Source of the DNA: Candidatus Moraniibacteriota bacterium | GTDB taxonomy: Bacteria; Patescibacteriota; Minisyncoccia; Moranbacterales; DUUL01 | DNA: 35,252 bases | Assembly: GCA_012841575.1 (NCBI GenBank) | Contig: DUUL01000020.1 | Span: 1 to 35,252 of the forward strand | Direction of reading: 5' to 3' | In this document: in pieces, positions 1 to 35,252 of the stretch | Position numbering within the stretch: the stretch's first letter is position 1 | How the letters are laid out: each line of letters starts with the position of its first letter | Notes under the pieces: model-generated | Databases searched by the model: none | Seen by the model: the letters and a program-made list of their open reading frames with translations, nothing else | Told to the model about the DNA's origin: nothing | Program-made: the position numbers and the translations under genes

Positions 1-141
1 GTGTATTTCTCCAACATCAGACGTCCTAAAAAATGGATATCTACCACCTAAAAATAGCTCTCTTTTCTGGGGAGCTGAATTGCCCGCACTTATTTCACAA
101 ACCTCACCTAGTTTTTTTGTCTGCCAGCTGTTATATGTCAT
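1..141 (-). CDS. hsdS: Type I restriction-modification specificity subunit HsdS (N-terminal fragment)
   Basis: Only the first 47 codons lie in the window; the gene continues past the left edge. Translation begins MTYNSWQTKKLGEVCEISAG and goes on through SAPQKRE, YPFFRTSDVGEI. The pattern W-x-x-x-KLGEV, then S-A-G-x-S, then a Y-PFFRTSDVG stretch is the usual opening of a target-recognition domain in HsdS proteins, which read the DNA sequence for the HsdM/HsdR complex. It starts 66 nt after the stop of hsdM on the same strand, so the two are probably cotranscribed. hsdR is not in the window and may lie further left. No clear Shine-Dalgarno precedes the ATG. Identity rests on a short stretch and on the hsdM neighbour. 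Confidence 0.75.
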   Translation of the reverse strand, partial: MTYNSWQTKKLGEVCEISAGNSAPQKRELFLGGRYPFFRTSDVGEIH

Positions 142-170
142 AATCTTGGTCTTCTTTTTATATCGATACT

Positions 171-191
171 CTCATACGAAATTGGCATGAG
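171..191. repeat. Imperfect palindrome between hsdM and hsdS
   Basis: A 21-nt dyad, ctcatacgaa / a / ttggcatgag, matches at 8 of 10 arm positions. It sits inside the 66-nt gap between the S24-bearing hsdM and hsdS. It could be an operator, an mRNA processing hairpin, or chance. No second copy was seen upstream of hsdM. Confidence 0.3.
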
Positions 192-207
192 ATTATTCTA
201 CCAACTT

Positions 208-2142
208 TTATTGCCCTTCTATTCTCTGGTATTTTAATTCTGAATCTTCACTATTGGTGTCTATAACATTAATTACCCTAGCTGGAATATTAAAATTATC
301 TTTTATTATAATGGGCTTATAAATTTTATTTTTTGATTCAGGGCTTAGAATAACTGCATTTTTTGTAAAATTAACCCTTTTTATAACAGCCTTAGAATCA
401 ATTATGGCAACCACTCTTTCATTATCTTTTGCCTGTCTAGAATGTAGTTTTTCAACTAAAACAAGGTCATTATTTTTAATATTTGCCTCCTCCATACTAT
501 CCCCCACAGCTCTAACCAATACAACATCCTCAATACTAACTCTGTCTGGAATAAAGGATTTATCAATATCAAAATAATTTTCTATATTCTCTTCTGCAAA
601 AACTGAAACATCATCACAACCCGCTGAAGCAACAACAGGAATTGAAACTAGAGACAGCTCTTCACTAATAGACCGCATCTTTTTTCTCTTAACCTTACTG
701 CCTTTCTCTATATAATCTAAAGTCTGAGTAAGAAATTTTCCCGACTCTCCTAACCTCTCCATCTCCTTCAAAATTTCTTTTGGTGAGCGCAAGATATTTT
801 CTTCTTTTTTATTGGGGTTCTTTACCGAAAGATCAAAATTAGTTGAATCAATGTCTTTCATTTCCACAGTCCAAGAATTATCACCCGTAGCTTTGGTAGG
901 ATAAAGTCGCACAAATTCCGCTAGATCATCTTCACTGAGTGGATTTGTTTTCCCCAAGTTACGCTCCAGATTTAATTGATAAAACCAAATTTTCCGTGTC
1001 GGTTCGCCTTTTTTAAAAAATAACACTACTGTCTTCACTCCCGTTCCCGCTCCTGAACTGAACACCCCTGCTGGCAAATCAAGAACAGTGTGTAAATTGT
1101 AATTTTCTAGCAACTCCTTGCGCAAGCTAATCGCCGCATTATCCATATTAGATAAAAAAGTATTCTTGATAACCACACCCGCTTCCCCACCAGCTTTTAA
1201 TTTTTTCATAAAATGCTGCAAAAACAAAAAGGCAGTTTCGGATGTTTTAATATTGAAGTTTTGCTGAACTTCTTTTCTCTCTCGACCTCCAAAAGGTGGG
1301 TTAGCAAAAATATAATCGTATTTGTCTTTTTCTTGAATATCATTCACATTTTCTGTCAACGTATTAGTGCGAATCATATTGGGCGCTTCAATCCCATGTA
1401 AAATCATATTCATTGTTCCCAAGAGATATGGCTCTGGCTTTTTATTTTTCCCAAAGAAAGTTTCTTTTTTAAGAAATTCTAAATCTTTTGTAGAAAGCTT
1501 TTTGTTACTCCTGATAAATTCATAACCCTCCGTCAAAAACCCTCCCGTTCCAGCAGCTCCATCATAAATAGTCTTGTCTTTTTGCGGATTAATTACCTTG
1601 ATGATAGTTTTAATCAATGGACGTGGGGTGTAAAATTCTCCACTACGACCTGCACCGCCCAAAAGCTTTAGTCGTGCCTCATATAAATGAGAAAGATCGT
1701 CCAACTCCTCCTGAGTTTTAAATTCTAACTCATCAATAATATCAATAATTTCCCGCAGATTGTGCCCGTTTTGAATTTTATTGGCAATTTCAGAAAAAAT
1801 CTCCCCAATTTTATAACTGATGGTACGAGCATTGCTTTCCGTTTCTTTGAAAGTTTTAAGATAAGGGAAAAGTTTTTTATTTACAAAATCTAAAAGATCA
1901 TCTCCCGAATCAGCATTTTCAGAAACTGCCCATGTCTTCCATTGAAATTCTTCCTTCAGCAATTGTCGATATTTTTTCTTTGCCAATTCTGATTCAATCT
2001 TCCTAATCTCCTCTAAATCTGAAAGATATTTCAAAAACAGAATCCAAGAAATTTGAATAATATAATCGTTAGGTCCGCTGGTTCCTGCCTCTTCCAAAAG
2101 AATATTATCAATGCGCTTAAAATTTCTTTCTAAATTACTCAT
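208..2142 (-). CDS. hsdM: Type I N6-adenine DNA methyltransferase HsdM fused to a C-terminal LexA/UmuD-like S24 peptidase domain
   Basis: Residues 1-490 are a complete HsdM. The N-terminal helical domain includes the ISWILFLKYLSDLE stretch. GEFYTPR is at 168-174, the SAM-binding motif I (DGAAGTGGFL) at 194-203, and the catalytic NPPF at 281-284. HsdM methylates adenine at the site chosen by HsdS. Most HsdM proteins end near 500 residues; this one continues to 644. Residues 499-627 match the LexA/UmuD catalytic domain: IPVVASAGC with a scissile Ala507-Gly508, AEENIENYF, VGDSM with nucleophile Ser549, and AVIKRV with Lys588 as general base. The Ser-Lys spacing of 39 is close to LexA's 37. No DNA-binding wing accompanies this domain. 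Cleavage at 507/508 would leave a normal-length HsdM. The ORF is uninterrupted, so this is a real fusion in this assembly; the function of the tail is inference. Confidence 0.93.
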   Translation of the reverse strand: MSNLERNFKRIDNILLEEAGTSGPNDYIIQISWILFLKYLSDLEEIRKIESELAKKKYRQLLKEEFQWKTWAVSENADSGDDLLDFVNKKLFPYLKTFKETESNARTISYKIGEIFSEIANKIQNGHNLREIIDIIDELEFKTQEELDDLSHLYEARLKLLGGAGRSGEFYTPRPLIKTIIKVINPQKDKTIYDGAAGTGGFLTEGYEFIRSNKKLSTKDLEFLKKETFFGKNKKPEPYLLGTMNMILHGIEAPNMIRTNTLTENVNDIQEKDKYDYIFANPPFGGRERKEVQQNFNIKTSETAFLFLQHFMKKLKAGGEAGVVIKNTFLSNMDNAAISLRKELLENYNLHTVLDLPAGVFSSGAGTGVKTVVLFFKKGEPTRKIWFYQLNLERNLGKTNPLSEDDLAEFVRLYPTKATGDNSWTVEMKDIDSTNFDLSVKNPNKKEENILRSPKEILKEMERLGESGKFLTQTLDYIEKGSKVKRKKMRSISEELSLVSIPVVASAGCDDVSVFAEENIENYFDIDKSFIPDRVSIEDVVLVRAVGDSMEEANIKNNDLVLVEKLHSRQAKDNERVVAIIDSKAVIKRVNFTKNAVILSPESKNKIYKPIIIKDNFNIPARVINVIDTNSEDSELKYQRIEGQ

Positions 2143-2162
2143 TCTATTCTAAGTTAGTAGTT

Positions 2163-2191
2163 ATGCTATAACCGTCATATTTAAAAGGCAA
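2163..2191 (-). promoter_or_regulatory. Possible hsdM promoter
   Basis: On the minus strand TTGCCT and TAGCAT, each 4 of 6 to consensus, are 17 nt apart. The start site would fall about 14 nt before the hsdM ATG, giving a nearly leaderless mRNA. Weak support. Confidence 0.3.
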
Positions 2192-2255
2192 CCTTAAATT
2201 CTTTTTATAAACACTTTTTGATGAGTTTGTAATCTTTGTATTCTTCAGTCACGTT

Positions 2256-2357
2256 TCAACAACCAAACTCCTCCGCATATTCTGAAAATAAAGTAATTAA
2301 GTTGCTTAATTGTTCAAATTTTATTTTGCTATTATTAGTCACTTGCTTCCTTTTCAT
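2256..2357 (-). other. Small ORF of 33 codons, possibly a gene remnant, in the hsdM-recR gap
   Basis: The 257-nt gap between recR and hsdM holds one short reading frame opening MKRKQVTNNSKIKFEQLSNL and ending AEEFGC at a TGA. The same frame stays open after the TGA for another 16 codons (NVTEEYKDYKLIKKCL) before a TAA. Composition is protein-like (lysine, glutamate, amphipathic helix). It lacks a Shine-Dalgarno, and no family was recognised. It may be a gene broken by a nonsense change, a small antitoxin-like peptide, or chance. The palindrome at 2295-2311 lies within it. Confidence 0.25.
2295..2311. repeat. Short perfect inverted repeat
   Basis: AATTAAG and CTTAATT, separated by ttg, form a perfect 7-bp dyad in the hsdM-recR gap. 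There is no U-run, so it is not an intrinsic terminator; it may be chance in A+T-rich DNA. Confidence 0.35.
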
Positions 2358-2399
2358 AAGACCACATTATTATCTTTTAAGACTTCCCTCTTAAAGTCC

Positions 2400-2996
2400 C
2401 TACATCTCCTTCCTCCCCTCTAATGCACTAGAAAGCGTGATCCCATCGGCATATTCAATATCGCCTCCCGTTGGCATTCCACGGCCCAAACGAAAAACTT
2501 TCACCCCCAAAGGTTTCAAAGTGCGTGCTAAATAAAGTGCGGTGGTATCGCCATCAGTCGTTGGATTAGTTGCCACAATCACCTCCTGCGTTTTTTCTTT
2601 TTTCACTCGTGCAATTAACTCATCAATCTTCAATCGCTTAATTTCCTCTGGACTCATCACTGACAAGTTTCCACCCAAAACATGATACAAGCCTTGATAG
2701 CTATTAGTTTTTTCAATTGAAATTACATCCAACGGATCTTCCGTTACACAAATTTTAGTTTGATCACGTTTGGTGTTGCGACAAATGGCACAAAAATTAT
2801 CCTCCTCTGCCAAATGAAAACAACGTTCACAAAATCGCACTTCTGTCGCAAAGTCGTGTAAGTCTTGAGCAAAGTCTTCCGTTTTTTCCCGACTTTGCTT
2901 GAACAGATAAAGCACTAATCGCTCCGCCTGCTTTGGTCCAATCGACGGCAAATCCGAAAAGTGATTAATTAATTTTTGAAAATTTTTAGGAAACAA
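2400..2996 (-). CDS. recR: Recombination mediator RecR
   Basis: RecR works with RecO and RecF to load RecA on single-stranded DNA at gaps. At 198 residues it has the family's normal length. The N-terminal helix-hairpin-helix is LPSIGPKQAERLVLYL (16-31). The zinc finger uses Cys56, Cys59, Cys69 and Cys72. The Toprim domain runs from about 80 to 175, with TEDPLD and the NPTTDGDTTA acidic loop, and ends in the typical RGMPTGGDIEYADG stretch. The start codon is TTG: the protein begins FPKNFQKLI, aligned with the usual RecR N-terminus, and no ATG is closer. There is no Shine-Dalgarno. It lies 85 nt downstream of dnaB and is probably in the same transcript as ruvC and dnaB, a replication/repair cluster. 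Confidence 0.95.
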   Translation of the reverse strand: MFPKNFQKLINHFSDLPSIGPKQAERLVLYLFKQSREKTEDFAQDLHDFATEVRFCERCFHLAEEDNFCAICRNTKRDQTKICVTEDPLDVISIEKTNSYQGLYHVLGGNLSVMSPEEIKRLKIDELIARVKKEKTQEVIVATNPTTDGDTTALYLARTLKPLGVKVFRLGRGMPTGGDIEYADGITLSSALEGRKEM

Positions 2997-3081
2997 TATA
3001 ATAAGATTAAGATTAATAAAATCTTTTTTAATACTAGCTAATTAGCCTTTAATTTAATTAACTTAAGACTGCTAATTAATT

Positions 3082-4491
3082 TTAATTCTCCTGCCGATAT
3101 TTCTCTAGCGACTGGAAGGAGGTAAACTCTTCATTAAAAAATAAATCGGCTTGACCAATTGGTCCATTACGATGTTTAGCAATGTGCACTTGAATAATCT
3201 GCTTATTTTCCGTTTCTGGATTTTCTCGATCTTCCCGATAAAGAAAAATCACCACATCCGCATCCTGCTCAATTGAACCAGATTCACGCAAATCAGAAAG
3301 TCGCGGAATTTGGGGGCTACGAGATTCCACCGCTCGAGAAAGCTGTGAAAGAGCAATCACGGGCACATTTAATTCCCGTGCCAGACCTTTTAATCCTCGA
3401 GAAATTTCTGAAATTTCATTCACACGTGAATCATTTTGCCCACCTCTTCCCTCCATTAATTGCAAATAGTCCACCACAATCAAGCCCAAGCCGTGCTCTG
3501 CTTGCAACCTTCGGGCTAAAGTCCGCATCTCCATAATATTTGAAACTGAACTATCATCAATAAAAATCGGTGCCTCTGACAATACTCCCATCGCATCACC
3601 AATTTTTCCAAACTCATCATCTTCATTGTCTAAATTCCCCGTCCGCAAATTCCAAAGATTAACCCTAGCTTCCGCTGCTAACATTCTATCCACTAACTGA
3701 TCCGAGCTCATTTCCAAAGAGAAAATTCCCACTGGGATTTTATGCTTAACTGCCGCCTGACGAGCAATGTCTAAGGAAAAAGAAGTTTTACCAATGGAAG
3801 GACGGGCTGCTAAAATAATTAAATCTGATCGCTGCATTCCAGATAAAATTTTATCCAGATCATAAAATCCGGTTGGTACTCCTCGAAATTTATCTTTGTT
3901 TTTATGCATTTCATCAATTCGCTCAAAAGCACTTTCTAGTAAATTCTTCATCGGTGCAAAATCCTGCTTAACTGACTTTTGTGAAACGGCAAACAGCTTC
4001 TGCTCTGCCTCATCTAAAAGCTCATCTAATGGTCGGTCTTCTTCGTAACCCATTGCCACCACCTCAGAAGCAGCCGCAATCAAACGACGCAAAATTGACT
4101 TATTTTTGACCAGATTAGCGTGTGAAACAATGTTAGAAGCAGTCGCAATAGAATTAATTAAGTCAGTTAAGCGTCCCCGTCCTCCCAAGTTTTTTAAAAC
4201 CCCCTTGTCTTTCATTCTTGATGCCACATTCAAGATATCTAGCGGTTGTTGCTCTTCATAAAGCTCTAAAATTATTTCATAAATTTGACCATTTTGCTCA
4301 TTGTAAAAATCATCCGGTTTCAAAATATCAGCAATTTTGGTGATTGCTTCTTTGTCCATCATTATCGCACCTAAAACTGACTCCTCCGCTTCAGTGTTAT
4401 GCGGTGGAATTCTGGTCTCATTGCGATAAAGACTGGTTTTACTCAGTTTCGTTTTTTTCCTTTTTTTATCTAAAGTTTTTGATTTAGTCAT
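3082..4491 (-). CDS. dnaB: Replicative DNA helicase DnaB
   Basis: DnaB is the hexameric ATP-driven helicase that unwinds the replication fork and recruits primase. The 469-residue protein has a basic N-terminal tail (1-25), then the N-terminal helical domain starting PPHNTEAEESVLGA (29-42). A linker follows to about 190, then the RecA-like ATPase: GVPTGFYDLD at 204-213, Walker A ARPSIGKTS at 229-237, Walker B LIVVDYLQL at 337-345, and SQLSRAVESR with the DLRESGSIEQDAD motif near 382-412. The last is typical of DnaB rather than RecA or KaiC. No intein is present. It lies 80 nt after ruvC. Its partner primase dnaG is also in this window, at 24778-26514. Confidence 0.97.
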   Translation of the reverse strand: MTKSKTLDKKRKKTKLSKTSLYRNETRIPPHNTEAEESVLGAIMMDKEAITKIADILKPDDFYNEQNGQIYEIILELYEEQQPLDILNVASRMKDKGVLKNLGGRGRLTDLINSIATASNIVSHANLVKNKSILRRLIAAASEVVAMGYEEDRPLDELLDEAEQKLFAVSQKSVKQDFAPMKNLLESAFERIDEMHKNKDKFRGVPTGFYDLDKILSGMQRSDLIILAARPSIGKTSFSLDIARQAAVKHKIPVGIFSLEMSSDQLVDRMLAAEARVNLWNLRTGNLDNEDDEFGKIGDAMGVLSEAPIFIDDSSVSNIMEMRTLARRLQAEHGLGLIVVDYLQLMEGRGGQNDSRVNEISEISRGLKGLARELNVPVIALSQLSRAVESRSPQIPRLSDLRESGSIEQDADVVIFLYREDRENPETENKQIIQVHIAKHRNGPIGQADLFFNEEFTSFQSLEKYRQEN

Positions 4492-4571
4492 AGGTGAATT
4501 ATATCTAATTTAAGCTAAAAATCAACCCTCTCTTTTCACAGTTTATGCACGCACAATTCACAAACACCTCT

Positions 4572-5075
4572 TTATAAATTAATCATCTTTCGGCTTTGTT
4601 GATGACAAACTGCTACTGCCAAGGCATCCGCTGCATCGTCTGGTTTGGGAATTTTTTTCAACTTCAAAATTTCTTTCACCATCCATTGCACTTGTTGTTT
4701 TTCCGCTCTTCCGTAGCCAGTTAAGGCTTGCTTGACTTGTAGCGGTGTATATTCAAAAACCGGTAAGTTAGCATTAGCTGAAGTTACCAAAAGCACTCCA
4801 CGAGCCTGAGCAACCTTGATTGCCGTTTTAAGATTCTTGAAAAAAAACAAATCCTCAACCGCCACTTCATCTGGTTTGTATTTTTCAATTAAACTTTTCA
4901 AGTCTCGTGCAATTTCTTTTAGCCTAGCCACCGCATCTTTGCTTTTGTCAGTTTCTATGCAACCAAAAGCCACTGTTTCCGTGCCTTTTTCTGTTTCCTT
5001 GATTATGCCCCAACCAGTCATTGCCGTTCCTGGATCAAGTCCAAGAATTACTACCTCTCTTGACGTTTTAATCAT
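4572..5075 (-). CDS. ruvC: Holliday junction endonuclease RuvC
   Basis: RuvC cuts four-way recombination intermediates in the RuvABC resolvasome. All four catalytic acids of the RNase H-like fold are visible: Asp14 in LGLDPGTAMTGWG, Glu74 in VEDLFFF, and Asp147 and Asp150 in PDDAADALA. The length of 167 residues is typical. ruvA and ruvB are not adjacent. The gene has its own good promoter with a leader of about 37 nt, so ruvC probably heads the ruvC-dnaB-recR transcript. No strong Shine-Dalgarno is seen before the ATG. Confidence 0.96.
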   Translation of the reverse strand: MIKTSREVVILGLDPGTAMTGWGIIKETEKGTETVAFGCIETDKSKDAVARLKEIARDLKSLIEKYKPDEVAVEDLFFFKNLKTAIKVAQARGVLLVTSANANLPVFEYTPLQVKQALTGYGRAEKQQVQWMVKEILKLKKIPKPDDAADALAVAVCHQQSRKMINL

Positions 5076-5118
5076 TTTATAATATTATTAAACGATAATT
5101 TTGACTGAATTGCCTTTC

Positions 5119-5147
5119 ATTATAGCAAGAAAATTGCTTTTGGTCGA
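5119..5147 (-). promoter_or_regulatory. Promoter of ruvC (and probably dnaB-recR)
   Basis: On the minus strand a perfect TATAAT (5119-5124) lies 17 nt after TCGACC (5142-5147, 4 of 6). The predicted start is near 5112, about 37 nt before the ruvC ATG. Confidence 0.6.
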
Positions 5148-5189
5148 AATTATTGCACCTTCCATTAACCTATCAAAAAGGAGAATGTT

Positions 5190-6209
5190 ATGACAAGCTA
5201 CCAGTTTGGAGAAAAGGATCCATTGTTAAGTTCAAAAAACTATCTTGCTGGAACTGCAAAAAAGGTTTTAGCAAGAAGAGCAGATGTTTTTTCACTGATG
5301 AGGAAGAATTCAATCTTATCAAAGGAGGATATTGAGAAAATTGCAAAAAAACATCAAATAAGCAAGTCTAGCATAACAGCCGATATAACACTATACAGAA
5401 GTTTGCTTACTCTCTTAAAGATTCCCGAAAACTTCACTCTGCCAAAAACAATAATGGCAAGAAAGGCGCTTGAGCTTTTCTGTAAAGACAGTCCAATTTT
5501 TTTGGCAAAAGAGGAGAAATCGGTGGTTAATGAAGCTAAAAAATCACCGCTGCTTTCGGAAAGTAACTCTACAATGTCACCCACCCCGCCCCTCCCAGCA
5601 AATCCTCTTATTTGCGAAAAAGAGAACTTGCCAGCACAGCCTCCTATTCAGATTGTATTTTCTTCAATCGCTAGTAAACTAGAATTTGTAAAAAAAACAA
5701 TGGATGATTTACAAGAAGAAAATCAAGGCCTGAAAAAGGAGTTGGAAAGACTAACCAACCAAAACCTCAGTCTCCAGATGAGACTTTCCGAGAAAGAGAC
5801 TGAGCTGGAGGAGGTCGAATTATTGACAAATCAACTCTGTGCAGGAGAAGCTACTAGGGAGAAAAAGGCGATTTTGATCTTGGGAAAAGCGTCAAACGGA
5901 TTGAAGATAGTTGAAAGCACTAACTTCAAAAATGACATCGAAGAGGTAAAAAGAACTGGTATATTGGCTAGGGCAGTGAAAGAGATAAATAAATACTTCT
6001 CTAGTTACGACAAAGCTTACCCATCTTATCGGGTAAGACAAATTCTCCACGGAGAACTGTCTGGGCTAAACATGATAACTATAATGAAAAGATACCGCCT
6101 GGTTTATGAAATAGCTAGCGGGAAGATAATTCTTCAAAACTTCTTTCACAGAAAGGAATTGAGGAGGGTTATCAACGGAGCTATTAGCCCTATACTAGAG
6201 GAGGGTTAA
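5190..6209 (+). CDS. Unknown protein: N-terminal helix-turn-helix, coiled coil, C-terminal RelE/ParE-like domain
   Basis: I do not recognise this 339-residue protein as a named gene. Residues 43-72 (LSKEDIEKIAKKHQISKSSI and following) read as a helix-turn-helix. A proline-rich linker spans about 128-155. A strong heptad coiled coil runs from 160 to about 215. Residues 238-329 resemble the RelE/ParE toxin fold: FKNDIEEVKR, a helix, HGELSGLNMITIM, RYRLVYEIASGKIILQ and FFHRKELRRV. That order and the YRLVYEI...HRKE ending are typical of RelE-type toxins and their inactive relatives. The ATG has a strong Shine-Dalgarno (AAAAGGAG, 5176-5183), unusual in this window. The gene stands alone on the plus strand, divergent from ruvC and closed by its own terminator. 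No separate antitoxin gene was found. It could be a fused toxin-antitoxin, a DNA-binding regulator, or a phage-type protein; function unproven. Confidence 0.8.
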   Translation: MTSYQFGEKDPLLSSKNYLAGTAKKVLARRADVFSLMRKNSILSKEDIEKIAKKHQISKSSITADITLYRSLLTLLKIPENFTLPKTIMARKALELFCKDSPIFLAKEEKSVVNEAKKSPLLSESNSTMSPTPPLPANPLICEKENLPAQPPIQIVFSSIASKLEFVKKTMDDLQEENQGLKKELERLTNQNLSLQMRLSEKETELEEVELLTNQLCAGEATREKKAILILGKASNGLKIVESTNFKNDIEEVKRTGILARAVKEINKYFSSYDKAYPSYRVRQILHGELSGLNMITIMKRYRLVYEIASGKIILQNFFHRKELRRVINGAISPILEEG

Positions 6210-6224
6210 AAAATAACATAACCA

Positions 6225-6254
6225 AAGCCTTCAGTCGCAGCTGAGGGCTTTTTT
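6225..6254 (+). terminator. Intrinsic terminator of the 5190-6209 gene
   Basis: AAGCCTTCAG and CTGAGGGCTT form a 10-bp stem with one G-U pair and a 6-nt loop, followed by a run of Ts. It begins 15 nt after the stop codon. On the minus strand the tail after the stem is poor in T, so it serves yebC less well. Confidence 0.85.
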
Positions 6255-6286
6255 ATATCTTAATTTTGAATTCTCAATAATAAATT

Positions 6287-7006
6287 CTAACCTAAATTAT
6301 CCCAGATTTCAGCAACGTCTTCGTTTTCATCCAACACCTCGCAAAGTGCTTGATATTTCTCTTCATCATCTGCTGAAATTTTTATTTTTTCTTTTGCCAA
6401 AAAAGTCAATTCTGCCTCTTTAGTCTCCAATCCTTGTCTTTCTAAATTTTCTTTTACCTTTTGTAAGTCCTGCGGTTTAGTGTAAACATAAATGCCTTCT
6501 TCTTCATTTTCATAACTATCCGCTCCACTTTCAATTATTTTCATCTCAATCTCTTCTGCACTAGTTTCCTCTCCCACCACTAAAATCACTCCCTTTTGCT
6601 CAAATTGCCAACTCACTCCCCCGCCATCTACAAACTTACCATTATTCTTTTTTAAGATGTTTTTTACTTCTGCTAAAGTTCGATTTTTATTATCAGTTGC
6701 TGTTTTAATTAACATCGCCACCTGACCTGGACCATAGGCCTCATACAGTACTTCTTCAATCTGCGCCTCACCCTTTAGTTCTCCCGTTCCTCGCTGAATT
6801 GCTCGCTCAATATTATCCTTAGGCATATTAACTGATCGTGCTTTTTCAATTGCCATGCGCAAACGAAAATTAATTTCCGGATCACCACCACCTTCTCGAG
6901 CTGCCAGCGCTACATCCTTCGCCATTTTAGTGAAAACACTAGCTCGCTTAGCATCTGTTAAAGCTTTTTTATGTTTAATTCCTGACCATTTATTGTGCCC
7001 TGCCAT
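6287..7006 (-). CDS. yebC: YebC/PmpR family protein (TACO1-like)
   Basis: The N-terminus MAGHNKWSGIKHKK is the family hallmark, followed by KRASVFTKMAKDVALAAREG (20-39) and the conserved NFRLRMAIEKARSVNMPKDN region. The C-terminal domain includes YEAYGPGQVAMLI and NNGKFVDGGGVSWQFEQKG. The length of 239 residues is normal. Members have been described both as DNA-binding regulators and as ribosome-associated factors that help translate proline-rich stretches; sequence alone does not decide. It is often found next to ruvC, and here ruvC is nearby with only the 5190-6209 gene in between, as if that gene had been inserted into a yebC-ruvC pair. It has its own promoter upstream. Confidence 0.95.
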   Translation of the reverse strand: MAGHNKWSGIKHKKALTDAKRASVFTKMAKDVALAAREGGGDPEINFRLRMAIEKARSVNMPKDNIERAIQRGTGELKGEAQIEEVLYEAYGPGQVAMLIKTATDNKNRTLAEVKNILKKNNGKFVDGGGVSWQFEQKGVILVVGEETSAEEIEMKIIESGADSYENEEEGIYVYTKPQDLQKVKENLERQGLETKEAELTFLAKEKIKISADDEEKYQALCEVLDENEDVAEIWDNLG

Positions 7007-7048
7007 GAATTTATTAATTAAAAAATTAGAAATCCCTTAGTGAAATTA

Positions 7049-7077
7049 TTGACAAAAATTGATAAAAATGATATAAT
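7049..7077 (+). promoter_or_regulatory. Perfect consensus sigma-70 promoter driving a candidate small RNA
   Basis: TTGACA (7049-7054), a 17-nt spacer, and TATAAT (7072-7077) match consensus at all 12 positions. The start would be near 7084. No gene lies downstream on this strand before the terminator at 7141-7187. Confidence 0.8.
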
Positions 7078-7097
7078 TAAATGATTTGTACCTTATA

Positions 7098-7126
7098 ATT
7101 TTAGCATTAAACTAGTTTATTCTCAA
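7098..7126 (-). promoter_or_regulatory. Promoter of yebC
   Basis: On the minus strand TTGAGA (7121-7126, 5 of 6), a 17-nt spacer, and TAAAAT (7098-7103, 5 of 6) preceded by TGC (extended -10). The start near 7091 would overlap the first bases of the divergent small RNA. The spacer contains the 12-nt palindrome TAAACTAGTTTA (7108-7119), a possible operator. Confidence 0.6.
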
Positions 7127-7140
7127 ATGACTTTGGTAGA

Positions 7141-7187
7141 AAAAGGCTAGTGTTTAGTGAGACAATCACGACACTAGCCTTTTATTA
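7141..7187. terminator. Bidirectional terminator between mrdA and yebC
   Basis: AAAAGGCTAGTGT (7141-7153) pairs perfectly with ACACTAGCCTTTT (7171-7183). An inner GTGA/TCAC pair extends the stem. T-runs follow on both strands. It ends the proS-mrdA operon on the minus strand and the candidate small RNA on the plus strand. Confidence 0.9.
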
Positions 7188-7211
7188 TTCCCATCTTTCA
7201 AATTTCTACAT

Positions 7212-9131
7212 CTAATTCTCCACTTTTTCCTTCGGCTCTTCTTCTCCTCGCTTCCAATCAAAATACCATTGATAAATGTCCTTAGTGGCGGGCACTGCAT
7301 AGTCATAGCCTTCTCCACCACCTTCAATTAAAATTGTCATTGCTAACTCCGGCTCTTCATAGGGGGCAAAGGAAGTATACCAAGCGTGCAGGTTTTCATT
7401 ATTATTAAATTGAGCTGTTCCCGTTTTACCCGCACTCGACACTTTCAGGCTACTAAGCAATCTTCCCGATCCCTTATCACTTACTACCGTCTGTCGCATT
7501 CCTTCTTTCGTTACTCTAAACGCCTCTTTACTAACTAAAATCTCTCCCAATGTTTTCGGTTCAATTTTCTTTTCTTCACCACTTGTTACATCAATAACCT
7601 TCTCCGCCAATCTGGGGGCATGGGCTTGACCATCATTTGCAATAGCTGCTGTCGCTACTGTTACTTGCAAAGGCGTCGCTGTGATAAAACCCTGTCCAAT
7701 TGCCGCGTGATAATTATCCCCAATATACCACTTCACGCCCAACTCTTTAAACTTCCAATTCTCATCTGGAACGTTACCCATTCTCTCTCCAGGTAAATCA
7801 ATCCCTGTTTGACGCCCGTATCCAAACATTTCAGCATAACGCTTCATTTTACTCATCCCCAATCCAGGAATATTGCCATAACCACCACCAACTGCATAGA
7901 AAAAAACATCACAACTTTCCGCAATTGCTTTTTTAATATCAGTCGGACCATGCGTTTTCCAATCGGGAAACTTCCAACTACCAATCTGGATTAAACCCTG
8001 GCAGTCAATTGAAGTGTTTTCTTTCACTACCCCTTCCTGTAAAGCAGCCGCTGCCACATAAAGCTTAAAAGTTGAACCAGGGGGATATTCTCCCGCAATT
8101 GCTCGGTTTAATAGTGGCTTCTTCTTATCATCAATTAATTTTTGATAGTCACTTTGCTTAATTCCTCCCGGAAATAAATTGTTATCATAGCTCGGCAGAC
8201 TAACCAGTGCTCGCACTGCTCCATTCTTAGGATCAATTGCCACTCCAACCGCTCCAGTCGCTTCTTTATTCTTTTCCATAACCTCCTGCAAAACCTCGTG
8301 CATTTTCTGTTGCAATTTTCCATCTATATTTAGAATTAATTCATTTCCCCTGATTGCTGCTTTATTTTCGATCGTTTGCTTAAACTTTCCCCGAGCGTCT
8401 ACTTCAAACTTTTCCTCACCATGCCTTCCCCTTAACTCTTCTTCATAAGTCTTTTCTACGCCACTTTTGCCAATGTCATCAATTAGCAAATAGCCCGGAT
8501 TTCTCTCTAAATCCTGTGTATTAACCTTGCCTTCATAGCCAATTATGTGAGAAAATAGAAAGCCTTTTTCATATTCTCTTCTAGCAGATTGCGCCACATA
8601 AATTCCTGGTAGATCACTTTCCCGCTCCATGATTTGTAACGCCTCAGTTGAATCAACTCTACCATTTAAAGAGCGGGTTTTTTGCTCATTTTTTCCCACT
8701 TCTAAAAATTCTTGCTCTCGCTCTGTCTCTACAGAAATAATCTTCTTCAACTTAGTTAAAACCTCCTCTCTTTCTTCTCTGTCTTCTGGCAAAAAAGCTG
8801 GCGCATAAACTACTTCGAAACTGGGAGAATTCTGCGCTAAAATATCACCGTAGTGGTCCTTGATTAAACCTCTTGGCGCCTTAACTACATTCGTTCTCAC
8901 TCGATTGCTGTCTGCCAATTTTTGATAATAACCTCCTTTAATTAGTTGCAAATAACCAGTTCTTAAAAAAAGACCTAATAGTGCCAAGCAAATCACACCC
9001 CACAACAAACTAACGTGATAGCTTTTTCCGCTTTCAGTTCTTGTTTCTGTCGAATCAAACTCTCGATCATTGCCTTGACCCAAAGGATTGTCGACTAAAA
9101 AATATTTCTCTTTAATTTTTTTACTCCTCAT
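7212..9131 (-). CDS. mrdA: Penicillin-binding protein 2 (elongasome transpeptidase)
   Basis: This class B penicillin-binding protein cross-links peptidoglycan during cell elongation, working with MreBCD and RodA. A cytoplasmic N-tail is followed by one membrane helix at about 38-58. The dimerisation/pedestal region runs from about 75 to 260, with VVKAPRGLIKDHYG at 82-95. The transpeptidase domain has all three active-site motifs: Ser353-TFK (PGSTFK), Ser406-Cys-Asp, and Lys569-TGT. The length of 639 is normal. It is the last gene of the operon, 3 nt after mreD, and is followed by a strong terminator. No rodA lies beside it in this window. Confidence 0.95.
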   Translation of the reverse strand: MRSKKIKEKYFLVDNPLGQGNDREFDSTETRTESGKSYHVSLLWGVICLALLGLFLRTGYLQLIKGGYYQKLADSNRVRTNVVKAPRGLIKDHYGDILAQNSPSFEVVYAPAFLPEDREEREEVLTKLKKIISVETEREQEFLEVGKNEQKTRSLNGRVDSTEALQIMERESDLPGIYVAQSARREYEKGFLFSHIIGYEGKVNTQDLERNPGYLLIDDIGKSGVEKTYEEELRGRHGEEKFEVDARGKFKQTIENKAAIRGNELILNIDGKLQQKMHEVLQEVMEKNKEATGAVGVAIDPKNGAVRALVSLPSYDNNLFPGGIKQSDYQKLIDDKKKPLLNRAIAGEYPPGSTFKLYVAAAALQEGVVKENTSIDCQGLIQIGSWKFPDWKTHGPTDIKKAIAESCDVFFYAVGGGYGNIPGLGMSKMKRYAEMFGYGRQTGIDLPGERMGNVPDENWKFKELGVKWYIGDNYHAAIGQGFITATPLQVTVATAAIANDGQAHAPRLAEKVIDVTSGEEKKIEPKTLGEILVSKEAFRVTKEGMRQTVVSDKGSGRLLSSLKVSSAGKTGTAQFNNNENLHAWYTSFAPYEEPELAMTILIEGGGEGYDYAVPATKDIYQWYFDWKRGEEEPKEKVEN

Positions 9132-9134
9132 TAA

Positions 9135-9662
9135 TTATAGCTTTAATCCTTGGTCATCCTTTTCAAAAAAAACAAATACTTTCTCAAAAAATAAATAAAC
9201 TAGACTACTGGCAACAACAAATAATCCGCTGTAAATTAACTCTAAGGAAAAAACTTCTCCAGAAAACAAAACTTGTCTTTCCTTAACAAAAAAATTACCT
9301 ATCGATGCTATACAATAAAAAAATAGCCTAAATAGCCAAAAGAAAATTATAAAAAAAGCTATTTTTGCAAAAAATCCCCATTGCTCTGAAATAATTTTCA
9401 ACCTTGCTATTAGCACTCCTGCCCAAAGTAAAAAAATACTTAACAGAAAAACCCCTCTTGGCAAAATAGAAAAAGCATCCCATAAAAAAGCCACTAAAAA
9501 AAACCAAATCCATAAAAACCTACTCTCCTCCAAAAGAGCCAATGAAGCTAAAATTGCTAAAACCAAAAAATATCCAGGGTAATTTAAAGTTAATTGTGGA
9601 AAAAAAGAATAGTCTAAGAAAAAAGCTAAAAATAAAATTAATCCTATAGTAATTCTCATCAT
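9135..9662 (-). CDS. mreD: Rod shape-determining membrane protein MreD
   Basis: This 175-residue protein is almost entirely hydrophobic, with about five membrane helices beginning at the N-terminus (ITIGLILFLAFFLDYSFF). Sequence conservation is low, as is usual for MreD. The call rests on size, topology, and position between mreC and mrdA. Its start codon overlaps the mreC stop by 1 nt (TAATG), implying coupled translation. A second ATG follows immediately, so the first methionine is not certain. In the elongasome MreD links MreC to the cytoplasmic MreB filaments. Confidence 0.85.
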   Translation of the reverse strand: MMRITIGLILFLAFFLDYSFFPQLTLNYPGYFLVLAILASLALLEESRFLWIWFFLVAFLWDAFSILPRGVFLLSIFLLWAGVLIARLKIISEQWGFFAKIAFFIIFFWLFRLFFYCIASIGNFFVKERQVLFSGEVFSLELIYSGLFVVASSLVYLFFEKVFVFFEKDDQGLKL

Positions 9663-10465
9663 TAATTTTCATTTACTGACTTAACTACCAAAACTAGTTT
9701 AATTTTTTTAAAATCCTCCGGAAATGAAACTAATGCCTCCTGAAATAGCTGATCGCTCGTCTCGGTAACTTCTTTAATGTAGCCAACCAATAAACCTCTC
9801 GGTAAAGTTTCCCCTAAACCAGAGCTAATGATAGTATCTCCTCGGTTGACTTGCTCAGTCCGCGGCAACATCTCCACTTTAGCCGAAGTTCCAAATTGAC
9901 CATTCATAATCCCCTGAGTTTCTGCCTCAAGCACTTCCACGTTTATCTTTGACTCTCGATCTATCAACAATTGAACAGTCGCGCTTTTCTCAAACACTTC
10001 AGTTATCCGTCCAATCAAAACCCCCTCACCAATAACTACCGCTGCTCCTTTTTCAATATTATCTCGACTCCCTTTATCAATCACTAAAACTTGTCTTTGT
10101 CCACTAATTTCCTTTCCCAAAACTAACGCTGCTGTATAGGAAAAATTTTCTTTCGGTGCTAACTCCATTTGCGTTCTCAAGTCTTCATTTTCTTTTTCTG
10201 TCACTTTTAATTTTGCTAACTCGGCTTTCAGTTTAAGATTTTCAGCAGTTAAATCGCTATTTTTATTTTTTAATCCACCAATGGAGAAAAAGAAATCTCT
10301 TTGCTCCGCCGCCCAATGACCCCCATGAGAGAAAAAAGTTGCCACTGGAAGAAAAAAACTATTCAAAAACATCTTATGGATACTTTTACTTAAAAACAAA
10401 ACTAACAGCACCAAAAAAAACACACTGGCTAACTTAAGCTTATTTTTTTTGAAATAATTTATCAT
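9662..10465 (-). CDS. mreC: Cell shape-determining protein MreC
   Basis: A short basic N-tail and one membrane helix (about 11-28) anchor the protein. A coiled coil follows at about 62-100 (KNSDLTAENLKLKAELAKLK). The extracytoplasmic beta-barrel region contains AALVLGKEI, QVLVIDKGSRDNIEKGAAVV, GVLIGRITEV and QLLIDRESKINV, all typical of MreC. The length of 267 is normal. MreC scaffolds PBP2 in the wall-elongation complex. It lies 51 nt after mreB and overlaps mreD. Confidence 0.93.
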   Translation of the reverse strand: MINYFKKNKLKLASVFFLVLLVLFLSKSIHKMFLNSFFLPVATFFSHGGHWAAEQRDFFFSIGGLKNKNSDLTAENLKLKAELAKLKVTEKENEDLRTQMELAPKENFSYTAALVLGKEISGQRQVLVIDKGSRDNIEKGAAVVIGEGVLIGRITEVFEKSATVQLLIDRESKINVEVLEAETQGIMNGQFGTSAKVEMLPRTEQVNRGDTIISSGLGETLPRGLLVGYIKEVTETSDQLFQEALVSFPEDFKKIKLVLVVKSVNEN

Positions 10466-10516
10466 CTACTGCCAGTCAATTTATTTATTATGACACTAAG
10501 TTTTTATTTTAAGAGC

Positions 10517-11575
10517 TTAGCGAATCCTCTTTCCATCTCCTAAATCAGTTAACATTTCTTTAAATTTGCTTAAATTTTCTAAAACAATTCCTGTTCCACG
10601 CACTACCGCAGTTAAAGGGTCCTCCATTTTTCGCACCGGCATTCCAGTTTGCTCTGCAATTAACTGATCTAAGCCCTTTATCACTCCACCACCACCCGCC
10701 AGGATTATCCCTTTTTGCATAATATCACCAACCAACTCCGGAGGTGTTTCTTCAATGACAGCCTTAACATTTCCAGCAATAATTCTAACTGAATGCGCTA
10801 GGGCTTCCCTAATTTCATCATCACCGATTACTACCTCTTTTGGCAAGCCACTAATTAAATCCCTTCCACGAATTACCATTTCTAATTCTTGTTCCATTGG
10901 ATAAGCGCTGCCAATTGATATTTTTATATCCTCTGCTGTTTTTTCTCCCAAAAGCAAATTATATCGATTGCGTACAAATCGAACAACGTCCTCGTTCATC
11001 TTATCCCCCGCTACTTTGAGTGATCGGCTAGCAACAATCCCACCCAAGGAAATTACAGCAATTTCTGCAGTGCCACCCCCAATATCAACAATCATATTGC
11101 CCGTTGCCTCTTCTACTGGCAAGCGAGCTCCGATTGCTGCCGCCATTGGCTCGTCAACTAAGTAAACTTCTCTTGCTCCTGCGCTTTGGGTTACATCAAT
11201 CACCGCTCTTTTTTCCACCTCAGTTACTCCAGAAGGAATTCCCACCACAACTCTTGGGCTTAGTAACGAAGTGAAAGAATCCTCACGAACCTTGTTAATG
11301 AAATATTTCAACATCATTTCTGTTGCCTCAAAATCAGAAACAACACCATCCACTAAAGGACGAGAAACTGTGATGTGGCTGGGCGTCTTCCCCACCATTT
11401 TTCGTGCCTCTCTACCAATTGCTAAAATCTGCCCATTCTTTTTATTTAATGCTATGATTGATGGCTCATTGATTACAATTCCTCGCCCACGCACATAAAC
11501 CAGGGTATTAGCTGTTCCCAGATCAATTCCAATATCTTTTGAAATTTTGTTAAAAATATCTTTTAGTATTAGCAT
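10517..11575 (-). CDS. mreB: Rod shape-determining actin homologue MreB
   Basis: MreB polymerises under the membrane to direct lateral wall synthesis and implies a rod-like cell. The actin/HSP70 ATPase signatures are clear: phosphate 1 DIGIDLGTANTLVY (14-27), the SRPLVDGVVSDF segment (71-82), phosphate 2 IVDIGGGTAEIAV (162-174), and the adenosine motif GIILAGGGGVIKGLD. At 352 residues it is slightly longer than average because of a short N-terminal extension (MLILKDIFNKIS), probably the membrane-binding helix. It lies 14 nt downstream of the rhodanese gene in the same operon. Confidence 0.97.
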   Translation of the reverse strand: MLILKDIFNKISKDIGIDLGTANTLVYVRGRGIVINEPSIIALNKKNGQILAIGREARKMVGKTPSHITVSRPLVDGVVSDFEATEMMLKYFINKVREDSFTSLLSPRVVVGIPSGVTEVEKRAVIDVTQSAGAREVYLVDEPMAAAIGARLPVEEATGNMIVDIGGGTAEIAVISLGGIVASRSLKVAGDKMNEDVVRFVRNRYNLLLGEKTAEDIKISIGSAYPMEQELEMVIRGRDLISGLPKEVVIGDDEIREALAHSVRIIAGNVKAVIEETPPELVGDIMQKGIILAGGGGVIKGLDQLIAEQTGMPVRKMEDPLTAVVRGTGIVLENLSKFKEMLTDLGDGKRIR

Positions 11576-11589
11576 TCTGTTTAGCAGAT

Positions 11590-11907
11590 TTATCCATTAA
11601 CTATTTCCCTTTTATTGTCCAACCAATCAAGTAGTCCCATTTCTAGATTATAGACTTTTGTATAACCAATCGCTTCCAACTCACTAGCAATAAAATCACT
11701 TCGTCCACCACTACGACAATATAACGCGATTTTGTCTGTTTTTTTGATTTTTAATTGGTTAAAATTTTCCCAAAAATCAGTTGCTGGCACCAGTAAAGCT
11801 CCTTTTATGTGTCCTTTAGCAAACTCATACTTCTCTCTTACATCCAAGAGCTTAACTTCCTTATCTTTTATTAAGGCTTCAAATTCCTCTGTTGAAAGTT
11901 GTTTCAT
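11590..11907 (-). CDS. Single-domain rhodanese-like sulfurtransferase
   Basis: The 105-residue protein is one rhodanese domain. It has LLDVREKYEFAKGHIKGALL at the N-terminal half and the active-site loop CRSGGRS with catalytic Cys64. Such proteins carry sulfur as a persulfide or act in redox or stress roles; the substrate cannot be told from sequence. It sits between proS (23-nt gap) and mreB (14-nt gap), so it is cotranscribed with wall genes without an obvious functional link. Confidence 0.9.
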   Translation of the reverse strand: MKQLSTEEFEALIKDKEVKLLDVREKYEFAKGHIKGALLVPATDFWENFNQLKIKKTDKIALYCRSGGRSDFIASELEAIGYTKVYNLEMGLLDWLDNKREIVNG

Positions 11908-11930
11908 TCTAATTTATTTAAATAAGCTGA

Positions 11931-13172
11931 CTAACCAAGCAATTTTTTAACTAGAGCTTCCTCCGTGATATATTCTACTTTTTCATCGCCTCTAGACTTA
12001 ATTTCAACTTGACCTGCAGTTGTTGTTTTTTGACTCAAAACCACCCGCCAAGGACATCCAATTAAATCTGCCTCTGCAAATTTTTGACCCGCTCCCACAC
12101 TCTCACGATCATCAAACAATACCTCCACTCCAGCTTCAATTAGCTTTTGATACAATTTATTCGCGTTTTCATTTTGATCTAAAGAAATTAAATGCACTTT
12201 AAAGGGTGCCACTGCTTCAGGCCAAATAATTCCCTTGTCATCATTAAAAATTTCAACAATTGTCCCCATTAAACGTTGTAGACCAATTCCATAGCAACCC
12301 ATAATTACTGGGCTAGACTCTCCTTTTTCATTAAGTACAGTTAGGTTGAACGAATCAGAAAATCTTGTTCCCAGCTTAAAAATATTACCAACCTCAGCTG
12401 ACTTCAGCTGTTCTAATTCCTCTTTAGCACACAAAGGACACTTTCCTGCTTGATCTTCAATAATCTCTTTATTTACCGCCACCTGACAATCTCGACAAAG
12501 ATAAATAATATCCTCACCCGCCTCGGTTAAAGTCTGAAACTCATGAGAATATTTAGAAAAAGAACCACCTGAAGCATAGGTTAAATAAGTCTCCTTTCCA
12601 ACACCTGATCGATCAAATATTCTTCGATAAGCATCTGTTACTTTGTCGTAATAAATATCCAGATCATCTTGAGAAATGTGAAAAGAATAAAGATCTTTCA
12701 TGATAAATTCTCGCCCACGCAAAACCCCCGACTTTGGTCTAGGCTCTGCTCTAAATTTATCTTGAAATTGATAAACGGCTAAAGGTAGATCTTTGTACGA
12801 ACTAACAAATTTTTTCATTAAGGGAGTAATCACTTCTTCATGCGATTGGTTTAATACTAAATTTTTAGTATGCTTTGATTCTGCGTGAAATAAAATATCC
12901 CCTGCTAGAATTTCATAACGATCAGTCTTGTCATAGTTCTCTCTTGGACAAAGTGCAGGCATAAAAATTTCTTGTCCATCGACCTTATTCATTTCCTCTC
13001 GAATGATATTTTCAATCTTTTTCATCACCCTAAGGCCCAGTGGCAAAAATGAATAAACTCCCGCCGTTAGTCTATCAACAAAGCCTCCTCTGACTAGTAG
13101 CTGTGCATTGCGACTTTGTTCTTCTTGAGAAATATTTTTAGTAGTTTTAGTAAAAAGTTTTGATTGATACAT
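11931..13172 (-). CDS. proS: Prolyl-tRNA synthetase, short form without the INS editing domain
   Basis: ProRS charges tRNA-Pro, and both tRNA-Pro genes of this window are its substrates. Class II motifs are present: motif 1 region (LTAGVYSFLPLGLRVM, 35-50), motif 2 with FRAEPRPKSGVLRGREF (140-156), and motif 3 GCYGIGLQR (292-300). The anticodon-binding domain runs from about 325 to the end. Typical bacterial ProRS has about 570 residues because a 180-residue editing domain is inserted between motifs 2 and 3. Here that site holds only about 40 residues, with four cysteines (226, 229, 245, 248) that look like a zinc knuckle. Mischarged Ala-tRNA-Pro would need another editing factor. It is the first gene of the proS-mrdA operon. 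Confidence 0.95.
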   Translation of the reverse strand: MYQSKLFTKTTKNISQEEQSRNAQLLVRGGFVDRLTAGVYSFLPLGLRVMKKIENIIREEMNKVDGQEIFMPALCPRENYDKTDRYEILAGDILFHAESKHTKNLVLNQSHEEVITPLMKKFVSSYKDLPLAVYQFQDKFRAEPRPKSGVLRGREFIMKDLYSFHISQDDLDIYYDKVTDAYRRIFDRSGVGKETYLTYASGGSFSKYSHEFQTLTEAGEDIIYLCRDCQVAVNKEIIEDQAGKCPLCAKEELEQLKSAEVGNIFKLGTRFSDSFNLTVLNEKGESSPVIMGCYGIGLQRLMGTIVEIFNDDKGIIWPEAVAPFKVHLISLDQNENANKLYQKLIEAGVEVLFDDRESVGAGQKFAEADLIGCPWRVVLSQKTTTAGQVEIKSRGDEKVEYITEEALVKKLLG

Positions 13173-13211
13173 TTTATTATGTTGATTGTTATTGTGCTTC
13201 TTTCTTATTTC

Positions 13212-13240
13212 AGGTTAACGAATAAACTCCTTTGTGTCAA
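13212..13240 (-). promoter_or_regulatory. Possible promoter of the proS-rhodanese-mreBCD-mrdA operon
   Basis: On the minus strand a perfect TTGACA (13235-13240) is followed after 17 nt by TAACCT, only 3 of 6. It lies directly after the tuf terminator, in the right place for a new promoter, but the -10 is poor. Confidence 0.3.
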
Positions 13241-13270
13241 AAAAGACTCCTTCTTGAGAAGGAGTCTTTT
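13235..13270 (-). terminator. Terminator of tuf and the str operon
   Basis: AAAAGACTCCTTCT (13241-13254) and AGAAGGAGTCTTTT (13257-13270) are perfectly complementary. On the minus strand the stem is followed by a T-run (GTCTTTTTTGAC). It begins about 28 nt after the tuf stop. The symmetry would let it work in either direction. Confidence 0.9.
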
Positions 13271-13297
13271 GATTTACTTTATCCGTAGGGCTTAAGA

Positions 13298-14488
13298 TTA
13301 CTTTACAATTTTAGTTACTACTCCGGCGCCTACTGTTTTGCCACCTTCTCGAATGGCAAATCGCATTCCCTCTTCAACCGCTACCGGTGCAACTAACTTG
13401 ACTCCTAAATTAACTGTGTCTCCCGGCATAACCATTTCAGTTCCTTCCGGCAAAACAACATCGCCCGTTACATCTGTGGTTCGAATGTAAAATTGAGGCT
13501 TATATCCCTTGAAGAATGGGGTGTGTCGACCACCTTCCTCTTTAGTTAAAACATAAATCTCTGCTTCAACTTCAGTGTGAGGAGTGATTGTTCCAGGCGC
13601 AGCCAAAACTTGACCTCGCTCAACATCTTCTTTTTTCAAACCTCGAATCAAAATTCCAGCATTGTCTCCAGCTTGTCCTTTGTCTAGAGACTTATTAAAC
13701 ATTTCAATGCCTGTAATGATTGTCTTTTGTGTATCACGCAAACCGACAATTTCTATTTCGTCATTGATATTTACCATTCCTCTTTCAATTCTTCCAGTTA
13801 CCACGGTTCCACGCCCTTCAATTGAGAAAATGTCTTCAACTGGCATCAAAAATGGCCTGTCTACATCTCTTTGTGGCTCAGGAATTTTTTCATCCAAAGC
13901 ATTCAATAAGTCATTAAGCGGTTTAAAAGCCTCATCATTTACATCTTTAGCCTCTAAAGCCTTCAAAGCTGAACCTCTGACTACAGTCGCTCCATCACCA
14001 TCAAACTCATATTTTTTCAACAAGTCTCGAATTTCTTCCTCTACCAAATCTATTAAATCTGGATCATCTACTTGATCAACCTTATTAATGAAAACAACAA
14101 TTTCTGGCACTCCCACTTGATGCGCCAAAAGAATATGCTCACGAGTTTGTGGCATTGGACCATCGGTTGCAGAAACAACCAAGATCGCTCCGTCCATTTG
14201 AGCAGCACCAGTGATCATATTTTTGATATAATCGGCATGACCAGGACAGTCGACGTGTGCATAGTGTCGTTTGTCAGTTTCATATTCTACATGAGTTGTG
14301 GCAATAGTAATCCCACGCTCTTTTTCTTCTGGAGCCTTATCAATTTCCTCAACACCCTTCGCACCTTCCAACTTACCAGCTACTTGCAAAGTATGCAAAA
14401 TAGCGGCTGTTGTTGTTGTCTTGCCATGATCCACATGACCGATAGTTCCCACGTTTACGTGTGGCTTGCTACGATTAAATTCTGCCAT
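13298..14488 (-). CDS. tuf: Elongation factor Tu
   Basis: EF-Tu delivers aminoacyl-tRNA to the ribosome as a GTP complex. The G domain has GHVDHGKTT (18-26), [20 protein letters not shown] and the NKVD specificity motif. Domains 2 and 3 include [13 protein letters not shown] and the C-terminal [18 protein letters not shown]. The length of 396 is standard. It is the last gene of the str operon, after an unknown gene rather than directly after fusA, and is followed by a strong terminator. The 83-nt leader contains a 7-bp hairpin, TCAATGG/CCATTGA (14507-14529). Confidence 0.98.
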
Positions 14489-14571
14489 TTTTCTTTCTTA
14501 CATATATCAATGGTCTAAGCCGCCATTGACTATGTTGATTTATAATTTATTAAAAAATTAATTAACTACTT

Positions 14572-15003
14572 TTATAAACTTTCGTAACGAATATTCTTAG
14601 CTTCAAACTCTAAATTATCTGCCACTTCTTCTGAGCGTCTTTGTCTTAACTCATCTAAATCGCTTTCTATTCTAGTTAAAATCTCAGCTTCTGTCAAATT
14701 AGCATTAGCTGACCTTCTGCTTCTTGCTTGATTCTGTTGTTCTTGATTGAACTTAATAATCTCATCTTGATTATTCTGATACTCTTCTTTTAACTTCTCA
14801 AAATCAACAAAATCTGCACTAGCTTTTTGACGCTTCTCGTTACCCTCAGAATAACTTTTTCTTGTCTTTCTATTGAGACGTTCCTGCAATTGCCTGATCT
14901 CATTGATATAATCACTCAACTTCATTACAATAATTTTCCCGTCATCAAGGATAACCTTGCCTTTAGAAATTTTCAGTAATTCTTTGAGCTCCTGAGATAA
15001 CAT
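14572..15003 (-). CDS. Unknown charged coiled-coil protein between fusA and tuf
   Basis: A 143-residue protein with no recognised family. It starts MLSQELKELLKISKGKVILD, has two short strands (KVILDDGKIIVMKLSDY), and then mostly charged helix rich in Glu, Gln, Arg and Asn. The stretch at about 88-101 (QNQARSRRSANANL) looks disordered. Downstream, LTEAEILTRIESDLDELRQR is strongly helical. It begins 7 nt after the fusA stop, so it is surely cotranscribed and probably translationally coupled. The position inside the str operon suggests a translation-related or abundant protein, but nothing in the sequence shows its role. Confidence 0.8.
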   Translation of the reverse strand: MLSQELKELLKISKGKVILDDGKIIVMKLSDYINEIRQLQERLNRKTRKSYSEGNEKRQKASADFVDFEKLKEEYQNNQDEIIKFNQEQQNQARSRRSANANLTEAEILTRIESDLDELRQRRSEEVADNLEFEAKNIRYESL

Positions 15004-15010
15004 TTCTATT

Positions 15011-17098
15011 TTATTTATTATTTCCCTTTAGCTCTTCTGCTACGTTACTTGGCACTTCAGAGTAGTGATCGAATTCCATTGAGTAACTAGCACGTCCTTG
15101 AGTAAGACTTCTTAATTGAGTGGCATAACCAAAAAGTTGAGCCAGTGGAACTTTCGCCTCGATTACTTTCACTGAGGCATTGCCCTCACCACGATCAGAC
15201 ATTTCTTCAATTTGTCCCCGCTTGGAATTAATATCACCGACAACATCTCCCATATAATTTTCAGGAGTAACAACCTCGACTTTCATTATCGGTTCTAGAA
15301 TAACTGGATTTGCTCGACGAACACCTTCTTTAAATGCCATAGAGCCAGCTATTTTAAAAGCAGCTTCTGAAGAGTCAACTTCATGAAATGAACCATCATA
15401 AACCACCACCTTAACATCCACTACTGGATATCCAGCAATAACACCACCTTCCATTGCCTCCTTAACTCCTTTCTCAATCGCTGGCACATATTCTTGTGGA
15501 ATTGCTCCTCCCTTCAATTCATTATCGAATTCAAAGCCACCGCCCTCACCAGATGGCTCAAGCCGTAACCAACAATGTCCGTACTGTCCTCGACCACCTG
15601 ACTGTTTAATAAATTTACCCTCCACTTCAACTGTTTGTTTGATTGTTTCTCGATAAGCAACTTGTGGCTTACCAATATTAGCTTCAACTTTGAATTCTCG
15701 CTTCATTCGATCAACAATAATGTCTAAATGCAGCTCTCCCATACCAGAAATCAAAGTTTGTCCAGTCTCCTCATCAGTTCTTACCTGAAAAGTTGGATCT
15801 TCTTCAGCCAACTTTTTCAAAGCAGTGCCCATTTTTTCTTGATCAGCTTTAGTTTTTGGTTCAATAGCAATGGAGATTACTGGTTCTGGAAAATCAATTT
15901 TTTCTAACATGACCCTACTATTCTCATCACAAAGTGTATCTCCAGTGGTAGTGTACTTTAATCCCACTAGCGCCCCAATGTCACCAGCAAATAATTCCTC
16001 AACTTCTTCTCGATGGTTGGCATGCATCCGTAAAATTCTACCAATTCGCTCTTTTTTCTCCTTGGAAGGATTATAAACATAAGATCCAGCCTTAATTATT
16101 CCAGAGTAAACTCGAAAAAAAGTTAACTGACCTACAAACGGATCAGTGGCTACTTTAAAAGCCAAAGCAGAAAATGGCTCGCTGTCCTCTGACTTCCTCT
16201 CTATTTTTTCCTCTGGATTATCAACAGCAGAACCGACCACCGGAGGAATATCTATTGGTGAAGGCAAGTAATCAACAACTGCATCTAAAACTGGTTGCAC
16301 TCCTTTATTTCTTAGAGCAGTACCCGTAAAAACCGGAATCAATTTATTATCAATGGTTCCCTTTCTAATTGCTTTCTTAATTTCCTCAACACTAATCTCT
16401 CCGCCTTCTAAAAATTTCTCCATCAAATCATCATCCACCTCTGCCACCTTCTCGATCATCTTTTCTCTCCATTCTGCAACTTTTTCTTGAAACTCAGCAG
16501 GAACTTCATCTTCTCGCACCAACTCTCCCATCTCTCCTTCAAAATAGATTGCTTTTTGCTTAATTAAATCAATGACTCCTTTATGCTCTCCAGACTCTCC
16601 GATCGGCAATTGAACTGCCACTGCGTTAGGAGAGAGTCGATTCCAAATTGAGTTAAGCGCAAACTCAAAACTAGCTCCTTCTTTATCAATTTTATTAATA
16701 AAAGCTACTCGAGGAACATTGTATTTGTCTGCCTGACGCCATACTGTCTCCGACTGGGGCTCCACTCCCTCTTTTCCATCAAAAACAACAACTCCCCCAT
16801 CCAAAACCCGCAAACTACGCTCAACTTCTACCGTAAAGTCAACGTGACCAGGAGTGTCAATAATATTAACTTGATGATCTTTCCAAAAACAAGTGGTTGC
16901 TGCTGAAGTAATAGTAATACCTCTCTCCTGTTCTTGCTCCATCCAATCCATGGTAGCTGTTCCCTCGTGAGTTTCTCCTAGCTTATGAGAAATTCCCGTG
17001 TAAAACAAAATTCTTTCTGTAGTTGTGGTTTTTCCCGCATCAATATGGGCAATAATCCCAATGTTACGATATTTTTCAATAGTATACTTTCGTGCCAT
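15011..17098 (-). CDS. fusA: Elongation factor G
   Basis: EF-G drives ribosomal translocation and, with RRF, ribosome recycling. The GTPase domain shows [14 protein letters not shown] (17-30), [27 protein letters not shown] and NKIDKEGA. Domain II and III motifs ([26 protein letters not shown] split across the junction) and domain IV ([20 protein letters not shown]) are complete. At 695 residues it has the usual length. Only one fusA is seen. It is preceded by a 215-nt gap after rpsG that carries a small tandem repeat. Confidence 0.98.
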
Positions 17099-17220
17099 GG
17101 TAGTGGATTGTACGAATTAAAAATTTATACAACATAAATTAATAAATTCGATGTGTTTATTTTTAAAATTTAAATTATGCTTTAGTAAATAATCCAAGCT
17201 CGATTGACTAATAGTCCCCT

Positions 17221-17247
17221 TGTCTCCTATGTCTCCTATGTCTCCTA
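17221..17247. repeat. Three tandem copies of a 9-nt unit
   Basis: TGTCTCCTA is repeated exactly three times in the rpsG-fusA gap. On the transcribed (minus) strand each unit reads TAGGAGACA and so contains an AGGAGA ribosome-binding-like motif. It is about 120 nt from the fusA start, too far to act directly in initiation. Confidence 0.7.
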
Positions 17248-17313
17248 CCTCTTTCTCATAAACTACCCTGATCAAAAAAGGAAGTGTTTTGCAAGATTCT
17301 TAACTATACTATT

Positions 17314-17778
17314 CTAAGCAAAATGCGCAAAAGCCTTATTAGCTTCTGCCATACGGTGAGTCTCCTCTCGCTTTCTAATCGCAGCTCCAGTTTTTTGAGT
17401 TGCATCCAATAATTCATCCGCTAATTTTTCTGCCATTCGCTTGCCCTTACGAGCACGCGCTGCATCCAAAATCCAACGCATTGCTAAAGTTGTTCTTCGA
17501 TCTCCCATAACAGGCACAGGAATTTGATAGTTAGAACCTCCCACACGACGACTTTTTAATTGCATCAGGGGAGATACATTCTTAATTGCCTGTTCAAACA
17601 TATTTAGACCACCTTTCTTAGTTCTTTCGTGGATAATATCAAAAGAATCATAAACAATTTGCTCAGCAGCAGAACGCTTTCCATCTTTCATTAAATAACC
17701 AATAAATCTGCCCACTAACAATGAATCGTAACGGGGATCGGTTTTCCAATTTTTTCTATAGACTCTTTTTTTACGCAT
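17314..17778 (-). CDS. rpsG: Small ribosomal subunit protein S7
   Basis: S7 binds the 3' domain of 16S rRNA and nucleates head assembly. The start chosen is the ATG giving MRKKRVYRKNWKTDPRYDS, which matches the basic S7 N-terminus and yields 154 residues, the family's length. A longer frame from a TTG at 17820 adds 14 unconserved residues and is rejected. Conserved segments include LVGRFIGYLMKDGKRSAAEQ, NVSPLMQLKSRRVGGSNYQI (the S7 signature) and AMRWILDAARAR. It lies between rpsL and fusA in the standard str order. Confidence 0.95.
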   Translation of the reverse strand: MRKKRVYRKNWKTDPRYDSLLVGRFIGYLMKDGKRSAAEQIVYDSFDIIHERTKKGGLNMFEQAIKNVSPLMQLKSRRVGGSNYQIPVPVMGDRRTTLAMRWILDAARARKGKRMAEKLADELLDATQKTGAAIRKREETHRMAEANKAFAHFA

Positions 17779-17835
17779 CTTTTTGAATAGTTCGCCGCTT
17801 ATTTCAAAATACGGCCTCAATTAGTTATCAAATAA

Positions 17836-18255
17836 TTATTTCTCAGCTTTAGGTTTTTTAGCACCATACTTTGAACGACCGCGCTTTCGATCAGCTGTTC
17901 CACCAGTGTCCAAAACTCCTCGCACTACATGATAGCGCACACCTGGCAAGTCAGGCACTCTTCCTCCTCTAATCATCACAATGGAGTGTTCCTGCAAGTT
18001 ATGCCCAATGCCAGGAATGTAAGCTGTTACCTCCATTCCATTGGTAAGTTTAACTCGAGCAATTTTCCGTAAAGCTGAGTTTGGCTTTTTGGGAGTAGTC
18101 GTTGCCACCTTCACACAAACCCCTCTTTTAAAAGGAGAGCTTGTATCAATTGGACGATTTTTAATCGAATTAAAAGCAAAGGCTAAAGCTGGACTTTTAG
18201 ACTTCTTTTTTAAACTCTTTCTTGATCTTTTTTTAAGCTGATTGATTGTTGGCAT
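17836..18255 (-). CDS. rpsL: Small ribosomal subunit protein S12
   Basis: S12 lies at the decoding centre and affects accuracy. [12 protein letters not shown] opens the protein. The streptomycin-relevant loop [13 protein letters not shown] (52-64) keeps lysine at the classical resistance position, and [17 protein letters not shown] (97-113) holds the second loop. At 139 residues it is somewhat longer than the usual 123-137, from an internal basic stretch near 11-25. It is the first gene of the str operon, with a strong promoter 76 nt upstream. Confidence 0.97.
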
Positions 18256-18330
18256 ACTTCTTTATAGGAGTATAAATAAAACTTAACTCACAAAATTAAT
18301 AAAAATAAAAAGCGACTTAACGCTTGCCCC

Positions 18331-18359
18331 AGTATATACACTGATTTCAAAAATGTCAA
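18331..18359 (-). promoter_or_regulatory. Promoter of the str operon
   Basis: On the minus strand TTGACA (18354-18359, 6 of 6), a 17-nt spacer ending TGTA, and TATACT (18331-18336, 5 of 6). The start falls near 18324, giving a leader of about 70 nt before rpsL. Confidence 0.8.
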
Positions 18360-18401
18360 CTATCTTCGCTCTTTTGACCACCTGAGACAATCTAAAAATA
18401 A

Positions 18402-19676
18402 CTACTTACCTAATTTCTTTCTAATAAAAGCGGGTATCTCTAGCTCCTCTTCTTCAAAACCATCATTAAAACTTACCGCCTTTTGATCTCCCCCTAAAAT
18501 CAAATTATCTTCTCCCGATTCTTCATTTTTAACTAATGGCCTCTTTCCCTTAATTATTCCGCCCAGCTTTTCCCCTCCTCCAACTTCTTCATCTAGAACA
18601 CTCACATTGCCTTCCTTCTTCTTTTTTTTGACTGACTTATTCACAATTTTGTCAACCTCTGTCTTAGTGAAACTTGGCTGATTAGTTTTAGAAAAAACAC
18701 TAGCAGATTGACTACGTGCATCTAGATCAAATCCAGTTGCCACAACAGTAATTCTAACCTCTCCTTTTTTAACAGAATCATCAATTGAAGCCCCAAAAAT
18801 TATTCTAGCATTAGGATCAACACTTTCCGTAATCACTCGAGCTGCCTCATCAACTTCCATCATTGTCAGTTCTTCACCACCAGTAATATTGAATAAAACT
18901 CCTCCCGCTCCATCAATGGAGACATCTAATAAAGGAGAATTGATTGAAGACTTAGCTGCTTGTAATGCGCGATCTTCTCCTGACGCCACTCCAATTCCCA
19001 TAAGAGCACTTCCACTATCTTGCATCACTGCCCTTACATCTGCAAAGTCAACATTAACAATTCCTGGCTTTGTGATTAGATCAGAAATTCCCTGCACTCC
19101 TTGCCGCAAGACATCATCCACAATCTTAAAAGCATTGATCAATGAAGTATTTCGATCGATAATTTGCAGTAACTTGTCATTCTGAATAACGATTAGAGTG
19201 TCTACTCGGTCTTTTAAATTTTCAATTGACTCTTCTGCAATTACAGTGCGCTGTCGCCCCTCAAAAGAAAAAGGCTTGGTAACTAAACCAATTGTTAGCG
19301 CCCCTGCCTCTCTTGCTGCTTCTGCAATGACTGGACCAGCTCCAGAGCCAGTTCCACCTCCTGCTCCATAAACCACAAAAACCATATCTAGACCCTTAAG
19401 CGCCTCTTGAATTTCATCTCGATTTTCTTCCGCTGCCTGACGTCCAATTTCCGGATTCATTCCAGCTCCCAAGCCACGTGTTAAGTTTTTTCCAATGTGA
19501 ATTTTTTCTTGTGCTTTACAATGGTGCAAGTCCTGCGCATCAGTATTAACTGCAACAAAATCAATGCTTTTTAATTTGCACTCCATCATTCTGGTTACTG
19601 AATTTGCTCCAGAACCACCGACTCCAACTACTTTAATTTTAGCCGATGTTTCCACATCTGGTTTTACTTCGCCCAT
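18402..19676 (-). CDS. ftsZ: Cell division protein FtsZ
   Basis: FtsZ is the tubulin-like GTPase that forms the division ring. The nucleotide-binding GVGGSGANSVTRM (18-30), the tubulin signature YGAGGGTGSGAGP (103-115) and the T7 catalytic loop NVDFAD (208-213) are intact. The core ends near residue 330. A charged, lysine- and glycine-rich linker then leads to the conserved C-terminal peptide EEELEIPAFIRKKLGK, which binds FtsA. The length of 424 is normal. It lies 81 nt after ftsA. Weak promoter-like motifs in that gap (TTGACT with a poor -10) were not called. Confidence 0.97.
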   Translation of the reverse strand: MGEVKPDVETSAKIKVVGVGGSGANSVTRMMECKLKSIDFVAVNTDAQDLHHCKAQEKIHIGKNLTRGLGAGMNPEIGRQAAEENRDEIQEALKGLDMVFVVYGAGGGTGSGAGPVIAEAAREAGALTIGLVTKPFSFEGRQRTVIAEESIENLKDRVDTLIVIQNDKLLQIIDRNTSLINAFKIVDDVLRQGVQGISDLITKPGIVNVDFADVRAVMQDSGSALMGIGVASGEDRALQAAKSSINSPLLDVSIDGAGGVLFNITGGEELTMMEVDEAARVITESVDPNARIIFGASIDDSVKKGEVRITVVATGFDLDARSQSASVFSKTNQPSFTKTEVDKIVNKSVKKKKKEGNVSVLDEEVGGGEKLGGIIKGKRPLVKNEESGEDNLILGGDQKAVSFNDGFEEEELEIPAFIRKKLGK

Positions 19677-19757
19677 TTTTTTTATTGTATCTAGTTACAA
19701 TCAGTTATGTAAATTTAGTTTAGTAGATTATCAAATTATCACAATAAGTCAAGTTAG

Positions 19758-21035
19758 CTAAGGCAAAAAACGACTTAGCCATTTTTTGCCAGACACAGTC
19801 CATTTCTTGGCTAATTCCACGCCTTGCCCGAACTGACCACCCATCTTAAACTCACTGGCAGTGCCCTTGATTTCACTTGCGTTGAAATTTTCTAGAACCC
19901 AAGTGATCATACCAGCAGAAACAGCAAAGGCTGGGTCATCAACCTTATCAACTAATCCTGATAGCTCAAAATGATAGTTACTCTGTGCGGGTAATTTCAA
20001 TATTCGTTTTGCAACATCCTCCACTCCTTCTAGATTTGCTCCACCACCTGATAAAATCGCGCCTGCTGGTAATAAAGCACTTCGCTCAATCTCCTTTAGT
20101 TCCTTTTCTACCAGATAAAAAATTTCTTCTGTACGCGCCTCAATAATTTCTGCCACGTGTTTTCTGGGAACCACACCTTCCTCTCCATCATCAAAATCTG
20201 ACAAATCAACTTCTTCCTTTTTGCCAATGTTAGCGGGTAATGCAGAGCCATACTTTAATTTTATTTCTTCCGCCAAATCAACTGACACTCTCAGGCCAAT
20301 AGCAATGTCATTAGTTACGTGCCCAACTCCTACTGGCAAGACTGCTAAATGAATTAATTCCTGCTCTTCATAAACTGCCATTGAAACAGTTCCTCCTCCC
20401 AAGTCAATCGCTACTGCACCCAACTCTTCTTGTCTTTTATTCAACGTTGCCTTGGCCACTGCCAATGGTGCTGCCACAAAACTTTCAACACCAATCCCAA
20501 TTTTCTCTAAACACTTAGTAACATTTTTAATGTGAGGAGTGGAAGCATAAATAATCGTTCCCTTAAGCTCTAACCGCACTCCAGTCATCCCAATGGGGTC
20601 TTTAATTCCCTCCTGATTATCCAGACTAAAACTCCTTGGTACTACATGCAAAATCTCAAAGTTAGATGGCAAGCTTACTGCCTCAGCTGCACTCAAAACT
20701 CGATCCAAATCTTCTTGAGAAACTTCACCATCCGCTTTTCCTACAGCAATCACTCCTTTCGTTTCCATCGACTGTAGATGCGCTCCTCCCAAAGCAACAT
20801 AAGCGGAAGTAATCTCCAAGCCAGCTAGCTTCTCCGCTTCTTCCAATGCTTTTTTAATTGAATCACTTGCTTCATCAATGTCCACAATCGAACCTCTTCT
20901 CATTCCATGAGAAGGCACCTTCCCAACACCAACCACTCGCGGTTTTCCCTCTGGGATTAATTGAGCAATCACCACCTTGGTAGCGCTTGTTCCAATGTCT
21001 AAAGTAACTAAATATTCATCGGCTCCTCTTGCCAT
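19758..21035 (-). CDS. ftsA: Cell division protein FtsA
   Basis: This actin-like protein anchors FtsZ to the membrane. ATPase motifs are LVTLDIGTSATKVVIAQ (9-25), the 1C-domain region RGSIVDIDEASDSIKKALEE, and AIDLGGGTVSMAVY near 208-221. PAGAILSGGGANLEGVEDVA is the adenosine motif. The C-terminus (ELAKKWTVSGKKWLSRFLP) is the amphipathic membrane-targeting helix. The length of 425 is usual. It has its own predicted promoter and precedes ftsZ in the classic order; ftsQ is not adjacent. Confidence 0.96.
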   Translation of the reverse strand: MARGADEYLVTLDIGTSATKVVIAQLIPEGKPRVVGVGKVPSHGMRRGSIVDIDEASDSIKKALEEAEKLAGLEITSAYVALGGAHLQSMETKGVIAVGKADGEVSQEDLDRVLSAAEAVSLPSNFEILHVVPRSFSLDNQEGIKDPIGMTGVRLELKGTIIYASTPHIKNVTKCLEKIGIGVESFVAAPLAVAKATLNKRQEELGAVAIDLGGGTVSMAVYEEQELIHLAVLPVGVGHVTNDIAIGLRVSVDLAEEIKLKYGSALPANIGKKEEVDLSDFDDGEEGVVPRKHVAEIIEARTEEIFYLVEKELKEIERSALLPAGAILSGGGANLEGVEDVAKRILKLPAQSNYHFELSGLVDKVDDPAFAVSAGMITWVLENFNASEIKGTASEFKMGGQFGQGVELAKKWTVSGKKWLSRFLP

Positions 21036-21111
21036 ATTTTTAGTTTAAACTATTTGTTTATATTTATCTGTGACAAATTATTTTTATCTCTGAAAATTTT
21101 TCTTTAACTTT

Positions 21112-21139
21112 ATTATACTTAATCTTGAGAAACTAGCAA
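21112..21139 (-). promoter_or_regulatory. Promoter of ftsA-ftsZ
   Basis: On the minus strand TATAAT (21112-21117, 6 of 6) lies 16 nt after TTGCTA (21134-21139, 4 of 6). The predicted start is near 21105, about 70 nt before ftsA. Confidence 0.5.
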
Positions 21140-21164
21140 ATTAAAATTTTTCTTAACTTAAAAT

Positions 21165-22382
21165 TTAAATCCAGTTTAAATAAAGTGCTATTGCCAGTAA
21201 AATTAAAATCCCACCCGCAATTAATCGCATCCATTTGCGAAAATCCATCCGAGTTTTCTCTATCGCTTCCGCTTTTGCCCAAGCAAAAATGACTATTAAA
21301 ACAATCACAACGGAAGGAAGAATGAAGAAAAAATTATATAGCAATAATGGGAGATATGGACTTAGTTCTCTTTCTGTTAAAGCCGTAACGTATGCCAAAG
21401 GAATTCCCGCTGTACAAGGCAACTCCACTAAACTAGAAAATAACGCTAGGAAAAACGCACTCGGCACAGTTCCCCTGCGAATCATTTTCTCAATTGTGGG
21501 CTTAAAACGATCGTTAATTTCTAAAGAAATCCACTTACCATAAAAAAAGAAATCTTTTAACATGATCAAACCAGCGAACAAAGCAAATCCGATCACTGCC
21601 CACCTCAACCAATGAGCAATTTTTAACACCTCCACTATCTGGATTATTCCCAGCATAAAAAAGAAATAAACAGCAAAGGTAGTTATCACAAAAATAATTC
21701 CCGCCTTAATCGCTCGCTTTCTTGAACCTACTGCTAATAAATAGGTTAATAAAAAAAGTAGCACTGAAAACATGCAAGGGTTAATCCCATCTGCTAGTCC
21801 CAACAACATTCCTAAAAAAATAATTGATCGTCCCTCAGTGTCAATTTTTTTGCTAAAAACTGATACTTCTTTCTGATTAATTTTTATCTCTGATGATTGA
21901 TAGTTTCCTGCGAGAGCGCCATCAATTTTAATCTTTTCATTGTTAAAATTATTCGCCACTCTTCCCACTTCTTCATCCAGCCAACCAGTGCACTTTTCCC
22001 AAGAACATTTTTTAATCAACTCCTCTATTTCCTCACCCTTACTCTCTGAGTTGTCAAAACCAATAATATATTTATCGCCAATAATTGTAGTGGGAAAAGC
22101 CAACTGATTAATTCGATAAGCTTGAACTGACTTATCCATTAATTTCTTATTTTCTCTACTTTGAGAAACTTCAAAATCAATTACAGTCAAATTAGGAAAT
22201 TTATCTTTCAGTGATTCTAAATACCTCAGCTCATCTTTACAATGCGGACACCAATCGGCATGAAATAAAAATAAGCGCACCGGATAAACTTCAAATTCCG
22301 CTGCATTTGCTTTATCAAAATAAGTTAAAAATCCTCCCAGTAAAATTAACCAAAAAATTCCACTCAAAAATTTTCTTGCCAT
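21165..22382 (-). CDS. Membrane thiol-disulfide protein: secreted thioredoxin-like domain fused to a CcdA/DsbD-type transmembrane domain
   Basis: A signal-anchor/signal peptide (about 5-27, ending NAA) is followed by a thioredoxin/glutaredoxin-like domain with the redox pair Cys45-Pro-His-Cys48 (FHADWCPHC) and the cis-Pro region LAFPTTIIGDKYIIGF. Two further cysteines are at 126 and 131. From 185 on come about six membrane helices of the CcdA/DsbD type, with the paired cysteines Cys203 (GINPCMFS) and Cys323 (ELPCTAG), which carry electrons from cytoplasmic thioredoxin across the membrane. The fusion puts donor and acceptor in one chain, as in DsbD but with the domains in reverse order and no beta-type N-domain. 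It lies 9 nt after the nucleotidyltransferase and is the last gene of the mscL-dnaG-rpoD group. Confidence 0.85.
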   Translation of the reverse strand: MARKFLSGIFWLILLGGFLTYFDKANAAEFEVYPVRLFLFHADWCPHCKDELRYLESLKDKFPNLTVIDFEVSQSRENKKLMDKSVQAYRINQLAFPTTIIGDKYIIGFDNSESKGEEIEELIKKCSWEKCTGWLDEEVGRVANNFNNEKIKIDGALAGNYQSSEIKINQKEVSVFSKKIDTEGRSIIFLGMLLGLADGINPCMFSVLLFLLTYLLAVGSRKRAIKAGIIFVITTFAVYFFFMLGIIQIVEVLKIAHWLRWAVIGFALFAGLIMLKDFFFYGKWISLEINDRFKPTIEKMIRRGTVPSAFFLALFSSLVELPCTAGIPLAYVTALTERELSPYLPLLLYNFFFILPSVVIVLIVIFAWAKAEAIEKTRMDFRKWMRLIAGGILILLAIALYLNWI

Positions 22383-22391
22383 TTTTTTAAA

Positions 22392-23090
22392 TTAAAATCG
22401 GAAAAAATCCTTTGCAATTTTCTCTGCAGTAACAACATCCTCCACTCTACTCAAGGGAAACCACTTATCTGTTTCAATAATTTTAATTGGATAATCACTC
22501 AGCATCTGCACCATTGTTTGAGGTAGTCCAAACTCAGTATCTGAAATTGCTACTGGTTGATAATTAAAGTAGTTTTTATTTAAACGATAACAGCCCGTGT
22601 TAATTAAATTAGATTTAATTTTAGAATTTCTAGGATCAAAACTTTCCACTATCTCCACTAGATTATTATTTTCATCCATCACTATTTTTGCGCCAGTCGT
22701 TCCTGCACTAACTCGATTGGCTAAAATTGCCAAATCTTCTTGTACCATTTTTTCAATATCGGATTCAAGATAAAAATCATCTCCCATTATTACTAAAAAA
22801 TGATCTTTTAATAACTCTCGACAAGCTAAAATAGCACCTGCCGTTCCATTTAAATCTTTTTGCAAAACATATTTAATTGATCTACCTTCATATTCATCTC
22901 CAAAAAAATCACTGATCTTTTTCCCTAAATAACCAACCACCACCACTATTTCTGTTATTGCTTTCGGTAAATTATCTAAAGTGTATTGAAGTTTCGGCTT
23001 GCCTAAAATGGGCACCATTGGCTTAGGCACAGTTTCTGTTAAAGGCGCCATTCTTGTCCCTCTTCCTGCTGCTAAAATTACTAATTGCAT
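22392..23090 (-). CDS. Sugar-1-phosphate nucleotidyltransferase family protein
   Basis: The protein begins MQLVILAAGRGTRMAPLT, the GxGTRM nucleotide-binding loop of the NTP_transferase family, followed by VPKPMVPILGKP (21-32), the metal-binding GDD at 103-105, and NTGCYRLN. This ATG is preferred over an in-frame GTG 30 nt upstream (23120), which would add ten unconserved residues. Length (232) fits short enzymes that make NDP-sugars such as glucose-1-phosphate thymidylyl- or uridylyltransferases, or MurNAc-1-phosphate uridylyltransferase. The sugar cannot be assigned, and no partner sugar gene is near. It sits between rpoD (36-nt gap) and the thioredoxin-CcdA gene. Confidence 0.85.
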   Translation of the reverse strand: MQLVILAAGRGTRMAPLTETVPKPMVPILGKPKLQYTLDNLPKAITEIVVVVGYLGKKISDFFGDEYEGRSIKYVLQKDLNGTAGAILACRELLKDHFLVIMGDDFYLESDIEKMVQEDLAILANRVSAGTTGAKIVMDENNNLVEIVESFDPRNSKIKSNLINTGCYRLNKNYFNYQPVAISDTEFGLPQTMVQMLSDYPIKIIETDKWFPLSRVEDVVTAEKIAKDFFRF

Positions 23091-23126
23091 ATTATTTATA
23101 AAATTAACTTTAAATGCCACTGTTTA

Positions 23127-24698
23127 TTAGTAGTCTCTCAATTTTTTGCTAGCAGCTTGTTCTCTAATTTTTTCTAATGCCTTAGCTTCGATTTGACGAA
23201 TTCGCTCCCGGGTTACTCCAAATTCCTGACCAACTTCTTCTAAGGTGTGTGTTACTCCATCTTCTAACCCAAATCGAATGATTAATATTTTTTGCTCTCG
23301 TGGTGTTAGGTAAGTCAGTGCCTCCTGCAAATGCTCTTTTAATAAGGTTTGCGAAGCCACCTGATTAGGCATCACCGACTCAGTGTCTTCAATAAAGTCT
23401 GCTAAAACACTGTCATTATCACTGTCGCCTCCTACTTGTGCCTCCAATGAGATTGTCTCTTGAGAAATTTTAATAATATGTCGAACTTTATCTACCTCCA
23501 AGCCCATCTCTGCAGCAATCTCCTCTGGCAAAGGCTCTCTACCTAATTCTTGCACCAATCGACGTGCTATTTGAACATACTTATTAATGGTCTCTACCAT
23601 ATGCACTGGAATACGAATTGTACGAGACTGATCCGCAATAGAACGAGTAATCGCTTGTCGAATCCACCAAGTGGCATAAGTTGAAAATTTATATCCCCGT
23701 CGATAATCAAACTTTTCTACCGCTCGAAAAAGACCAATATTACCCTCTTGAATTAAATCTAAAAAGGAAAGATTATGTGCCCTACCCACATATTTCTTGG
23801 CAATGGAAACCACCAATCGAAGATTGGCTTCAGTTAACTTCTTTCTGGCAAGCTGATCCCCTTTTTCTATTTTTTTTGCTAAAGAAACTTCTTCCTCTCC
23901 TGTCAATAGGTCAACTTGACCAATCTCTCGCAAATACATCTGCACTGAATCACCAGGTAATTCCTTGGCAAGTTCCTGCATCTTCTCTTTTTCTCTTTCC
24001 TTCTCCTGCTTTTTGTCTCCTCGACTTTTCAATCTCAATGCAGTTTGTTCAGCCTCTTTTTCAATCTCTTCTTTTAAAACTTCCTCTGCTGTTAACAAAC
24101 GCACTCCTAAATTTTCTAGCTTATCATATAACTTCTCCAGCGCCTCTACATCCTCTTCTACCGAACCAAATACGTGTAAAATTTCATCTTCAGTCACAAA
24201 GCCACGCATTCTTGCCCGCTCAACCAAATCTTTAATCCTCTGTTTTTTTTCATCAAGCGGAGCTTTTTCCTTAACGACTTTCTTGGTAATTTTAGGCTTC
24301 GCTTTAGCCGCCCTAGTCTTCTTTTTAGCCGAGCTTGTTTTTTTCTTAACCACTTTCTTGGTCGTCCGCTTAGACGCTGTTTTTTTCCTATTTTTTCTAA
24401 CAGTCTCTTTGCTTCGCTTAACGGTTTTTTTTGTTTTTTTAGGCGCCATCTTTTTCTTGCGAGTAGCTGTCTTCTTCTGAGACAACTTTTTGGTAACTTT
24501 TGTCTTAGCTCTAACTTTGGCTTTAGCCTTAGTCTTAGCCTTAGCTTTAATCCTAGTCTTGGCTTTAGCCTTAGTCTTAGTCTTAGCTTTAGTTTTAGCT
24601 TGAGCCTTGGCTTTGAGCTTAGTTTTTGGGGATATTTTTTTAGTAGCCACTTTTTTAGTAGTCACTAGCTTTTTTTTAGAAGGTTTTTTCTTTGCCAT
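23127..24698 (-). CDS. rpoD: Primary sigma-70 factor RpoD with a histone-H1-like basic N-terminal tail
   Basis: The 523-residue protein directs RNA polymerase to -10/-35 promoters, consistent with the TTGACA/TATAAT sites seen here. Region 1.1 lies at about 150-205 ([20 protein letters not shown]). Region 1.2 has [20 protein letters not shown] (250-269). Region 2 has [33 protein letters not shown] and [17 protein letters not shown]. Region 3 has RTIRIPVHM, and region 4 the LTPREQ...[18 protein letters not shown] helix-turn-helix. Residues 2-145 are extra: nearly all Lys, Ala, Thr and Arg with KAK and KTKAKAK repeats, like histone H1 tails. It follows dnaG, the classic macromolecular-synthesis order. 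Confidence 0.96.
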
Positions 24699-24777
24699 AT
24701 TTTTTAGTTAAAGTAAAAGTTCAGTTTATTTTAAAATTTAAAACTAACCCAAATTAAAAGCAGTTAATTTATCTAAC

Positions 24778-26514
24778 TTATTCTTGCTTAGAAATTTTGA
24801 GTTTTTTAAGTTCTTTCAATAAGATCTCTGCTGCCTCATCATCTCCTGCCTCCTCAGCTCGACGAATATCTAAGGTAATTTTTTTAACTGCTTCCTCGGC
24901 AACTAACTCTTCTAGCTCTTTTTTGACTAAAGAAAATTCTTTTTGCGCATTAATCTTATTCTCCACTAATCCTTCGCGGCTATCATAAACATATTTAACT
25001 TTCAGCGCTAACTCCTCTAGCTTATTGGAAGTGCCATCTTTTTTAATTTCCTGCCAAAGTTTCTGACTCCCATTAGACAGCCAACTCTCTTTCACTGCAA
25101 TAATCTCTTCCTTCAGCATATCAGAAAAAAGAACCGCCAAGCCCAAAAGGCGTTCTTCTAAAACTTCCCTCCTATTTTTCGGTGCCTCTTGCACCTGATT
25201 AGCCGACTCACTTCTCTGATAAGCAGAATCTTCAGGTTGAATCTTAACCTTTTCCAACACGTTCGTCAACACACTTTCCTCTACTCCCAACTTAATCGAA
25301 AGCTTTCTTAGCCAATAATTTTGTTCAATCGGATCAGCAATGCTTTTGATAATATTTAGCAAACGACTAGCAATCTGTTTTTTTTGTTTAACATCGTTGG
25401 TGTCATAACTGACAAATGATTGCTCAAAATAGTATTCCATAATTGACTTCGACTGACTGGAAAACCTCTTCCACTCTTCTGGATTTTTAGCAACCATATC
25501 ACCCACATCCTTATAGCCCTCCGGCAAAACAATCACCTCTGCATCCATTCCTAAGGCTAGAAAAATTTGTGCACTTTTCTCTGTTGCTTTTTGCCCTGCT
25601 CCATCCATATCTAAGCAAAGACGAATATTATTTGTATAACGCTTAATAATTCTAGCGTGCTCTAAAGTCAACGCTGTCCCGGAAACTGCCACCACATTTT
25701 CTACTCCGGCTTGATGTGATAAAATTACATCCATATTCCCTTCAACAACAATTACTAAATCACTTCTCTTAATTGCTGTTTTTGCTTGATAAAGACCAAA
25801 AATTACCTTGCTTTTATCGTAAACAATGGTTTGTGGAGTGTTAATATACTTAGCTGATTTTTCATCTTGCCCAGGACTTACTCGTGCTGAAAAGCCCACA
25901 ACTCTACCCACAACATCAACCACTGGAAACATGATTCTCCCTCGAAACCGATCGTAGGTTCGATTTTCTTTATTAACCAATAAGCCCGTCGCACTGATTT
26001 CCAATTCAGAATATCCCTTTTTCTTTAAATAATCTAAAATCAAATGCCAGCTATCCGGAGCATAGCCAACTCGAAATTTATCCTGCAATTCTGAACTCAT
26101 CCCTCTTTTTTCTAAATATTTTTTTGATAAGACTGCTACTGGATTTTTCTGTAAATAAAACTGATAGACTTTTGTCGCCAACTCTAACATTTCTAATACT
26201 TTCTCCTTGCGACTTTTTACCTCTCTGTCTTCTGCCTGATAACGAGGCAAAATCACCCCTGCTCGCTCCGCCAAACGCTCCAACGCCTCACGAAAATCTA
26301 GTCCCTCCATCTCCTGAACAAAGGTAAAAATATCACCACCTTTCTGACAACCAAAACAATACCAAAAGTTTCTTTCGGCATTAACCATAAACGAAGGGTT
26401 TTTCTCATTGTGGAAGGGGCACAATGCCTTGTAATTACTGCCTGCCTTTTCTAATCTCAAGTATTCCCCAACCACCTCCACCACCCCCAATCGTTCCTTG
26501 ATTTGTTCAGTCAC
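24778..26514 (-). CDS. dnaG: DNA primase DnaG
   Basis: DnaG lays down RNA primers for replication and contacts DnaB. The CHC2 zinc-binding domain is CPFHNEKNPSF ... YCFGC, with Cys32, His35, Cys53 and Cys56. The RNA-polymerase core includes RFRGRIMFPVVD (189-200) and YINTPQTIVYDKS. The Toprim domain has EGNMD at 258-262 and LDMDGAGQKA at 301-310. The C-terminal helicase-binding part (about 445-578) is helical and poorly conserved. The start is GTG, giving TEQIKERLGVVEVVGEYLRL, which aligns with the usual N-terminus. It begins 6 nt after the mscL stop and in the same frame. Length 578 is normal. Confidence 0.96.
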   Translation of the reverse strand: MTEQIKERLGVVEVVGEYLRLEKAGSNYKALCPFHNEKNPSFMVNAERNFWYCFGCQKGGDIFTFVQEMEGLDFREALERLAERAGVILPRYQAEDREVKSRKEKVLEMLELATKVYQFYLQKNPVAVLSKKYLEKRGMSSELQDKFRVGYAPDSWHLILDYLKKKGYSELEISATGLLVNKENRTYDRFRGRIMFPVVDVVGRVVGFSARVSPGQDEKSAKYINTPQTIVYDKSKVIFGLYQAKTAIKRSDLVIVVEGNMDVILSHQAGVENVVAVSGTALTLEHARIIKRYTNNIRLCLDMDGAGQKATEKSAQIFLALGMDAEVIVLPEGYKDVGDMVAKNPEEWKRFSSQSKSIMEYYFEQSFVSYDTNDVKQKKQIASRLLNIIKSIADPIEQNYWLRKLSIKLGVEESVLTNVLEKVKIQPEDSAYQRSESANQVQEAPKNRREVLEERLLGLAVLFSDMLKEEIIAVKESWLSNGSQKLWQEIKKDGTSNKLEELALKVKYVYDSREGLVENKINAQKEFSLVKKELEELVAEEAVKKITLDIRRAEEAGDDEAAEILLKELKKLKISKQE

Positions 26515-26520
26515 CCTGAC

Positions 26521-26931
26521 TCATTTTTTGAGTAAGTCACGAATTTCTCGTAATAGCTTAACCTCCTCTTTTTCAATTTTTTTAGCTTTGGCTTCCGCCT
26601 CCTCATTGTTTCTCTTAAGCTTATTTATTGCCTTGATTAATAGGAAGATAGCAAAAGCAATGATAACAAAATCGACTACTGTTTGAATAAAAGCTCCATA
26701 ATTAAAACTCGCCTCGCCTACCTTAAGGGAGAGTGTGGTGAAATTAACTCCGCCAAGTAAAATTCCCAGTGGTGGCATCAAAACATCCTCCACAAAAGAA
26801 GAGACGATTTTACCAAAAGCGCCACCAATTACGATACCCACCGCCAAGTCAATCACATTGCCTTTCATCGCAAATTCCTTGAACTCTACTAAAAAATTTT
26901 GCTTTTTTGTTTTTTTGGTCCTTTCCTTCAT
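26521..26931 (-). CDS. mscL: Large-conductance mechanosensitive channel MscL
   Basis: MscL opens under membrane tension to release solutes during osmotic downshock. The N-terminal helix [20 protein letters not shown] (13-32) leads into the pore helix [21 protein letters not shown]. The periplasmic loop [13 protein letters not shown] follows, then the second helix at about 80-102 ([20 protein letters not shown]) and a cytoplasmic charged helix ending [14 protein letters not shown]. The length of 136 is normal. It ends with TGA, a rare stop in this window, and is cotranscribed with dnaG. Confidence 0.96.
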
Positions 26932-27000
26932 TACCTTTAAATTAATAATTATTTTGTCAAACTTAATATTAGCCTAATCGATTTTAGAAAAAAAGACAAA

Positions 27001-27029
27001 TTGACTTTTGTTGGAAAAAAATGTAAGCT
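27001..27029 (+). promoter_or_regulatory. Possible promoter of tRNA-Pro(UGG)
   Basis: TTGACT (5 of 6), 17 nt, then TAAGCT (3 of 6). The start near 27036 would give a short leader before the tRNA at 27062. Confidence 0.4.
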
Positions 27030-27061
27030 ACCTTTGCATTTCATTGTTAAGAAATTTGCAA

Positions 27062-27132
27062 CGGGCTGTCGTATACCGGTAGTACGCGTGCTTTGGGAGC
27101 ATGTAGACTGGGTTCAATTCCCAGCAGCCCGA
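27062..27132 (+). tRNA. tRNA-Pro (anticodon UGG)
   Basis: The acceptor stem CGGGCTG/CAGCCCG has the C1-G72 pair and A73 discriminator of bacterial tRNA-Pro. The D-stem is GTAT/GTAC. The anticodon stem CGTGC/GCATG holds loop TTTGGGA with anticodon TGG at 27094-27096. The T-arm is CTGGG-TTCAATT-CCCAG. CCA is not encoded (CAA follows). UGG can read all CCN codons, so this is the essential proline tRNA. Confidence 0.96.
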
Positions 27133-27192
27133 CAAAAAAACACTTTTAAAAAAACAAAATAATTTCAGTCCTTAAGCTAAGAAATGTTAACA

Positions 27193-27253
27193 TTGGGAAT
27201 TGAAGGGTGCGGATAAGCACCCAGGCCCAAAGGGAGTTCCCAGCAGCCCGACA
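27193..27253 (+). repeat. tRNA-Pro(UGG) 3'-end copy with an enlarged T-loop
   Basis: TTCCCAGCAGCCCGACA at 27237-27253 repeats 27118-27134, the 3' end of tRNA-Pro(UGG), exactly over 17 nt. Upstream, TTGGGAA (27193-27199) can pair with TTCCCAG. So the T-stem is kept, but the 7-nt T-loop is replaced by about 40 nt containing a perfect hairpin GGGTGC/GCACCC (27205-27210 and 27217-27222). The 11 nt at 27194-27204 are also the exact reverse complement of tRNA bases 27113-27123. The 5' half of a tRNA is absent, so it is not a functional tRNA. It begins 60 nt after the tRNA. A matching design follows tRNA-Pro(GGG). Confidence 0.75.
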
Positions 27254-27295
27254 CATTTAAAAACAACTTTAAAAGGCGGAAAGTGAATCAAAAAT

Positions 27296-28303
27296 ATGAT
27301 GCAAAAAATACTACCTCCAAGGCTTGATAAAAATAAGGCGATAGGCGTTATTGCTCCGGCTAATCCTGTTGCTGGTGTGTGTCACGAAGATACTATAAAG
27401 AGTGGTTACGAGTATTTAAAAAACAAAGGATTTTCAGTTATTGAAGGTCTTTCTGTTAAGCTAGTCACGCAAAAACATACAGCCGGAACAGCTTCTTTAA
27501 GAGTCAAGGATATTCACGATTTCGTCAAAAGAGATGACATTGGGTGCATCATGGCTTTCTGGGGCGGATTTAATACCAACCAACTTCTTGATCAATTAGA
27601 CTATGAGCTGATCAAGAAAAATCCAAAAATTTTCATTGGCTATTCTGATGTGACAGCATTGACAACCGCTATTACAACCAAAACGGGATTGATCACATTT
27701 TCTGGACCTGGAGTTATTTCCTTTGCCAAACCCGAACCATTTGATTACACATGGGATTATTTTGAAAAAATGTGCATTAAACCTCAAGAAAATATTATTA
27801 TCAAGCCATCAAAAGAATATGCGGACGATCTTTATTTCCTAAGAGAAGATAATGATCATCGAATCAAAAAGACTAACGAGGGCATCAAAGTATTTAATCA
27901 GGGTAATGCAGTTGGTGAAGTGGTCGCCGGTAATCTTCAAACTCTATTAATTCTGCAAGGCACTCAATACTTGTCTGATATGACAGGTAAAGTCCTTTTT
28001 ATCGAGGAAGATGAAACCAGTGCACCGGCTCATGTTGACAGATTCATTTGTCAGTGCAAGCAGCTTGGATGGTTCAATAAAATTGCTGGGCTCGTCGTAG
28101 GAAGATTTACCGAACAATCCGGTTTCTCATCAGAGGATTCTCTGGAAGATATTCTTAAAGAATATTTTTTTGACGCTAAGTTTCCGGTGCTTTATAACGT
28201 AGACTTTGGACATTCTGATCCTTTGATAACTATACCAAATGGAGGAGTCGCTAAAATTAACACAAAAGAAAAACAAATAACTTTTAAAAGATCTGTGACG
28301 TAG
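27296..28303 (+). CDS. S66 family serine carboxypeptidase (LdcA/MccF-like)
   Basis: S66 enzymes either trim the tetrapeptide of recycled murein (LD-carboxypeptidase LdcA) or detoxify microcin C-type peptide-nucleotides (MccF). The catalytic triad is visible: nucleophile Ser117 in FIGYSDVTAL, a glutamate at 237/238 in LFIEEDE, and His306 in DFGHSDPL. The opening IGVIAPANPV, the AFWGGFNTNQLLDQLDYELI motif and GNLQTLLILQGT are family features; 335 residues is usual. The start has two ATGs in a row; the Shine-Dalgarno-like GGCGGAAAG is too distant to decide between them. It is the first plus-strand gene of the block between the two tRNA-Pro genes, and its neighbours are zinc-uptake genes. No terminator was identified after it. 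LdcA versus MccF cannot be settled by eye. Confidence 0.88.
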   Translation: MMQKILPPRLDKNKAIGVIAPANPVAGVCHEDTIKSGYEYLKNKGFSVIEGLSVKLVTQKHTAGTASLRVKDIHDFVKRDDIGCIMAFWGGFNTNQLLDQLDYELIKKNPKIFIGYSDVTALTTAITTKTGLITFSGPGVISFAKPEPFDYTWDYFEKMCIKPQENIIIKPSKEYADDLYFLREDNDHRIKKTNEGIKVFNQGNAVGEVVAGNLQTLLILQGTQYLSDMTGKVLFIEEDETSAPAHVDRFICQCKQLGWFNKIAGLVVGRFTEQSGFSSEDSLEDILKEYFFDAKFPVLYNVDFGHSDPLITIPNGGVAKINTKEKQITFKRSVT

Positions 28304-28453
28304 TTAATGACGGTATAAAAATAATTTTATTTTTTGATTTCTATAATTTGAAATAGTTAAATTGAAAATTGAAAGATGTGAATGAGTCCAAAGGAAAATC
28401 TTATTTAAAAATCATTAAAACTAATAACTAAAGAATATTATTTTAGTGTGAAC

Positions 28454-28482
28454 TTGACTTATTAAAATTTCAAAGCTATATT
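28454..28482 (+). promoter_or_regulatory. Promoter of the zinc-uptake operon
   Basis: TTGACT (28454-28459, 5 of 6), a 17-nt spacer, and TATATT (28477-28482, 5 of 6). The start would fall near 28489, inside the palindrome at 28486-28500 and about 21 nt before the ATG of the regulator. Confidence 0.7.
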
Positions 28483-28485
28483 AAG

Positions 28486-28500
28486 TGCAACATTGTTGCA
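28486..28500. promoter_or_regulatory. Candidate Zur operator
   Basis: TGCAACA-T-TGTTGCA is a perfect 15-nt dyad covering the predicted transcription start of an operon that begins with a Fur/Zur-family repressor. Position and symmetry fit a repressor site blocking initiation. The sequence differs from textbook E. coli and B. subtilis Zur boxes, so assignment to the adjacent regulator is inference. Confidence 0.65.
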
Positions 28501-28509
28501 TTTTTATTT

Positions 28510-28944
28510 ATGCCAAAACATTTAACCAAAAGTCTTCATCAAAAAATCTCTTTAGCGGGAGGAAAATTAACTAGACTAAGAAAAGCCATCTTGGATATTT
28601 TAATACAAGAAAATTGTCTAGTTGACAAAAAAACAGTCGTCAAAAAATTAAATCAAAAAAAAATTAATCCTGATCGCACCACTCTTTATCGAGAGTTATT
28701 ATTTCTGACTAAAAATAATCTTGTTCAAAAAACACTACTCAACGAAAAAATTTATTATGAATTAACTGACTTAAGTCATCATCACCATTTAATCTGCCTT
28801 ATTTGCAATAAAATAAAAAAGATTCCTCTTGAAAACCACCTCCAATGTCAAGAAAAAATCTTGAGTCAAAAAAATAATTTCGATATTATTAATCATAACC
28901 TAGAATTTTACGGATATTGTTATAAATGTCAGAAAAATAATTAA
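28510..28944 (+). CDS. zur: Fur-family regulator, probably the zinc sensor Zur
   Basis: The 144-residue protein has the Fur winged helix at about 12-80, with KLTRLRKAILDILIQ and the recognition helix region DRTTLYRELLFL. The metal-binding half begins with HHHHLICLIC. The structural zinc site is formed by Cys96-x-x-Cys99 and Cys137-x-x-Cys140. The family senses iron, zinc, manganese or peroxide; zinc is chosen because znuA, znuC and znuB follow on the same strand. It probably represses its own operon through the palindrome at the start site. The mRNA leader is very short and has no Shine-Dalgarno. Confidence 0.88.
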   Translation: MPKHLTKSLHQKISLAGGKLTRLRKAILDILIQENCLVDKKTVVKKLNQKKINPDRTTLYRELLFLTKNNLVQKTLLNEKIYYELTDLSHHHHLICLICNKIKKIPLENHLQCQEKILSQKNNFDIINHNLEFYGYCYKCQKNN

Positions 28945-28962
28945 TTGTTAATGAAATAAAAA

Positions 28963-29994
28963 ATGAAAAAAATAATATCAATCATCATCCTTGTTGCAAC
29001 TCTTACTTTAGTCGGTTACGTTCTAATTAAATTTTCTAAAAAGGAGGAAAGTTCTACTCAAACGCAGAATAATCAAAAAATTACAGTTGTCACCACACTC
29101 TTCCCTTTCTACGATTTTGCAAAAAACATAGGTGGTGATAAAGTAGAGGTTAGTTTGCTTTTACCACCTGGAGCAGAACCGCACTCCTTTGAACCAAGGC
29201 CTACTGATATTCTCCAAATTAGTTCTGCTGATGTTTTCATCTACACAGGCGATCTTATGGAGCCTTGGGTTGATGATTTACTCCAAGGAATCGATAGTAG
29301 AGACCTGATTATTATTGATGCTAGCCAAGAAGTAGATTTAGTTAAAACTGAACACGGTCACGGACATGCACATCATGACCACGAAAATGAAGATGCTCAT
29401 GAGAGCGATCATGAAAAAACTTTAGAGTTAAATAATCATTATCAGGAAAGTCACCTTGATCCTCACTTTTGGTTGGACTTTTCCAATGCGCAAGCAGTAG
29501 TTAAATCTATCGCTCGAGCGTTAAAAAATGTCCAGCCAGAAAATCAGGAACTGTTTGAAAATAATGCAGAAAGATATAATCTTGCTTTAAGTAATTTAGA
29601 TCAAAAATATCATCAACAATTAGCTAATTGCTCTACTCGAAAAATAATTTATGGCGGGCATTACGCCTTTGGCTACCTAGCTCATCGTTATAATCTTGAC
29701 TATATTGCCGCTCAAGGTTTCTCTCCTAATTCTGAGATAACCGCTCAAAACTTAGCCGAACTAACAGAGCAAACTAACCAAGAAAAATTAAACTACGTAT
29801 TTTACGAAGAACTAGAAAATTCCAAAATTGCTGAAATAATTGCCAAAGAAACCAACACGGAAACCCTACCCCTCAGCAGCGCCCACAATGTTTCCAAAAA
29901 AGATTTAAATGAGAATGTTTCTTTCATTTCTATTATGGAAAAAAACTTAACTAATTTGACAAAAGGATTAAACTGCAATTTTAAACATGAATAA
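28963..29994 (+). CDS. znuA: Zinc ABC transporter substrate-binding protein ZnuA
   Basis: This cluster A-I solute-binding protein captures zinc outside the membrane. The N-terminus (KKIISIIILVATLTLVGYVL) is an uncleaved membrane anchor rather than a lipoprotein signal: no lipobox cysteine is present, as suits a cell attached by a helix. Metal ligands fit the family: His74 in GAEPHSFEP, His168 in LDPHFWLD and His233 in GGHYAFGYLA. A His/Asp-rich loop at 131-150 (HGHGHAHHDHENEDAHESDH) is typical of zinc rather than manganese binders. The length of 343 is normal. Its last 8 nt overlap znuC. Confidence 0.93.
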   Translation: MKKIISIIILVATLTLVGYVLIKFSKKEESSTQTQNNQKITVVTTLFPFYDFAKNIGGDKVEVSLLLPPGAEPHSFEPRPTDILQISSADVFIYTGDLMEPWVDDLLQGIDSRDLIIIDASQEVDLVKTEHGHGHAHHDHENEDAHESDHEKTLELNNHYQESHLDPHFWLDFSNAQAVVKSIARALKNVQPENQELFENNAERYNLALSNLDQKYHQQLANCSTRKIIYGGHYAFGYLAHRYNLDYIAAQGFSPNSEITAQNLAELTEQTNQEKLNYVFYEELENSKIAEIIAKETNTETLPLSSAHNVSKKDLNENVSFISIMEKNLTNLTKGLNCNFKHE

Positions 29995-30751
29995 AGTTGC
30001 AAAAAACATCTTAGAGGTTCAGAATCTAACTGTTTGTTATGGTGAATTTAAAGCCATTTCTGATATTAATTTTAGTCTGCAAAGAGGTGATTTTGTTGGG
30101 CTTACTGGACCCAATGGTAGTGGCAAAAGCACACTTATTAAAGCTATCTTGGGATTAGTTAAATTTTCTCAAGGTGAGATAGCGCTTTGGGGTAAAGCAA
30201 TCAATCAATTTTCTGAATTTTCTCGCATTGGCTATGTTCCACAAAAACAAACCATGCTCAATCCTCTTCTGCCGGCAACGATAGAAGAGGTTTTGCTCAC
30301 TGGACTTCTCAGTACAAAAAAAATCCCACGCCTAATTAATAAAAAAGACCGCCAAAAAGTAGCTCACGTTCTAGCTACTTTAAAAATAACTTTGCCAAAA
30401 GATAAAATTTTCACCAAACTTTCTGGTGGACAACAGCAAAAAATTCTCTTAGCGCGAGCTCTTATCACACAACCAGAGCTTTTGATTCTAGACGAACCAT
30501 CATCTGCATTAGACCAAACTGCCAGAGAAGACTTCTTTCAGTTGCTAAGAAAAATTAATTCACAAGATAAGGTTTCTATCATTCTCATCTCCCACGACAC
30601 TGGTTCAATCGGTCAACATGCTAATAAAATTCTCTACATTGACCAAAAACAAATTTTCTTTGGAGCACTTAATGATTTTTGCCCAGAAAAAAATCCCGCC
30701 ACTTGTTTTGAAAAAAGAGGTAAGCATTTAATTTGGCATCAACATGATTAA
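29987..30751 (+). CDS. znuC: Zinc ABC transporter ATP-binding protein ZnuC
   Basis: The ATPase subunit has Walker A GPNGSGKST (41-49), a Q-loop in IGYVPQKQ, the ABC signature LSGGQQQK, Walker B LLILDEPSSALD, and the switch histidine in ILISHDTGS. The length of 254 is usual. It overlaps znuA upstream and znuB downstream by 8 nt each, so the three are translated as a coupled set. Assignment to zinc comes from the ZnuA His-rich loop and the Zur-like regulator. Confidence 0.93.
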   Translation: MNKVAKNILEVQNLTVCYGEFKAISDINFSLQRGDFVGLTGPNGSGKSTLIKAILGLVKFSQGEIALWGKAINQFSEFSRIGYVPQKQTMLNPLLPATIEEVLLTGLLSTKKIPRLINKKDRQKVAHVLATLKITLPKDKIFTKLSGGQQQKILLARALITQPELLILDEPSSALDQTAREDFFQLLRKINSQDKVSIILISHDTGSIGQHANKILYIDQKQIFFGALNDFCPEKNPATCFEKRGKHLIWHQHD

Positions 30752-31559
30752 TTTTGATTTAATTTCATTATTACAATATGGTTTTGTGCAAAAGGCTTTT
30801 TTAGCTGGGACTTTTACAGCTCTCTCTTGCTCCGCCTTGGGATTATTTTTGGTGTTAAGAAAAATGTCTTTAGTGGGCGACGGACTTTCTCATGTCAGTT
30901 TCGGTGCTATTGCTTTAGGTATGCTAGCAGGTGTTTATCCAACTTATCTCGCCTTGCCCATTATTGTCATTGCCGCAATTTTAATTTTGAAAATCAGTGA
31001 AAAAACTAAAGTCTATGGCGACGCTGCAATTGGTATTGTTTCTGCCGCTGGAGTGGCTGGTGGAGTTATTTTAGCCAGCCTCTCTAACGGATTCAATGTT
31101 GATTTATTAAGCTATCTTTTTGGTAATATTTTGGCCGCTAGCTCACAAGAAGTTATTTTTTCAATAGGACTTTCTCTGTTTATTTTGGCTACAATTTACC
31201 TTTTTTACTGGGATTTATTTTCCATCTCCTTTGATGAGGAATATGCCCAAGTTTCTGGAATTCCGGTTGGCTTAGTTAATTATCTTTTAGTTATTCTCAC
31301 CGCTATTACTGTCCTTCTTTCCATTAAAGTAGTTGGGATTATGCTCGTCTCTGCTTTGTTGATTATCCCAGCAGTAACTGCTCTGCAAATTTCTCGTCAA
31401 TTTAAGACTGCACTTTTGATTAGTGGTTTAACTGCCGCTTTGTCAGTAATAATCGGCATTATTTTCTCACTTCTACTTAACCTTCCCACTGGTGCCACGA
31501 TTGTTTTAGTCAATCTAGTCTTCTTTATTTTAGCAATCTTAATTGGAAAAATGAGATAA
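30744..31559 (+). CDS. znuB: Zinc ABC transporter permease ZnuB
   Basis: The 271-residue membrane protein belongs to the ABC-3 (zinc/manganese) permease family. It has about eight or nine hydrophobic helices. Conserved segments are ALSCSALGLFLVLRKMSLVG followed by DGLSHVSFGAIALG, then GDAAIGIVSAAGVAGGVIL and the coupling region DEEYAQVSGIPV. KVVGIMLVSALLIIPAVTA also fits the family. It ends the operon; a hairpin terminator begins one base after the stop. Confidence 0.93.
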   Translation: MINFDLISLLQYGFVQKAFLAGTFTALSCSALGLFLVLRKMSLVGDGLSHVSFGAIALGMLAGVYPTYLALPIIVIAAILILKISEKTKVYGDAAIGIVSAAGVAGGVILASLSNGFNVDLLSYLFGNILAASSQEVIFSIGLSLFILATIYLFYWDLFSISFDEEYAQVSGIPVGLVNYLLVILTAITVLLSIKVVGIMLVSALLIIPAVTALQISRQFKTALLISGLTAALSVIIGIIFSLLLNLPTGATIVLVNLVFFILAILIGKMR

Positions 31560-31585
31560 AAAATAGTGACTTGAGTCACTATTTT
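31560..31585 (+). terminator. Terminator of the zinc operon
   Basis: AAAATAGTGAC and GTCACTATTTT pair perfectly over 11 bp with loop TTGA, immediately after the znuB stop. The T-run is short (TTTT), so termination may be moderate. Confidence 0.7.
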
Positions 31586-31606
31586 AGCCATCAATAAGTT
31601 TTGAAC

Positions 31607-31630
31607 AAAAAAGCTGAATGGATTAGCTTT
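31607..31630 (-). terminator. Possible terminator of the tRNA-Pro(GGG) transcript
   Basis: On the minus strand AAAGCT and AGCTTT form a 6-bp stem with a 9-nt loop, followed by a T-run. The transcript from the promoter at 31866-31894 would be about 250 nt and would include the tRNA and the T-arm-like element. Confidence 0.5.
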
Positions 31631-31684
31631 CTAAAGCACTTAATGGGGTCAATTTGGCTTAACTGATTTTTTTATTCTCAATTA

Positions 31685-31746
31685 GTCGGACTACCGAGAG
31701 TCGTCCGTCCATTCGGCGGATCAACTACTGTTGAAACTCGGACTAC
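31685..31746 (-). repeat. tRNA-Pro(GGG) 3'-end copy with an enlarged T-loop
   Basis: Read on the minus strand, CGACTCTCGG(T)AGTCCGAC repeats the last 19 nt around the 3' end of tRNA-Pro(GGG) with one change (plus-strand 31685-31703 versus 31778-31796). Upstream, CCGAG (31737-31741) pairs with CTCGG (31694-31698), so the T-stem is kept but the T-loop is 38 nt instead of 7. It includes a CAAC/GTTG hairpin and a CCG/CGG pair. The core TCGGACT(A/G)C occurs three times, at 31686, 31738 and 31779. No 5' tRNA half is present. Confidence 0.75.
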
Positions 31747-31778
31747 GAACCAATACTAGTCTTCTTTCTATTTTAACG

Positions 31779-31849
31779 TCGGACTGCCGAGAGTCGAACT
31801 CGGGCTATACGCACCCCATGCGTACGTACTACCGTTATACTACAGTCCG
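31779..31849 (-). tRNA. tRNA-Pro (anticodon GGG)
   Basis: The acceptor stem CGGACTG/CAGTCCG shows C1-G72 and A73, as in tRNA-Pro. The D-stem is GTAT/GTAC. The anticodon stem TACGC/GCGTA holds loop ATGGGGT with anticodon GGG. The T-arm is CCGAG-TTCGACT-CTCGG. It is 71 nt long, as is the UGG gene, and also lacks encoded CCA. It decodes CCC and CCU. Confidence 0.96.
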
Positions 31850-31865
31850 AAAAAAAACCTTCTTT

Positions 31866-31894
31866 AGCATAGTTTTTAGAGCAATTTTTGTCAA
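31866..31894 (-). promoter_or_regulatory. Promoter of tRNA-Pro(GGG)
   Basis: On the minus strand TTGACA (31889-31894, 6 of 6), a 17-nt spacer, and TATGCT (31866-31871, 4 of 6). The start near 31859 is about 10 nt before the tRNA. Confidence 0.65.
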
Positions 31895-31898
31895 TTAT

Positions 31899-31934
31899 AA
31901 AAAAGGAGCGAAAATGGATTACAAATTTCGCTCC
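31899..31934 (-). terminator. Terminator of the small gene at 31974-32204
   Basis: On the minus strand GGAGCGAAA and TTTCGCTCC form a 9-bp stem with a 12-nt loop followed by TTTTTT. A second hairpin, ATCAATCAACAG/CTGTTGATTGAT (31936-31964, 12 bp, loop 5 nt), stands between it and the stop codon. Confidence 0.85.
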
Positions 31935-31935
31935 G

Positions 31936-31964
31936 ATCAATCAACAGGATCTCTGTTGATTGAT
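31936..31964. repeat. 12-bp perfect inverted repeat after the small gene
   Basis: ATCAATCAACAG and CTGTTGATTGAT enclose GATCT. It lies between the stop of the 31974-32204 gene and its terminator, and would form a stable 3' UTR hairpin. Confidence 0.7.
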
Positions 31965-31973
31965 TAATCTTTG

Positions 31974-32204
31974 TCAATCGTCAAGATCATTGTCCGATTG
32001 ACTAACTACGTTTTTTTTAGAAAAAAGTAGTTCTTTGTTTTCCTCCCTGCCCGTTGGCAGGGGATAGAAAAACTCAATCCCTCCGTCTCCGAAGATTGCA
32101 ACTAGACCTTGATTGTCCTCAGTTGCAATCTCCATCGTCCCTTTTTTTCTCTTTCTTCCACTATCATCTAGGTAATAGTGGTTGAAATCTCTTTTCTCTT
32201 TCAT
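31974..32204 (-). CDS. Small hypothetical protein (76 residues)
   Basis: The start is set by a very strong Shine-Dalgarno (GGAGG five bases before ATG), giving MKEKRDFNHYYLDDSGRKRK and onwards. A longer frame starting at 32243 has no such site and is rejected. The protein has a basic N-third, a strand-rich centre (GLVAIFGDGGIEFFYPLP), and an acidic tail (SQSDNDLDD). No family was recognised. It ends with TGA, rare here. The last codons form an 8-bp inverted repeat (GTCAATCG/CGATTGAC, 31973-32002), and a 7-bp palindrome CCCTGCC/GGCAGGG (32045-32062) lies inside the gene. Its good Shine-Dalgarno and terminator make it a real gene, possibly highly expressed or mobile. Confidence 0.7.
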   Translation of the reverse strand: MKEKRDFNHYYLDDSGRKRKKGTMEIATEDNQGLVAIFGDGGIEFFYPLPTGREENKELLFSKKNVVSQSDNDLDD

Positions 32205-32255
32205 TTTTCCTCCTTTTTCTTTTTTAAAGAACTTCTTAACCACCTCGGCTAAGAA

Positions 32256-32285
32256 ACAAAAAACCGAATTCTAGGGAAGTCGGTT
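32256..32285 (-). terminator. Intrinsic terminator or attenuator upstream of the small gene
   Basis: On the minus strand AACCGA and TCGGTT pair over 6 bp, with an inner TTC/GAA after one mismatch, and are followed by a six-T run. It ends transcripts coming from the M20 peptidase gene or from the promoter at 32427-32454, before the 31974-32204 gene. Confidence 0.7.
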
Positions 32286-32420
32286 CGGGTTTGCTTGATT
32301 TTTTTTATATTCTCCTATTCATCAAGAAAGCCAAAACCGCCTTGTTGCAAAAACAAGACTGAAATATACAATGACATTTGGCTTTTCTTTGTTAAATTCA
32401 TCTTTTAAAATAAAGCTATA
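32256..32420 (-). ncRNA. Candidate structured small RNA of about 160 nt
   Basis: A promoter at 32427-32454 and a terminator at 32256-32285 bound a region with no conserved gene. The RNA could fold with a 9-bp outer stem (AAAGCCAAA, 32327-32335, with TTTGGCTTT, 32377-32385). An inner 6-bp hairpin (CTTGTT/AACAAG, 32341-32346 and 32352-32357) is enclosed. A 28-codon ORF, MNLTKKSQMSLYISVLFL and onwards (32315-32401), overlaps it but has no proper ribosome-binding site. It could be a regulatory RNA, a leader with attenuator for the downstream small gene, or a small hydrophobic peptide gene. Confidence 0.4.
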
Positions 32421-32426
32421 CTCTAC

Positions 32427-32454
32427 ATTTTAAATATTTTTAAAAAGCTGTCAA
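32427..32454 (-). promoter_or_regulatory. Promoter for the candidate RNA or small gene
   Basis: On the minus strand TTGACA (32449-32454, 6 of 6), a 16-nt spacer, and TAAAAT (32427-32432, 5 of 6). The start is near 32420. Confidence 0.6.
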
Positions 32455-32491
32455 GTGAATCTCGCAAATGACTTATAATCTAATCAAATAA

Positions 32492-33601
32492 TTAAAAATC
32501 ACTTTTCCTTAAATTGCTGAAAAAATCAACTAGCGCGTAAATCATTTTCTCTACTGAATCAATACTAATCCATTCATTATCACCATGATGCTCTCCTCCT
32601 TTTGGATAATGTAGCCAAACAGGAACGCCAAGGTTGTTAAAATGACGAGCGTCACTGGCTCCGTGCCCAAATCCAAAATTCACCCTACCTTTAAAATAAT
32701 TATTTACTGTTTTTTGATAAAGCATAATTATTTTATCTTTTTCATCACTTTGAAACCTGTCCACCAAAATAATTTTTTTTATTCTTCCAATTTTCTTAAT
32801 CTTTTTTTTAATAAACTTTAAAAGCTCCACTGGATCAACTTCTTCTGTAAACCTTATATCTATCCCAAATTCAGCTAAATCAGGGACTTGATTGATAGCT
32901 TCTCCACCCTCAACTCTTCCCAGGCTAATTGTTGATTTCCACTTATTCTTAATCGTCTTTTCATTATAATTAATTTCTTTTTTAAGTGCATTCAAGAATT
33001 CCCATCCCCTATCAAGAGCATTAACCCCCTCCCAAGGACGACTCCCATGAGCAGCCTTCCCACGAAAATCAGCTAGCAAATGAATAGCTCCTTTCTCTTT
33101 TGTAACAATTAAATTTTCTCCTCCTCCATCAGGAATAAAAACCGCATCTGGCTTTAAAATATTTTTCATTTTTATTATCTTGCCAACTCCCTCAAAACCG
33201 CCTTCCTCTTCATCTGTAGTTAATAAAAGCTTTACTGTGGGGTGTTTTTGATCGATTTTTTTTAATCTTTTTAACACCAACATTAAAATTGCAGCACAAC
33301 CTTTATTGTCAAGCACGCCTCTTCCAAAGATCTTATCTCCCTCGACCCGAGTAATAAACATTTTATCTGGAGCAGGAACAACATCTAGATGCGCTACTAA
33401 GACAACGGTCTTCTTCTCTAATCCCTTTACTGTCGCTAATAAAGAAGGACTATTCTTAGAATCAAACCATTTGGTGGTGATATTATTTTCCTTAAACCAC
33501 TTTTCAGCAAATTCTAAAACAAGCCTTTTTTCTGATGGCTGACTTGCAACTGAACGAAAAGCAACTAATTTATCCACCAAATCAACAAACTCCTGCTTCA
33601 T
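32492..33601 (-). CDS. M20 family zinc metallopeptidase (ArgE/DapE/peptidase type)
   Basis: M20 enzymes hydrolyse small amides or peptides with two zinc ions. Metal ligands and catalytic residues are in place: His71 and Asp73 in VAHLDVVP, bridging Asp98 in GRGVLDNKG, catalytic Glu131 with Glu132 in TTDEEEGG, Asp158 in IPDGGG, and a late histidine in GGEHHGDNEW. The dimerisation domain lies between about 175 and 285. The FGFGHGASDARHFNNLGVPV segment is typical. Length 369 fits. Substrate is not clear: succinyl-diaminopimelate, acetylornithine or dipeptides are all possible, and no amino-acid pathway gene is adjacent, so a peptide-scavenging role is the safer guess. A perfect TATAAT (33618-33623) precedes it, without a -35. 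Confidence 0.88.
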   Translation of the reverse strand: MKQEFVDLVDKLVAFRSVASQPSEKRLVLEFAEKWFKENNITTKWFDSKNSPSLLATVKGLEKKTVVLVAHLDVVPAPDKMFITRVEGDKIFGRGVLDNKGCAAILMLVLKRLKKIDQKHPTVKLLLTTDEEEGGFEGVGKIIKMKNILKPDAVFIPDGGGENLIVTKEKGAIHLLADFRGKAAHGSRPWEGVNALDRGWEFLNALKKEINYNEKTIKNKWKSTISLGRVEGGEAINQVPDLAEFGIDIRFTEEVDPVELLKFIKKKIKKIGRIKKIILVDRFQSDEKDKIIMLYQKTVNNYFKGRVNFGFGHGASDARHFNNLGVPVWLHYPKGGEHHGDNEWISIDSVEKMIYALVDFFSNLRKSDF

Positions 33602-33685
33602 CGCCTTTTAAAAACTAATTATAATTTTAAATCCTCTTTCTGCTTTTTAGTAAACTCTTAATTTACCTTTCATAATATTTCAAAA

Positions 33686-33722
33686 ATAAAAAAGAGGACG
33701 GGGGCGCTCTGACCATCCTCTT
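33686..33722 (-). terminator. Terminator of the small gene at 33740-33979
   Basis: On the minus strand AAGAGGA and TCCTCTT form a 7-bp stem around a GC-rich 17-nt loop, followed by TTTTTTATTTTT. It lies 18 nt after the stop codon. Confidence 0.75.
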
Positions 33723-33728
33723 ATTCTC

Positions 33729-33768
33729 TTAAGCTAGAATTAGGTCATAAGACCTAATTCTAGCTTAA
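33729..33768. repeat. 18-bp perfect inverted repeat covering a gene's stop codon
   Basis: The arms at 33729-33746 and 33751-33768 are perfectly complementary over 18 bp with a 4-nt loop (ATAA). The last ten sense codons and the TAA of the 33740-33979 gene lie in or beside this hairpin. There is no T-run, so the separate terminator downstream does the terminating. Confidence 0.9.
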
Positions 33769-33979
33769 TTTTTTCCCTTATGGCTTTCTTCTTGGGCAGT
33801 GATTTAGTGTTTAAATAGTAAATCCTGTCCAAGATACAACTCCTTTTGTATGGGGAAAGCTTTTTCCCATTATAACCATCCAGCCTCTCCTTTAAAATCT
33901 CGATTTCCTCTTCTATACTTTTCATAGAGCGCTCTACTTTTCTGAGCGCTCTCTTTTTTTTCTCTGCCATTTTTTCCAT
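33740..33979 (-). CDS. Small basic coiled-coil protein (79 residues), unknown
   Basis: Start chosen by a strong purine-rich site (AGAGGAGAAT) just before the ATG of MEKMAEKKKRALRKVERSMK. A longer frame to 34120 runs through the promoter region and is rejected. The protein is rich in Lys, Glu and Arg. The first 35 residues are a helical heptad stretch, followed by YNGKKLSPYKRSCILDRIYY. No family was recognised. It has a strong promoter, a leader of about 106 nt with a CATTCG/CGAATG hairpin, a stop codon inside an 18-bp inverted repeat, and a terminator. This overall design resembles the 31974-32204 gene. Confidence 0.65.
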   Translation of the reverse strand: MEKMAEKKKRALRKVERSMKSIEEEIEILKERLDGYNGKKLSPYKRSCILDRIYYLNTKSLPKKKAIREKIKLELGLMT

Positions 33980-34023
33980 ATTCTCCTCTTTTCGTTTCTC
34001 CATTCGCTTTCTAACGAATGGGT

Positions 34024-34053
34024 TTGTTGATATTAGCGTTGTTGGTATTAGCG
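34024..34053. repeat. 15-nt tandem duplication
   Basis: ttgttgatattagcg is followed directly by ttgttggtattagcg, one mismatch in 15. It lies in the 5' leader of the 33740-33979 gene. Confidence 0.8.
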
Positions 34054-34067
34054 CCCCATTCCCCCAT

Positions 34068-34120
34068 TGTTCTAAAGAACATTTCACAAGCACTATAAAC
34101 CAAAAAACTCTTTTTGTCAA
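34068..34120 (-). promoter_or_regulatory. Strong promoter of the 33740-33979 gene with a palindrome at the start site
   Basis: On the minus strand TTGACA (34115-34120, 6 of 6), 17 nt, TATAGT (34092-34097, 5 of 6). The start is near 34085. The palindrome TGTTCTTTAGAACA (34068-34081) begins a few bases downstream and could be an operator or a 5' hairpin. In the 365-nt gene-free stretch 33980-34344 this promoter, the tandem repeat at 34024-34053 and the rplS promoter are all I see. Confidence 0.7.
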
Positions 34121-34193
34121 TAAAAATTAATCAGGGTAGGTTTTTATTTTTCTGAATCTATTTATTATTAGCTAGATATTTTCAAGCAATCTA

Positions 34194-34222
34194 TTGACCA
34201 GAACCAAAAAATAGGGTAGACT
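34194..34222 (+). promoter_or_regulatory. Possible promoter of rplS-tRNA-Leu-tRNA-Val
   Basis: TTGACC (5 of 6), a 17-nt spacer, and TAGACT (4 of 6). The start near 34229 gives a leader of about 115 nt, which contains direct repeats of TTAAGTTTTTT and TAGACTTA. Confidence 0.45.
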
Positions 34223-34344
34223 TTCAAATGTTATGAGTTCAAGAAACTTAAGTTTTTTGGTTTTAAGTTTTTTAGAACCTTTTCTGTTTATCTTTAATCA
34301 AGTTTGATTAGACTTAACTAGACTTATCAATCAATATTAATTCA

Positions 34345-34815
34345 ATGAATCAGAAAGTAATCCAATTTAATAAATCCCAGCAAAATAAAGAAATTCCCAA
34401 TGTTCAAGTGGGAGATATTGTTCGAGTTCATCGAAAAATTAAAGAGGGAGAAAAAGAAAGAGTGCAGGTTTTCAAAGGTCTGGTTATTGCTATCAAGGGT
34501 CGTCAAAGCTCTTCTCCAACAATTACTGTGCGACGAGAATCTGATGGAGTAGGAATAGAAATGATTTTACCAATTTACCTACCGACCATTAAAAAAATAG
34601 ATGTTTTGCGTCATTCTAAAGTGCGTCGCTCAAAACTTTACTATATGCGCAATCGAACTGGACGCAATGCTAAGATGAAAGTCAAAGATCTAACTGAAAC
34701 TGAAATAGACGCTCAGAAAAAAGTAGAGAAAAGACCAAAGAAGGAAGCTGCAGCAAAAGATGAAAAGCTAGAAGCGTCAAAAACTGAAAAGAAGGCTAGC
34801 GAAGATAAAAAATAA
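34345..34815 (+). CDS. rplS: Large ribosomal subunit protein L19 with a charged C-terminal extension
   Basis: L19 sits at the interface of the 30S and 50S subunits. The core matches the family: IPNVQVGDIVRVHRKIKEGE, RVQVFKGLVIAIKGRQ, TITVRRESDGVGIEMILPIY and RRSKLYYMRNRTGRNAKMK. L19 normally ends near residue 115-120; here about 40 more residues rich in Lys, Glu and Ala follow (from DLTETEIDAQ to the end), probably disordered. It lies alone without rpsP-rimM-trmD and is followed 16 nt later by tRNA-Leu, so the tRNAs may share its transcript. Confidence 0.95.
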   Translation: MNQKVIQFNKSQQNKEIPNVQVGDIVRVHRKIKEGEKERVQVFKGLVIAIKGRQSSSPTITVRRESDGVGIEMILPIYLPTIKKIDVLRHSKVRRSKLYYMRNRTGRNAKMKVKDLTETEIDAQKKVEKRPKKEAAAKDEKLEASKTEKKASEDKK

Positions 34816-34831
34816 ATATTTCAGCACTAAC

Positions 34832-34917
34832 GGGGATATGGTGGAATTGGTATACACACACGCTTGAGGGGCGTGACTCGTTAGAGTGTGAGGGTTCAAA
34901 TCCCTCTATCCCCACCA
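34832..34917 (+). tRNA. tRNA-Leu (anticodon GAG)
   Basis: The acceptor stem is GGGGATA/TATCCCC with A73 and encoded CCA. The anticodon stem CACGC/GCGTG holds loop TTGAGGG (anticodon GAG, 34866-34868). A long variable arm (ACTCGTTAGAGT) marks a class II tRNA. The T-arm is GAGGG-TTCAAAT-CCCTC. It reads CUC/CUU codons. Confidence 0.96.
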
Positions 34918-34960
34918 ACCCTTGTTTTTTATAATCAAATAATCTAAAATAAATTAACTA

Positions 34961-35037
34961 GGGCGCTTAGCTCAGTTGGCTAGAGCGTCTCGTTTACACC
35001 GAGAATGTCGGGGGTTCAAGTCCCTCAGCGCCCACCA
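34961..35037 (+). tRNA. tRNA-Val (anticodon UAC)
   Basis: The acceptor stem is GGGCGCT/AGCGCCC, A73, encoded CCA. The D-arm is GCTC/GAGC. The anticodon stem TCTCG/CGAGA holds loop TTTACAC with anticodon TAC. It is 43 nt after tRNA-Leu and probably cotranscribed. Confidence 0.96.
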
Positions 35038-35125
35038 GATGAAAACTTGATTTTCTTGCATTGTCTACAACGAACAGCGGGCAAAATGACAGACTTTTAT
35101 TTAATGTAAAATTTGCGACAATATC

Positions 35126-35151
35126 AAAACTCCCCATTTCGGGGAGTTTTC
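35126..35151. terminator. Bidirectional terminator between tRNA-Val and the gene at the right edge
   Basis: AAAACTCCCC and GGGGAGTTTT pair over 10 bp with loop ATTTC. A and T runs flank both sides, so it can end the plus-strand rplS-tRNA transcript and the convergent minus-strand gene. Confidence 0.85.
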
Positions 35152-35170
35152 ATTAACAGTCTAAACTGGT

Positions 35171-35252
35171 TTAGTTTTCTATAGTTCCAGAAGAACAAGG
35201 TTGTGGATTACAGTTGTCATCTTGAACAGTAATTCTTTGACAAGTTACTGGA
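35171..35252 (-). CDS. C-terminal end of an unknown protein, cut by the window edge
   Basis: One minus-strand frame is open from the right edge to a TAA and reads PVTCQRITVQDDNCNPQPCS SGTIEN across its last 26 codons (split here at the serine). The three cysteines and the Asn/Gln/Thr-rich composition suggest an exported protein with disulfides. A 6-bp palindrome (CTAAAC/GTTTAG) and the bidirectional terminator follow the stop, which supports a real gene end. Family unknown. Confidence 0.5.
   Translation of the reverse strand, partial: PVTCQRITVQDDNCNPQPCSSGTIEN

Follow-up and report, generated by a model that had tools for sequence, protein, structure and literature searches.

Behind two tRNA-Pro genes of the analysed window, a 35,252-nucleotide stretch (contig C119) of a 1.0-Mb draft genome that is probably patescibacterial by its size and gene layout, we identified short tails that repeat the 3′ end of the tRNA they follow and that are, on balance, probably RtT-like tRNA-tail elements. 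Such a tail would be a second, truncated tRNA 3′ part placed behind the intact tRNA, with a compact two-hairpin core in place of the T-loop; T-stem and core would form a three-way junction, and an acceptor-like 3′ strand would stand at the end. Tails of the kind behind tRNA-Pro(UGG) recur behind many tRNAs and tmRNA in related genomes.

The tRNA-Pro(GGG) tail and its relatives in the same genome

The 19-nt 3′ end of tRNA-Pro(GGG) is repeated at 31703-31685 with one change and a spacing of exactly 93 nt, as the earlier note on this DNA had described, and the T-stem CCGAG/CTCGG and 38-nt loop that it reported are present (Table 1). The best downstream 20-mer match to this tRNA 3′ end is 18/20, compared with 15 or fewer in 20,000 shuffles of the downstream sequence. 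The tail corresponds to the variable-to-acceptor part of tRNA-Pro, with two small hairpins splitting the T-loop after TTC, and its acceptor-like strand reads TAGTCCG where the tRNA has CAGTCCG. The linker ends in GGTTCG, which bears a faint likeness to the anticodon-to-variable region of the tRNA-Pro 3′ half. Taken alone, the tail has ordinary folding stability (z -1.08). From the sequence, a single transcript spanning tRNA and tail, some 300 nt long, is plausible at most; the weak hairpin at 31584-31562, where it might end, was given no score by the terminator scanner.

Table 1. Features of the two tRNA-Pro loci in the window.
Feature	Position	Strand	Basis
Intact tRNA-Pro(GGG) gene	31778..31849	-	Rfam tRNA, 58 bits
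Sigma-70-like promoter TTGACA-17-TATGCT, 5′ of tRNA-Pro(GGG)	31866..31894	-	10/12 consensus matches; consensus match only
Linker between tRNA-Pro(GGG) and tail	31746..31777	-	Sequence
GGG tail, altered tRNA-Pro 3′ part, TAGTCCGAG-TTTC-(30 nt)-GACTCTCGG-TAGTCCGAC	31685..31745	-	Sequence
GGG tail, T-stem 5′ strand CCGAG	31737..31741	-	Sequence
GGG tail, hairpin A, TCAAC-AGTA-GTTGA, also in the tRNA-Glu tail	31721..31734	-	
GGG tail, hairpin B, TCCGCC-GAAT-GGaCGGA (TCCACC-GAAT-GGgTGGA in the tRNA-Glu tail)	31704..31720	-	
GGG tail, T-stem 3′ strand CTCGG (31698-31694), acceptor-like 3′ strand TAGTCCG, then A	31686..31698	-	
Weak hairpin AATAGTGAC-TCAA-GTCACTATT, then T-run, possible transcript end	31562..31584	-	Read from sequence
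Intact tRNA-Pro(UGG) gene	27062..27133	+	
tRNA-Pro(UGG) tail, three-way junction P1-GAA-P2-AGG-P3-P1′, ends in the tRNA 3′ end	27193..27252	+	R2, 62.5 bits

The tRNA-Pro(UGG) 3′ end is likewise repeated downstream on the same strand, at 17/20 nt, and the two elements are of the same design, as had been claimed. Their loops had also been said to match in size. Measured in the same way they are 38 nt (GGG) and 41 nt (UGG), and loop size varies widely across the wider family.

We found and listed 42 tRNA genes in the genome, nearly all with sufficient downstream sequence. Four of them (Pro-UGG, Pro-GGG, Glu-UUC and Ile-GAU) have their own 3′ end copied behind them, and only at these does the 20-mer at the 3′ end find a downstream match of 17-20/20; the remaining 3′ ends give 8-12/20, with 14-15 only where a real tRNA adjoins. 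The tmRNA gene is a fifth carrier, so that the genome-wide check proposed in the earlier note, for tRNAs trailed by their own 3′ end, yields further cases at Glu-UUC, Ile-GAU and tmRNA. The tmRNA tail (L100, G000:C88:8138-8201) is of the UGG type and ends in the 3′ end of tmRNA itself. The Ile copy is of another form, which begins in the D-loop and has a hairpin at the anticodon arm. At this locus (L006, G000:C19, tRNA-Ile GAU) about 58 nt, from the anticodon arm through the 3′ flank, are duplicated, and in the second copy a hairpin takes the place of the 5′ anticodon-stem strand.

The Glu and GGG tails have the core TTCAACAGYAGTTGATCCRCCGAATGGRYGGACGAYTC in common, with T-stems and acceptor strands that are Glu's and Pro's, respectively. 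In hairpin B one stem pair differs between them on both sides, a compensatory change from G-C to A-T. Known members of this core are two linked to tRNAs and one orphan. The orphan (L055, G153:C10:44140-44172) has the core once, in a locus with no tRNA, about 30 nt behind promoter-like sequence. Exact-core scans of genome contigs and viral contigs gave three isolated matches with neither the second hairpin nor a tRNA-tail context; these apparently arose by chance in coding sequence and were rejected as tails.

Integrative elements classically attach at tRNA 3′ ends. The repeats could accordingly be read as the attL/attR scar of an integrative element that entered at tRNA-Pro and has since lost its cargo, as the repeated segment is the tRNA 3′ end and attachment sites of integrases show a direct repeat of that end, T-loop included, as the tails do. 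We consider a scar most unlikely because there is no cargo or integrase between the repeats, either here (the gap is only 73 nt, and no reading frame lies between tRNA-Pro(GGG) and its tail) or in relatives. The gaps are short, hairpins are conserved in the loop, and, unlike attachment sites, the tails have a conserved structured core that is the same at many hosts, including unrelated tRNAs and tmRNA. Plain integration had been called a poor fit in the earlier note, and these features agree with that assessment.

Distribution, structure and selection

Further examples, which the earlier note had proposed to seek, occur behind tRNA-Pro in related genomes and behind many other tRNAs. When the tRNA-Pro 3′-end pattern was sought in 131 genomes of the order, close same-strand pairs appeared in more than 12 genomes among the matches listed, and the pairs read in relatives included T-loop-insert tails, tandem tails and nested tRNA genes. 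The UGG tail can be aligned with tails of three other genomes (G077, G088 and G120); for these four tails, from three families of the order, RNAalifold predicted a three-way junction in which five pairs are doubly changed. Covariance model R1 identified 34 places in 18 of 124 genomes of the order, and tails were identified in 13 of 380 genomes of a phylum sample. The presence of tails across genomes is patchy. No Rfam family matches the UGG-type tails at the Rfam cut-offs. Rfam sX4 matches in L090 and L091 were set aside, as they overlap tRNA-Ser itself.

Hosts of UGG-type tails include Pro, Ser, Gln, Glu, Leu, Met, Lys, Tyr, Trp, Gly and Ala tRNAs and tmRNA. Tails stand about 30-80 nt behind the intact tRNA (gaps mostly 40-80 nt), and in many tRNAs the T-loop is split exactly after TTC. 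The host T-loop plus T-stem 3′ strand has its reverse complement in the P1 5′ strand, a complementarity that is clearest at the asymmetric T-arms of Gln, Gly, Trp and Leu. Read by eye, several tails also have a 5′ acceptor strand that pairs with the 3′ one, and in L087 and L097 this acceptor pair is unlike the host tRNA on both sides. The claim that each copy fits its own tRNA holds for most of the family: the tRNA of the same isotype is the best match in 31 of 38 elements, with a mean of 13.7/16 compared with 9.0 for other isotypes.

In the alignment of 34 distinct members, pairing is kept in 93.6% of pair cells, and double-changed cells number 98, versus 28.5 in shuffles; slid controls collapse. 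Covariation of this kind, together with conserved core bases, contradicts for the UGG-type family an origin in which tRNA 3′ halves were simply duplicated in tandem and then decayed neutrally. Flank duplications do exist, and one locus (L069) has a 3′ half without a T-loop insert, as such duplication would leave. However, nearly all copies have hairpin inserts at one exact T-loop position, and we regard simple duplication and decay as very unlikely.

Two sister genomes (G116 and G108) have orthologous tails behind tRNA-Ser(CGA). Most of the differences inside these tails are compensatory (first hairpin, G-C to A-T; P2, T-A to C-G; P3, C-G to T-A) and no pair is broken, whereas the sequence behind the tails has diverged. 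Thus, pairing is under selection. G-U wobbles exceed A-C mismatches (11 vs 2), an excess that an RNA read in the tRNA sense should show. We conclude that the tail element is real and probably functional, and not a leftover integration site.

Covariance model R2 gives no match at E <= 1 to the GGG and Glu tails, which lack the three-way junction P1-GAA-P2-MGG-P3-P1′. One common covariance model for both window elements, as the earlier note envisaged, is not supported: the UGG element fits R1 and R2 and the GGG element does not. The GGG tail, which has the shared layout but not the R2 core, is best regarded as a tail of the same kind with a second type of core.

Comparison with RtT

The 178-bp repeats of E. 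coli tyrT (RtT, Rfam RF00391, gene rttR) lie downstream of a tRNA, as the tails do, and end with the 3′ 19 nt of tRNA-Tyr, just as tails end in the 3′ end of the host tRNA. In both, the repeat of the 3′ end is on the same strand (18/20 nt for GGG and 17/20 for UGG). The RtT 5′ strand is complementary to the T-stem 3′ strand and is followed by GAGAAG, the same layout as in tails; the strand GGGGAAGGATGAGAAG is arranged like that of tails, for example GAGGGATGAGAAGG in L090. A hairpin-split T-loop, a repeated tRNA flank and tandem copies are also common to both. However, RtT inserts are longer and are known from tRNA-Tyr and other enterobacterial operons, whereas the tails are shorter and, in distant bacteria with small genomes, follow a dozen types of tRNA as well as tmRNA. 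In the GGG and Glu tails the core also differs from that of RtT.

For the UGG type, each model retrieves members of the other group, the RtT model only below its cut-off. With R2, the four RtT copies were top-ranked in their 1.8-kb region. A pooled 92-kb search, which covered 40 kb around E. coli tyrT, recovered three of them at E <= 0.0061 (E-values are rough, from a short calibration), and the fourth was the sole other match in the 40 kb. Run on 19 tail-bearing genomes, the Rfam RtT model gave six sub-threshold places, four of which are tails (behind tRNA-Tyr, Ser, Met and another Tyr) and two of which are not near tRNAs. None of the window elements reached the RtT gathering cut-off, and this genome has no RtT match at E <= 1. 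Homology of the tails with RtT is likely but not proved, and the scores are low.

According to two papers (PMC4986893 and PMC2965389, citing Bosl and Kersten 1991), the rtT RNA is set free from tRNA transcripts and acts in the stringent response. A comparable course is possible for the tails. They may be transcribed with the tRNA, or by read-through from it, and would be cut off during tRNA maturation to leave a small tRNA-mimicking RNA. The mimic might serve as a decoy or substrate for enzymes that read the acceptor and T-stem, or it might modulate the starvation response, an effect reported for rtT.

The role of the E. coli tyrT repeats is a long-standing puzzle. Now that the same architecture is seen behind many tRNAs and tmRNA in very distant bacteria, with selected pairing and a fit to the host, the puzzle is no longer local and can be approached by comparison: which enzyme recognises the tail, by what process the tail is copied, and whether the supply of tRNA is tuned by it. 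The covariance model can now be used for searching other genomes.

Spread of the tails

Tails are also copied between tRNA genes of one genome, to judge by their sequences. Cores within a genome are alike across isotypes (mean 0.70, n=14) to a greater degree than between genomes (0.52-0.56; 0.56 for the same isotype), a comparison in which the genomes are related by descent, so that the permutation value is not an independent probability. The 3′ flank is duplicated together with the tail in L085 (55/55 nt) and also in L081, L089, L095, L107, Glu and Ile, and tandem tail arrays occur. Because cores are shared within a genome, flanks are duplicated and tRNAs are nested, the tails are evidently spread by some copying process. 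New tails may arise when a tRNA 3′ end is duplicated locally with its flank and the genome-specific core is copied along with it, which would account for the presence of one core with different tRNA-specific ends in the GGG and Glu tails. We saw no phage vehicle, since scans of viral contigs with the UGG-type consensus found nothing; blastn against phages gave no match.

A palindrome, CCTGCCTGCCGGCAGGCAGG, is dispersed in G004, G103, G088, G036 and G104 at 5-18 sites per genome, with none for the reversed control, and was also identified in the T-loops of tails L066 and L071.

Duplicated flanks, tandem arrays, within-genome likeness of cores and the exact T-loop split also speak for a DNA-level miniature element, in which hairpin units would insert into tRNA T-loops and duplicate the 3′ end and flank while leaving the upstream tRNA intact, the fold being kept for mobility and not as RNA. 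The T-loop insert of L066 and L071, a palindrome with up to 18 sites per genome, points the same way. Terminator-like hairpins lie between tRNA and tail in at least 13 of 38 elements, which weakens the case for co-transcription and keeps a DNA-level explanation alive. Nevertheless, R1 and R2 matches on intact contigs lie behind tRNA or tmRNA with few exceptions, and compensatory evolution between the sister genomes points to function after insertion. A link with Y1/REP transposases is absent (11 of 20 tail-bearing genomes and 10 of 20 tail-less ones have them, and PF01797 is absent from this genome). We consider a purely DNA-level element possible but rather unlikely.

REP/BIME sequences are, like the tails, compact repeated hairpins, and in some tails the T-loop contains the dispersed palindrome; attenuator elements similar to rtT have been assigned to BIMEs (PMC2965389). 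Unlike REP/BIME, the tails stay behind tRNAs, have ends that match the host tRNA and show no association with Y1 transposase.

Extending the reading of the window tails as RtT-like elements, we tentatively suggest, with more doubt than confidence, that small tRNA-mimicking RNAs form a widespread class, produced when a tRNA or tmRNA, of whatever type, has its T-stem and acceptor end copied onto a shared structured core directly behind the gene. On this view RtT would be a specialised case, and the GGG/Glu tails would have a second type of core produced by the same process.

Other tRNA loci with inserts were noted. In L074 (G091:C7:16700-19500), L063 and L071 a complete tRNA-Pro lies inside a split outer tRNA-Pro and is flanked by complementary arms, the inserts being 110-120 nt; a literature search found no report of such nesting. 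When one insert is removed from L074, ARAGORN finds a perfect tRNA-Pro(GGG). Read by eye, L067 and L072 resemble these nested loci. In L134 (G120:C60) a tRNA-Tyr missed by ARAGORN is seemingly interrupted by a group I intron-like insert. In L091 (G108:C18) a tRNA-Ser pseudogene lies 5′ of the intact gene and has two palindromic hairpins in its T-loop, between TTC and GAATCCC.
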